IMG/VR virus record: IMGVR_UViG_3300042010_000248 | Span: 1 to 46,819 of that record | DNA from: a virus | Reading direction: 5' to 3' (one strand) | Length of the DNA stretch: 46,819 nucleotides | Shown: positions 1-46,819 of the stretch, one piece after another | How the letters are laid out: every line of letters begins with the position of its first letter | How positions within the stretch are numbered: position 1 is the first letter of the stretch | Notes under the pieces: model-generated | The model's input: only the letters and a program-made list of their open reading frames with translations | Told to the model about the DNA's origin: nothing | The model's database searches: none | Made by a program: the position numbers and the translations under genes

Positions 1-324
1 TCAAACCGGCATCCAGTCAGCCTCATATACGGAAAGGATTTCGTGCGTCACCACACCGAGCATCACGACGCCTTCCAGTGATTCCCCGTCAATCGTCTCA
101 CCCTCTTCCGTCACAATCCCGGCTTTGAAGTACTTCCCAATCATCGGGTAGCCGTCAACCTGCCAGGCGACCTTGTTGCGCGCTACCGGCGTAATTGAGC
201 TGTCTACCAGCGCAAAGCCTCTCGGCGTCTCAATCCTGATGGTTGACGATGGCCGTTGAATCATCAGCTTGTTCAAATCTATGCGGCTCTCAACGAAGTC
301 TGCCGCCGGTGATGGAAATCCCAT
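1..324 (-). CDS. UmuD'-like protein without the protease nucleophile segment
   Basis: 107 residues. The start is the ATG at 324, which follows the upstream stop by one base (TGA-T-ATG) and has GGGGAG ahead of it; a longer in-frame reading to 393 would run through the preceding gene. After the initiator Met the protein reads GFPSPAADFVESRIDLN, nearly identical to the first residues of E. coli UmuD after self-cleavage (Gly25 onward). It then aligns through VDSSIT and VDG to the end (LGVVTHEI). The stretch that holds the catalytic serine in UmuD (GDSM) is missing, and the lysine region does not match. It therefore looks like a preformed UmuD' analogue that cannot cleave itself. UmuD' partners UmuC in translesion synthesis; a role as activator or decoy for host UmuC is inference. 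Last gene of a LexA-controlled cassette. Confidence 0.8.
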   Translation of the reverse strand: MGFPSPAADFVESRIDLNKLMIQRPSSTIRIETPRGFALVDSSITPVARNKVAWQVDGYPMIGKYFKAGIVTEEGETIDGESLEGVVMLGVVTHEILSVYEADWMPV

Positions 325-325
325 A

Positions 326-565
326 TCAATACTCCCCGTAGTGGTAGAAACGCTGCCAGAGCTTGTTGTGGCCCTCTTCAGGTGATACGTCACGAAATGT
401 CATCACATGCTGCGCTATCCACTCGTTAGCGCTCTGGTGGCTCATCTCCCAGTTGCGCTTTGCAAGCTCAGCAACGAAGTCAGATGTGGACACCGTGACG
501 CCGTACCTCGCGCTGCGCCTCATTGCCTCATGAAATGAAACCCGTATGTCGCCGTAACGTGGCAT
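326..565 (-). CDS. Uncharacterised small protein of the SOS cassette
   Basis: 79 residues, mixed charge, no membrane segment or signal. I do not recognise a family. The central part (VSTSDFVAELAKRNWEMSH) could form helices of a helix-turn-helix-like unit, but this is weak. Its stop is one base from the start of the UmuD'-like gene and it follows the first cassette gene by 15 bases, so the three genes should be co-transcribed from the promoter at 847-875. The ribosome binding site is poor (GGGG six bases before the ATG). Its placement suggests a function in the damage response or in prophage induction, but nothing in the sequence shows which. Confidence 0.65.
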   Translation of the reverse strand: MPRYGDIRVSFHEAMRRSARYGVTVSTSDFVAELAKRNWEMSHQSANEWIAQHVMTFRDVSPEEGHNKLWQRFYHYGEY

Positions 566-580
566 GTAGAGCCCCCGCGA

Positions 581-817
581 TCACTGTTTATCTGTTTGAT
601 GTTCATCATGGGACATAGACGGCTTGGTCGCAGGTCCGAGTAAATATCCATCAAACCCCGGGACAAGCAATCTACCGGTATCTTCTGACCTGACCATCAA
701 ACAGCCCATCCTCCAGTCAACTTGCTGAACCCAATCAACGCGTATAACCCCGCCGTTTATCAGGCAGAACAGTAACTTATCACCATATCTGGACGCTTCA
801 AGGTTTGACCATCGCAT
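581..817 (-). CDS. Uncharacterised first gene of the LexA-controlled cassette
   Basis: 78 residues from the ATG at 817, chosen because GGTGAT lies upstream at good spacing; the longer reading from 844 would start inside the LexA box. The protein is rich in Trp, Arg and Asp and has no membrane segment. No family is recognised. It occupies the position of an SOS-induced first gene, such as tum in P2-like phages, but I see no similarity to Tum. An anti-repressor or UmuD-related helper role would be a guess. Confidence 0.65.
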   Translation of the reverse strand: MRWSNLEASRYGDKLLFCLINGGVIRVDWVQQVDWRMGCLMVRSEDTGRLLVPGFDGYLLGPATKPSMSHDEHQTDKQ

Positions 818-834
818 AAAATCACCATGAAAAA

Positions 835-850
835 CTGTATGCATATACAG
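835..850. promoter_or_regulatory. LexA box
   Basis: CTGTATGCATATACAG has the full CTGT-N8-ACAG form of enterobacterial LexA sites, with an AT-rich alternating centre and flanking A/T that match the extended consensus. It lies between the leftward cassette (start 817) and the rightward membrane cassette (start 939) and covers the -10 region of the leftward promoter. Repression of the UmuD'-like cassette until DNA damage follows from established LexA biology. Confidence 0.85.
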
Positions 851-875
851 TATATGATGGATTGAATTTGATCAA
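847..875 (-). promoter_or_regulatory. Probable SOS promoter of the leftward cassette
   Basis: On the minus strand, TTGATC (870-875) is followed after 15 bases by TATACT (849-854), or after 17 bases by TACTGT (847-852). Both -10 candidates overlap the LexA box, so LexA binding would block initiation. The promoter reads toward the start at 817. Assignment is by eye. Confidence 0.5.
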
Positions 876-882
876 TGGCGAC

Positions 883-911
883 TTCTTGCCAGGGATTAAC
901 TGCTATATGAT
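883..911 (+). promoter_or_regulatory. Candidate promoter for the Iap-like/wzy cassette
   Basis: TTCTTG (883-888), a 17-base spacer and TATGAT (906-911) lie 27 bases before the ATG at 939. The -10 is good (5 of 6) and the -35 is weak. A separate promoter fits an accessory cassette that is expressed from the prophage and faces the late operon. No other promoter-like pair is obvious here. Confidence 0.4.
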
Positions 912-938
912 AAGTGTCATAAAATTAAGGAGATCATC

Positions 939-1076
939 ATGCTTGAACTTTTCTACAACTATGAAAGCTGGATTAATGATCCTGGCGCGATTTTTGACAT
1001 GGTCATGAATGTGGCGCTGGCAAGCGTCGTGGTGATTTTCATCCTTGGTGTCTTCATGAAGAGCGAATCAAAGTAA
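939..1076 (+). CDS. 45-residue single-span membrane peptide
   Basis: 45 residues with TAAGGAG seven bases before the ATG, and a stop that overlaps the next ATG (TAATG at 1074-1078), so translation of the two genes is coupled. The first 20 residues are acidic and aromatic. Residues about 21-41 form one hydrophobic helix (VALASVVVIFILGVF), followed by a short charged tail. In Pseudomonas phage D3 a 31-32 residue membrane peptide (Iap) inhibits the host O-antigen polymerase and sits beside a phage wzy gene. The same gene order suggests an Iap-like role, but sequence similarity to Iap is not established. Confidence 0.7.
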   Translation: MLELFYNYESWINDPGAIFDMVMNVALASVVVIFILGVFMKSESK

Positions 1077-2239
1077 TGTTCAATGCTTTGCTTTTCCCGG
1101 CGAACATACTTATCGCGCTTGGGTTCTGTTCACTAATTGCGCTTGACTCTCTTTCAAATCTCTACAGTTCGCCAGATGATTATGCGATCCTGGCTTTATC
1201 TGTAATGCTTTCCATCTATGGCGCTTTCTGCGTTTTCATGTTCCGCCGCGCCAAACCCTTTGTTGATGATTCAGGAGAGATGGCAAAGAAGTTTTTACCC
1301 TTTCTGAAGATAGCGGCATGCGGATTCATAGTGGAATTTGCTCTCTATGGAATACCTCTTCTGCTTAAAGGCGGCCGCGATGATTACACCGGATTTCCTG
1401 TGCTGCATGTGGTTTTCTATTCCTCATCCATCATATCAGTGCTGTTTGCATCCCTTTATGCCAGTAACCGGAACATTGCGATAACCCTTTTATTTGCCGC
1501 TGCGATAAGCGTACTGACGCTATCACGTCAGATGATGATGGTTTCATTCTGCATATTTATAATTGCGTCACTGATTAGATATCGGATAACGAAAAAAATA
1601 GCCTTGCGGCTTTTATTGCTGATATTTATTTTATTCGCCAGTTTCGGTTTTGTCGGAGATATCCGGCAGCAGATGTCAGGTGACTATGTTAACAACTACA
1701 TATTCCTGGTCGGCGGGGCAAATGCGGGGGGAGAGGCGCTGGGCTCTTCACTTTACTGGCTGTGGATCTACATGGCTACGCCTGTCTATAACCTGATTCA
1801 TAACCTACATGACTACAACGTTTATGGAAGCTTTTGCGGCCCGACAGACACGATTGGAACCTGTAACGGCTCGTACATCAGCACTGTACTGATACCCAAC
1901 ACCATAGCGAAATACCTTGGTGAGCCCGAGTTCAAGATATCGCTTGAAGTGCCTTACCTTAATGCCGGGACCGGCTATGCCGCTGCTGCAAGACTGTTTG
2001 GATTGCCCGGCGTCATCATTCAGATATTGGCCCAATTTGCTTACTACTTTATTGGCAGAATTGTTACGCCTGTCAGGATGAGAACGGCATACACTGTTTA
2101 TTTTTCTGCGCTATCTGTCTTTATGATATTTGATGACCTGTACACGCATGGTGAGTTTTTCTTTGGCTTTATTTTGATTATTATGGCATCGAAAGGAATT
2201 AGGTTAGGAATTCCAAAGCACCATCTTGAAAGAAATTAG
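1076..2239 (+). CDS. Wzy-like O-antigen polymerase (polytopic membrane protein)
   Basis: 387 residues with about ten hydrophobic segments, for example around residues 5-24, 38-57, 74-96, 110-127, 133-165 and 175-192, and again after residue 300. One large loop (about residues 195-300) contains short aromatic and Gly-rich stretches. This topology is typical of oligosaccharide repeat-unit polymerases (Wzy), whose sequences are poorly conserved. Wzy polymerises O units on the periplasmic face. Phage versions change the inter-unit linkage and so block reinfection by phages that bind the old antigen. Base composition looks lower in GC than the tail genes, as expected for a cargo cassette. It is translationally coupled to the 45-residue peptide and convergent with the tailspike. 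An O-acyltransferase or flippase is less likely from topology, but the call rests on pattern. Confidence 0.65.
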   Translation: MFNALLFPANILIALGFCSLIALDSLSNLYSSPDDYAILALSVMLSIYGAFCVFMFRRAKPFVDDSGEMAKKFLPFLKIAACGFIVEFALYGIPLLLKGGRDDYTGFPVLHVVFYSSSIISVLFASLYASNRNIAITLLFAAAISVLTLSRQMMMVSFCIFIIASLIRYRITKKIALRLLLLIFILFASFGFVGDIRQQMSGDYVNNYIFLVGGANAGGEALGSSLYWLWIYMATPVYNLIHNLHDYNVYGSFCGPTDTIGTCNGSYISTVLIPNTIAKYLGEPEFKISLEVPYLNAGTGYAAAARLFGLPGVIIQILAQFAYYFIGRIVTPVRMRTAYTVYFSALSVFMIFDDLYTHGEFFFGFILIIMASKGIRLGIPKHHLERN

Positions 2240-2242
2240 AAT

Positions 2243-2265
2243 TGCGGCATCCGTGCCGCAGTTTT
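2243..2265 (+). terminator. Terminator between wzy and the tailspike gene
   Basis: TGCGGCA (2243-2249), loop TCCG, TGCCGCA (2254-2260), then GTTTT. The stem is perfect with a stable tetraloop; the T run is short. It closes the rightward cassette, and the same hairpin lies just past the tailspike stop, so it may also help end late transcripts from the other strand. Confidence 0.6.
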
Positions 2266-4693
2266 ACCAGTTACTGACTATGACAATCCCTCTCAAAAAC
2301 ATTCTTTTAAGAGACGTGTTTGCTCCTGAGTTTTCCACCCTGAATATCAGGACATTGTCTGGTGGTACCGATATATCTCCCGGCGTAACATCAGCATCGA
2401 TAACTTGGTTATTTGACGACAACCCTGCTGCATAAAGGGGAGAGGATATGGTATATCCGTTGTCGTTGGTTGATAGCAGGCTGAATGTTCCGCTCGTTGT
2501 TCCGCTGAGATTGAAATACTCCATCACGGTTCTGATATGGCTTCCTACCATTATCCCTGAATTGTAACTTGCAAATGTTCCTTTGAACGCAATTCCGCTG
2601 TAATCATAACCTGTGGTTGTGCTGGTTCTGTCTGACTCTGCCACAGAAGTGTTTGTCAGAAGACGGATCGGGTAACTACCACCCTGAACATTGGCATTGC
2701 CGGTAGAGGTGTCGAGTATGCATGCCTTACTGAAAAGTGATGTGATTGGCCATATTGTACTTGATGGCGTACCACCAAAGAGATATGCCTCAAACTTGAT
2801 CTTTGGCCTCACTTTTTGGCTTGCTAAGCCGATAACAAGATTGCGGCACTTGACGTTGTTTCTTACGGTGCCCTGAAACCCGCCTGAAACCCCATCCCAG
2901 ACGAACGCCCCAAAATTACCCTCGCACACCTTACCAAATACAGATGACGCTGCCACAACCTGATCCACATCGCGGCTGTAATAGGACTGACTGGTTGAGT
3001 CAACGTAGGCAGAAACAACCGGGATGACAATGCTTATCCCTGTCATAGCCTTGATGGTGCCGAAATCAAGCCTCATTTTCGCCAGGTCCTGCTTCAGCCA
3101 GTCAGCATAACTCCCGGTGGAATAATATCGAGAGTAAGAGTCAACAAAGGCGATATCATAGTTTTTGCTGAATAACTGGTTGAAAGGCTGACCAGAGGCA
3201 ATCAGGTCAACAAAGTTCAGGGATTTGGTAGTCAGCCCCCTGAGAGTTGTGATCTTCGCATCCTGCTGTGCCACTGTTACGCCCTTTGTTGCTGGCTCGT
3301 CATAGACTGAATAACCGAAAGTAGCTGCCTTTACTGTGGTTGCGGTGACAAACTCAGTAAGGTTAGCGTTTGCTCTTGGGTTATCTATTCCAAGATTCAC
3401 CTGTAGTCCGGCGGTATAGGCATTATCCAGCATCTGTTCTGCGGTGCCTGCAGCATCAATTGTCCCATTGTTTGCAAACGTACAGTAGTGGTTGATCATG
3501 TTAAAGCCGAGCGACTTGATATAAAGAAGCTCAGCAAGGTCATAGGCACTCTCCACGTACAGCATTCGGATGCTGGCGGAGTCCGGATCAACAGTACGCG
3601 CCTTGATGCTACCAAGAGAATACCGGGAGGTGTTGATGGTAAACTCGCCAACAATTCTCTGACCCTTAGAATTAATTATCCCAGAAACATTATATGTCCC
3701 GTTTCCAACAACAGGCTTTCCGGTCGCAAGGGCTGCGTTAATGGCCGCCGTCCAGTCTCCAGACGTAACCAGGCTCGCGTAGTCACTGATATAGGCAAAC
3801 GATGCGTTCTGATTGTTGAGCGTGTCCACGCTTGTCTGTGCAGCTGCTCCGCCTACATACGTAACACCTGATGAACCTGTTACGTTGTTTTTAAACGTGT
3901 TTAGGGAATCAAGCTGGGTCGCCACGGTGCCCGTAGTGTATCCAACCAGCGTGGCACCGGTGGTCTGAGACAGTGTTGATGCGCTTACCTTGCTGTTGAG
4001 CGCAGCCTGAACTGTTGTAGGATTGTTGCTGTCGTCTGCCGCGCCAACCTGAGTAGCGCCGGTCTTTTGCCCTAACTGGGCCAGAACATCGTCTGTAAGC
4101 TGAATCCAGTTTGCCAGAGTGGATGGTGGTGCTGAGGCAAGGCAAAAAGAATAACCCAAATCTGTCCGCTTACAGATATCACCTACCTGCGCATCAAGTG
4201 CCAGCATAGCTGCCTGGCTGCTGGCAACAAAAGGCTCGGTTAAGGCGATCGCCGGTATGACAGAAACCGGTATTTTTCCGCTGCTGTCCAGTATGGCAAA
4301 CTCTGCAATAGCCTTTGTAACCAGACTGCCATCACCTCCAAAAACAGGAACAGATGACGCGCGATCGGCGGCGACTGGTAGTGCAGATAAAGACTCTCCA
4401 GATGGTGCCCTTACGGTGCGGCCTATTGCCGAATCTGCTGCGCTTGCTGCTTCTGATGCCGACACGGCCGCGTCTGATGCTGACTGACTTGCAGCGTTAG
4501 AAAGCGCCTGTACGGTAGACTCAGCTGCTGTTGCTGTCTGAGCAGATGCTGATGCCGATGCTGCTGATGCGGCCGCCTGTTGCGCATAGTCTGGAGCATT
4601 CGCCAGTTGCTCGGCGCTCAGCTTGGCCTGAGCGGCTGCCGTTTCTGCGATAGATGCGTATTGCTGTGCTTTTTTGGTATCTGAAATAGACAT
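2264..4693 (-). CDS. Tailspike with a probable TIM-barrel glycan-binding or hydrolase domain
   Basis: 809 residues. Residues 1-90 are Ala/Ser-rich coiled coil of the kind that anchors side fibres. About 205-300 holds three spaced repeats of a GAT.VG unit, a typical shaft linker. About 303-360 resembles the short beta segment that precedes many spike domains. About 375-625 alternates helices and strands and does not look like a beta-helix: it contains VNLGIDNPR (433-440), YSVYDEP (461-467), IAFVDSYSRYY (514-524) and GAFVWDG (595-601). A Glu after Asp at the end of a strand followed by Pro is common at the acid/base position of clan GH-A barrels. About 630-809 is beta-rich and may trimerise. 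The expected role is binding and possibly cutting the host O-antigen or capsule. The enzyme activity is inference. Confidence 0.75.
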   Translation of the reverse strand: MSISDTKKAQQYASIAETAAAQAKLSAEQLANAPDYAQQAAASAASASASAQTATAAESTVQALSNAASQSASDAAVSASEAASAADSAIGRTVRAPSGESLSALPVAADRASSVPVFGGDGSLVTKAIAEFAILDSSGKIPVSVIPAIALTEPFVASSQAAMLALDAQVGDICKRTDLGYSFCLASAPPSTLANWIQLTDDVLAQLGQKTGATQVGAADDSNNPTTVQAALNSKVSASTLSQTTGATLVGYTTGTVATQLDSLNTFKNNVTGSSGVTYVGGAAAQTSVDTLNNQNASFAYISDYASLVTSGDWTAAINAALATGKPVVGNGTYNVSGIINSKGQRIVGEFTINTSRYSLGSIKARTVDPDSASIRMLYVESAYDLAELLYIKSLGFNMINHYCTFANNGTIDAAGTAEQMLDNAYTAGLQVNLGIDNPRANANLTEFVTATTVKAATFGYSVYDEPATKGVTVAQQDAKITTLRGLTTKSLNFVDLIASGQPFNQLFSKNYDIAFVDSYSRYYSTGSYADWLKQDLAKMRLDFGTIKAMTGISIVIPVVSAYVDSTSQSYYSRDVDQVVAASSVFGKVCEGNFGAFVWDGVSGGFQGTVRNNVKCRNLVIGLASQKVRPKIKFEAYLFGGTPSSTIWPITSLFSKACILDTSTGNANVQGGSYPIRLLTNTSVAESDRTSTTTGYDYSGIAFKGTFASYNSGIMVGSHIRTVMEYFNLSGTTSGTFSLLSTNDNGYTISSPLYAAGLSSNNQVIDADVTPGDISVPPDNVLIFRVENSGANTSLKRMFLRGIVIVSNW

Positions 4694-4701
4694 GGCTCAC
4701 C

Positions 4702-5859
4702 TTAAAACTTAATGAAATAAGCCAACGCGATATTTCGCGGCCTGGTTTCGTTTGCAAATGAACCCACAGTTCCTGCAGCAAAAGTGCTGACAATGCCTTT
4801 GCCGGGTCCGGCGTCATTGTTGGGATCAGAGGAGTTAAAGACACTGTCTGGAATGGTTGCTACAGGATCGACGCTTGTTCCTGTGGAAGTCTTAATCCAG
4901 TGCTCATGCTGCTGGACGGCGAAGTCCTGGAAGCTGCCAATCGTTCGCCCTGAATCCACTCCGCGACTGAGATCTAACCCACGGATAAACTCTCCACGAA
5001 GGTCAGGCAGGCCAAATGTTGAACTTCCGTCTCCGGACCCGAATGTGGTTCCGATGCGGGAGAACAGGCGTCCATAGACGTTACGGCTTACGGTCTGACC
5101 GTTGCACAACAGCCATCCAGATGGTGTGCTTGTGGCGGCAAATGGCATCACAGATGCGGTCAGATCAAACCCGGTGTTAAAAGATTCGTCATACATGTCC
5201 ATGCCGTCACAAAACAGCTTTGTGAAAACACCAGGGAATGCCTGAACGCCAACGCCGGAGACTGTCTTGCAGGTCAGAGAAAAGTTGCCGGTGCAGTTAT
5301 TGACGACTGTCCATGATTTTACCCAGGCAGGGAAAATGACATTGATGTTTGCCGTCAGCGTTCCGGTGATCAGAATTCTGTCTTTGGCTGCCTGCAAGGA
5401 GCTCATTATGATGCTGGATGGAGATGCTGTCAGTTGGGTGACGCCATAGTTATTTAACGGCACCCATCCAGTTGTCGAACCATTGGATGACTCAGGAGAG
5501 GTACTATTCCCATCCGTAAGATTCAGCCACTGGCCTGTCAGAGCAGTGCTTGGGATCAGTGATCCTCTCGGATATCCGCTAATGGCAGTCGAGAAATCAG
5601 AGCTAAAAGGGAAGCCCATTCCCGCATTACCCCATTGCAACTGCTGTGTAGCCGAATACAGTACGCCGTTTACATCTTTTCCATTGGGCGGCAACCCTCC
5701 CGCGCTGAGTGGCTGCATCGTTATTGACGGGAATCCCTTGTCGTAAGTGGCGATGCCACCACTGTCTGTTGATGTGGTTGAATCGACCGGGAGCGTGTTT
5801 TTAACACCGTTAACAGCGAATGCCTTTAGCAGGCGGGATGGAATGTCTGTTGAGTTCAT
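4702..5859 (-). CDS. Tail fibre with phage collar domain
   Basis: 385 residues from the ATG at 5859, one base after the previous stop with AGCAGGT upstream; the longer reading to 5943 is rejected. The N-terminal third contains motifs of baseplate-attached fibres (NGKDVNGVLYSATQQLQWG). Residues about 244-294 match the phage tail collar domain: GWLLCNGQTVS, then FGLPDLRGEFIRG. The C-terminal part has HEHW and ends with RNIALAYFIKF, as in short fibres of Mu and P2 type. It probably joins the tailspike to the baseplate or acts as a second adhesin. The tailspike follows after an 8-base gap. Confidence 0.85.
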   Translation of the reverse strand: MNSTDIPSRLLKAFAVNGVKNTLPVDSTTSTDSGGIATYDKGFPSITMQPLSAGGLPPNGKDVNGVLYSATQQLQWGNAGMGFPFSSDFSTAISGYPRGSLIPSTALTGQWLNLTDGNSTSPESSNGSTTGWVPLNNYGVTQLTASPSSIIMSSLQAAKDRILITGTLTANINVIFPAWVKSWTVVNNCTGNFSLTCKTVSGVGVQAFPGVFTKLFCDGMDMYDESFNTGFDLTASVMPFAATSTPSGWLLCNGQTVSRNVYGRLFSRIGTTFGSGDGSSTFGLPDLRGEFIRGLDLSRGVDSGRTIGSFQDFAVQQHEHWIKTSTGTSVDPVATIPDSVFNSSDPNNDAGPGKGIVSTFAAGTVGSFANETRPRNIALAYFIKF

Positions 5860-5860
5860 G

Positions 5861-6448
5861 TCATACCTGCTGAACAATATTGACTGTGACGCCCACGGGG
5901 GCCGGTAGCGCGCCGGAGCTTTGCACGATCGCAAGCTCTGCAACGGAAAGCGGAAACTGGAAGACGTAGCTCATCACCATGTCGCCATCGTTTCTGACGT
6001 AACAGCGGCCTTTGTCGCCGAACATAAACATCAAAAGCCGGTTGAGATTAGGGATGGTGCAGTCAGAGATATTGGCCGCCGCCTTCATCATGATCAGCTT
6101 TCGGTAGATGTCGTTTGTGAGTGTTACGGTTGAGGTGAGAACCTCTCCCGAATAGAAAGGGGCCTGGTTGAACGGTTGCGGGTCATCAACAACAGGAGGG
6201 TCAGATAACGCCTCCTGAAAGCCGAAATAGATTTTGTTCTCTGTCACCGTCAGCTGTCTGCTGACCACCACGATTTTTCCCCATACGTCCAGGCCGTATG
6301 TGCCTGCCGTCTCAATATTCCAGATCATGTCGTAAAAGGAATCGATGAAGCCTTCTATGCCTACGGCCTGATTGAAAGAGTAAATAAGGGACTTTAATTT
6401 CGGGCTGTCTGCATATTGCGTCAGGATGGTATCCGCGACGTTTATCAT
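5861..6448 (-). CDS. Baseplate protein, DUF2612 family
   Basis: 195 residues. The N-terminal half (DSFYDMIWNIETAGTYGLDVWG) and the spaced aromatic stretch after residue 75 match the DUF2612 family, which occurs in contractile-tail phages directly after baseplate J, in the position of P2 gpI or Mu gp48. It probably forms the outer wedge piece that receives the fibres. Its start overlaps the end of the J gene by four bases (ATGA). Confidence 0.8.
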   Translation of the reverse strand: MINVADTILTQYADSPKLKSLIYSFNQAVGIEGFIDSFYDMIWNIETAGTYGLDVWGKIVVVSRQLTVTENKIYFGFQEALSDPPVVDDPQPFNQAPFYSGEVLTSTVTLTNDIYRKLIMMKAAANISDCTIPNLNRLLMFMFGDKGRCYVRNDGDMVMSYVFQFPLSVAELAIVQSSGALPAPVGVTVNIVQQV

Positions 6449-7677
6449 GCGAGTGTCACCGAGATGTTGGTTGCGTCAAGCGTTGGCACCTGATCGATGC
6501 CGAAAGATAATGACGTGCTGAATGTCGTTCCGTCACGGCTCAGCGTTATGCTGAAGATGTCTACGTTTTCAGGATCAATCGCCTGTACGCCTGAGTAATA
6601 GCGACCTGCATAAATTGTCGAGCCAATCCTTGCCCGAGTACCGCCGTCCTCGCCATTGAATGCGCTAAGGACGGCGGTTCTAACTCTGCTTACGATGTCA
6701 CCCGGAAGAGCGTTGTTATTGGCAAGTTCGACTTTGACGAATACATTTACAGCTGATGGTGTTTGCCAGGTAATATCGTATTCAGGATAAGGCTGAACAT
6801 AATTGACATCGTCAACCACGGTGTAACTGGTGTTGCCGGCCATTGGGGGGCCAGGTGGTAGCTTCTGGAATATAGCTTTAGCGATATCAGCCGACGCCCC
6901 ACCATACACGCACACGTAAAGCGAATGAGCTGGTAGAGGGAATGATGTGGATCCCTTAGTGACCGTTGCACTGGTGTTGTTTTGGGTGACGTAGGCATCC
7001 GTAACGCCATTTACCGCCAGCACGTTTGCATAAATTGCCCCGAGCTGGTTATTAGCATTGCCGGCTACAGATTGTTTGCGTCGATACTCAAAATTAGCCC
7101 TGCTCTCCACTTCATTTCCCAGCACGCCCGCCGTCGCGTTGGCTATGCCAGACCAGCCGATGATTGCCCGGTATATCGTGTTCAGCGCGCCGATAGGGCA
7201 GGCTATCGGGCCAGTTGCCTGATTCTGAAAAACGACATTTACCGATCCCGATGCGGGGATAGTTGCTGCTGACAGAGAGGCGTAAAGGTAGCCATTGCTG
7301 TCCAGCGCCAGGCTTCCCGCCGGAATTACGGTTCCCTGAAGGCCAGTGCATGTTGCCGTAACGGTGGTTCCGATAGCGGCAATACGGTCGATAAAGTAAA
7401 TCTGCCCGATGGCATCCTGCATTCGACCGGATGCAAAGTCAGGGTTTATCTGATTGACCAGCCACGCAAGGTTGTCATTTTTATCGCCTATGATTGCCGT
7501 GTCGCTCATGGCAATTTGGCCCTGAGGCGTTGTCAGGCTTGTGCTCATCCCGCCGCCCATCGCGGTATCAATATCCGTAAGCCGGCCATTCAGAATGTCG
7601 ATTTCGTCCGGTAGAGCCACGCCGGTATCGGAAAGCGTTACGGCAGGTACCGCCGTGCTCACTGTAACTTCAGCCAT
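6445..7677 (-). CDS. Baseplate J-like wedge protein
   Basis: 410 residues, the normal length for baseplate J/gp47-like proteins. Family features include the N-terminal DIDTAMGGGMSTSLTTPQGQ region, LVNQINPDFASGRMQD, the GNEVESRANFEYRRKQS segment and the later VYGGASADIAKAIF. It forms the inner baseplate wedge together with the gp25-like protein encoded just before it. It lies in a tight run with overlaps of one to four bases. Confidence 0.9.
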   Translation of the reverse strand: MAEVTVSTAVPAVTLSDTGVALPDEIDILNGRLTDIDTAMGGGMSTSLTTPQGQIAMSDTAIIGDKNDNLAWLVNQINPDFASGRMQDAIGQIYFIDRIAAIGTTVTATCTGLQGTVIPAGSLALDSNGYLYASLSAATIPASGSVNVVFQNQATGPIACPIGALNTIYRAIIGWSGIANATAGVLGNEVESRANFEYRRKQSVAGNANNQLGAIYANVLAVNGVTDAYVTQNNTSATVTKGSTSFPLPAHSLYVCVYGGASADIAKAIFQKLPPGPPMAGNTSYTVVDDVNYVQPYPEYDITWQTPSAVNVFVKVELANNNALPGDIVSRVRTAVLSAFNGEDGGTRARIGSTIYAGRYYSGVQAIDPENVDIFSITLSRDGTTFSTSLSFGIDQVPTLDATNISVTLA

Positions 7678-7685
7678 TGGCTACC

Positions 7686-8045
7686 TCAGAATTGAACGTT
7701 AATCTGTGTGTTGTTGGTGTCCGTAACAGTCATGACGCCGGATGCTGTGCGATCGCCATTGCTGACTGTTGTTGTGCAGAAGGCAGACTGGACGTAAGGG
7801 AGTTTTTTGGCCTCGGTAGCCATTTTGGTGTTTATCAGTTGTGTTCCGGGCCACTTGCCGAGTATTCGCTCGTAATACGGAATACCTAGCGTTGTGTCGT
7901 ACCAAGCCTCGCCAAGGAAGGTAGAGCAGGCGCAAGCTACGTCCTGAGCGACGGCATAGGGGTTCGACGTGATCGCAATATTGCCTGTGTCATCCAGTGA
8001 GAGATCCCACGTTTCAGTCACAAGCTGGAAAGATTTGGTGAGCAT
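7686..8045 (-). CDS. Baseplate wedge protein, gp25/W-like
   Basis: 119 residues from the ATG at 8045, with GGAG six bases upstream; the upstream reading to 8060 would need a TTG start. The sequence has the gp25-like layout: DLSLDDTGNIAITSN near the N-terminus, ACACSTFLGEAWYDTTLGIPY in the middle and a strand-rich end. The partner of J in the wedge. It is the first gene after an intrinsic terminator at 8062-8083, so it depends on readthrough. Confidence 0.85.
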   Translation of the reverse strand: MLTKSFQLVTETWDLSLDDTGNIAITSNPYAVAQDVACACSTFLGEAWYDTTLGIPYYERILGKWPGTQLINTKMATEAKKLPYVQSAFCTTTVSNGDRTASGVMTVTDTNNTQINVQF

Positions 8046-8061
8046 GGAAACTCCGGGCAAT

Positions 8062-8083
8062 AAAAAACCCGCCGGAGCGGGTT
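8062..8083 (-). terminator. Intrinsic terminator inside the tail operon
   Basis: On the minus strand AACCCGC, loop TCCG, GCGGGTT, followed by TTTTTT (positions 8083 down to 8062). The stem is seven perfect base pairs and overlaps the stop codon of the spike gene. It would end most unmodified transcripts before gp25, J, the fibre and the spike, so the late antiterminator must act through it or it tunes expression. Confidence 0.8.
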
Positions 8084-8783
8084 AGGTTGACGGGGTGTCT
8101 GTCTGGCTTGATCCTCGCTCTATTCCACCGTGCTTGTGGGTGGACAGGCTGACGCCATTACCTGTCACTTCTCCAGTGGCTGTTATGTTTCCAGCAAAGT
8201 TAAAGTCACCTTTATAGCTACCAGATCCCTGGTCTACCGGTCCGTTCATAACAATGCTTGCTGAATTAAATGTCAGAGATGATTCTGCATTTATCTGAAC
8301 CACAGGAGCATTCATCGTTATTGTCAGCGGGGATACAATGTCTATCCCGTCATCGTTAAATTTAACGTACTGGCTCGGCTCTGCGTTTAGCACGCCCCCA
8401 AGGTAAATAGCATCAGCGTAATTATGAGTTCTGTTTGACCCGGGAAGAGATGATTGTTTTGTAGCCTTCACTCCACTGATATCTCTGTCGCAGATAGCGA
8501 TAAGGCCAATATCACCAACTACAGGTGTCATTATTACAGCGCTTGCACCACGCTGAAGCCTCCATACCGGGACGCCGTAAATGATAGTTTTCGGTATTCT
8601 TTCACCAGAACCGGTAAAGCCCTCTATCATAGGCTTTACAGCAACTATATTTCCGTCATCACTAACTTCAGATACTAAAGCCAGAGTTATAAAAGCATTG
8701 CTCATGAGCATCTGCTGCATCATGAATTGTTGCGCATTTGCTTCTGTCGATGTGTCCTGCGGGCGGTTTGTGAATAAATTCAT
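8082..8783 (-). CDS. Baseplate spike protein (gpV/gp45-like)
   Basis: 233 residues from the ATG at 8783 in a TAATG overlap, with GAGG upstream. An OB-like N-terminal part (about residues 35-120, with VGDIGLIAICDRDI) is followed by a repetitive beta-strand region and the C-terminal STHKHGGIERGSSQTDTPS. The HKH pair and the Gly/Ser/Thr-Pro ending are typical of metal-binding spike tips in P2 gpV and Mu gp45. It pierces the outer membrane when the sheath contracts. Confidence 0.9.
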   Translation of the reverse strand: MNLFTNRPQDTSTEANAQQFMMQQMLMSNAFITLALVSEVSDDGNIVAVKPMIEGFTGSGERIPKTIIYGVPVWRLQRGASAVIMTPVVGDIGLIAICDRDISGVKATKQSSLPGSNRTHNYADAIYLGGVLNAEPSQYVKFNDDGIDIVSPLTITMNAPVVQINAESSLTFNSASIVMNGPVDQGSGSYKGDFNFAGNITATGEVTGNGVSLSTHKHGGIERGSSQTDTPST

Positions 8784-9637
8784 TACTGCCTCACTGTTAA
8801 CTGCCCGATAGATGCCCAGACGATTGTAAGCCAGGGCCCTCCCTCTACCCATGAGGACAGATGGTGGATAGCAGACTGAATGGTATAAACGCCGCTCCCG
8901 TTTGGGAGGGATGTTTCAAGCTGAACCTTGCGCCCTCGCAGGATGAGGTCGCTGTACTGGCACTGGAAATTAATGCCGTAGTTACTAAAAACGGGATAAC
9001 CTATCAGCCCATGATCCGGCGATATCAGCGGTATGGTGTCATCGACGCTGCCACCCTGAGTCCAGATGTACACAGCTCCCAGGCGGAAATCTATCTCGAT
9101 ACCGGCGGCATGCGCGCACTGCTGAATCTGGCTAATCGGGTTGCCTTCAAAATACGGGTTTTCCAGTTGCGCCGTTACGCCGTTGTTTACCACGGTATAA
9201 TTTATGCTTCCGGCGATCGCCGTAATGATATCGGCAACGTTCACCACGCCAATCTGTGAGAATGGTGCGGCTACCACCGACTGATCGAACCCTGTTGAGA
9301 ACGCACTGATGATTAATGGCGCGTCGGGCATCTGGTTAAAATCGGCAAAGCAGTTTGTAATTGAGCCAAAGAAAACAGGCCTGTCATCGGCCCAAACCTT
9401 CATCATGTTCTGCTTTGCGCCGTTTAACTGGATACCCTTGTAACTGAGCAGCGCCATGTTCTCAATGCTGAGGCCGTATACCCTCGCCTCCAGCGTAGTA
9501 CCGGTGATGCCGCCATACGCCCCAATTTCAACCTCAGCCTTAATATCGCCTATCGTCAGAATGTTGTTGCCAGATTCGTCAAATGCACCCTCTTTTAGAG
9601 TGAATTCAAACTTCAGCGTTCGCTTTTTGTAGGTCAT
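8783..9637 (-). CDS. Baseplate hub protein (gpD/gp44-like)
   Basis: 284 residues. The pattern of beta-rich hub proteins is visible: [13 protein letters not shown], then [12 protein letters not shown], a central [10 protein letters not shown] segment, and [15 protein letters not shown] before the final strands. It sits between the spike gene and the plug gene, where the trimeric hub is encoded in contractile tails. The stop overlaps the spike ATG. Confidence 0.8.
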
Positions 9638-9939
9638 GCTGCCATCTCTTCTGCAGTGGCATAAAATAGTTTGTACCGGGTGCCGAGCTCGTCGTAGACC
9701 GGGTCTTCACTGCCCTTGGTGTCCGCGAAGAACAGCTCACCCTGGAATTTCAGATATGCATACCGGACAATCTTGTTGCAGTTAAGGCAAAGCACACCCT
9801 GTGCTATCCAGGTATTGCCCACGCCAATATCCATAAACAGGCCCGTTGAGCGCTGAACGATGCGAAGGGTTACCGCCTGTCCGCCCAGTGTCACGCTCAC
9901 CTCTTGCGCCTTAAGAGGCTTTAGCGAAATGTTCTGCAT
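9634..9939 (-). CDS. Baseplate plug-like protein
   Basis: 101 residues, all-beta by pattern, with CLNCNK in the middle and a region ([24 protein letters not shown]) typical of the small plug proteins next to the hub in minimal contractile tails such as cyanophage Pam3. Overlaps both neighbours by one to four bases. Function by position and family resemblance. Confidence 0.7.
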
Positions 9940-10742
9940 TACGACAGCCCCGCAACCAGTTCAGTGATAGTGGAGGACAGATTATTTATCGCCGATGTCG
10001 CCGCGCCGTTAATGGCGCTTGTAGCGCCTGATGTGGCACCGCTTACCGCATTACTGACGGATGTGGCAACCTTAACTGATGCGCTCGATACAGACGATTT
10101 AAGGCCCGTAAGCGCGCCTTTCACATCATCAAGCGTGGAGTTTGTCGCTGTAGAGTTTGCTTTCTCTGTGACTGCGCTGGCGGCCTTGCTGGTTGCATTG
10201 GCTGTGGTGGAGATGTTGGCTGTTGTACTGGTCAGCGTGACTTCTGCCGACTGTAAGACAGCCTGAAATATCGCCTCAACGGTCAGCAGGGTGACATCGC
10301 GATCTGAAGTGCGGTAGTTGTACCTGACGAGATCATAATCCTCGTAGGTCGTGTCCGGCGTCTCAATATCGTAAACACCTGCTGTCGCCACCATCTCATC
10401 CAGCGCTGCCAGCATGTCAGCCCGGCTTGTCAGGCTGAAGTTGGTCAGGTTTGGAATGCTGCCGCTAAATCCCGTCCATCCCTCAAGCGTGAACAGTACC
10501 CGAATGACCGGCGGCCGCTTTACTTTATTGAAGGATGAATAGGAGCCCTGCTCAATCGGAGCAGACACTACCGAAGCATCAGCGCCATACTCAATGCCAA
10601 GGAAAGATGTGGGATTCAGGGCCGCCGCGCCCGACTTCAGGTATATTCCGTAGCCGGGCGACAGCGTGCTGTTAATGATGGAGAAGATATTGCCGCTGTT
10701 TATCGCACTGAGCAGCGTTGTTTCATTCAGTGAAAATGCCAT
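9939..10742 (-). CDS. Dit-like tail/baseplate protein
   Basis: 267 residues. The N-terminal 170 residues ([30 protein letters not shown] and the following strands) resemble the N-terminal domain of Dit-like proteins that connect tube and hub. The C-terminal 90 residues are low complexity, rich in Ala, Ser, Thr and Val, and look like a helical or disordered tail. It lies directly after the tape measure gene, where such proteins are usual. Confidence 0.7.
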
Positions 10743-10743
10743 A

Positions 10744-12522
10744 TCAACCCTGCCCTGACAGTGATGGTGTTACCAGCCGGTTCCTCTGAACGCTGCGCAT
10801 GATGTCCTGACCCAGCGCGTTAGCATTGGAAGCGGACGTAGTCATGTTGACCTCAGCGATATGAATCTGCGGTCCTGCGCCTGCAGGAGATGGGGAGCCG
10901 TTCATTGATGTAACGCCAGCGCCCAACCGAATGCCTCCCATGATGTCAGATGCGCTGATGTAGCCTTTCCCGTTTTCATGGTCAACGATTCCCTTCATCA
11001 GGCGCGCAATCGTGCCGGTGTCGTTCGGATCAAGCGCCTCATTCGCACCCTTGCCGGTAGCCGATGACAGCGCGCTGATATAAGCGCCGACATTGTTGTT
11101 ATCACCGGCAGGTGCGTATTTGTTGACGATGGCTGAAAGGGTATTCACACCACGCCTGAAATAAACCTGCAGCTGCTTATACAGCGCGGCCACGCCTTCC
11201 TGCATTGACCCAAATACTGCGAATCGACCGTTCTCGCCACCTTCTTTAGTGGCTCCGGCCTGGTTAGCAAAGTTCAGGTTGCCAGGGTTGTTATTCCGGA
11301 TGCCGCGCGGTGCTGACTTATATCCATCTCCCCTGGGAAGCTCTATGCCGGTTTTGTCAAATACCCAGTCATGAAACTTCTTGCCCCACTCGGTTGTTGT
11401 CCCGGTACCCATGCCACCATTAAGCGTGTTAGCCACCGGATTGTTTACGAGCCAGGAATATTTTTTCTCAAGCTGTTCGGCGTACTTCTGAAGCTCGACA
11501 AGGCCTGCAATGAGGCTGAGACGTGACAGCCCAAGCAGTGCGCCTTTTACACCACCAAACGCACCGAGCATGCCTGTCAGCCACTTTCCAGCCACAAAGA
11601 CAAGCAACAGTGATAAGGAATTTTCCCAACCGCCAACCGCATCGACCGCGGTGCTTATCTCTTTTGATGTGTCAGAGAAAAGCTTCTGAATCTCTGGCCC
11701 ATGAGTAGCAATCCAGTTACCGAACTTTTCAATAAGTGGAATAAGCTTTTCAACATACGGAATCAGGGCCTCGTAAAGCACCTGTGATGCGGCGGAGAAG
11801 TTTTGTTTCATCTCTGCCAGGCGGCGGTTAAACTCTTGCGCCTTGCGCGTTGCCTCATCGGTAGCGCGAGACGTTTTAGTGAAGCGATCGGCATCCTGAA
11901 CCAAATTGCCGCTACTCATTGCCTGCTGTGTGGCATTGTCAAAGCCGAACATGCTGCCAAGCCGGCGCTGCGCATCTTTGTTTAGCTTGCCCCAGTTCTG
12001 CGCAATCTTGCGCATGATGGCTTCTGAGTTATCGTTCTGATAATCGAAGTTGGCACCAGTGGCCGCCCCAAAGCTTGCCAGCGCGCCAAAAAGCGGATCG
12101 TCCTGCGCACCACCGGTCCTGATTTTTGTCAGCGTGTCCTGAAATGCGCCCAGCGTGCCGGTAATCTTCTGCGCACTCGAACCAGCCGCCTCTGCTGCGC
12201 GCTGCCAGCCATCAAGTGATTTCGACGACATATCCAGCGATTTTGAGCTCACTGCTAGCTGCTGCAGGTTGCTCGTCATGCCGGTGATGAACGTCTTTAT
12301 CCCCTGCGCGGACAACGTCACTCCAACCAGCGCAAGCAATTCAGTGCGGATTGACCCAAAGAAAGAGGCCGCTCTTTTACCTGCGGCCTCCATTTCCTTC
12401 GCTGTCTGGTCTGCGTTATCTTTTGTGTCTTTCAGGCCTTTCTTTACATCATCCTGGCCCTTTTTAAAACCGCTTGAGTCAAGTCCCAGAGTTACTACCA
12501 GGGAATCAATGATACTTGGCAT
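10744..12522 (-). CDS. Tape measure protein with a fused muralytic-type domain
   Basis: 592 residues. Residues 1-60 are charged coiled coil, and about 300-345 holds hydrophobic stretches (LSLLLVFVAGKWL), as in other tape measures. Residues about 406-530 form a separate unit that begins RGIRNNNPGNLNF and includes GRFAVFGSMQEGVAALYKQL, the signature of P5-like peptidoglycan lytic domains seen in phage structural proteins. The protein sets tail length and is ejected, so the domain could open the cell wall at entry. The helical part is short, so the tail should be short. The start is coupled to the chaperone stop (TAATG) with AGGAG upstream. Confidence 0.9.
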   Translation of the reverse strand: MPSIIDSLVVTLGLDSSGFKKGQDDVKKGLKDTKDNADQTAKEMEAAGKRAASFFGSIRTELLALVGVTLSAQGIKTFITGMTSNLQQLAVSSKSLDMSSKSLDGWQRAAEAAGSSAQKITGTLGAFQDTLTKIRTGGAQDDPLFGALASFGAATGANFDYQNDNSEAIMRKIAQNWGKLNKDAQRRLGSMFGFDNATQQAMSSGNLVQDADRFTKTSRATDEATRKAQEFNRRLAEMKQNFSAASQVLYEALIPYVEKLIPLIEKFGNWIATHGPEIQKLFSDTSKEISTAVDAVGGWENSLSLLLVFVAGKWLTGMLGAFGGVKGALLGLSRLSLIAGLVELQKYAEQLEKKYSWLVNNPVANTLNGGMGTGTTTEWGKKFHDWVFDKTGIELPRGDGYKSAPRGIRNNNPGNLNFANQAGATKEGGENGRFAVFGSMQEGVAALYKQLQVYFRRGVNTLSAIVNKYAPAGDNNNVGAYISALSSATGKGANEALDPNDTGTIARLMKGIVDHENGKGYISASDIMGGIRLGAGVTSMNGSPSPAGAGPQIHIAEVNMTTSASNANALGQDIMRSVQRNRLVTPSLSGQG

Positions 12523-12719
12523 TAAGGATTCTCCTGAGAGCGGTTAATAACCATCTGGTTGTAGTTTTCCACGGTGTTGATTTCCAGCAGCCGCCATAAG
12601 TCCTCTGTGCCGTATACGGTATCCAGCTCGATGAGGGTCGCAAGCTTTGAGGAGACGACAGTTGCAATGGTGCTGGGAACATTTTCATATTTCACCAGCC
12701 CCACCACGTCACTCCCCAT
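12522..12719 (-). CDS. Tail assembly chaperone, downstream (T-like) frame
   Basis: 65 residues if read from the ATG at 12719, but it is more likely expressed as the C-terminal part of a frameshift product. Reading in the -1 frame from the slippery site at 12752-12758 gives HRRRRLDIPPT and then runs straight into this frame without a stop. The fused protein would have 205 residues. The separate ATG has no clear ribosome binding site. It corresponds to the T part of lambda gpGT, which recruits the tape measure to the tube. Confidence 0.8.
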   Translation of the reverse strand: MGSDVVGLVKYENVPSTIATVVSSKLATLIELDTVYGTEDLWRLLEINTVENYNQMVINRSQENP

Positions 12720-12733
12720 AGTAGGCGGAATGT

Positions 12734-13138
12734 CTAACCTGCGACGGCGGTGAAAAAATCAACGTGCAGCTTCAGCACTTCAGAGCGCAACTTGAGGCGG
12801 GTTGTCACTTCCTCTATCGCATCTTCCATAATGGGTCGCTTTACAGACCGGTCATCAGGGTTGGGAACGTACTCAACGCAGGCCATAAGCTCGTCCAGTA
12901 GAGGCTTTGCTTCTTCTGGATCGATTTTCGCAACCATTTCGAGGCCGACTTTAGCCATGCCTGCCATACCCAAATCTGAAAAGTTATCAGGAAGGTTAAC
13001 GCCGTTCTTAGCCATCGCCAGTCCGGCACGGATCGCCCACCATTCAGCCTTAGACGCAGCCATTTCGCGGATAAAGAAAACCTTACCCTGGTCGCGACCC
13101 TTTCCCTCTACCGTGTAATACAGCTCTTTGCGTGCCAT
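12734..13138 (-). CDS. Tail assembly chaperone, upstream (G-like) frame
   Basis: 134 residues, helical and charged, with AAGGAA upstream. KVFFIREMAASKAEWWAIRAG near the N-terminus is typical of the chaperones that follow the tube gene in contractile-tail phages. The protein should coat the tape measure during tail assembly. Most ribosomes end at 12734; a fraction slips at residue 129 to make the longer fusion. Confidence 0.85.
   Translation of the reverse strand: MARKELYYTVEGKGRDQGKVFFIREMAASKAEWWAIRAGLAMAKNGVNLPDNFSDLGMAGMAKVGLEMVAKIDPEEAKPLLDELMACVEYVPNPDDRSVKRPIMEDAIEEVTTRLKLRSEVLKLHVDFFTAVAG
12752..12758 (-). other. Programmed -1 frameshift site
   Basis: On the minus strand the zero-frame codons are GAT TTT TTC ACC, giving the heptamer T TTT TTC, an allowed X-XXY-YYZ slippery sequence. 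A -1 slip passes the zero-frame TAG (12734-12736) and enters the 65-residue frame. The position, near the end of the gpG-like gene and before the tape measure gene, is the conserved place for this event in phage tails. Confidence 0.8.
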
Positions 13139-13146
13139 GTGATTCC

Positions 13147-13587
13147 TTACGCCTGATAGGCCTCAGCGGTGACATTCTCCCAGTTAATCTGGAAGGTCAT
13201 TGCCTGCAGTACGCGCTGCGCATCCGGGATGGCTTTAACCCGCTGCAGTACGCCGTTGGTCAGTGTGAACTTACGTCCAATGGCCGGGAGGATGATTGTC
13301 GCGTTGCACCGGAAAACCGCCTTGGACGTTACCGATGTCAGTTGCCATGTCTCAAACAACCCGCGCGATGGGCTGTCGGGCATGATGGTGATCGTTTGTA
13401 GATACTCGCCGAATACGAAGCCAGCCGACAGCTTGCCGTCAGCGCCACGGACAGAAACCGCCATTTCGGTATCACCCAGGGCGAACATCGCATCAGCGGC
13501 ATAGCCCTCCAGCGTTTGTGCGCTGGGGAACAGGTTGGTAACAGTGAGGGCGAAAATAGAATCAGCGCTTGTGATAGTGTTGGACAT
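13147..13587 (-). CDS. Tail tube protein, DUF3277 family
   Basis: 146 residues, the usual size for tube proteins. The sequence (ADAMFALGDTEMAVSVRGADG, then PDSPSRGLFETW) matches the DUF3277 family of tube proteins that pairs with DUF3383 sheaths. It follows the sheath gene with a one-base overlap. It forms the inner tube through which DNA passes. Confidence 0.85.
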   Translation of the reverse strand: MSNTITSADSIFALTVTNLFPSAQTLEGYAADAMFALGDTEMAVSVRGADGKLSAGFVFGEYLQTITIMPDSPSRGLFETWQLTSVTSKAVFRCNATIILPAIGRKFTLTNGVLQRVKAIPDAQRVLQAMTFQINWENVTAEAYQA

Positions 13588-15065
13588 TATTGCACCTCAA
13601 TGCTTGCCAGAGTGATTTTCTGCACACAGCCGCCATCGCAGTACCACAGGGTCATGCTCGGACTTGTGCGCGCCTGACGCTGTTCTGGCGTCGCGTCTGC
13701 GATATACAGGTAGTAGCCTTTTGCGATCAGCGAGGCTGACACATCGGTGCCTACAGCGTTCTGAATCTCTGAAATCTGCGAAGATGACAGGTTTACGCCG
13801 GTACGGATGCCGCCAAATGTAATGCCCTGATTCAGGGTGTCTGCGAATGACGCCTCAATAATGGCTTTGCCGCGCGCGTTATAAGGGATGCTGCGGTTTG
13901 ACTGGAACAGTTCGATAGCATCCTGCGCCAGGTTCGCATTTAGCCAAATCTGGAAGCAGAAGGAATCGAACCATTTGAAATCACCAGAGATGGTGCCATC
14001 GGCCCAGTAGCGAGTGTCGTAATTGTTTGCTGTGTATGCACCATATAAATTGTATCCATTGGCGATAAGAGCGTCGTAATCCGCTGAGGATTCCACAGTA
14101 GACAGCAGGCCCGACAGGGAACGGAACTTGAACGGAACCCGACCCTCCTGGCGACTGAAGTCCAGCGAAGCTGCATAACCGAGCACTGCTGCGGCATGTG
14201 CCTGGCTGCCGTATATCGTGACCACGTTTGCATAGGCATTGGTGACGAGAATCAGGTAGGCAAGTGTCGACGTAGAGCCAGAAACCAGCGCTGCGGCTTC
14301 CTGCGTGTATGGCACATAGCCAAACCGGAAGTTCTGACCATTCACCCAGGCAGAGAATGCCAGCGCCTGATCGTTGCTTGGAGCAAACGATGTGGTGAAG
14401 ATGGCCCAGCCCTGGGAAGCATCAAGCACCGCCTGCATTGCAGTTGTCACAACCGCTGCTGATGCGCCCTGAGAAATTACGGCACCATCTGCAGCCGTCA
14501 GCTTCAGGCCATCAGACAACGTACCAGTCGCATAGGTAATGGTGCTGTCTGTGCCTGCTGTAGCGGAGGTGATGATGAATCGCTTCTGTGTGGTATCGAA
14601 CTCAACAGTGACGCTTGATCCAATACCGGTTTCAACCAGTTCCGCGGCCTGTGCAAAGCTTGTGGCTGTGCTCAGGTTAATAGTGCCGGATGTAACTGCT
14701 TCACCGTCAACGGTCAGCGTCAGCACGCCTGAAAGCAACTTCAACTGATCAAGTGTGACATTTGCCATTGAACCTGAACGCAGCCATGCAGCCGCTGCAG
14801 CAGGGTTGAACCGGGCGAAAAGCAGCGCGCCGGGCGTTTTGGTTGAACCGTCATAGCCCTGAAAGTAAATCTCAGCCATGCTGAATTCGTTTGAAGAGCT
14901 ACCAAAATATGCCGACACGTCATCCTTACTGGTGAACGTGACGACACTCCCTACCGGAGCATAGGCGCTGTCGGTCAGGATAAGGCCATTCAGGTCGAGC
15001 GCTGAACCGCCAGCAGGCAAAACGCCAGGGTTAATCTGTACGTCTTTACGTAATGGGATTGCCAT
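13587..15065 (-). CDS. Tail sheath protein, DUF3383 family
   Basis: 492 residues. The start [17 protein letters not shown] and the later [15 protein letters not shown] are characteristic of DUF3383 sheath proteins. The C-terminal third ([23 protein letters not shown] and the final strands) matches the conserved sheath core. It makes the tail contractile and so fixes the virion as myovirus-type. GGAG lies upstream of the ATG. Confidence 0.9.
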
Positions 15066-15605
15066 TTATGCATTCTCCGGAGGATATTTTAAATCTGCGG
15101 CGATGGTGCCGACGGTGATGCTTTCCATGAATTGCATGGGAGTTGTAATGATGGCGTTTACCTGGGCCATAAAATCCAGCGTCCAGCGGTTTTCATACTG
15201 CTTTTCCGCGTTGATCATCGTTGTCTGGTGAGGTTCGCCAGCAAACAGAGGTGTGATTGGATGATTGTTTTGCCTGAACCAGCTTGAGGAATACTCAGAA
15301 CGAATCATGGTGCCTACGATAGACGCCATTTCCTGCGCTGTATTGCCGTAAAAATCAAGCTGACAACGCCATTGAGCACTTCTCTGTGTCATCTCCGAAC
15401 CAATGCCAGAGCCAGGATCAAGATACGCCACACGGTTGGTAGACAGCCCCGTGATAAACATGGGCGTCATCGTGACGAAATCCTGATTCGGCATAGGAAC
15501 CAGATTTTCCTGAGCGAGAAAAACCTCAACATCAACGAGGGACAACAAAAAACCGCGCAAGGCGGTTGTCATGTCATCCTGGGTAATGCTTATCGTCGCT
15601 GTCAT
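15066..15605 (-). CDS. Neck/tail terminator protein
   Basis: 179 residues from the ATG at 15605, which overlaps the previous stop (ATGA) and has AGGTGA upstream; the upstream extension to 15638 is rejected. Similar in layout to tail terminator or neck proteins (LIC_12616-type) encoded just before the sheath. It probably caps the tail tube and joins it to the head connector. Confidence 0.75.
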   Translation of the reverse strand: MTATISITQDDMTTALRGFLLSLVDVEVFLAQENLVPMPNQDFVTMTPMFITGLSTNRVAYLDPGSGIGSEMTQRSAQWRCQLDFYGNTAQEMASIVGTMIRSEYSSSWFRQNNHPITPLFAGEPHQTTMINAEKQYENRWTLDFMAQVNAIITTPMQFMESITVGTIAADLKYPPENA

Positions 15606-15973
15606 GGGTTCACCTGTAACGTTACGACGAATGAGCACCAGTCAGGCCACTCTTCAAGTGGTTGAGTGATGAGCCAGTTTTCACCGTTAACGATGAGCTT
15701 GTCTCCACCTTTTTGCTTGGTCCGGTTGACGCCTTCGAAGTTACCGTTCACATAGGCTTTTTTTACCACTCCCTGAAGGTTTAGTCCGTCAATCTTCATC
15801 AGGTCTGTGTAGCTCAGAGGCTGCAACTGAATGGTGACGCTCTGCGAGGTATAGGCCGGTACGCGATGACCCGCGGCATCGGTGGTGTAAGTGCCGAGGC
15901 TCACCATCATCACGCCAGCCACATCAGGATTAACCGTAGTGATGGCGCGACGCACAATGCCGTGAAGGTTCAT
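15602..15973 (-). CDS. Head-tail joining (collar) protein
   Basis: 123 residues, beta-rich, containing IQLQPLSYTDLMKIDGLNLQG, a segment common to small neck proteins of contractile-tail phages. It is coupled to both neighbours by ATGA overlaps. The function comes from its place between the HK97-gp10-like gene and the terminator gene. Confidence 0.7.
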   Translation of the reverse strand: MNLHGIVRRAITTVNPDVAGVMMVSLGTYTTDAAGHRVPAYTSQSVTIQLQPLSYTDLMKIDGLNLQGVVKKAYVNGNFEGVNRTKQKGGDKLIVNGENWLITQPLEEWPDWCSFVVTLQVNP

Positions 15974-16422
15974 ACGCCATCCTTAACGTCATAATCGACA
16001 GAGTTGAGCATATGCCCCGTATCGATGAGGGGTTTATCGAACCCTTTGCGCTGAATGGTCGATTGAGCCAGAGCGGGGTCGGTGAAGTCACGAATTGAAC
16101 CCTGCAACTGTTCTTTAATTCGCTCACCCATCATTGCAAAGAGAGTTGATGCGTCATAGTTAACTGCCAGTGCAATCTTGCCGAGGTCATCACCCCACTG
16201 AGGTGACTTTTCAGCAATCATACGACGAAAGAACGGGCGAGGTGGCCGGTTCATTCCCGGATCACCAAACTCATTCGCAGCAGCCACCATAGCCACAGAC
16301 TCACCATCGGGATAGGTCGCGCCTTCCAGAAATCCAACGCGAAGCGTCTTTGGGTCGCCAATACGCTCAGCAATTTCCGCTAGCTTCTTCTGCAGCGCAT
16401 CACCACCACTGAATGTAGTCAT
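15970..16422 (-). CDS. HK97 gp10-like head-tail connector protein
   Basis: 150 residues from the ATG at 16422, with GGAGGT seven bases upstream; the reading to 16563 runs through the previous gene. Contains LRVGFLEGATYPDGESVAMVAAANEFG followed by PPRPFFRRM, the standard signature of gp10-like neck proteins, and ends with DTGHMLNSV. It joins the head completion proteins to the tail. Confidence 0.85.
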   Translation of the reverse strand: MTTFSGGDALQKKLAEIAERIGDPKTLRVGFLEGATYPDGESVAMVAAANEFGDPGMNRPPRPFFRRMIAEKSPQWGDDLGKIALAVNYDASTLFAMMGERIKEQLQGSIRDFTDPALAQSTIQRKGFDKPLIDTGHMLNSVDYDVKDGV

Positions 16423-16424
16423 CG

Positions 16425-16868
16425 CTACCTCCGGTAATAACCTCTGCGGTTGTAGTGATAGGGATACATTGAAGGCGAGCCACCGGGCAGGTAACGAATC
16501 GTTCTGAATGGCAGCGTCGCCTGCCAGTATTGCGCTCCGTAAGGTGTCTGCATGTACCACCATGAGGCGGCGCTGGAGGGTCCAGCATCGACAGACACGG
16601 AAACGGAACCCTCAGATGCGCTCGTTACCCGCCCAACCAATCCTGATGCCGCCTGACCACCCACGCCACTGTTGATCGCGGCAAGGTGAGCAACCAGCAT
16701 GTTCAGAAACACAGCCCGCTGATCAATATCAGTAACCGGGCTACTATCGGTGTTATTCAGATAGACAGTCGCCTCAGTGAAGTAAGCCTGAAGCAGGTCA
16801 TCACTTACCGAGGCAAACTCGGGATAACGCGTCCTGAATTTGGCTATATCAAAGATAACGACTGCCAT
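16425..16868 (-). CDS. Head completion adaptor, DUF4054 family
   Basis: 147 residues. [20 protein letters not shown] and [11 protein letters not shown]-like helices are typical of DUF4054 adaptors (fold of HK97 gp6). The C-terminal [13 protein letters not shown] is also conserved in this family. It binds under the portal and closes the head. Confidence 0.9.
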
Positions 16869-16870
16869 GA

Positions 16871-17197
16871 TTACTTACCGTCTGATTTGGTGACACCAGG
16901 TGCAGGATTATCCTGCGGCAGACCTTCCAGACCGGATTTCACGTCAGCGTTTTCTTTCGCTTTCGATTCGGCGCTGTTGGTTTTAGCCTGAGCAAAAACC
17001 AGTTCGTTTTTTACGTAAGGCTGGTCTTTGTGCGTTTCCATCCACTTATCGAAAGCGGCTTTATCCACATTCTCAGTAAGACCATAACCACCGATGACGC
17101 TGGAGGCGTTCGCACCGTTAAGCACAGACTCGCGACCATCGACTTCCATAACGATACCGTTAGGAAGCTTGCAACCTACTGTTACGACTTCAGCCAT
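16871..17197 (-). CDS. Uncharacterised head-module protein
   Basis: 108 residues. A beta-rich N-terminal third ([12 protein letters not shown]) is followed by an Ala/Lys/Glu-rich helical tail and a Pro/Gly-rich end. Proteins of this size and place, between the major capsid gene and the DUF4054 gene, are regular in this phage group. No function is recognised; a minor structural role is likely. Confidence 0.7.
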
Positions 17198-17200
17198 TTC

Positions 17201-18235
17201 TTACACTCCGATCATGGTGGCAATTGCCAGCGGTTGACGAATGATTGCACCCCAGGTGCCGCCTGATTTCTTCTGCTTCCAGCTTGACTCTTCAGTCACA
17301 ACTGCGTGAGCGCGCATCTTCTCTGTGAAGGCTGCATAAGCGGTATCCTGCTCGCCAAGGCGATCTGCGATCAACTGGACCATTTCACCGGCTGGGGTTG
17401 AGTACTCGATAGCCGTTTCAATCTTCAGGTTCGGGAAGTTCTTCTTCAGCAGGTCAGAGACGTTCACGTTGTACATGTTCGTCTTAGCCAGGTTCACAGA
17501 CATAGCCGGAGACATCCCCAGAGTCATTGAGGTGCTCATATCGAGAAGGCCTTTAGTCTGTGCTACAAGGCGACCAAAAAGTTTCAGGATGTCGTCATAA
17601 ACAGCCTGACCATCTTTGGTTGACCACTGCAAACCGCCAGCAGTGCCGGTAGCGTCAGGCGCGATTGAAGCAGGAAGTGCTGGGTCATTCAGCAGGCCAT
17701 AGTTCTGCAGGCCAGCGATGCCGTAGAAGTAAGACTTGTTCTGGAACTTGTTCAGCACCAGAGCGGACGCCACGTTTAACTCTGCGGCATAGCCGATACG
17801 CGCTGCGCCGTACATATCCAGCTCACGCTCACCCCAGCGGGTGTGAGTCTGGTAGTGGTAGGACTGACGAGGTACCCAGTTGACGTTAGCGGCGGTCATG
17901 CCGTTGTGGTTGTAGTCGCCGTACGAACTGGTTTCACCGGCAGACTCCACGATTGGGAACTGAGCGGTTAATGTTGTCCAGTCACCTTTTTTCACTTCGC
18001 CGATGATTTCCGCCGCCTTCATCGGAGTAACCAGCACACGGATCAGCTCAGGGTCAACGTAGTTGGTGAAGTAAGCCGGGATGCCTGCGCTACCGGTAGT
18101 CACCATAGCAGGCTGCGCATCCATCGCCAGAGAGAAATTCTCAGCGAATTCAGGCTTCAGGTACTCTTTCGCACCCGGCAGCACAATGCCGTACTTACCG
18201 CTTGCGGCGGCGTAGTGCTTCTGAAATTCGTTCAT
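17201..18235 (-). CDS. Major capsid protein, DUF2184 family
   Basis: 344 residues. Matches the DUF2184 family of HK97-fold capsid proteins: [21 protein letters not shown], then the segment ending in WGERELDMY, and the C-terminal [19 protein letters not shown]. It forms the capsid shell. It lies between the cement protein gene and an uncharacterised structural gene, and starts one base past the cement stop region. Confidence 0.92.
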
Positions 18236-18717
18236 TAGTTGCTCCAGGTGCTGATTTTGACAAGCTCGCCCGCGTCACATGCGCTACCGGCGAAAAAGTT
18301 GGTTTCGGCATAACCGGTAATGGTTGCGCCTGCTGCGCCAGTCTGAACCTGACCAGTGGTGAGTGATGCAAAGATTTTCTGACCACGCGTTGCTGCGGTA
18401 GAGGTGCGTGCCCAGAAGTCACCAGCAACCATCAAGGTCACTTCACGGCCAGACTGGATGACGTTTGAATCGCTGCCCAGCCAGGTAGTGATAACTGCCT
18501 GACCGTCACGATGTACGAACCCCGATGGCGCACCACTGCCGGCATTGGATGCCACACCGTTTACCGCCCAGGCAAACCGTCCAATGGTCAGGCCGTTGGT
18601 GCCTGCAACCAGTGCTGCTTCGCCCGCAAGAAAGGTTGCGTGCGGGTTGGTGCTTGCAAAGCCACCCTCTACCCCGGGAGCTGGATATTGGTTAATCGTA
18701 TTCTGAAAGCCTGCCAT
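18235..18717 (-). CDS. Head cement (decoration) protein
   Basis: 160 residues. [21 protein letters not shown] and [16 protein letters not shown] match small structural cement proteins that stabilise the capsid surface. Beta-rich with little charge. Its stop overlaps the start of the capsid gene, and the DUF2213 gene ends two bases before it. Confidence 0.8.
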
Positions 18718-18718
18718 C

Positions 18719-20038
18719 TTAGTAACCTCGTTTCAGTTTGCCAGCGGTCGGGAAAGCCTTCTCGAAATCGCTGATTGATGCGGAATCCTGAGCCAGGGGG
18801 GCAGGACGTGAATTTTCTTTCTGCTGGATAGCCATGCGCACCAGTGAAGGGAACGCCGATGGATGCACGCCAGTGATATCAACCTCAGCCTGCTCAAGCG
18901 CAGTGCGGTAGACGTCATCAGCGGAATCCATTGCAACTACATCGCCAATCAGCGGGCGCACAGCCTGCTCTGCTTCACGCACTTTGCGGAAGTTCTCAGC
19001 AGCAGCTTTGGTTGCGCTGTCCTGCGCCAGACGAATTGCGGAATCCATAGCGGTTTTTGACACTTTGTCTTTCTCGTCTTTTTTGTCGTCGTCTTTCTCT
19101 TCATCCTGTGCAACCGATGGAGAAAGAGCAGCAGAGATTTTGGCGATCATCTCTTCCGACACGCCAGCCTCGCGCAGCAGGGAGATGATTGACTCGTTGT
19201 CGTTATCGCCGGCGACTTTCGGCTCTTCATCTGGCTCAACACCTTCAGCAGAGGCTTCAATAATCTCCACCAACTCTTCCGGTTCGATATCCATGTCAGC
19301 TGCGAGGCGTGATTTGTATTTAGCTACGATGGCCTGAGCGACAGCCTTAGGTGACTTGTTCGCATTCAGGATGGCGGTAAGGTCTTTGGGTGCGGCATCC
19401 TGAGCCAGGCGCGGCTTCAGATACGCTCCCAGCGCGGCACGTGCGGCAACGCCTTTGCGGTCTAACTTCATGTATTTAAGCTCCAGTGGGAGTGAATCAG
19501 CGACCAGTACGTCGCTACCTGCGCGGCCGGTTTCGACCAGTGCAACGTGGTTCCCGACGATGTCACGCATGACACCATCAAACGCTTCGCCATCAGGTGT
19601 TTCGCCGGGAGTCATGTCAGCGACGTACTGATACGACGATGACAGTTCTTTCTGTTCTTCAGTCTCGATACCCGCGATGGCTGAGCTGTCCCAGACGGAA
19701 AGTCCGTTGGTGAGATAGGTGCCATCGAAATCACTACCAGAGTGCGTTGTGCCTACGCGGTATTCGCGCGGCGGGTCGCCGGGAAAGTCAGGGGTATGGA
19801 TGCAGAGAACAGGGATGTTGTTGAATGTTGGTGCGGCTTTCTTCAGTTCGTCAGGGTGGCGATACAACCGGTAAATCTTATCCGGCTCTAAACCGAGTGA
19901 ATCAGCATCAGGAATCTCGCGCCCGTAGTAGGGGCAGACGTTCGCCTTGCTGATGTTGCTCTTAGTGACCTGAAGCCTGCCGTTACCATCGAATGAGCGC
20001 ACGGATGCGCGGTCAAACGCTAACCGTTCGATAGTCAT
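18719..20038 (-). CDS. DUF2213 protein (head maturation protease/scaffold candidate)
   Basis: 439 residues. Residues about 1-190 carry the DUF2213 signature, including [13 protein letters not shown] and [13 protein letters not shown]. The remaining part (about 200-400) is acidic, helical and rich in Asp, Glu and Lys, as in internal scaffolds. Its place directly before the cement and capsid genes supports a role in capsid assembly. Protease activity is inferred from the family and has not been shown from the sequence. Confidence 0.8.
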
Positions 20039-20050
20039 GTTTGCTTCCGT

Positions 20051-20869
20051 TTAATTAAGCCCGGGAATAATCGGTGACCATGTGCAGCGGCAGTTAATCT
20101 CTTCACCCGGAAGAGTCCACTTGCCGTCCAGATAAAGACCTTTCGACAGGTCGAACTTTTCGCCATCGGCCTTAACGTGTGACTGTCGAGGCTCTTTGCC
20201 AGCGTGAGAGTGCCGCCAGATGCCCTCTGTGATGCCGAGCGACTGCTGTCTGGCTGTCTGCATTACTGCGGTAGCTTTGTTGTTCTGGTCACGCGCTATG
20301 AGTGCAGCGCGACGACGTGTGATGCCGTAACGCTTCTGTAGCTCATCAGTTAGTGTAGAAAGGTCACGACCCCGGCTTACCGACTGCATAACCAGCGTCT
20401 GCACCTGCGTGAGATACTGCTCAGGAATGCTGGTAATCAGGTTGACGTTCTCTGTGATGGTCGCCTGCAATGCGTTGTTCATCGCTGACGTCATCTTGAA
20501 TGGCACTGTGAACCCAGCAGTCTCCAGCGCATTGTAGAGCGACACGTCAGAGTTTTTCATAGCATCACCGGCAAACCGCTGAGCAAGCTTTGCGGCCACA
20601 TCGTCGAAGCGCTTCTGCCAGCGCTTAGCCAACTTCTTCATCGCGTCCCGCATAAACACAGCAGGCGATGCGTCCATTGCCATAGCGCCGGATGCCCGGT
20701 AATTCACCTTAAGCCAGTAAACCACCGAGTCGTTCATTTCGGTGATGAGACTATCAAGCTTGCGGCGATACCAGGCTTCGACACCGGCGTTAGCTCTTGT
20801 CGGGCGGATCGCTTTCGGACTCGGCTTCTTCGTTTTCGTCGAAGTCACCTTCTTCGATTTCAATGTCAT
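20051..20869 (-). CDS. Minor head protein (SPP1 gp7/Mu F-like)
   Basis: 272 residues. The C-terminal part has the family motif: HSHAGKEPRQSHVKADGEKFDLSKGLYLDG and then PGEEINCRC (the bases behind it read in that order across a short gap). The N-terminal 30 residues are very basic. The assigned ATG lies 80 bases inside the portal gene and its ribosome binding site is weak, so the true start could be nearer the portal stop. It binds the portal inside the head. Confidence 0.85.
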   Translation of the reverse strand: MTLKSKKVTSTKTKKPSPKAIRPTRANAGVEAWYRRKLDSLITEMNDSVVYWLKVNYRASGAMAMDASPAVFMRDAMKKLAKRWQKRFDDVAAKLAQRFAGDAMKNSDVSLYNALETAGFTVPFKMTSAMNNALQATITENVNLITSIPEQYLTQVQTLVMQSVSRGRDLSTLTDELQKRYGITRRRAALIARDQNNKATAVMQTARQQSLGITEGIWRHSHAGKEPRQSHVKADGEKFDLSKGLYLDGKWTLPGEEINCRCTWSPIIPGLN

Positions 20870-22322
20870 CGCTTAAGTCCAGTGAGTGGTAAGGGCTGTC
20901 AGGGTCATCAGCAATCTTCTCGCGAATGTCGTTGGCAGACAGTGCTTGGACCTGTGTGACGTACACCGCATCTGTCTGAGCATCAATCAGGCGAATCTCT
21001 GCCTTCTCTTTCGCGCTCATCTCATACAGCGGTTCGAACTCGAAAAAAATATCCGGGTCGATGCCACCAAACTCAGAGAGCTGAATAACGTCCAGAATCC
21101 GCTTCAGCGGCGCTTTGAACATCGACTGCTGTAGTGAGTGGATATAGTCGTAGAAAACGCGAATCTCGCCGTCTGATGAAGCATTCAGACCATTAGGTGT
21201 AATACCCAGCAACTTGACCAGCGGGATACCAGAAACGGACGACATGTGCTCCTGTGACTGCGCCTGTAACGTATCAAGGCCAGACAGAGGCGCATTGACG
21301 AACTCTACCGACTCAAGGTTATCTTCCGTGTTGTTTTTTGCGAAAGCACCACGGTTGTCACGGCAGCGATTAAATAACTCAAGCCTGTAAAGTACCGGGT
21401 CAACAGGTCCGCCGGTTAGGGCGCTCGACATATTTGTGCCAATCACCGGAATACTGAATGAGTGAATCATGTCGCTCACGCTGTCACGCGTACGAAGCCA
21501 GTTATTCACATATGGCTCTGCAATCTGAATCAGGGATAGCCCACGGAAGTTATATGACGCCTTAAGCAGGTCCGGGACCTGACGAGACACGAAATCAACC
21601 ATGCGGCTTGCATGCACCGTCTTACCCATAACAAACCACTCCGTTGGCTTGTAGAAATCAGGGCTCATCGGGTTTTGTGCGTTATATACGCCGGGATAGG
21701 TCCATACAGGCTCAATGACCTGCAAGCCCTGCAAGCTACCTTTGGGTATCTTCTTGTTGCTGATGAACAGTTTGCTTTGTAGCTCGTTGTCATCAGTCCA
21801 GGCTGATACGTTCTTCGGTGAAAGCACATCGATATAAATCTGTCCGCCACCAAAATAGCCGTCATGCTCAGCAGCCTCGCGGAACTTCTCGCGCACCTGA
21901 TAGCGCTCCATGGCATCGACCAGTTGCTTAACCCGGCCTGACTTGTCGTCATCACCAACGGTTTTAAGCTTGATCCACTTGCGAGTCATCTCTTCCGCGA
22001 TTGTGCCGACCATCTTGCGGTATTCTGGCTTCTGCGCCATGGCCGCCAGGTAGGGATAGCCGGGAAAGCTGTCGAGGTTGCCGTAGCCATATCCCATCGC
22101 GTAAGCATCATTCAGCGCGCCGTAGTCGGTTGAGTCCATCGCGAGGATGCCTCCCCGGATTGAATCGGGAATGACACCTTTGGGCGGTTCGTAGCGCTGG
22201 AACTCGCGAGGGGGTTTGGCGTGTACTGCGGATACTGCTTCGGGGTTAATCTTCATCTGAGCCTTTTCGGGCTCTTTCACCGGCTCAGGAGCGGTGATTT
22301 TCTTTTTCTTAAACCACCACAT
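20790..22322 (-). CDS. Portal protein, DUF1073 family
   Basis: 510 residues from the ATG at 22322, which overlaps the terminase stop (TGATG) with AGGAG upstream. Features of DUF1073 portals include MVGTIAEEMTRKWIKL, VREKFREAAEHDGYFGGGQ and VKLLGITPNGLNASSDGE. The last 40 residues are strongly acidic. Databases may label this family after Acb1 because some members carry that domain, but no paired H-x-T motif is visible here. The protein forms the DNA channel of the head. Confidence 0.9.
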   Translation of the reverse strand: MWWFKKKKITAPEPVKEPEKAQMKINPEAVSAVHAKPPREFQRYEPPKGVIPDSIRGGILAMDSTDYGALNDAYAMGYGYGNLDSFPGYPYLAAMAQKPEYRKMVGTIAEEMTRKWIKLKTVGDDDKSGRVKQLVDAMERYQVREKFREAAEHDGYFGGGQIYIDVLSPKNVSAWTDDNELQSKLFISNKKIPKGSLQGLQVIEPVWTYPGVYNAQNPMSPDFYKPTEWFVMGKTVHASRMVDFVSRQVPDLLKASYNFRGLSLIQIAEPYVNNWLRTRDSVSDMIHSFSIPVIGTNMSSALTGGPVDPVLYRLELFNRCRDNRGAFAKNNTEDNLESVEFVNAPLSGLDTLQAQSQEHMSSVSGIPLVKLLGITPNGLNASSDGEIRVFYDYIHSLQQSMFKAPLKRILDVIQLSEFGGIDPDIFFEFEPLYEMSAKEKAEIRLIDAQTDAVYVTQVQALSANDIREKIADDPDSPYHSLDLSDDIEIEEGDFDENEEAESESDPPDKS

Positions 22323-23980
22323 CAAATTCTCCTGAGTTGGTTCGGATCGATAACCATCGGCCTGTTACCTGATATGAGGTTGTCGTCGATTGCATCCATC
22401 CATGTGTCGAGAATGTCATCATTGTCGTGGCTGTCATCTGCAGAAAACGCTGCGCACTCGGTCATTGCAGTTAGCACCCATGAGGTATTGCCAGCTACTG
22501 AACCATCTTCGTAATAGGTGTGAATGATTGCGGCACCGTTTGAATCGTGCGTAGCCGGCACAAAAACTTTGCCGGTCTTTATCTGTGGGATGACATTCAG
22601 GCAACGAACGAGTTTGTTCTGGCCTGTGCCGCGAGGAATTTCCTTAACCGGGATGTTCTGTCGCTTCTTAAGTGTGGTGATCAAGCCCTGGCCGGCCTGC
22701 TTCTCTTCGATTGCCATGTGGCGCATTGGCATTACACGAAGCGTTCCGCATGCTGACCATTTAGCCCAAACCTCTTCAGCCTTTTTAAGCAAGTCTTCAG
22801 GGTCCCAGCGTCCACGAACGACATCTATGATGTAGAGGTTTCCATCTACGCCCATTCCAGCAAGCGTGAACACCGTGTAATCAAGCCAGTCCTCAACCTT
22901 GCCGCTGTTCGTATCGACGTATACACAACGATACTGAAGCTTTGGCAGGTGCGTGTAGTTCTGAAACCAGTCGGTTTCGATAATGCCGCCAGTCAGCGCC
23001 ATCGGATTTTGCTGGTACTGTGACAGGAATGTGTAGCGGTCACGCTCCCACAATGCGAGCAGGTCGTTCACATCTTCCATCTGCGGCCAGTATGACCAGT
23101 ACCGCTCGCCAGACACGACGACGCTGTCAGTGTCTTTTACTGTTTCCCAGCACAAAGAACGCCATGGCTCTGCAAGCGATTCAATGTACTTATCTGTTAT
23201 CAGCGCGGGGATTGCTACATGATGGAAATTGACTCCCATTCCACCTGACAACATGAAGCCGGTTGCATCATCCGTATGCAGTCGCTGTTGGATGCTCACA
23301 AACGGCGTTGGGTGTTCTTTCGACTTGTCACCACGGCGAGAGCGGATTGTATTGACCAGCAAGGTGTTAGCGCTGTTTCGCTTAGTCTCGCTGAGCATAT
23401 CGACGGGCTTGTTGTAGTCGTCCAGCATAACCATACCGGAAAACTTATCCCCGAAGTAACCGCCACGACCACCGGTAATCTGTCCGTTACTGGAACGAGA
23501 TACCGTCTGACCAGTAGAGCGGCCTTTACTGTCGAGTATTTCCCACTCTTCAGCCTGATTGACGCCAAACGAACACGGCCATAACTCCTGATACTCTTTG
23601 CTGCTGATAATGTCGCGGGTACGGCGAGAGTTTCGCTTAACGAGCGTGTCAGCAAATGAAATATTCAGGTTACGGAAGCGGTTTAACCTGCCCTCCTGAA
23701 CCAGCGCATTAACGTAGGCCGGCAGATGGATAGAGAAGAATTCTGTTTTAGTCCCGCCAGGGGGGATGTTGATAATCAGGTTGCGAGGCTGCAGCCGTCC
23801 GCCAATGAGGTCATCAATCTTTGATGCCATCAGCCGGTGGTGCCAGTTAACAAGCAATCGGTCTCCCTGAATCAGTTCGAACCACAGGCGAGTAAAGTTG
23901 AGGAAAGACTTAGTGGACTTTGACTTTACGGCAACGCGCTCAGGGAAAGGTAAATCTTCCCATTCAAGTACTCTCGCCAT
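22322..23980 (-). CDS. Terminase large subunit
   Basis: 552 residues. ATPase motifs: IINIPPGGTKTE (about residue 90, a divergent Walker A) and GMVMLDDYNKP (Walker B). The nuclease part begins CVYVDTNSGKVEDWLDYTVF and contains HMAIEEKQAGQGLI, with the acidic residues expected of a TerL nuclease. It packages DNA into the head with the small subunit encoded just before it. Confidence 0.92.
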   Translation of the reverse strand: MARVLEWEDLPFPERVAVKSKSTKSFLNFTRLWFELIQGDRLLVNWHHRLMASKIDDLIGGRLQPRNLIINIPPGGTKTEFFSIHLPAYVNALVQEGRLNRFRNLNISFADTLVKRNSRRTRDIISSKEYQELWPCSFGVNQAEEWEILDSKGRSTGQTVSRSSNGQITGGRGGYFGDKFSGMVMLDDYNKPVDMLSETKRNSANTLLVNTIRSRRGDKSKEHPTPFVSIQQRLHTDDATGFMLSGGMGVNFHHVAIPALITDKYIESLAEPWRSLCWETVKDTDSVVVSGERYWSYWPQMEDVNDLLALWERDRYTFLSQYQQNPMALTGGIIETDWFQNYTHLPKLQYRCVYVDTNSGKVEDWLDYTVFTLAGMGVDGNLYIIDVVRGRWDPEDLLKKAEEVWAKWSACGTLRVMPMRHMAIEEKQAGQGLITTLKKRQNIPVKEIPRGTGQNKLVRCLNVIPQIKTGKVFVPATHDSNGAAIIHTYYEDGSVAGNTSWVLTAMTECAAFSADDSHDNDDILDTWMDAIDDNLISGNRPMVIDPNQLRRI

Positions 23981-23981
23981 A

Positions 23982-24458
23982 TCAGTCTAATCCGTCTAGT
24001 TTCCCCTCCAGTTGAGCTTGTGCAGCGGCATAATCGTCAGGCGTGTAATTCACCACCTGCACCGGGCCGCCATTTGCTCCCTCAATGCCGTGATCAATCT
24101 TGTCTCGCCATGTTTTCTTTTGCCGGTTCTTAAGCCAGAAGATGGCTGCTGCTGTGTCAGGGGGATAATGCTTCTGTATTTCTGTCTTAACGATTTTGTC
24201 GTTAATGACGCGAATATCGACATCTGGGGCAACATAACCCATGGCGCGCTGGTAGAGGCTGTCAGCCACTTCGCCATCTGAAATGTCTTTCCCCTTTTTT
24301 ATGGACTCTGAAAACTCTGGATGGTCAATTTTCCACTTGTGGATAGTTGACTCAGCAACTTCGAAGAAGTCAGCTAGCTGATCGTCGGTGTAGCCAAGCA
24401 TGCACAGCTTGCGAGCCTGCTCGGCATACGCCTTCTGGTACTTGGTTGGCCTAGCCAT
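23982..24458 (-). CDS. Terminase small subunit
   Basis: 158 residues from the ATG at 24458, with GGAAG upstream; a GTG two codons earlier is possible. An N-terminal helix-turn-helix is clear (LGYTDDQLADFFEVAESTIHKWKIDHPEF), followed by DGEVADSLYQRAMGY, common in small terminases of this group. It recognises the packaging site, which probably lies in or near this gene. Confidence 0.9.
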   Translation of the reverse strand: MARPTKYQKAYAEQARKLCMLGYTDDQLADFFEVAESTIHKWKIDHPEFSESIKKGKDISDGEVADSLYQRAMGYVAPDVDIRVINDKIVKTEIQKHYPPDTAAAIFWLKNRQKKTWRDKIDHGIEGANGGPVQVVNYTPDDYAAAQAQLEGKLDGLD

Positions 24459-24468
24459 AATCACTTCC

Positions 24469-24633
24469 TTAATCGTTCATTTTTTTCTGCGCTGATGGAG
24501 CCCAATTTCCAACATACAATTCAATGAACTTCTCGTTGGTCATGTTCCTATGAATCTCTTCGTGCCACAGACTCATGCTCTCTTTCGCCGATGACCAATC
24601 AATTTGCTCTTGTTTGTCGGTGAGCTTTGCCAT
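24469..24633 (-). CDS. 54-residue uncharacterised protein
   Basis: ATG at 24633, 54 codons and TAA at 24469. The peptide starts MAKLTDKQEQIDWSSAKES and is charged, Trp-containing and helical. GAGAAAT lies close to the start, and it fits without overlap between two real genes on the same strand. No family is recognised. Confidence 0.6.
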   Translation of the reverse strand: MAKLTDKQEQIDWSSAKESMSLWHEEIHRNMTNEKFIELYVGNWAPSAQKKMND

Positions 24634-24634
24634 G

Positions 24635-24835
24635 TTATTTCTCTTTTACGACAGGGTTTAAAACGGTCACCTGAATCATATCAGCGACCCTTCGTTTGAC
24701 TTCTTCAGTAAAAGCGAATGCGGTTTCAGCATTTAGGGGCTTTCCAGCCATTTCCTTTTCCACATCAGAAGCAACTGCGAAAATTTCGTCACTTGTAGGG
24801 GCTGAGCATGAAAGCCGAACAGTTAACATTGCCAT
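24635..24835 (-). CDS. 66-residue uncharacterised protein
   Basis: 66 residues with a strand-helix pattern (MLTVRLSCSAP, then a helical EIFAVASDVEKEMAG, a second helix and a final VTVLNPVV strand), suggesting a compact alpha/beta fold. The gene before it stops one base upstream of its ATG, so they are co-translated. No function is recognised. Confidence 0.65.
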   Translation of the reverse strand: MAMLTVRLSCSAPTSDEIFAVASDVEKEMAGKPLNAETAFAFTEEVKRRVADMIQVTVLNPVVKEK

Positions 24836-25054
24836 TTATTTCTCTTCTATGAATTGAGGTTCGATACTAAATGCGAGGACTTCGCTAAGGTTGATTCCAC
24901 ACTGAGCACCTTCAGGGTTTTCATACAAAAGGAAGCCTTGTTGGATATTAGGATGCGGAGAAAGTTGTCTTCCTACCAAAATCTTACCATCCCCACTCGA
25001 ATACCCTGTTTGCGTCTGTATGTAGACGCCCCAATTCTTAATAAGATATCCCAT
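24836..25054 (-). CDS. 72-residue uncharacterised protein
   Basis: 72 residues from the ATG at 25054 with GAGGT upstream; the longer reading to 25084 would overlap the previous gene. Contains GVYIQTQTGYSSGDGKILVG and LLYENPEGAQCGINLSEVLAF, a beta-rich pattern. It lies between the fibre-like gene and the packaging genes. Function unknown. Confidence 0.65.
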   Translation of the reverse strand: MGYLIKNWGVYIQTQTGYSSGDGKILVGRQLSPHPNIQQGFLLYENPEGAQCGINLSEVLAFSIEPQFIEEK

Positions 25055-25061
25055 GCACACC

Positions 25062-26354
25062 TCAGTACAGCACTTCCTGACCACTCACTACTGTAGCCGC
25101 AATGCTGGATGTTCCGGTTTTAGTGAGCAGCACCGATTTACCCGCCGGCACATCGAAGCTGAATGATTTTGTCTTTTGCAGATTTCCCGCCAGACCTAAC
25201 AATATGCCGTCAGTCATGCGGGCCACTTCTTTGCCGTCCACGGTAGCGACAATCTGAAGTGTCTGACCGACTGTAAGCGTGGCAGTCAGTGTGTAGCTGA
25301 TGGTGTAACTTACGCGCGCGTTTCGGTTGGCATCGACAGTGAATGAAGTTCCTACCGGGCGACCACCTGAAGCGATGACGTTAAACACTGGCGTGGGCGT
25401 TGCGCTTAGGCCATCGAGTTTCTTCTTGTCATCCCCTGACATAAGCCCAGGCGTCGTTGCTGTTGCGTTGGTAGTGGTTGTTGCATTAGCACCTGGAGCG
25501 CCTGAGGGTATGCCAAAGTTGACTGTGTAATTTGGAGACTGCCCGGTTATCTCAACTGTCGCTTTACTGCCGCTTGATAACGTAGTGACTGTCCCTACCG
25601 TTAGCTTGTTGTTTTCCGCAGCCTGACCCGCGGGAATGCCGAAATCCACTTTGAAATTTGGGTATGCCCCACTTATCTGAGCAGTAGCATTGGAGCCAGG
25701 TTGAAGAGTTTTAACCGTTCCGGTCGAGATACTTGGATTTTCTGGCGTAAGACCATCCGCAGGTGCGGGAATTTTTATACTGATTGAGAAGTCTGGATAA
25801 CTACCTTCAACGTTAATCTGAGGTTCACTACCATTTGGCAGCATTTCAATGCCACCTGCTCTCAGGCTAACATCGTCAGCATTCTTTCCGGCTGGAATAG
25901 CGAAGTTAACCAGATAGTCAGGGTGGTCGCCTGTTATGCTTGCACCTGCACTTTCACCATAGGGCAGTGTTTTTACTTCACCTGCAGAAATTGATACCTG
26001 ATCTGCCTCAGCCTGAGGTAACCAGAAGTTTACAACTTGCTCAGGCGAATCTCCTGTGATGGTTACTTTACCTGGCTCACCTGGTGTGAGGGTCTCCACA
26101 TCACCTACCGATAATACGTTTTCTGGACCAGGATCACCTTTAACTGCGATCTGCGATTCCTGAATCCCGGCAGCATCACGAATGTCCTGAGCGGTTTTTG
26201 CCTGAAGCACATTGCTTACCGGGCTACTGATGCCGGTTATCTTACTGACATCAACCTTCATGCCTTTAACGCTGTCAGTAACATCTTCGGCAATCTGGCC
26301 TGCATCTGGCAGTTTGGTCGGGTATCCGCCCGTCGTCATAACTCGCTGGGCCAT
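25062..26354 (-). CDS. Repeat-built fibre-like structural protein
   Basis: 430 residues from the ATG at 26354 with GGAGG seven bases upstream. After about 75 residues come five tandem units of about 42 residues with the pattern V..G.V.TL..G..A...ITG..P.Y.VNF.IPAG, then a short Thr/Ala linker (ATTTTNATATTPG) and a beta-rich C-terminal domain of about 110 residues ending GQEVLY. This is the build of a trimeric fibre with a globular tip. Unlike the tail fibres, it is encoded at the head end of the late operon next to the packaging genes, so a head fibre or decoration role is plausible; a second adhesin is the alternative. Confidence 0.7.
   Translation of the reverse strand: MAQRVMTTGGYPTKLPDAGQIAEDVTDSVKGMKVDVSKITGISSPVSNVLQAKTAQDIRDAAGIQESQIAVKGDPGPENVLSVGDVETLTPGEPGKVTITGDSPEQVVNFWLPQAEADQVSISAGEVKTLPYGESAGASITGDHPDYLVNFAIPAGKNADDVSLRAGGIEMLPNGSEPQINVEGSYPDFSISIKIPAPADGLTPENPSISTGTVKTLQPGSNATAQISGAYPNFKVDFGIPAGQAAENNKLTVGTVTTLSSGSKATVEITGQSPNYTVNFGIPSGAPGANATTTTNATATTPGLMSGDDKKKLDGLSATPTPVFNVIASGGRPVGTSFTVDANRNARVSYTISYTLTATLTVGQTLQIVATVDGKEVARMTDGILLGLAGNLQKTKSFSFDVPAGKSVLLTKTGTSSIAATVVSGQEVLY
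25491..26123 (-). repeat. Five tandem 42-residue coding repeats
   Basis: The repeats lie within the fibre-like gene. Units begin at ENVLSVGDVETL, DQVSISAGEVKTL, DDVSLRAGGIEML, ENPSISTGTVKTL and ENNKLTVGTVTTL. Conservation is at protein level; DNA similarity between units is lower, which points to old duplication. Unit number could change by recombination. Confidence 0.8.
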
Positions 26355-26382
26355 GACATCCTCCAGGTCTGTTAGCATTATC

Positions 26383-26410
26383 AGAGCCACCTGGAAAAGT
26401 TGATGGCTCT
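26383..26410. other. Hairpin upstream of the fibre-like gene
   Basis: AGAGCCA (26383-26389) and TGGCTCT (26404-26410) form a seven-pair stem with a 14-base loop. No T run follows on the transcribed strand. It lies between the genes at 26420-26686 and 25062-26354, and might be an RNA processing site or a weak pause. Confidence 0.35.
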
Positions 26411-26419
26411 TGTAATGCC

Positions 26420-26686
26420 TTACAGGTACTTCATGGCAAGCGCTTTAAGCTCTTCTTTAGCCGCTTCACCTAACTGAGCGATGCCCTGCTCAACAAAGTT
26501 AAAAGCCGCCTCGAAGTCTTTGACGCTTGTCTTTACTGCTACCGCAGGAGTTACTGACTGAGCGGTTACATCGTCGGTTGATGGTGCGGAGGTTGTTGCG
26601 GAGTCTGCTGCGGTTAAGTCACTCACGATGGTTTCCTTGGTGTTTGGCGTGCTCTTGGTTAAGAGCCATTTAATGGGATTGAACAT
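26420..26686 (-). CDS. 88-residue uncharacterised protein
   Basis: 88 residues from the ATG at 26686 (GGTGA upstream), or 92 from a GTG. A short amphipathic start (MFNPIKWLLTK), a Thr/Ser/Ala-rich middle of about 40 residues and a helical acidic end (FNFVEQGIAQLGEAAKEELKALAMKYL). It overlaps the end of the o-spanin gene. No family is recognised; the low-complexity middle argues for a linker protein of the virion or lysis region. Confidence 0.55.
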   Translation of the reverse strand: MFNPIKWLLTKSTPNTKETIVSDLTAADSATTSAPSTDDVTAQSVTPAVAVKTSVKDFEAAFNFVEQGIAQLGEAAKEELKALAMKYL

Positions 26687-26915
26687 TTTTGTTATCACCG
26701 CAGATGCGGTCCCAGGTATCGTTGTAAGTGTTTATTGCTCTGACGGTTCTGATGTCCATCTTTTGGTAATCATCGCCATGGGTAATGATGGGTTGAAACA
26801 GGGTGCAGGATGAATCGATTGTGACAACGGGCTGATTAGGGCTGGTTGTATTTTGACTGCTGCAGCTTGCTACGAGCAGCGTCATCGCTAATGCTGGAAT
26901 TATCCGACTGAACAT
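26670..26915 (-). CDS. o-spanin (Rz1-like lipoprotein)
   Basis: 81 residues from the ATG at 26915. A hydrophobic signal (IIPALAMTLL) is followed by the lipobox VASC, with the lipid-modified Cys at residue 18, then a Ser/Asn/Pro-rich stretch and a charged end. It starts inside the i-spanin gene in another frame, the usual nested layout of Rz/Rz1. It joins the i-spanin across the periplasm and fuses the membranes at lysis. A stand-alone lipoprotein is the alternative. Confidence 0.7.
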   Translation of the reverse strand: MFSRIIPALAMTLLVASCSSQNTTSPNQPVVTIDSSCTLFQPIITHGDDYQKMDIRTVRAINTYNDTWDRICGDNKNVQSH

Positions 26916-27123
26916 TTTTGACGATCTCCACGTTTTCACTCTGCTTTTTGGCTACCGCCTCAACCTGGCTCTTATCTTTTTCAGCAGCAGCCACATCTGC
27001 TTTTGCCTGTGTCTGGACTGTTCCAACCTTCTTACCTCCCACGTAGGCGGCAATGCCGGCAGCGATTAACGCTAATCCGGCGAGGATGTAATTCCAGAAC
27101 TGTGCGACGAATGTAGCTATCAT
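26836..27123 (-). CDS. i-spanin (Rz-like)
   Basis: 95 residues. One N-terminal membrane helix (about residues 10-29, YILAGLALIAAGIAAYVGG) is followed by a charged coiled coil with heptad-like spacing (KADVAAAEKDKSQVEAVAKKQSENV in two parts). Start coupled to the holin stop by ATGA. The last 27 codons overlap the o-spanin start. The length is somewhat below lambda Rz (153). Confidence 0.7.
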   Translation of the reverse strand: MIATFVAQFWNYILAGLALIAAGIAAYVGGKKVGTVQTQAKADVAAAEKDKSQVEAVAKKQSENVEIVKNVQSDNSSISDDAARSKLQQSKYNQP

Positions 27124-27470
27124 GGCTGCGCGTCCTGTTTAATCTGATCGGCCTGCTGCTTTAGCTTGCCCTGCCTGACATATTGAGCCAGAACAGCAAG
27201 CACCATCAGTGTTGGGCTGATGTAAGCAAGCAACGTTGGCGGGATAACGCTTTTCAGGTCAGGCGGAAGTGAGTTCCAGGCATCCAGAGCAGCATTGGGA
27301 AACTGCATCATGTACCCAGTTACAGCTGCCGATAATGCACCCAGCCATACAGACCAAGTTTTAAACAGGAGTTTGGCGTGGCCCACAAATTCGACACTGG
27401 TGTATTTGCGGACAAGAAGTAGCGCAATTACGATCGCCACGACAACCAGAAGCCATATCAGGAATGTCAT
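27120..27470 (-). CDS. Holin
   Basis: 116 residues with three membrane segments: about 3-20 (FLIWLLVVVAIVIALLLV), 40-58 (SVWLGALSAAVTGYMMQF) and 80-100 (LLAYISPTLMVLAVLAQYV), and a charged C-terminal tail. The middle and end resemble a family of phage holins found beside endolysins. It should make the inner-membrane hole at the end of the cycle. It overlaps the endolysin stop by four bases. Confidence 0.8.
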   Translation of the reverse strand: MTFLIWLLVVVAIVIALLLVRKYTSVEFVGHAKLLFKTWSVWLGALSAAVTGYMMQFPNAALDAWNSLPPDLKSVIPPTLLAYISPTLMVLAVLAQYVRQGKLKQQADQIKQDAQP

Positions 27471-27934
27471 ATCAGCCCCCTGTAAATGTCATACGTGCCG
27501 GTACGCATTACTTCTGCGTGGCGCTGGGCGCGATTTGGTGTCTGCTGCGCCCATTTGCTGGAAAGCATCCCGCTTGAAGCGCCCGTGAAGTTACCATTCG
27601 AAATCATTACCAGCGTATTTTTGAAACCTGCCAGCCCATTAATACCCATCTGAAATGCCATGCTGTAGAGGATGTCAGCGCGAGCCGGATTGCATTTCTG
27701 CAATGCTGCATAAATGGAAGGTGTGTTCCGGCACTGGTTTATAGTGTTATCGACAAAGGTCTGCAGCCATACGTCACCGACATTGCGAGGCACAGTGAAT
27801 GTGTAATTCGACATGTCCGCGCCTTTGGGGCCAATCTTTATTCCGCAGGCCACAGTCGGATAACCTTCAGTGTCGCGATAAGGACTGGTTTTATAACCCT
27901 CTTCAAAGTTGAGGATTTGAATAATCTGGCTCAT
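27467..27934 (-). CDS. Endolysin, GH24 T4-type lysozyme
   Basis: 155 residues. The active-site triad of T4 lysozyme is visible: Glu12 in FEEG, Asp21 in YRDTEGYPT, and Thr27. ARADILYSMAFQMGINGLAGF also fits the family. No signal peptide or signal anchor is seen, so release should depend on the holin. Coupled to the gene upstream by ATGA. Confidence 0.92.
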   Translation of the reverse strand: MSQIIQILNFEEGYKTSPYRDTEGYPTVACGIKIGPKGADMSNYTFTVPRNVGDVWLQTFVDNTINQCRNTPSIYAALQKCNPARADILYSMAFQMGINGLAGFKNTLVMISNGNFTGASSGMLSSKWAQQTPNRAQRHAEVMRTGTYDIYRGLI

Positions 27935-28161
27935 CGCTTCTCATCCTCTTTGATATCGCGGTTAATTTGTTGTGGTAGCTGATCGACCTTCTGCCTGATT
28001 TCGTTAACCACCTGATCACGTCTTTCGGCTTTAGGGAGATACTCAGAACGGAAAAGAAAATAACCGGATGACATTCCACCCAGAAAAATAGCTACTGAGA
28101 AAAGAAAAATAACCAGTACTGTTCTCCACTGGATTTTCTCTTCTTCGGGTAATTCATTCAT
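27931..28161 (-). CDS. Single-span membrane protein of the lysis cassette
   Basis: 76 residues with an acidic N-terminus, one membrane helix (about 13-37, TVLVIFLFSVAIFLGGMSSGYFLF) and a charged helical tail. It lies directly before the endolysin. It could be an antiholin or a second spanin-like component, but nothing in the sequence decides. Confidence 0.6.
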   Translation of the reverse strand: MNELPEEEKIQWRTVLVIFLFSVAIFLGGMSSGYFLFRSEYLPKAERRDQVVNEIRQKVDQLPQQINRDIKEDEKR

Positions 28162-28568
28162 CGCGGAACCCTCAATGATTCACGCATTTCAGTTAGCTGC
28201 TTCAACATCTCAAGGTTAGAAGTCGTTAACTCCTTCACTTGTGCCTCTAACGTGGCGTTTTGCTTTTCAAGGTGGCGCTGTGACTCGGTGATGAGACGTA
28301 GTGATGTTTTGGTTTCTGATATCTCAGCCCAGTATTTCCGGATCGTCTCGTCACGCTGCTCTATCTCATCTCTTAGCTCTTTGTTTTCTTCCTTGAATAT
28401 TTTTATCTGGTCAGTCAGGAACTGGAGCATATTGATTTGAGAGCGGTCATTAGCGTTACTGGCCTTGCCGCTTATCCAGTATCTGGAGAACGCAACAAGT
28501 CCGGCAGCGCAGGCAGCAAGTGAGCTACCCGCACCAATGAAGAACTCTTTGGTAATTTCTAAATCCAT
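28158..28568 (-). CDS. Membrane-anchored coiled-coil protein, first late gene
   Basis: 136 residues from the ATG at 28568, with GGAGA upstream; the reading to 28607 is rejected. A membrane helix at about 8-30 (FIGAGSSLAACAAGLVAF) and a long coiled coil from about 45 to 130 with many Glu, Lys and Leu. First gene after the late leader. A lysis regulator or structural helper is possible; no family is recognised. Confidence 0.6.
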   Translation of the reverse strand: MDLEITKEFFIGAGSSLAACAAGLVAFSRYWISGKASNANDRSQINMLQFLTDQIKIFKEENKELRDEIEQRDETIRKYWAEISETKTSLRLITESQRHLEKQNATLEAQVKELTTSNLEMLKQLTEMRESLRVPR

Positions 28569-28682
28569 AGCCGTCTCCGGCGGTCCCGGATGTGTCCGGC
28601 TCTGCACTGTGAAAAAGACGCCCGCTTGCCACTTAGGGAAATCCGTGAGGTCGCATTGATTGGCAGGGGCGAAAACGGAAAA

Positions 28683-28706
28683 ACCAGCTCTATGGCTGGT
28701 CTTTTT
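28683..28706. terminator. Bidirectional terminator in the late leader
   Basis: ACCAGC (28683-28688), loop TCTATG, GCTGGT (28695-28700), with A run on one side and CTTTTT on the other, so it can act on both strands. On the late strand it lies 115 bases before the first late gene, the place of lambda tR', where Q-modified polymerase must read through. Confidence 0.7.
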
Positions 28707-28776
28707 AATTAGATGCTCTGACGCGAACGCGATTAATTGCCCGGCATATCTGCCCAGAGCGAATTATGTATGGCAA

Positions 28777-28814
28777 ATAAAAAAGCCCCGTTAGCTGGTG
28801 AGGCTACGAGGCTT
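28777..28814 (-). terminator. Terminator after the DUF1133 antiterminator gene
   Basis: On the minus strand, arms at 28803-28814 and 28783-28795 form an imperfect stem of about 11 pairs with one mismatch and one bulge, followed by six T (28784 down to 28779). It should end early leftward transcripts 130 bases past the DUF1133 stop. Confidence 0.7.
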
Positions 28815-28940
28815 CTTGGCATCCACATTTATGCAACTGTCCGGTTAAGTTAAAGCTCTGTTCGCTTCACTTCCCGAGCATGTCACAAATATGCCAGGTT
28901 GCTTGCCCTTTGTCTTTAGCATTTCGTGCTTAATTTCTAA

Positions 28941-29564
28941 TTATGCCGCTATTTTAGGAATCTCCTTCTCCATTTCCCGTTTTATTGCGTAATACATTTC
29001 TCCCTCAAGGATATCCATAGCCCATTCCATTCTGTTTCTGGCCTCCTTTGAGGTTATGTGGCAATAATAAATCAGCGAGGCACCTATATTTTGCACGCTC
29101 TTGCGCTTGCAGTAGCGTAATCTGGCTACATTACGAAGCGGGTTATCTTTACCGAACGTCTTTACCATGACAGATTCAACAAAGGCGGCATCATCTGATT
29201 CTTTGGCGAGAGAGATGATGTTTGCCGTTGATGACTGAGGTATCAGCAGGTCTCGCGCTTTGCGGAATAGCTCATCTCCCCGCAATCCTTCGCAGTGAAG
29301 CTGTGACACAATTTTCTCAATCTGCTTTGCCTTCTGCTCGCTCCATTCACAGCGCATCATCAGCCGGCCGATGACATTAACCTCTCCAAGGTCGTAATCT
29401 TCACCGCCGAGGTGATCACCCCATACAGTGAGTAAGTGTCTTACCCAGGCCTGCTGTGAGCGATTGATCGTCTTCCAGCCATTACCGAACAGCCTGCGCA
29501 TATCGGCAGCGCTACGAACACCTGAGAGCCTCACGATTTGCTGATAATCACGCTCTATTCGCAT
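28941..29564 (-). CDS. DUF1133 family, probable late antiterminator (Q-like)
   Basis: 207 residues. The segments WVRHLLTVWGDHLGG, VNVIGRLMMRCEWSE, ELFRKARDLLIPQSS and NRMEWAMDILEGEMYYAIKRE match the DUF1133 family, which sits in the Q position of many lambdoid phages. The role is to let RNA polymerase pass terminators of the late operon. The place (last early gene, followed by terminators and the lysis genes) agrees. GGGAGGGAGAG lies before the ATG. A CII-type site on the opposite strand lies inside the gene. Antitermination is inferred from family position. Confidence 0.8.
   Translation of the reverse strand: MRIERDYQQIVRLSGVRSAADMRRLFGNGWKTINRSQQAWVRHLLTVWGDHLGGEDYDLGEVNVIGRLMMRCEWSEQKAKQIEKIVSQLHCEGLRGDELFRKARDLLIPQSSTANIISLAKESDDAAFVESVMVKTFGKDNPLRNVARLRYCKRKSVQNIGASLIYYCHITSKEARNRMEWAMDILEGEMYYAIKREMEKEIPKIAA
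29091..29123 (+). promoter_or_regulatory. Candidate CII-activated antisense promoter (paQ-like)
   Basis: TTGC (29091-29094), six bases, TTGC (29101-29104) on the strand opposite to the DUF1133 gene, with TAATCT at 29118-29123 at the spacing expected for a -10. In lambda, CII drives paQ inside Q to lower Q expression. The eight fixed bases make a chance match in this gene unlikely. The -10 is weak (3 of 6), as CII promoters often are. Confidence 0.55.
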
Positions 29565-29679
29565 CTCTCCCTCCCGATAGTTTCAGTTCAATTCGTATTA
29601 ATCGGTAATTAATCTCAGCCATGCCGCGCATTTTCATGATGCGAAGCCGTCGCCATTTGGCTTTGAGGTATTCGGTCAT
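29548..29679 (-). CDS. 43-residue basic protein between rusA and the Q-like gene
   Basis: ATG at 29679 in an ATGA overlap with the rusA stop; the stop at 29548 lies 17 bases inside the next gene. The peptide is rich in Arg and Lys (KAKWRRLRIMKMRG). Coupling to rusA supports it as a real nin-region gene. The function is unknown. Confidence 0.6.
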   Translation of the reverse strand: MTEYLKAKWRRLRIMKMRGMAEINYRLIRIELKLSGGRDANRA

Positions 29680-30038
29680 GCTGCCTCCATCTCGGTAATG
29701 ATCACTTCCAGCCGCCCACCTTTAACCACTTCGCAGCGAACCATGCGCACGTCATCAATCAGGCTGTCGTCTGCAATGACGCCCGCCTGGGTTAATGAGT
29801 CCAGAGGTGCTTTAAAAAGGTTGTCGAGGTCACGCCGGGCGCGTGTAGGTGGATATGCGTTGATTTTTACTTTGAGCTTGCCGGTGAGATTGTATTGCTG
29901 GTTTGATTCTGCGATTTGTCTGGCTACTACTGAGGTGTATTCCCTTCCCTTTTTGCTTTTTATCTTTCGACCGCGAAACACAGAGAAGAGGTGATTGTTT
30001 CCGGGCGGCCATGGTAGCTCTATTCGGTATTCGTTCAT
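29676..30038 (-). CDS. rusA: Holliday junction resolvase RusA
   Basis: 120 residues, the length of E. coli RusA. The start at 30038 overlaps the previous gene (ATGA) with GGTGA upstream. The catalytic acids fall at the canonical positions: Asp70 and Asp72 (RRDLDN) and Asp91 (VIADDSLIDDV). LPWPPGNNHLF near the N-terminus is typical. It cuts four-way junctions in recombination-dependent replication. Confidence 0.95.
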   Translation of the reverse strand: MNEYRIELPWPPGNNHLFSVFRGRKIKSKKGREYTSVVARQIAESNQQYNLTGKLKVKINAYPPTRARRDLDNLFKAPLDSLTQAGVIADDSLIDDVRMVRCEVVKGGRLEVIITEMEAA

Positions 30039-30325
30039 CGTTTCACCTTTCCTTCCCGCAGCAGAGCATCCTGTGTGCGAATAACTCCTTCCAGGTGAGC
30101 TGTGCGCGCTTCTGTGACTTCGCAACGCCTTGTACGCCGGTCTATCTCGTCATGGCATGATGAGCAGGCCCATGCGCCAAATAAATCGTCTGGCTTCATT
30201 CCAGCTCCGCATATTCCAACCATGCGGTAATGCGCGAGCACCACTGTTTCAGGATTGCCATTGCACACTCCCGGCAGCCTGACCTGGCATTCCCTGCCCC
30301 GCGCTTCATTGCGTAATTTACTCAT
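30035..30325 (-). CDS. YbcO-like nuclease, DUF1364
   Basis: 96 residues. Contains RGRECQVRLPGVCNGNPETVVLAHYR and WACSSCHDEIDRRTR; the Cys pairs and the LAH/CHDE His residues give a zinc-bound HNH-like nuclease of the DUF1364 family. The second of two adjacent ATGs is preferred from GGGAG spacing. It is in the usual place directly before rusA in nin regions. Confidence 0.9.
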   Translation of the reverse strand: MSKLRNEARGRECQVRLPGVCNGNPETVVLAHYRMVGICGAGMKPDDLFGAWACSSCHDEIDRRTRRCEVTEARTAHLEGVIRTQDALLREGKVKR

Positions 30326-30491
30326 CATCGTCTCCCATTAGCCCGTTTGGATCTGACATCAGCCAGAAGTTGAGGCAATCGGTGCAGGCGTAGACCTCGA
30401 ACGGTTTGAGGCTTATTCCACAGCCAACGCAGGCAGTAGCAGATTGCGCGCCATCGCCAGTAGGCTGACTTGATTGGGTTGTGTCGCTCAT
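30318..30491 (-). CDS. 57-residue zinc-ribbon-like protein
   Basis: Starts at the ATG at 30491 with GGGAGAG upstream. Two Cys pairs (CVGC and CTDC) separated by about 14 residues suggest a small zinc ribbon, and the end is acidic (GLMGDDDE). It overlaps the larger ORF at 30325-30600 in another frame. The strong ribosome binding site favours it as real. Confidence 0.6.
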   Translation of the reverse strand: MSDTTQSSQPTGDGAQSATACVGCGISLKPFEVYACTDCLNFWLMSDPNGLMGDDDE

Positions 30492-30600
30492 GGCTCTCCC
30501 ATTCGATATCGCATTCACACTGGTTGCAGTTAGCGCCGTAGTGATATTTATCCTCTGAGGTGAGAGTGGTGTGACATCGGCAGCAGCGGTCATGCGGCAT
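30325..30600 (-). CDS. Cys-rich zinc-finger-like protein, overlapping frame
   Basis: 91 residues from the ATG at 30600, with GGAG upstream and overlapping the HNH gene stop. The first 35 residues have DRCCRCH and CNQCECD, a convincing zinc site. The second half, overlapping the 57-residue gene, is Trp/Arg-rich and looks less constrained. Its stop is coupled to the YbcO-like start (TGATG). It may be a truncated or extended gene. Confidence 0.5.
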   Translation of the reverse strand: MPHDRCCRCHTTLTSEDKYHYGANCNQCECDIEWESHERHNPIKSAYWRWRAICYCLRWLWNKPQTVRGLRLHRLPQLLADVRSKRANGRR

Positions 30601-30997
30601 TTTCTGACTCCAGATAGCGCTCAAACCAGAAAACGATTGGCGTCTGAGTGACTTTTATCTGAGAAAATCTTTCCGCTGTCCGGAAATTGACGCTGTACTG
30701 TCGAGCCCTGGCAACTTGTTCTGAAACTTGCTCTCTGAATTCCTCAACGGGGAAGGTAGCTTTAAACAGATTGCAAGGTGCGCAAGCGGGGAAGAGGTTT
30801 TCCATTACGTCATACTCCGGCCTCCAGTGCTCTCCAGTGGAAATGGTTTGCAGGTCTTTACCAAACCTCCACTTTCTCAAAACCGCCTCTACGTGGTCAG
30901 CGTGCCAGCCTTTTTCAGGGAGTTCGCAACCACAATAAGCGCACCTACCGCCAAACTTCATGCGCAGCACTGCCCGCTGCTTTGGTGTGAGTTTCAT
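30590..30997 (-). CDS. HNH endonuclease
   Basis: 135 residues from the ATG at 30997. GGRCAYCGCELP (Cys19, Cys22), WHADHVEAV (His32, Asp34, His35) and FPACAPCNLFK form a complete HNH/McrA-like zinc nuclease site. Free-standing HNH genes are frequent in nin regions and may be homing enzymes or helpers in DNA processing. No insertion site or intron is visible next to it. Confidence 0.85.
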   Translation of the reverse strand: MKLTPKQRAVLRMKFGGRCAYCGCELPEKGWHADHVEAVLRKWRFGKDLQTISTGEHWRPEYDVMENLFPACAPCNLFKATFPVEEFREQVSEQVARARQYSVNFRTAERFSQIKVTQTPIVFWFERYLESENAA

Positions 30998-31199
30998 AAC
31001 CTGCTCCACATTGGGTTTTTATACTGCCTAGTTGGTATTGGTCCTCCCTGTACTCTGGCAACAACGCCGTGACAATCCACAGGCGCGGATCGAATGCGAG
31101 GGTTTTGGTTGCCTTGATGTTTCGGAGTTTGTATCGGGAAAGGAGTTCTTCGGCGGTTTCGGTATCTACAGGTTCGTGGGTGAAAGGCGTGAGTCGCAT
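30945..31199 (-). CDS. 84-residue uncharacterised nin-region protein
   Basis: ATG at 31199 with GGGAG upstream. The first 50 residues (TAEELLSRYKLRNIKATKTLAF) look conserved and helical; the end overlaps the HNH gene by 53 bases and is low in structure. It overlaps the previous gene by 34 bases as well. Function unknown. Confidence 0.55.
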   Translation of the reverse strand: MRLTPFTHEPVDTETAEELLSRYKLRNIKATKTLAFDPRLWIVTALLPEYREDQYQLGSIKTQCGAGYETHTKAAGSAAHEVWR

Positions 31200-31402
31200 T
31201 GTTTTCTCCCTTTTCGCTTTGATAGCGCTTTGGTTCTCACCTTCGCCAGATGCTCTGGTGATTTACTCAGGCCTAACTGCTGCGCTTTGCTGCTTACTGA
31301 TTCATGCGCGATTCGCAACCTTGCGCCTATTTGCCTGTTGGTCATGCACGGGAATAGCTCGATGAGCTTTTGTGTTTTCTCTCTGGTCCAGCGGGTTCTC
31401 AT
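31166..31402 (-). CDS. Small helix-turn-helix protein
   Basis: 78 residues. WTREKTQKLIELFPCMTNRQIGARLRIAHESVSSKAQQLGL (spread over residues 5-45) has the layout of a Myb/SANT-like or GcrA-like helix-turn-helix, and the end is basic. It may regulate transcription or bind DNA in the nin region. The precise family is not certain. Confidence 0.65.
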   Translation of the reverse strand: MRTRWTREKTQKLIELFPCMTNRQIGARLRIAHESVSSKAQQLGLSKSPEHLAKVRTKALSKRKGRKQCDSRLSPTNL

Positions 31403-31411
31403 GCTGCACTC

Positions 31412-31861
31412 CTAAAAGTACGAATAAAGTTGGTTGATGATGTTCTGGTCTTTGGTGCCGGCGAATACGTGCTTTATGGCCGCGTTGATTAGCGACGAAT
31501 AACAGCGCTCGAATTCCTCCTGCTCCATGTTTGAATAAGCCAGACTTTTTGCCTCTGCCCTCACCTCGCCGCGTATGTTCGTCACCATGTCGTAATGACC
31601 AGCCAGGATGGTGAGGTCTTTGCGGAACCGGTTGAACTGTGTTGTTTCATCGGCATGCTCAAGCCCTGCCCGGTCAGCAGCCCAGTGCTGAAAACAGAAG
31701 TTGAAGAATGCAAAGGCTTTCCGATGAAATGCGGGATTGCGGGTCAGTTTGATTTCGGCTGTGTATTGCTCGCCGTTCTTGAATCTGGTAAGGCGGGGTA
31801 TGTCAGACTCAAGCGCTGGGGTGAAAATCCCCCCTGCCGATTTGATCAGCTCGATTTGCAT
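31412..31861 (-). CDS. DUF1367 protein
   Basis: 149 residues from the ATG at 31861 with GAGG upstream. The family signature is present: RNPAFHRKAFAFFNFCFQHW, then DLTILAGHYDMVTN and FERCYSSLINAAIKHVF. DUF1367 is a nin-region family of lambdoid phages; it has been placed near recombination functions but its activity is not established. Confidence 0.88.
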   Translation of the reverse strand: MQIELIKSAGGIFTPALESDIPRLTRFKNGEQYTAEIKLTRNPAFHRKAFAFFNFCFQHWAADRAGLEHADETTQFNRFRKDLTILAGHYDMVTNIRGEVRAEAKSLAYSNMEQEEFERCYSSLINAAIKHVFAGTKDQNIINQLYSYF

Positions 31862-32009
31862 GGCTGGCCTCAATCATCTTCTGCACCAACGCTAAAGCCT
31901 CATCAGTGATTGACTGCTGAGATATCGTCAGTTCGGTGTCGTTTAGTTTATCGATGAGTTCGTAGAGATTGCGGAGTGGGTCGGGTCGGAGTGGGATGAC
32001 GTTGTTCAT
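31809..32009 (-). CDS. 66-residue uncharacterised protein
   Basis: Starts MNNVIPLRPDPLRNLYELIDKLN and is acidic and helical. It overlaps the DUF1367 start by 53 bases. The codon pattern and place in a continuous operon support it. No function is recognised. Confidence 0.6.
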   Translation of the reverse strand: MNNVIPLRPDPLRNLYELIDKLNDTELTISQQSITDEALALVQKMIEASHANRADQIGRGDFHPSA

Positions 32010-32016
32010 GTTTACC

Positions 32017-32280
32017 TCACCACATTAAATCATCGTGAGCCGGCCCCGCATCTTCAAGACTTAGCAGGACGTAGCCAGGAAGATAAGCGAAAACATCCGC
32101 CACATGCGAAATTTCCCTTATAGCAAATCGGCCAGTGAAGTTATCCCCATCCCATTCGCATAGATTGAGAATGTCACCTTGTTTGTAGTCACGGTCATTC
32201 TTACGGAGTTCAGCCCGTTTGATGCCAAGCTCCACCGGTTCGTAATGCTCGGGTAAAATTTTAAGTCCATGCTCTGTCAT
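32017..32280 (-). CDS. DUF3850 (ASCH/PUA-like) protein
   Basis: 87 residues from the ATG at 32280, in an ATGA overlap and with GGGGGAAG upstream. LKILPEHYEPVELGIKRAELR and KNDRDYKQGD are the DUF3850 signature, a small beta-barrel related to ASCH domains that can bind RNA or modified nucleotides. Its role in phages is unknown. Confidence 0.85.
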   Translation of the reverse strand: MTEHGLKILPEHYEPVELGIKRAELRKNDRDYKQGDILNLCEWDGDNFTGRFAIREISHVADVFAYLPGYVLLSLEDAGPAHDDLMW

Positions 32281-32450
32281 ACTTCCCCCTGCTTGCTTTT
32301 CAATGCTGCCTGCCATGTGAAAAACATGATGTCTTTCAGGTATGGTCCGGTTCTATCTGGGTGGTATGAGGATTTAAACCATGCGTTAAACGCTTCTCTC
32401 TGCCGCTCCATCTCATCGTTGCTTGCTTCACTGGCGGTTAGTTGGCGCAT
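32277..32450 (-). CDS. 57-residue uncharacterised protein
   Basis: ATG at 32450, stop overlapping the DUF3850 ATG. The peptide is helical and aromatic (FNAWFKSSYHPDRT, MFFTWQAALKS). GGAG lies close to the start, and ATGA coupling supports it. The pattern recalls small lambdoid proteins with a Trp-x-x-Ala helix, with no known activity. Confidence 0.65.
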   Translation of the reverse strand: MRQLTASEASNDEMERQREAFNAWFKSSYHPDRTGPYLKDIMFFTWQAALKSKQGEV

Positions 32451-32647
32451 GAGTCCTCCAGAGCCTTCACTGAGCGTAAGTCGAGAATGGTTGTTGAAAA
32501 TGGTCCGTCGTTAGTGCGTGTTCCACTTCCCTTTCTGAATTTTTCCCCGCTCTCAGATATCCAGAACATTTTTGTTTCACGTATCTTCACTAATCGACCA
32601 CGTTTTGATAGCCGATTGTAAACTCGTCCTGTATGTGTGAATGCCAT
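32438..32647 (-). CDS. 69-residue basic uncharacterised protein
   Basis: Rich in Arg, Lys and Thr with a compact beta pattern (GRVYNRLSKRGRLVKIRETKMFW). It overlaps the next gene by 13 bases. Basic charge suggests nucleic acid binding; no family is recognised. Confidence 0.6.
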   Translation of the reverse strand: MAFTHTGRVYNRLSKRGRLVKIRETKMFWISESGEKFRKGSGTRTNDGPFSTTILDLRSVKALEDSCAN

Positions 32648-32648
32648 C

Positions 32649-32705
32649 CTAAAACCCTCCCCCTCTCTTTGGTTTAACCGGCTGCTGGCGTGTGTTCATG
32701 TGCAT
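32649..32705 (-). CDS. 18-residue possible leader peptide
   Basis: ATG at 32705 preceded by GGAGGTTGATC, 18 codons, TAG at 32649 one base before the next gene. It ends with a Gly-rich tail. A strong ribosome binding site in the gap after the helicase gene is the only support; it may serve mainly to couple translation. Confidence 0.3.
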   Translation of the reverse strand: MHMNTRQQPVKPKRGGGF

Positions 32706-32707
32706 GA

Positions 32708-34054
32708 TCAACCTCCATAGCGCCAGTCATTGGCAGGCTGCTCTTTGTTTTTGTTGTCAGAATACTGCTGCGCCGCGTGACTCTGGTCGATGTTAACGAA
32801 GTGACCATTTTTCCAGCCCATATAGAACGTCTGAGGCTGACCCGAGCGGTATTTTCCGACGATGATTTCTGCGATGCCCTTCATGTCGCTGTTTTCGTGA
32901 TAAACCTCATCCCTGTAAGGGAAGATAATCACGTCAGCATCCTGCTCAATGGCACCGGATTCACGTAGGTCTGACATCGTAGGCCGCCTGTCTGCTCTGG
33001 TTTCAACGCCGCGGTTAAGCTGTGAAAGGAGGATGACTGGCACTTTGTTGCGCAGACAGAACTGCTTCAGCTTGCGGGTTATTTCGGCAATTGCCAGGTC
33101 GTTACGTTCTGCTTTGGGCTTCTTCATGAGGCCGAGGTAGTCGATAGACACGAAGCTCAGGCCCCCATCCATGTTCATGCGCTCGGCGTGGGCGATAATT
33201 TCATCAACGCTGAGGGTTTCATCCAGAACGTAGTTATCTTCGTTTTGAAGCTGCGAAGAGGCGTTAGTGAGGCGCGTGTACTGCTCGTCAATCATATCCA
33301 GTGGGTTGCGCAGCGAGCCGAGAGAGATGCCGCCACGGTCAGCGACGAAACGCTCAACCACCTGCATGTCTGACATCTCCATCGAAATCATCAGGCCTTT
33401 GCCCTTCTGCCGTCCGATTGAGTTGCCGATGTTGATTGCCAGTTCTGTCTTACCCATGCCTGGGCGTCCAGCGATAACTATCAGGTCGGTGCGGTCGAAT
33501 CCGCCATAAGCTTCATCCATCGCCTCAATACCGGTCTTGAGGTAGAGGCCAGACTCATGGCCTTCCATGCGCTTTTCAAGCACCTGCATATAGTCCGTAA
33601 GCATATCGCCAATTCGCCGCGGCAGACGGTCGGTGGTTTCGAACTGGAGTTTCGAGATGATGCCGGTCACTTCGGCAATGCTCTCGTTGATGTTCTGCGT
33701 GTTGGCATTAGCGAGCATCTCAGCCGCTTTCGTCAGGTCCGCAGCGCCTTTGCGGAGCATCCAGCACTGACGTACTAACTTGGCCCACGCCTTGATGTTT
33801 GCCGCTGTCTTGCACTTGAAGCCAACAGTCATGACATGATCGCGCGTTTCTTCCGGCACCGCAGCGCCCACGGTGAACGGGTCAATCGGTTCGCACTTAT
33901 CGATGAACCGGCAGATGACCGTGTAAATCTGGCGAAGGTGATGATTGGCGAACGCCTCAGCGGGAAGCTTTGCGGCGATATCGCGGCAGTCGATGTGATC
34001 GCCCTTGACCATCATCGATCCAACCAGTTGCTGCTCGAAATCTAAACTTTCCAC
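32708..34054 (-). CDS. Replicative DNA helicase (DnaB-like)
   Basis: 448 residues. An N-terminal helical domain (1-110) is followed by a RecA-like motor with Walker A GRPGMGKT (196-203), Walker B SIDYLGL (303-309) and ILLSQLNRGVE. It carries its own helicase where lambda has gpP, the loader of host DnaB, as in P22 gp12. It starts one base after the O stop. Confidence 0.95.
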   Translation of the reverse strand: MESLDFEQQLVGSMMVKGDHIDCRDIAAKLPAEAFANHHLRQIYTVICRFIDKCEPIDPFTVGAAVPEETRDHVMTVGFKCKTAANIKAWAKLVRQCWMLRKGAADLTKAAEMLANANTQNINESIAEVTGIISKLQFETTDRLPRRIGDMLTDYMQVLEKRMEGHESGLYLKTGIEAMDEAYGGFDRTDLIVIAGRPGMGKTELAINIGNSIGRQKGKGLMISMEMSDMQVVERFVADRGGISLGSLRNPLDMIDEQYTRLTNASSQLQNEDNYVLDETLSVDEIIAHAERMNMDGGLSFVSIDYLGLMKKPKAERNDLAIAEITRKLKQFCLRNKVPVILLSQLNRGVETRADRRPTMSDLRESGAIEQDADVIIFPYRDEVYHENSDMKGIAEIIVGKYRSGQPQTFYMGWKNGHFVNIDQSHAAQQYSDNKNKEQPANDWRYGG

Positions 34055-34055
34055 T

Positions 34056-34907
34056 TCAGGCCTCCTGGCTGATGATTTCGTCGATTTTCTTCTGGGTCAG
34101 CGCTGTGTCGATGCCGTAACGCTTTCCGCCAGGGTTAGCACCGCAGGCCCACTCAGAAGGCTGGTAGCCAAACTCGATGTAGCCATTCACGAAGGTGTCA
34201 ATCTGTTGGCTGGGTCGCCCGGTCTCTTTGCAGTGCTTCAGATGGGAATCGTACAGACGCTTAATGCCCTTCTCGGTGGTAGCGCTGATGCTGAGGATTT
34301 TCGGCAGGCCGAATGTTTCTGCTTTGCGGTTCCATGTTTCTTTCAGGCGGTCACGGTCAAAGTGGTATTTGCTGACTGCCTGGCGCTTTGGTTTATCTTC
34401 AGAAACCGATGAATTCCCCTGTGGGGATATAGGGGTTTCTTTTTTCTTTTGAATAGTTTCTTTTGTGTGACTCTGTTTTGGTGACAACCCTGTAACCGTT
34501 TTGGTGACACTTTTTGTCACCAATGCAGTGACATTATCACCAGAGTAGTGACACCCGGTCACACACCACTCCGAAACCTCTTTGTTTGGGCCAATCTTGT
34601 TGCCGTCGCGGATGATGACTTTCATCTCGATAAGCTCATTCTTGGCCTTGTTAACTTTCTGGCGGGGAAGCCTTGTCAACTCTGCAAGCTGGCTGTCGGC
34701 AATGCGGTCCATCTTCTTGCCAAAGCCATATGTTTTACGGCAGATGGCATGTGCTACCTTGCTCTGATTCTTCGTTAAATCAGCACCGATAAGCTCGTCA
34801 TACAGCGCATTGGCAAGACGGGTGAATCCATCTTCCAGTTGAGCCACGCGACGCTCCATACCCTCCGTAGAAGGGCGATAATCTGATAGGTTACGTACAA
34901 CACTCAT
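34056..34907 (-). CDS. Replication initiator, O-like
   Basis: 283 residues. Residues about 1-110 match the N-terminal domain of phage O proteins, a winged helix that binds iterons (DGFTRLANALYDELIGADLTKNQSKVAHAICRKTYG in parts). The middle is a Val/Thr- and Ser-rich linker encoded by the candidate origin. The C-terminal 130 residues (KYHFDRDRLKETWNRKAETFGLPKIL in parts) probably contact the helicase. It opens the origin and loads the DnaB-like protein. Confidence 0.88.
   Translation of the reverse strand: MSVVRNLSDYRPSTEGMERRVAQLEDGFTRLANALYDELIGADLTKNQSKVAHAICRKTYGFGKKMDRIADSQLAELTRLPRQKVNKAKNELIEMKVIIRDGNKIGPNKEVSEWCVTGCHYSGDNVTALVTKSVTKTVTGLSPKQSHTKETIQKKKETPISPQGNSSVSEDKPKRQAVSKYHFDRDRLKETWNRKAETFGLPKILSISATTEKGIKRLYDSHLKHCKETGRPSQQIDTFVNGYIEFGYQPSEWACGANPGGKRYGIDTALTQKKIDEIISQEA
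34481..34553 (-). other. Candidate replication origin: GTGACA iterons in the O gene
   Basis: GTGACA occurs at 34481, 34504, 34528 and 34548 (spacings 23, 24 and 20), with an inverted copy at 34515-34520 that forms GGTGACA-CTTTT-TGTCACC. On one side lies a purine/pyrimidine-biased AT-rich stretch (about 34430-34470). Lambda and P22 place their iterons and AT-rich region inside O in the same way. Repeated Val-Thr codons are the competing explanation. Confidence 0.5.
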
Positions 34908-35047
34908 TTGCCCTTCTCCTTCACCTTGTGCTCTTCCAGTATTGCTCTCAGCTTCTCAGCCAGAATCGGATTACATGAGCGCAAATATCGGGATCGGGTA
35001 ATGTTTTTGTGTAAATCCGCCTGGTACACAACGTGTTTCTTTGGCAT
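34904..35047 (-). CDS. 47-residue basic protein between cII and O
   Basis: ATG at 35047 with AGGAG upstream; the stop overlaps the O start (ATGA). Lys/Arg-rich throughout (MPKKHVVYQADLHKN, LRSCNPILAEKLRAILEEH). Coupling to O suggests a replication helper or regulator; no family is recognised. Confidence 0.7.
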   Translation of the reverse strand: MPKKHVVYQADLHKNITRSRYLRSCNPILAEKLRAILEEHKVKEKGK

Positions 35048-35056
35048 AATTACTCC

Positions 35057-35119
35057 TGTGAATTGATCCAGTCATTTCGCATCAGGCCTCAAAGTTGTTC
35101 GCGCAACTTGAGGCTTTTT
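35057..35119 (+). ncRNA. OOP-like antisense RNA to cII
   Basis: On the strand opposite to cII a -10 (CATAAT, 35045-35050) is followed by about 63 bases ending in a hairpin (35086-35114; 11 pairs with one bulged A, loop TTCGCG) and TTTTT. The transcript would overlap the last 38 bases of cII. Lambda OOP has the same position, length class and terminator, and both contain GATCCAGT near the 5' end. The -35 is weak. The 5' end is estimated. Confidence 0.65.
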
Positions 35120-35354
35120 CTTTTCCCATCGCAGCAGCTACCGCCTGGCGGGCTACTTCTGCAATTAGGCTCGTTTCCCACACCTTCTCAAGCAGCACGA
35201 AAACCGTCGCCATATCGCGCAGGTTTAACCGGCTTACTTTCGATTCATGCCATCCGGCTTCATCAGCCAGAACGCGCTGACCTTTGTGTGTAAGGCGACT
35301 ACGTAACTCTGTTTCTACTTCGTTGATCAACTTGCTGTTTCTTGCTTGTTCCAT
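35082..35354 (-). CDS. cII: CII-like transcription activator
   Basis: 90 residues from the ATG at 35354, with AAGGAA upstream; the reading to 35426 is rejected. A helix-turn-helix of CII type (RVLADEAGWHESKVSRLN) is followed by the region for tetramerisation (MATVFVLLEKVWE) and an Ala-rich end, as in lambda CII (97 residues). It should activate pRE at 35332-35364 and perhaps 29091-29123. Its place after cro and before O is that of cII. Confidence 0.88.
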   Translation of the reverse strand: MEQARNSKLINEVETELRSRLTHKGQRVLADEAGWHESKVSRLNLRDMATVFVLLEKVWETSLIAEVARQAVAAAMGKEKASSCANNFEA

Positions 35355-35364
35355 GATTAATAAT
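35332..35364 (+). promoter_or_regulatory. CII-activated promoter pRE
   Basis: TTGC (35332-35335), six bases, TTGC (35342-35345), then AATAAT at 35359-35364, 17 bases after the -35 position. This is the lambda pRE layout, overlapping the start of cII and reading through cro in antisense toward cI. It sets up lysogeny. Confidence 0.8.
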
Positions 35365-35450
35365 TTCCTTGTAGGTAAATGATTGCGTGACATTGCGGTG
35401 AGCAAGTCACTTGGGTTTTGCCCCACTGTCAGGCGGGAGCGGTTTCAGAG

Positions 35451-35462
35451 TTTTAAAGAGCG
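35451..35462 (-). promoter_or_regulatory. boxA of nutR
   Basis: On the minus strand CGCTCTTTAAAA, 11 of 12 matches to the lambdoid boxA, lying between cro and cII where nutR is expected. Downstream (about 35408-35424) TGGG-GCAAAA-CCCA could be boxB, with a GNRA-like loop, but this part is uncertain. N should bind here to make leftward transcription resistant to terminators. Confidence 0.75.
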
Positions 35463-35469
35463 GTGTTGC

Positions 35470-35694
35470 TTATGCTGCTGACTTAGGTTCATTCCCGAAC
35501 ATTAACCAGCCAGCGGAACATTTAAGTGCTTGTGCAATTTCCAACAAATGGCGAGGGCGTTTAGTTTCGCCAGCTTCGATTTGCTGAAATGACTGCTGGG
35601 TAATCCCTGCCAGTTCTGCGACTTCGGACTGAGTAAGTCCAATTTCAGTACGTCGCTGCTTTACTCGCTGGGAGATGGTGTTTTCCTGTTTCAT
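35470..35694 (-). CDS. cro: Cro-like repressor
   Basis: 74 residues with a clear HTH of the Cro/C1 family (IGLTQSEVAELAGITQQSFQQIEAG). First gene of the leftward early operon, divergent from cI and separated from it by three operators. It resembles the CI N-terminal domain, so both probably bind the same TACAG-N6-CTGT sites. Confidence 0.92.
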   Translation of the reverse strand: MKQENTISQRVKQRRTEIGLTQSEVAELAGITQQSFQQIEAGETKRPRHLLEIAQALKCSAGWLMFGNEPKSAA

Positions 35695-35704
35695 ACCGTT
35701 CTCC

Positions 35705-35765
35705 TACAGTTTTATCTGTATTTCACTACAGTTTAGCCTGTTTGTCAAATACAGTATTTACTGTG
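35705..35765. promoter_or_regulatory. OR operators with pR and pRM
   Basis: Three 16-base sites of the form TACAG-N6-CTG(T): 35705-35720 (perfect palindromic arms), 35727-35742 and 35750-35765, with centres 22-23 bases apart. The leftward pR has a perfect -35 TTGACA (35743-35748) and TGAAAT as -10 (35720-35725), 17-base spacer. The rightward pRM may use TTGTCA (35742-35747). Repressor binding would cover both promoters. Confidence 0.85.
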
Positions 35766-35803
35766 AATATGCGCGGGCAATTTTTAATCACCAGGAGAGG
35801 GCT

Positions 35804-36496
35804 ATGAGCCTCGCAGACAGAGTAAGATCACGCCGTGAGACGCTTGGCTTAACTCAAACTGAATTAGCTGATATGGTTGGCATAAAACAACAATCAATCG
35901 CCGATATAGAGAAAGGCCAGACTCAGAATCCACGAAAACTATTTGAGCTTTCTGTCGCACTTCAGTGCTCACCGCAGTGGCTGAAAACCGGAGTGCAAGA
36001 ATCCAACGCTAACCTCTTAGAAGGTATATCTACGTGGGATGATGAAGAGCCAAACGAGACCGAGGATGATGTTTATCTCCCGTTCTTTAAAGAGGCTCAA
36101 CTTGCAGCAGGTGATGGTCGAGTGGTAGAGCTAGACAGTGACGGGCGCAAATTAAAGTTCTCACGAAGCAGCCTGAGAAAAATGGGTGTTCGGCCAGAAG
36201 ATGCAGCATGCATGACAGTCTGGGGAAACAGTATGGACCCCGTCCTTCCTGATGGGGCCACAGTGGCTATTGATACGAGCGCCAATGAGATTAAAGATGG
36301 TGAGATATATGCCATCGACCATGAAGGCATGGCAAGAGTTAAGATTCTCTATAGGTTACCGGGTGGAGGTATAAGGTTGAGATCGTTCAATACAGATGAG
36401 TACCCAGACGAGTATTACCACGGGGAAGAATCAAATAAAATCCGCTTAGTTGGGTTTGTTTTTTGGTATGCAGTAACCCGCCACCGCTCCAGATAA
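35804..36496 (+). CDS. cI: CI-type prophage repressor, self-cleaving
   Basis: 230 residues from the ATG at 35804, with AGGAG upstream; the ORF extends further but without a good start. HTH at about residues 15-37 (LGLTQTELADMVGIKQQSIADIE). Cleavage site Ala102-Gly103, catalytic Ser143 (GNSMDP) and Lys180 (ARVKIL) of the S24/LexA family. It keeps lysogeny and should be inactivated through RecA. Followed by a strong terminator. Confidence 0.95.
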   Translation: MSLADRVRSRRETLGLTQTELADMVGIKQQSIADIEKGQTQNPRKLFELSVALQCSPQWLKTGVQESNANLLEGISTWDDEEPNETEDDVYLPFFKEAQLAAGDGRVVELDSDGRKLKFSRSSLRKMGVRPEDAACMTVWGNSMDPVLPDGATVAIDTSANEIKDGEIYAIDHEGMARVKILYRLPGGGIRLRSFNTDEYPDEYYHGEESNKIRLVGFVFWYAVTRHRSR

Positions 36497-36515
36497 CCTC
36501 CTCCTCTTTCAAATT

Positions 36516-36538
36516 AGCCCACTTTTGTGGGCTTTTTT
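36516..36538 (+). terminator. Terminator after cI
   Basis: AGCCCAC (36516-36522), loop TTTT, GTGGGCT (36527-36533), then TTTTT. Seven perfect pairs with a good T run, 20 bases past the cI stop. It separates repressor transcription from the pL region. Confidence 0.9.
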
Positions 36539-36587
36539 GTATCCAAATAAAATTATTTTCTGTTGAAACTCATGCGCATACAACCAT

Positions 36588-36642
36588 TACAGGGAAAATT
36601 ACAGTTAATCCTGTTTACTCATTACAGTTTTGCCTGTACAGT
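36588..36642 (+). promoter_or_regulatory. OL operators and pL
   Basis: Two full operator sites, TACAG-TTAATC-CTGTT (36600-36615) and TACAG-TTTTGC-CTGTA (36623-36638), centres 23 bases apart, plus TACAG half sites at 36588 and 36637. A promoter with TTTACT (36614-36619), 17 bases and TACAGT (36637-36642) lies across them. The sites share the OR pattern, so the same repressor controls both operons. Confidence 0.8.
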
Positions 36643-36687
36643 TAATTCCATCAGCACGAAGCACAGCAACAAACGACAGGATGTCGG

Positions 36688-36699
36688 CGCTCTTTAACA
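36688..36699 (+). promoter_or_regulatory. boxA of nutL
   Basis: CGCTCTTTAACA is a perfect match to lambdoid boxA, about 45 bases downstream of pL. Nearby stems AACATT-GATGGG-AATGTT (36696-36713) and TTCCTC-N8-GAGGAA are candidates for the boxB function; neither has the usual purine loop. Confidence 0.8.
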
Positions 36700-36935
36700 T
36701 TGATGGGAATGTTCCTCTCTTACAGGAGGAAACCAAAGTGCAGTTGGCTTTGGGATTGGATGAATGCGCAGGCTGATGCGCAGCGTGAACGATCGAGGGG
36801 CCTGTTTATAGGCATAACTCCGCGTTAGGCGCACGTGCCACAAGTGAACCACGGTACGCACTGGAGGGTAGCTGCCAGTAAGCCGGAGATCAGCACCGGC
36901 CATCCAATCACCTAAGCCAATTACCGGAGGTACTT
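36700..36935 (+). other. Structured leader of the N gene
   Basis: No gene of convincing length. Hairpins are visible at 36765-36782 (TGCGCA-GGCTGA-TGCGCA), around 36800-36813 (GCCT-GTTTAT-AGGC) and near 36880-36905 (GCCGG/CCGGC arms). Lambda has an RNase III-processed leader in the same place that controls N translation. A 12-codon GTG-started frame with GGAGG lies at about 36739; its importance is unknown. Confidence 0.5.
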
Positions 36936-37202
36936 ATGACAGTAGTCATCACTTATCTGGCAAAGGATAACGCCAAGGCGCGCTACAGAGCACGCAGAGC
37001 AGCTAAGCGTGAGCAGATGGAAGCAGATGCACGCCTGGCACGAAAAATCGCAGTAGCGAGCACCGGATGCAGCCTGACAGTATCCCGCGCAATTAACTCC
37101 CCTTCTCTGCGTAGTAAGCATGAGAGTGGGTCAGCTTGTTTGCCAGAGGTTGCGAAATACGCAGCTGGGTATCGCAATACCAAATCAATCACCGCGAGGT
37201 AG
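36936..37202 (+). CDS. N-like antitermination protein (P22 gp24-like)
   Basis: 88 residues with GGAGGT seven bases before the ATG. The N-terminal arginine-rich motif NAKARYRARRAAKREQ has the spacing of lambda and P22 N peptides that bind boxB. The end LPEVAKYAAGYRNTKSITAR is close to the C-terminus of P22 gp24. First gene of the rightward operon. It modifies polymerase at nutL and nutR. Confidence 0.92.
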   Translation: MTVVITYLAKDNAKARYRARRAAKREQMEADARLARKIAVASTGCSLTVSRAINSPSLRSKHESGSACLPEVAKYAAGYRNTKSITAR

Positions 37203-37204
37203 TT

Positions 37205-37477
37205 ATGGAAATATGGGCAAAACTTTTTGAGTCGAACGGGCGTCAGGTTCTGGTAACCAAAGATTATGACGATGATGACAACCCAAAGGTCAGTTTTTCA
37301 GTTCGCATAGAAGGTGCTGAGCTTTCGCTTGGCCCCTGCTTTTCTGGTGAAGATGGCGAAATGCAACGGGACAACCTTTTCGATTCAGCAGACCAGCAGA
37401 TGGCAGATAACTTCACAAAACCATTGATCGGATGTGAAACCGTTCTTGAGGCAGCAAAAGCCCTATCGGGAAATTAG
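37205..37477 (+). CDS. 90-residue acidic uncharacterised protein
   Basis: Starts at the ATG at 37205, two bases after the N stop. Acidic with alternating strands (MEIWAKLFESNGRQVLVTKDYDD, VSFSVRIEGAELSL). Such proteins are common after N in enterobacterial lambdoid phages. It is followed by an intrinsic terminator. Function unknown. Confidence 0.75.
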   Translation: MEIWAKLFESNGRQVLVTKDYDDDDNPKVSFSVRIEGAELSLGPCFSGEDGEMQRDNLFDSADQQMADNFTKPLIGCETVLEAAKALSGN

Positions 37478-37479
37478 CA

Positions 37480-37501
37480 GGTCGCTAAGGCGGCCTTTTT
37501 T
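37480..37501 (+). terminator. Intrinsic terminator in the pL operon
   Basis: GGTCGC, loop TAAG, GCGGCC (37480-37495) with one G-U pair, then TTTTTT. It lies three bases past a stop codon, and all later genes of the operon need N-dependent readthrough or their own promoters. Confidence 0.8.
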
Positions 37502-37515
37502 ACTGGAGCACTCCC

Positions 37516-37593
37516 ATGATATCCACCAAAAATTATTGGTTAGGCTGGGCAGTCTTTACGGTTATGGGAGTGTGTGTTTATGCGTTTGTTTAG
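37516..37593 (+). CDS. 25-residue membrane peptide
   Basis: ATG at 37516 with GGAG eight bases upstream; MISTKNYW is followed by a hydrophobic helix (AVFTVMGVCVYAFV) and a stop. The next gene starts nine bases later with its own GGGGG. Size and composition fit the tiny inner-membrane proteins known in enterobacteria and phages. It could also be chance. Confidence 0.4.
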   Translation: MISTKNYWLGWAVFTVMGVCVYAFV

Positions 37594-37601
37594 GGGGTTG
37601 T

Positions 37602-37868
37602 ATGAGTGATTTAAAAACGCCTTGGTCAGTTCATGTTGACCATCAGACCAGCCCGGGACGGTTCGATGTGTTCAGTTCAGAAGGCCATTTAGTAGCCGTG
37701 GCAACAACCAGAGAGCGCGCTGACTTGATTTGTGCAGTGCCTGACCTGCTTAACATGCTTCAAGCAACCACTCTTTATATCGAAAAAAACGCCAATGACG
37801 GTAGCGGAATTATTCGCGCTGTCTTGGATGCATCAAATGCTGCCATTGCTAAGGCGCTGGGCCAGTAA
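37602..37868 (+). CDS. 88-residue uncharacterised protein
   Basis: Starts at the ATG at 37602. TPWSVHVDHQTSPGRFDVFSSEGHLVA and ADLICAVPDLLNMLQATTLYI are typical of a family of small accessory phage proteins with an N-terminal strand hairpin and a C-terminal helix pair. Function unknown. Confidence 0.75.
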   Translation: MSDLKTPWSVHVDHQTSPGRFDVFSSEGHLVAVATTRERADLICAVPDLLNMLQATTLYIEKNANDGSGIIRAVLDASNAAIAKALGQ

Positions 37869-37887
37869 CTACTACAGGAGAGAGAGG

Positions 37888-38094
37888 ATGGAATGGATTA
37901 AATGCAGTGAGCGGATGCCTGAAGTTGGTGAAAGCGTAATCGGATGGAATGGCTGGGCCATAAGAAACTGCAGTTATCGTATCAATACTTATGCAAAGAC
38001 TGAAAAAGGTCGTCAGCCGCGATTTGAAGTAAGTGAAGGCATCTGGCACAGAGTGACACACTGGATGCCCCTGCCTGAACCACCAACTGAGTGA
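37888..38094 (+). CDS. DUF551 protein
   Basis: 68 residues with AGGAGAG upstream. WIKCSERMPEVGESVIGW at the start and THWMPLPEPP at the end are the DUF551 signature, a short domain widespread in early regions of enterobacterial phages. A second copy lies at the end of the 42420-42950 gene. Role unknown. Confidence 0.9.
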   Translation: MEWIKCSERMPEVGESVIGWNGWAIRNCSYRINTYAKTEKGRQPRFEVSEGIWHRVTHWMPLPEPPTE

Positions 38095-38184
38095 CACCGT
38101 AAAGCTGTCTGCTTAGACGGCTTTGAGGTGCTACGCACCAACGCCTTTAGAGGGGCTAAGACAGTAAAAAAGAAGTACCCACCA

Positions 38185-38210
38185 GGGGCCGCAATGGCCC
38201 CTTTCTTTTT
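38185..38210 (+). terminator. Intrinsic terminator after the DUF551 gene
   Basis: GGGGCC (38185-38190), loop GCAAT, GGCCCC (38196-38201), then TTTCTTTTT. Perfect GC stem. The 90 bases before it hold no gene and include a possible weaker hairpin. Confidence 0.85.
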
Positions 38211-38243
38211 ACCGGTTTAACCAACTAATTCATGAGGTATCCC

Positions 38244-38420
38244 ATGCAAGAACTAATGTTCGCAGGGGCGGCATCGGGCTGCCCAAAGCACACCGCTCCA
38301 GCTTCTTTAAATCACTTTCGCCTGACTGGCTCCGACGTTATGCACTGGCAGCCAAAGAGCCGCTTACAGCAGCTTTGGGAGCGCCTGGTGCAGGTCATCA
38401 CGCAGGAAGGCCAGCCATGA
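38244..38420 (+). CDS. 58-residue uncharacterised protein
   Basis: Starts at the ATG at 38244 with GAGGT upstream. Contains FAGAASGCPKHTAPASLNHFRLTGSDVMHW (across residues 5-37) and a helical end. Its stop overlaps the next ATG. Function unknown. Confidence 0.65.
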   Translation: MQELMFAGAASGCPKHTAPASLNHFRLTGSDVMHWQPKSRLQQLWERLVQVITQEGQP

Positions 38421-38578
38421 TATCGCCAACCGAACAATATCGCCGTGAGCAGGAAGCTCTGGAGCGCCAGCGTAAGGAAGAAGCAGATCGCGAACGCCTG
38501 AAGGATTACGACTTCATCAGAGCACTATTCGAAATGGCACGCCCCGGAGTAAAGAATGAGCCTCGCAACCACAACTGA
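38417..38578 (+). CDS. 53-residue charged helical protein
   Basis: ATGA overlap with the previous gene. Almost all helix with many Glu, Arg and Lys (YRREQEALERQRKEEADRER). Known only as a type of small early phage protein. Function unknown. Confidence 0.65.
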   Translation: MISPTEQYRREQEALERQRKEEADRERLKDYDFIRALFEMARPGVKNEPRNHN

Positions 38579-38726
38579 AGAGAGCCGCGTTAAACGCCGT
38601 GGCTACGTCATGGACGCGCTTTATCACCGCCGCAAGGGTAACCGTAAGTCAATGCGCGCATCGCTTAGCCTGGCGTGGTGTGAGCGCTTTAACAGTAAAT
38701 ATTTCCTCGGGCCATGCCCGTTCTGA
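38556..38726 (+). CDS. 56-residue basic protein
   Basis: ATG at 38556 with GGAG upstream, overlapping the previous gene by 23 bases; stop at 38726. Contains RVKRRGYVMDALYHRRKGNRK and ends FNSKYFLGPCPF. It is basic and may bind nucleic acid; it precedes erf by eight bases, so it might act with recombination genes. Confidence 0.7.
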   Translation: MSLATTTEESRVKRRGYVMDALYHRRKGNRKSMRASLSLAWCERFNSKYFLGPCPF

Positions 38727-38734
38727 GGTGATCA

Positions 38735-39376
38735 GTGGAAGTTAAACAGGTTTACAAGGCAATCAGCGCTGTAGCGGCTGAGCTAGCCGAAAAGGGAATT
38801 CAGAAAAACCGCCAGCAAGGCAGTCAGGTTAATTATGCCTTCCGTGGTATTGATGCGGTTTACAACGCATTAGCGCCAGCGTTGGTGAAGCACAAGCTAC
38901 TAATTCTTCCTCGCTGCACCGAACGCACTTCATGTGAGCGCACAAGCAAAAACGGTGGTGCGCTGTTTTACATCACAGTGCGGGCTGAGTTCGATTTCGT
39001 CAGTACCGAAGATGGCAGTGTTCATACCGTCACAACTTACGGAGAAGCAATGGACAGTGGCGACAAGGCGACAAATAAAGCCATGTCTATCGCCTACAAG
39101 TACGCGGCTTTCCAGGCGTTCTGCATTCCGACGGAAGAGACCGCGATTGATGCGGATTCGGAAGTGCATCAGGTAGCGCCTCAACAGAAGCAGTCGCCAT
39201 CACCTGCTGCTGTGCTCAAGTCATTCACAGAAGCAGCACATTTAAAAACCACCCTACCTGAGCTTAAGACGGCGTTTGCAAGGGCCTGGCAGATGCTCGA
39301 CGGCCTTCCCGAGCAGGAAAAAGCAAAAGAAGTATACGAACTAAAAAAATCAGAGCTTGAAGGAGCTACCGCATAA
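38735..39376 (+). CDS. erf: Erf-like single-strand annealing recombinase
   Basis: 213 residues from a GTG at 38735 with GAGGTGAT upstream. The N-terminal 150 residues match the ERF family: NYAFRGIDAVYNALAPALVKH, then TTYGEAMDSGDKATNKAMSIAYKYA. A helical C-terminal domain follows after a Gln/Ser/Pro linker. Erf circularises P22 DNA, which fits headful packaging if this phage uses it. The stop overlaps the ssb ATG. Confidence 0.92.
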   Translation: MEVKQVYKAISAVAAELAEKGIQKNRQQGSQVNYAFRGIDAVYNALAPALVKHKLLILPRCTERTSCERTSKNGGALFYITVRAEFDFVSTEDGSVHTVTTYGEAMDSGDKATNKAMSIAYKYAAFQAFCIPTEETAIDADSEVHQVAPQQKQSPSPAAVLKSFTEAAHLKTTLPELKTAFARAWQMLDGLPEQEKAKEVYELKKSELEGATA

Positions 39377-39771
39377 TGGCAATCAACACGATCACAATCT
39401 CTGGCAACGTTGGCAAGGATGCCATACTGCGAGTCACCCCCAATGGCAAGCACATCGCCACGTTCTCCCTCCCGGCCAAATCAGGTTATGGCGATAATGA
39501 AAAAACATCCTGGCTACAGTGCAAGATGTTCGGCGCTATGGCTGAAAAGCTGAGCGTGGCAATCATCAAAGGCGCGAAAGTCACAGTAACAGGCGCTTTT
39601 GTTACCGAAGAATGGCAAAAGGATGACGGCACTAAAGTGCAGGCCCCGACCATTCTGGTGAGCGATATCGACCTGCCGCCTAAATATACTGGCGGCCAAC
39701 CTCAGCAACAGCACACGCAACAACGACAAGCCAGCACTCAACAAGAGTACGACACCGACATCCCTTTCTGA
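39376..39771 (+). CDS. ssb: Single-stranded DNA-binding protein
   Basis: 131 residues. OB-fold of SSB type (INTITISGNVGKDAILRVTPNGKHIATFSLPAKSGYG in parts, then WLQCKMFGAMAE), a Gln-rich linker and the acidic tip DTDIPF that recruits repair proteins. It is paired with erf, as expected for a phage annealing system. Confidence 0.95.
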   Translation: MAINTITISGNVGKDAILRVTPNGKHIATFSLPAKSGYGDNEKTSWLQCKMFGAMAEKLSVAIIKGAKVTVTGAFVTEEWQKDDGTKVQAPTILVSDIDLPPKYTGGQPQQQHTQQRQASTQQEYDTDIPF

Positions 39772-39792
39772 CCAATAACTAAGGCTCGCCAA

Positions 39793-40107
39793 ATGAACAG
39801 CACCGGAACCCCGGCGGATTCTCTGCGCCCTGAAGACAGAGCAAAGCTCGACAGGCTCTATGCAATGACAGCGGATGTCATCAGGGAATACGAGGATAAG
39901 CGCAAGGTTAAGGTGCTGTTCAGCACCAGGGAAACACAGGAAGAGCGTGATGCATGGATGCTTAAGTCGATGGAGCGCCAGATAGCGGAAAACAACGAGA
40001 ACGCACGGAAAGCGGAATTACATCGCCAGAGCAATAAAGATGATGCTAAGGCAGATCGCAATCAGGTCTATCCATACTGGGCTGAACGCCGCTATCAGGG
40101 CGACTAA
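39793..40107 (+). CDS. 104-residue charged uncharacterised protein
   Basis: Strongly charged and helical (RKVKVLFSTRETQEERDAWMLKSMERQIAENN in parts), ending YPYWAERRYQGD. It lies 21 bases after ssb in the recombination block. No family is recognised; a coiled-coil partner protein is possible. Confidence 0.7.
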   Translation: MNSTGTPADSLRPEDRAKLDRLYAMTADVIREYEDKRKVKVLFSTRETQEERDAWMLKSMERQIAENNENARKAELHRQSNKDDAKADRNQVYPYWAERRYQGD

Positions 40108-40121
40108 CCGGACACACTCCC

Positions 40122-40334
40122 ATGCAAACACTTCACCGAAGGCAATGCCGCATACCGGCATATCGCCTCAACAGCTTCATGTTCATCGTATTAGCCGATG
40201 AGCAGTTAGCCATGGTTACCAACGTCAGGCATCTTGCCAATAAGGTGCTTTGTTACATCAACGATAAGCAAGAGTCATTCGATAACGATGAGCTTGTCGT
40301 GGTGTCTGTAGCGGATTCAGGAGAAGGGAAATGA
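40122..40334 (+). CDS. 70-residue uncharacterised protein
   Basis: Contains AYRLNSFMFIVLADEQLAMVTNVRHLAN and an acidic end. Overlaps the next gene by four bases. The true start may be the internal Met at residue 20 or 31. No family is recognised. Confidence 0.55.
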   Translation: MQTLHRRQCRIPAYRLNSFMFIVLADEQLAMVTNVRHLANKVLCYINDKQESFDNDELVVVSVADSGEGK

Positions 40335-40882
40335 TTAAGCGATACATGTGGTCATTTGCAGAGAAGTTTGGTCAAGGCCTGTTTGTCAGTGACAAGGGTG
40401 ACTACGTCAAATACGACGACTACGCCGCATTGCAGGATAAGCTGGATGCGCTGGACAATTCAGCGCAATGGAAGCCTGAAATATGCCCGATAACAAGACG
40501 CCCGTTTTTCATGTGGATTGAGCACCCATCTGACGGCATGGTGCCGACATACGGCGGCCCGCTCGACAGTTACACAATACCAACGCTTGATAGCGATGGA
40601 GAGTTTTGCTGCGAACGTTTCGATCATGACGAAGGGTGCTGGGTTGATTCTGAGTGTGTCGATGTTCGCCTAACTAATGACCAAGAGCCTGAAATTGATA
40701 CCGCTTATCTGAACTCGGTGCGGGCAGATACGGTTGAAGGTTTCACATCTGACATCGTTCTTAAAATGCGCGAATCTGGCGCTGGCGCTTATGACTATGC
40801 GGATATTGTTGAAGCTCAAGGGCAAGAGTTGGTGTCAAGCCTCCGCTCCGGCACCCATGACACTGCGGATAAGGCGGGTTGA
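40331..40882 (+). CDS. 183-residue uncharacterised acidic protein
   Basis: N-terminus MIKRYMWSFAEKFGQGLFVSDKGDYVKY is shared by several enterobacterial phage early proteins. A central part has Cys and aromatic residues (ICPITRRPFFMWIEHPSDG; DGEFCCERFDHDEGCW) that could bind a metal. The C-terminal 40 residues are helical. Overlaps the previous gene by ATGA. Function unknown. Confidence 0.7.
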   Translation: MIKRYMWSFAEKFGQGLFVSDKGDYVKYDDYAALQDKLDALDNSAQWKPEICPITRRPFFMWIEHPSDGMVPTYGGPLDSYTIPTLDSDGEFCCERFDHDEGCWVDSECVDVRLTNDQEPEIDTAYLNSVRADTVEGFTSDIVLKMRESGAGAYDYADIVEAQGQELVSSLRSGTHDTADKAG

Positions 40883-40883
40883 T

Positions 40884-41777
40884 ATGAAGGAGCCAATGGT
40901 TGTCAGTTTTTCAGGAGGTCAGTCATCGGCGTTCCTGTGCGATTTCCTTTTGCAAAACTACTCGGATGCTTACGACTTTCACTTTGTTTTTGCTAACACG
41001 GGCCGCGAACATCCTGAAACTTTAATTTTTGCTGACAGGGTTGATAAACTTTTTGGCCTTAATCTGGTTTGGCTTGAAGGCATAACAAGCCCTGAGCACG
41101 GCGTTGGAATGTCACACCGAATAGTGACATTTGCTACAGCGTCAAGGAACGGAGAGCCATTTGAACAACTGATAAGTCTAGAAGGAATACCAAACGTATC
41201 CCGGCAGAAATGCAGTGATTATTTAAAGACCCAAACAATCAGATCATGGATGCGTGCTAACAACCTAGCCAGGCATGGCTGGTCTGCCAAAACCGCAATA
41301 GGTATGCGCGCTGATGAACCCGATCGCGCTTCAATGGATAAGGCGTCCACCAAGCGATATAACCTGGTATATCCATTATGTCACTGGGGCTCTTTTGATA
41401 AGCAGGATGTAAATGATTTTTGGGATGCAATGCCATTCAAATTGAATATCCCGTCTCATTACGGCAACTGCTTAACCTGTTTTAAAAAAAGTAACGCAAA
41501 ACTTTATTTAATTGCTCATGAGCATCCTGAATGGTTTGCATGGAATCGTGATATGGAGATACATCACGGGATGGTTAAAGCCAGGGATGGTCATACGTGG
41601 TGGCGCGGAAAGAGGAATACAGACCAACTTATCCAGGATGCTCAACTCCAGGATAAACAGCGTCTTATTTATCTGACTAAATCCAACGCTGATGACGGAG
41701 ATGGATGCGTATCCTCATGTGAACCGTTTCAGAACGTCGAAGACGACGTAACTTTTGAAAAGGAAAATGCAGCATGA
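40884..41777 (+). CDS. PAPS reductase-like adenine nucleotide alpha hydrolase
   Basis: 297 residues from the ATG at 40884; the longer reading from 40734 overlaps the previous gene. The PP-loop is SFSGGQSSAF, then HFVFANTGREHPETLIFADRV, the fold of PAPS reductase and related enzymes that activate a substrate with ATP. Cys residues in RQKCSDYL and in GNCLTCFKKS give a Cys...CxxC set that could hold an iron-sulphur cluster. Cellular homologues reduce sulphate or add sulphur; the phage substrate is unknown. No Dnd or queuosine gene cluster is nearby. Confidence 0.85.
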   Translation: MKEPMVVSFSGGQSSAFLCDFLLQNYSDAYDFHFVFANTGREHPETLIFADRVDKLFGLNLVWLEGITSPEHGVGMSHRIVTFATASRNGEPFEQLISLEGIPNVSRQKCSDYLKTQTIRSWMRANNLARHGWSAKTAIGMRADEPDRASMDKASTKRYNLVYPLCHWGSFDKQDVNDFWDAMPFKLNIPSHYGNCLTCFKKSNAKLYLIAHEHPEWFAWNRDMEIHHGMVKARDGHTWWRGKRNTDQLIQDAQLQDKQRLIYLTKSNADDGDGCVSSCEPFQNVEDDVTFEKENAA

Positions 41778-41986
41778 AGAACAAGCTTCTAAAAGAAGGA
41801 AAGCTACTCGATGAAGACGTTAAGTTAGTTCGTCAGCAGATAATTTTCAGAAAGTCTGGTGACGAGGTAATTAACTTTATGGTCAACCAGCTTGGCCTTG
41901 CTAGGGATGAAGCCATGGCTGTTTACGATGAGATCGTCATTGAGTGCCATGGGTCATGGCGAAATGTTAAAAAGGACAAACCATGA
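41774..41986 (+). CDS. 70-residue uncharacterised protein
   Basis: Helical and charged (DEDVKLVRQQIIFRKSGDEVINFMVNQLGL in parts). ATGA overlaps on both sides tie it to the PAPS reductase-like gene and the following gene. It could be a small partner; no family is recognised. Confidence 0.65.
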   Translation: MKNKLLKEGKLLDEDVKLVRQQIIFRKSGDEVINFMVNQLGLARDEAMAVYDEIVIECHGSWRNVKKDKP

Positions 41987-42423
41987 AAACTAATTCCCCA
42001 AATCCAGTTGATGGTGATGTGCAGGCGCTGATTGAGCAATGCAAAGACAACATAGACACGCTTATCGTTGCACTTAAGCACTGTGAGCAAGATGAGGCTG
42101 TCGAGATTCATCAAAACCTGGAATTACAGAAAGTAGCACTCGCGGCACTTACGGCTGAGCCTGTCTATCAATTCATCGTAAACAATCCTGATAAGGATGG
42201 GTATATCGAATGGGCAGACTGTAACCCTGATTACTTCAGTAATGAGCCATCAGACAGCCGGCGAATTCTCTACACCACCCCGCCCGATCAGCTTTTGCTC
42301 CCGGTGGAGTTGCCACCTCTGATATTATTTGGTTACACGGAGGAGGAAATGAACGTCATGTGCAATGTCAGGAATGCCGACATTGAAGCAATCCGCGCAG
42401 CAGGGTACGAGGTGAAATCATGA
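41983..42423 (+). CDS. 146-residue uncharacterised early protein
   Basis: The N-terminal half is helical (VQALIEQCKDNIDTLIVALKHCEQDE in parts); the middle has EPVYQFIVNNPDKDGYIEW and RRILYTTPP, a motif shared with Ea22-type proteins; the end has EIEAIRAAGY-like residues. It fits the Ea22/DUF551 group of early genes. Function unknown. Confidence 0.7.
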   Translation: MKTNSPNPVDGDVQALIEQCKDNIDTLIVALKHCEQDEAVEIHQNLELQKVALAALTAEPVYQFIVNNPDKDGYIEWADCNPDYFSNEPSDSRRILYTTPPDQLLLPVELPPLILFGYTEEEMNVMCNVRNADIEAIRAAGYEVKS

Positions 42424-42950
42424 TTAAGTTGCAAGAGTTGGCTGGTATGGCGAAAGAAATCAGCTCTAAAAAATGGTTTCTTAACGCAGATGAGGAAGTG
42501 ACTGCAATCGATAATGACGCCTTACCCGACGACACAGAGGAGGCATTTATCGGGTGCGCTGCAAATATCCAGCTCGCAAAATATATGGCCGCTGCAAACC
42601 CTGAAACCATTCTCGCCATTGCCGAAGCATATAGTGCACTGGAGCAGCGATTAAAAGCGGCAGAGACAGAAGTCCAGCGCCTTAACGCCACCGAACAGCC
42701 TGTAAGCGATGGGTGGGTGAAGTGTAGTGAGCGCATGCCTATAGATATCGATGAAGTCAGAGCATACAAATCCATAGAAGTTCTGGCTACGGATGGTCAC
42801 TTCGTTACCGCTATTGATTGCATTGCTGGCATACCAAATGGGAAAAGAGAGGAGTTTTGGTGTACTTTCAGCACTTATGGAAACATGAAACCCAAAGAAA
42901 TAACCCACTGGATGCCACTGCCAGCAGCGCCGGGAGGTCAGGATGATTAG
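42420..42950 (+). CDS. Ea22-like protein with C-terminal DUF551
   Basis: 176 residues. About 1-80 contains AANPETILAIAEAYSALEQRLKAAE, typical of Ea22-like proteins with a coiled coil; about 98-170 is a DUF551 domain (GWVKCSERMPID... and ITHWMPLPAAP). This is a modular fusion and the second DUF551 in the operon. Role unknown. Confidence 0.85.
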   Translation: MIKLQELAGMAKEISSKKWFLNADEEVTAIDNDALPDDTEEAFIGCAANIQLAKYMAAANPETILAIAEAYSALEQRLKAAETEVQRLNATEQPVSDGWVKCSERMPIDIDEVRAYKSIEVLATDGHFVTAIDCIAGIPNGKREEFWCTFSTYGNMKPKEITHWMPLPAAPGGQDD

Positions 42951-43176
42951 TGATGAAGAGCTTAATGAAATAGCTAGAGAAGATGAAGGCTCTGATGTTC
43001 AATTCCAGACATCAATCATGGCGCGGGAGATTCTGGCTTATCGGCAGGCGTTTAGTGAGCCAGCGATTTGGGCTAATAAAACAGATGTTGATACTGTAGC
43101 TGACCACATTCTGGCAAGAAAAAATCAAAGCCTGGCATGCACGCTGCCACTCTACCGAAAACCAACCACCCCCTAA
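42943..43176 (+). CDS. 77-residue uncharacterised protein
   Basis: Acidic N-terminus (MISDEELNEIAREDEG) and helices; overlaps the previous gene by eight bases. It is followed by a strong terminator. Function unknown. Confidence 0.65.
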   Translation: MISDEELNEIAREDEGSDVQFQTSIMAREILAYRQAFSEPAIWANKTDVDTVADHILARKNQSLACTLPLYRKPTTP

Positions 43177-43181
43177 CAACC

Positions 43182-43204
43182 AACCTGCTCCGGCAGGTTT
43201 TTTT
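43182..43204 (+). terminator. Intrinsic terminator before the methyltransferase block
   Basis: AACCTGC (43182-43188), loop TCCG, GCAGGTT (43193-43199), then TTTTT. Seven perfect pairs and a stable tetraloop. It lies six bases past the previous stop. Confidence 0.9.
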
Positions 43205-43229
43205 ATGCCCAAATTCAGGAGTAACCACT

Positions 43230-43439
43230 ATGTCCGCAGATATTCTCGACGAAGATGCCGAACACACGCAGCACATGATTGACCTGGCATTAGCCAATCG
43301 CAATAAGCCTCAGATGCAATTCACAGGTGAGTGCCATTACTGCGAAGAGAAGGTATCGACCGGATTCTTTTGCTCGCCAGAGTGCTGTCAGGACTTTGAG
43401 AAGGTTGAGCGCGCTAAGCAGCACCGGAGGGTAGCGTGA
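43230..43439 (+). CDS. 69-residue zinc-binding protein
   Basis: ATG at 43230. GECHYCEEKVSTGFFCSPECCQDFEKVERAK holds CxxC and CxxxC pairs (read in two parts, residues about 38-68), a treble-clef-like zinc site. Stop overlaps the methyltransferase start, so it may assist or regulate that enzyme. Confidence 0.75.
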   Translation: MSADILDEDAEHTQHMIDLALANRNKPQMQFTGECHYCEEKVSTGFFCSPECCQDFEKVERAKQHRRVA

Positions 43440-44911
43440 AACTATCCTACGGTTCGGTTTGCAGCGGAATAGAAGCAGCCAGTGTAGCCTGGGAGCCGCT
43501 CGGGCTTGAGCCTGCATGGTTCTCTCAGTTTGACCCAGAGCACAATTACAAAAAAGGGCCTGACTTCCCCTCTGCCGTTCTCGCCCATCACTGGCCGCAT
43601 GTTTCCAATCTTGGCGACATGACAAAGCTCGCAACCATGGTTAGGTCTGGTGAAGTGGAAGCGCCCGACATCCTTGTTGGCGGTACGCCGTGCCAGGCGT
43701 TTTCTGTAGCCGGAGCACGTAAGGGCCTTGGAGATGAACGAGGCCAGTTAACAATTTCATACGGAGAATTAGCAGATGCAATCGACGAGCAGCGAATCAG
43801 CGAAGGAAAAAAACCATCAATTATCGTCTGGGAAAACGTGCCCGGCGTCCTGTCGTCCAAAGATAACGCCTTCGGTGCGTTTCTTGGCCTCCTTGCCGGC
43901 GAAGACTGTGAGTTGGAACCACCAGGGAGGAAATGGTCGAACGCTGGTTATGTGTCTGGACCCAAAAGGTCAATCGCGTGGCGGGTCCTTGATGCCCAAT
44001 ATTTCGGAGTGGCCCAACGACGCAGACGTGTGTTTGTTGTCGCAAGTGCTCGAGCAGACGTCAATCCCGGAAAAATTCTTTTTGAGTCAGACGGCTTGCG
44101 CAGGGATATTGCGCCGGGCAGAAACCAGAGAAAAGTCACTCCCTCCGATGCTGGAGAAAGCTTTAAAAATGGTAGCCACTGGGATGGACCAGAAAATCCT
44201 CACCCAACCCTCAATCAGTCAAATAACACAGGTGGCATAGGGGCGAGCAATCAAGAGCTTTTCTCTCAGAGAGGCAGTGGTGTCGTCGGTGCATATCGAA
44301 TGACAGCATTCGGTGAATATGCAGATGACGACTCAGCATCAACAGTAAAAGCCAGGGATTATAAGGATGCAACTGATTTAGCGGTAATGAGCGTCCATGG
44401 CACGCAAGATCCAAATGTTAATACCGAACTGGCTCATGCGATCGGCAGGAATAATGGTGGTGAAAATGCGATTTTATCTTTTTCATCAAAAGATAACGGT
44501 CAAGATGCTTCATTAGAAATTTCACCCACATTACGTGCTGGCGGTCATCATACCAGTCATGCCAATGCTGGATGCCCACCTGCCATTGCGTACTGCCTTC
44601 AACATGCGCAAATCGGAAGAAAAAACGAAGCCGGGCCACAAGGTAAAGGTTGGCAGGAGGAAGTTGGATTCACTCTTGATAGCAGATCTGTAGCAGACGC
44701 CGTTACTGCAAATTTCGCTGTTCGCAGACTAACCCCTATTGAATGTGAGCGCCTTCAGGGATTCCCTGACAATCACACTGCAATCCCATGGAAAGGAAAA
44801 GATGCTGAAGACTGTCCAGATGGACAACGCTACAAAGCGATCGGTAATTCCATGGCAGTTCCGGTAATGGCCTGGATTGGCAAGCGCATCATTTCTCACC
44901 TGAATAAATAA
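43436..44911 (+). CDS. DNA (cytosine-5) methyltransferase
   Basis: 491 residues. Motif I SVCSGIEAA (7-15), catalytic motif IV GGTPCQAFS with Cys86, motif VI ENVPG (133-137), motif VIII QRRRRVFVV (194-202), motif IX RRLTPIECERLQGFP (from 430) and motif X AIGNSMAVPV (about 468-477). The target recognition region, about 215-430, is long, so the site cannot be read. There is no restriction gene beside it, so it is an orphan enzyme that may shield phage DNA from host restriction. Confidence 0.95.
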   Translation: MKLSYGSVCSGIEAASVAWEPLGLEPAWFSQFDPEHNYKKGPDFPSAVLAHHWPHVSNLGDMTKLATMVRSGEVEAPDILVGGTPCQAFSVAGARKGLGDERGQLTISYGELADAIDEQRISEGKKPSIIVWENVPGVLSSKDNAFGAFLGLLAGEDCELEPPGRKWSNAGYVSGPKRSIAWRVLDAQYFGVAQRRRRVFVVASARADVNPGKILFESDGLRRDIAPGRNQRKVTPSDAGESFKNGSHWDGPENPHPTLNQSNNTGGIGASNQELFSQRGSGVVGAYRMTAFGEYADDDSASTVKARDYKDATDLAVMSVHGTQDPNVNTELAHAIGRNNGGENAILSFSSKDNGQDASLEISPTLRAGGHHTSHANAGCPPAIAYCLQHAQIGRKNEAGPQGKGWQEEVGFTLDSRSVADAVTANFAVRRLTPIECERLQGFPDNHTAIPWKGKDAEDCPDGQRYKAIGNSMAVPVMAWIGKRIISHLNK

Positions 44912-44955
44912 CCCCACCCCATTAACCTTTATCGCGCTCTGCGTGAGGAGTTGTT

Positions 44956-45300
44956 ATGTCTGATTTAGCAATGAAAGTTTTGGAGTGGCAATCAAAGGGC
45001 CGCGTTGGTGTCAGTTCTGCAACTATGGCATCAATAGCATTGGGGATGAAAAAGAACTTCTATCACTCTCACTTTGGCGCGCCATCTGACCCCGCCGACC
45101 TTAACCGGTGCATGAAGCTTGTTGATGAATTACCGGAAATTCTGGACCACTTCGAAACTATCGGAAAAAAGGTTCCTGAGTTTAAACCCCTGCTCGACCA
45201 CTGGGATGAGATAACAGGATTGCTGAGGGAAGAACTGTCTAACCCCGACAAAAGAGCACCAAAGACATATAAGCGCATGAAGGAATTATTGAGTGAATGA
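44956..45300 (+). CDS. 114-residue uncharacterised protein
   Basis: GVSSATMASIALGMKKNFY and DLNRCMKLVDELPEILDHF are shared with small proteins near the left end of enterobacterial lambdoid phages. Helical; GAGGAG upstream. Stop overlaps the next ATG. Function unknown. Confidence 0.75.
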   Translation: MSDLAMKVLEWQSKGRVGVSSATMASIALGMKKNFYHSHFGAPSDPADLNRCMKLVDELPEILDHFETIGKKVPEFKPLLDHWDEITGLLREELSNPDKRAPKTYKRMKELLSE

Positions 45301-45398
45301 ACCTCACCATCACCTCCGACCCGGGCGACATAATATCAATCGCCCTTCTCATCGCTCTCATTTACGCATTCAAACGCAGTAAGCCACCTGAGGAGTAG
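45297..45398 (+). CDS. 33-residue membrane peptide
   Basis: ATGA overlap with the previous gene. After a short polar start there is one hydrophobic helix (IISIALLIALIYAF) and a basic-Pro tail. Coupling on one side and GAGGAG for the next gene at its end support it. Function unknown. Confidence 0.6.
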   Translation: MNLTITSDPGDIISIALLIALIYAFKRSKPPEE

Positions 45399-45400
45399 AT

Positions 45401-45595
45401 ATGGAATCCCCATACATGACATTTGAGGAAACGGCCGCATTCTTCCGCCGGTCGGTGAAAACTATCCGCAACTGGAACAGCCGTGACCGCCGTACCGGTG
45501 AAAAGCGCATGTGCGGATTTCCCGACCCTGCACATCACGGCCTGTTCCTGAAAAGCGAGATAGAAAAGTTTGGTAAGTTACATTGTCACGATTGA
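45401..45595 (+). CDS. Excisionase-like helix-turn-helix protein
   Basis: 64 residues. TFEETAAFFRRSVKTIRNWN followed by FPDPAHHGLFLKSEIEKF has the layout of AlpA/MerR-like winged helix proteins that act as Xis. It is the last gene of the rightward operon and its 3' end overlaps that of the integrase by 18 bases. It probably steers excision. The regulatory alternative is AlpA-like control of int. Confidence 0.75.
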   Translation: MESPYMTFEETAAFFRRSVKTIRNWNSRDRRTGEKRMCGFPDPAHHGLFLKSEIEKFGKLHCHD

Positions 45596-46819
45596 GCGTA
45601 CTTTCGACTCACCATTCACTATCTTCATCACCAGCGCCCACCATGCGGTATATGCTTTCCTCTGCTCATCAAGGTAATCATTGTGATCGTATACCGCCCA
45701 TATGCCTGGCAATGCATGCCCCAGCATCACCTCGCAGACATGCGGTGGCGCAATGGAAGCCCACCGCGTCCTCGCCGTTCTCCTTAAGTCATGGACAGAC
45801 CAGTGAGGCATTATTTCGCCCCTGGTTCGCTGGTAATAAGCCATGACGGTTTTCGGCAATCCTAATGCTGATGAGCTGTTGAGCGCCCTTTCCCTGTCTT
45901 TAGCCAGCGCGCTCTGAAAGATAAAATCTTTATGCGAGCTGAGCGTCATTGCCTCCTGAATCATCTCCTGAGCCGCCGGGATAATTGGCCTTCTCAATGG
46001 CTTTCCGCCCTGGCCGCCTTTGTGGTTTTCCGGAGGAACTGTCCACACGCCCTCTTCAAAATCAAAATGCTCACGCCTGCTCTGAATCATCTCGCCAGAA
46101 CGGCAACCGAATAAAAGAATAAGCTGCATGAGCAGCGCGTTTTTCCTGCGCATACCGCTATTTTCGAAGGTTTCGAACAGAACCCTGATTTCATCGTCAT
46201 TCAGTACGCGCTTCGTGACGTTTATCTTCATGCCTAAGTCGTGTGGCTTAAGGGATTCCACCGGCGCATACTCAACCATCTTTCTCCTGAGCGCCCATGA
46301 GTGTGCCTGCTTTGCATTAGTCAGCAAGCGCCTGGCAATTCCCGGTCTCTTCGCCTGAACACTCTCAATAACCTCTATCCATGTATGCGTGCCGACAGAG
46401 TCATGCGGCAGGTGGCCTATGCGCGGGAATACATGAATCTCGAACGATCGCAGTATGCCGTGGGAGTTTTTTATATTCGCCTGGGCATAAACACGGTCCC
46501 ATTCCCTCATCACCTGCTCAACCGTCATGGCCGTGACGTTTTTTTCATACCGCGCTGCCATATAAAGCTGAGGGTCGATTCCCTCCTCAAGCGCACGCCG
46601 TATCTTGAGTATTTCATCACGGGCTTCGCGCAAACCGAGAGACGGATAGCTTCCTATGTCTACCCGCCTTTGCTTGCCGGCGAACATGTAACGCATCTGG
46701 AAAACAACCTTACCTTTTTTTGACACCCGGACAGAAAGGCCGTCCCTGTCCGTCTTTTCAAATACCCCTTCATGCTCGCGCCCGAGCACAGAACGCAGGT
46801 AGCTGTCGGTGAGCGCCAT
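45578..46819 (-). CDS. int: Tyrosine integrase, P4-type
   Basis: 413 residues. The N-terminal DUF4102-like domain (about 5-90) is followed by a core-binding domain and the catalytic domain with Arg240 (GCRSGE), His343 and Arg346 (HDLRRT), His368 (LGHALPG) and Tyr377 (AVYDHN). The gene reads inward and its start codon is the last three bases of the window, so the promoter and att site are just beyond. Integrases of this type often use the 3' end of a tRNA gene. Confidence 0.95.
   Translation of the reverse strand: MALTDSYLRSVLGREHEGVFEKTDRDGLSVRVSKKGKVVFQMRYMFAGKQRRVDIGSYPSLGLREARDEILKIRRALEEGIDPQLYMAARYEKNVTAMTVEQVMREWDRVYAQANIKNSHGILRSFEIHVFPRIGHLPHDSVGTHTWIEVIESVQAKRPGIARRLLTNAKQAHSWALRRKMVEYAPVESLKPHDLGMKINVTKRVLNDDEIRVLFETFENSGMRRKNALLMQLILLFGCRSGEMIQSRREHFDFEEGVWTVPPENHKGGQGGKPLRRPIIPAAQEMIQEAMTLSSHKDFIFQSALAKDRERALNSSSALGLPKTVMAYYQRTRGEIMPHWSVHDLRRTARTRWASIAPPHVCEVMLGHALPGIWAVYDHNDYLDEQRKAYTAWWALVMKIVNGESKVRSIVTM

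Follow-up and report, generated by a model that had tools for sequence, protein, structure and literature searches.

The window, that is the whole 46,819-nucleotide stretch of DNA analysed (IMG/VR virus record IMGVR_UViG_3300042010_000248), opens with a short UmuD′-like gene on the minus strand. The gene runs from position 324 to position 1, with its TGA stop at 3..1, and encodes a protein of 107 residues. It belongs to a three-gene operon preceded by a LexA box. The features of the locus are the following.

1..324, minus strand: UmuD′-like protein of 107 aa, without the Ser/Lys dyad (phmmer, phrog_3469, AlphaFold2 fold, joint alignment)
322..339, minus strand: start codon and Shine-Dalgarno sequence GGGGAG, with the TGA of the partner gene 1 base upstream (sequence)
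326..565, minus strand: partner gene, 79 aa, phrog_3893 (profile match)
581..844, minus strand: small extra ORF downstream of the LexA box and upstream of the partner gene, about 78 aa from a later ATG (open reading frame)
833..852, minus strand: LexA box TACTGTATATGCATACAGTT, 17/20 to the consensus, before the three-gene operon (consensus scoring)

The ATG of the UmuD′-like gene is preceded at good spacing by GGGGAG, and translational coupling with the partner gene, whose TGA lies one base upstream, is likely. The protein opens with M-GFPSPAADFVESRIDLN, the residue after Met being the one that is exposed by cleavage of UmuD; its N-terminal letters are MGFPSPAADFVESRIDLNKLMIQRPSSTIRIETPRGFALVDSSITPV..., and the start is also given as MGFPSPAADFVESRIDLN. 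With phmmer, UmuD′ and UmuD were matched from residue 2 of the window protein, which aligns with residue 1 of UmuD′ and corresponds to Gly25 of E. coli UmuD (E-value of 2e-9). The minus-strand frame and this alignment confirm what a sequence-only reading of this DNA had proposed, namely a phage gene that starts at the UmuD′ cleavage point. An in-frame GTG at position 393 was considered as an alternative start and rejected: the reading frame would then overlap with that of the partner gene, and the added residues show no similarity to the UmuD arm. Since many relatives carry an in-frame stop within a few codons upstream of the equivalent Met, no UmuD arm is encoded.

The window protein matches the family phrog_3469 (“UmuD-like protein”) with an E-value of 1.3e-21, over residues 1–103 and profile positions 1–102 of 106. 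A tblastn search retrieved 96 phage records, and 59 of the 60 matches listed begin at query residue 1. Together with the full-length profile match, this indicates that the similarity is not due to chance. At least 570 IMG/VR stretches and 144 stretches in species genomes also carry a family member, and the family occurs on plasmids as well. These last two scans used the pattern MGFPSPAxD and were rejected as evidence of start conservation, which was assessed again with core-only patterns and tblastn. Enterobacterial phages and prophages thus carry it widely. The closest named phage, Pantoea phage PA-1 (L002), carries at about 2501-2743 a remnant that lacks the N-terminus and the start.

The phage clusters were aligned jointly with 20 host UmuD sequences drawn from genomes of the family. 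Ser60 is a Ser in all 20 host proteins, and the segment that bears it is deleted in all 72 short tail-bearing clusters. Lys97 is likewise invariant in the host proteins (20/20) and is a Lys in none of the 72 short clusters, where the position is occupied by Ala (37), Gly (29) or other residues; the window protein has a Gly. Autocleavage by members of the short clade, the window protein included, is therefore excluded on sequence grounds, as the sequence-only reading had held. Its description of a deleted Ser-bearing segment stands for the Ser loop itself (about 11 residues) and had to be extended, because the window protein also lacks about 10 residues elsewhere, around UmuD positions 105–118. 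No match to Pfam Peptidase_S24 (PF00717) was obtained with this protein at an E-value of 0.001. Of the 12 clusters of long, HumD-like phage forms, 3 keep Ser60 and 3 keep Lys97.

The window protein is predicted to have the UmuD′ fold. An AlphaFold2 model computed from a 98-row alignment reached a pLDDT of 87.4, residues 1–10, which form the tail, being less certain (mean of 62). UmuD′ is the best structural match of this monomer model: the E. coli structure 1umu superimposes with a Z score of 10.8 and an rmsd of 2.1 over 88 residues (34% identity), and all of the top five Foldseek matches are UmuD or UmuD′. The UmuD′/UmuD Z scores are close to or above those of LexA and repressor C-domains (10.1 for M. 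tuberculosis LexA). This predicted fold supports the earlier reading of the protein as a ready-made UmuD′.

Conservation of the N-terminal match, on which that proposal also depended, was examined in the core-only scans. These retrieved 136 loci, of which 55 encode M-GFPSPA and one more does so from a GTG start; MS-GFPSPA is found in 11 and MGFVSPA in 6, and nearly all other loci are tail-less. The exact UmuD′ N-terminus is therefore usual, not absolute, in the short family. GFPSPA is identical in the 20 host UmuD proteins and in nearly all tail-bearing short clusters. All of its codons vary synonymously among the 60 distinct tail-bearing proteins of the core-only set. Because the amino acids are fixed while the codons are mixed, in a protein that cannot be cleaved, the tail is held by selection that does not act through self-cleavage. 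A family that has neither arm nor protease and yet keeps a near-identical tail indicates that the tail matters beyond cleavage. The same data bear on the idea that the gene is a decaying, functionless remnant of UmuD. Such remnants do exist, as in phage PA-1, but decay is very improbable here, given the open frame, the Shine-Dalgarno sequence, the LexA box and, in about 70 clusters, a tail whose residues stay invariant while its codons differ.

A tree was computed from the core without the tail (91 columns; its deeper forks are poorly resolved). Host UmuD and HumD are split from all short forms with 100/100 support, and the tail-less forms occupy three separate positions within the short clade.

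The LexA box was scored against the pattern CTGT-N8-ACAG. A box of at least 15/20 is present upstream in 81 of 94 clusters, compared with 8 of 615 random 900-bp stretches (1.3%). It lies at about -35 where the UmuD′-like gene comes first and at about -277 where the gene for the 79-aa partner comes before it, so that the box stands before whichever gene opens the operon. The small ORF at 581-844, whose first ATG is inside the box, had no match in phage records; the same box spacing around this ORF is seen in a second locus (L012). At 35675-36496 the prophage has a gene for a CI-type repressor that carries an S24 domain, and prophage induction is therefore probably itself SOS-linked. No defence family was matched with PADLOC. 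Two further genes of the window were noted. The first, at 1076-2239 on the plus strand, encodes a hydrophobic, probably membrane protein of 387 aa without a family match; relatives carry acyltransferases at this position, between the tail fibre and the SOS operon. The second is a phosphoadenosine phosphosulfate reductase-like gene of the early region (40734-41777, plus strand, phrog_424).

The phrog_3893 gene is the next gene upstream, closely spaced, in 55 of the 72 short clusters that bear the tail, and it also precedes some long HumD forms. Its model is winged-helix-like, with weak structure matches (best Z score of 6.0), and no Pfam family was found above cut-off. This recurrent neighbour and the mostly diverged surface of the short protein could suggest that the UmuD fold has been repurposed for another target, such as the RecA filament, DinB, Pol III subunits or a repressor; the phrog_3893 protein would then be a co-regulator. 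Interactions with RecA, DinB and Pol III subunits have been described for the products of umuD as well (PMC5342242). We regard such repurposing as improbable, since the linkage of umuC in two lineages, described below, and the tail common to host UmuD point to Pol V.

In IMG/VR, the core-only searches revealed umuC near 48 tail-less loci, nearly always directly downstream. In these pairs the stop of the UmuD′-like gene overlaps or touches the umuC start, and a LexA box precedes the first gene by about 35 bp. The complete Enterobacter phage CobraSix (gp29-gp30, L341) has the same arrangement of a tail-less UmuD′-like gene and umuC. Preceded by a LexA box, a tail-less short UmuD′ gene and the umuC directly after it (L201:1724-3297, minus strand; L205-L260; L341) have the form of a compact phage Pol V-like operon. 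The linked phage UmuC proteins keep their C-terminal region, reported as the main UmuD′ binding site of UmuC (PMC6511836). A umuC gene adjoins none of the 73 core-retrieved loci with tail-bearing forms and none of the loci L002-L171, many of these contigs ending soon after the gene. The association between absence of the tail and presence of umuC gave a Fisher value of 2e-5 on clusters, which are not independent of each other; on the tree, umuC linkage corresponds to two of the three lineages of tail loss. The third tail-less lineage (L261-L270; L202:2401-2715, minus strand) follows the partner gene, mostly with no umuC nearby, and its nearest tail-bearing relatives have MGFVSPA. A strict rule by which the tail would be present only where umuC is absent was accordingly rejected. 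Two prophage edges (L199:22-1364 and L200:903-2904) show a further arrangement, in which umuD-umuC, or umuC alone in view, is followed by a tail-less short umuD′-like gene adjoining the integrase.

The linkage to umuC argues most strongly for a short core that would work with UmuC, and it comes directly from tail-less sister lineages, not from tail-bearing forms. In the host, UmuC was found in 50 of 50 carrier genomes, compared with 97 of 198 genomes of the order and 99 of 198 of the family. Among the family genomes listed, those without UmuC are mostly small and reduced; nearly all of normal size have it, and host UmuC is therefore weakly informative.

UmuC activation requires UmuD to lose its arm. 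Taken together, the data make it probable that this Pantoea prophage gene of the window is SOS-induced and encodes a UmuD′ that is constitutively activated and acts with UmuC. The earlier suggestion that the phage supplies ready UmuD′ to UmuC is thus partly supported, by the predicted fold, the LexA box, the tail, the host UmuC of the carriers and the tail-less umuC operons. LexA would repress the operon, and DNA damage, which probably induces the prophage as well, would free it. Removal of the Met would leave the Gly25 equivalent at the N-terminus, and RecA-stimulated cleavage would not be needed. The UmuD′-like core and the free GFPSPAxDYxE tail would then bind host UmuC, an association expected to favour translesion synthesis by Pol V where phage or host DNA is damaged, possibly to the benefit of the phage. 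Most likely, the standalone forms serve host UmuC and the linked forms the phage's own UmuC.

The short protein might also be inhibitory, through formation of UmuD/UmuD′ heterodimers. As a dominant partner, it would pair with host UmuD or UmuD′ and divert it into inactive or ClpXP-degraded heterodimers, which would damp Pol V at prophage induction. UmuD and UmuD′ do prefer heterodimers, in which the UmuD′ subunit is then degraded by ClpXP (PMC5342242), and a core about 30% identical to host UmuD′ could pair without full activity. However, a Pol V subunit accounts better for the strict retention of the tail and for the sister lineages linked to umuC, and P1 HumD is itself reported as functional (PMC7092418; annotation of the P1 record). 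We therefore consider the dominant partner unlikely and retain the activated UmuD′ as the preferred explanation. If it holds, many Enterobacterales prophages (Pantoea, Erwinia, Klebsiella, Enterobacter and others) may raise SOS mutagenesis without RecA-dependent cleavage. More tentatively, the GFPSPAxDYxE tail could be a docking element to host Pol V that becomes dispensable once the phage brings its own adjacent UmuC; the family would then be a natural separation of core and tail, and the tail-less UmuD′-UmuC operons a minimal, cleavage-free phage Pol V. The tail-less umuC-linked lineages provide matched natural variants with which the role of the UmuD′ tail can be tested.

A pre-cut UmuD′ supplied by a phage is already known from P1 HumD (1999). 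HumD is presented as an already activated short UmuD (PMC7092418) and, by the title of a reference in PMC11541004, as a functional UmuD′ homologue that facilitates SOS mutagenesis; PMC9603915 gives it as LexA-regulated, and the P1 record annotates humD as complementing UmuD′. What is new here is the minimal protease-free clade, the conservation of its tail and the tail-less UmuD′-UmuC operons; in the open-access literature, we found no paper on these operons or on the short clade.

Like the window gene, P1 HumD (NF051876, 129 aa) starts with M-GFPSPA at the UmuD cleavage point, has a LexA box upstream and stands alone in the phage, with no umuC. Unlike the window protein, it keeps the Ser-loop and second segments and lies on the host-UmuD side of the 100/100 branch. 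The window gene has the start at the UmuD′ N-terminus that characterizes NF051876, and its product scores 33.2 bits against that family, over residues 1–30 only, where the curated cut-off is 120. Against UmuD NF007621, whose Ser60 and Lys97 dyad it lacks, it scores 36 bits for a cut-off of 110. The window protein probably acts like HumD although it falls below the HumD cut-off. With host UmuD/UmuD′, a subunit of Pol V (E. coli 1UMU, 8GMT), it has in common the fold, the GFPSPAxD[YF]xE tail and the LexA box; it differs in having no N-terminal arm, Cys24-Gly25 site, Ser60 or Lys97, in its two internal deletions and in a C-terminal extension. CobraSix gp29-gp30 and the 48 IMG/VR loci share the short core and the LexA box with the window family, but have lost the GFPSPAxDY tail and carry their own umuC directly downstream. 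The PHROG 3469 proteins (mEp390, phiES15, Erwinia 59 and others) agree with the window gene in start, in length and in the order of genes beside the integrase; nothing essential differs, and the window protein is a member of this family.
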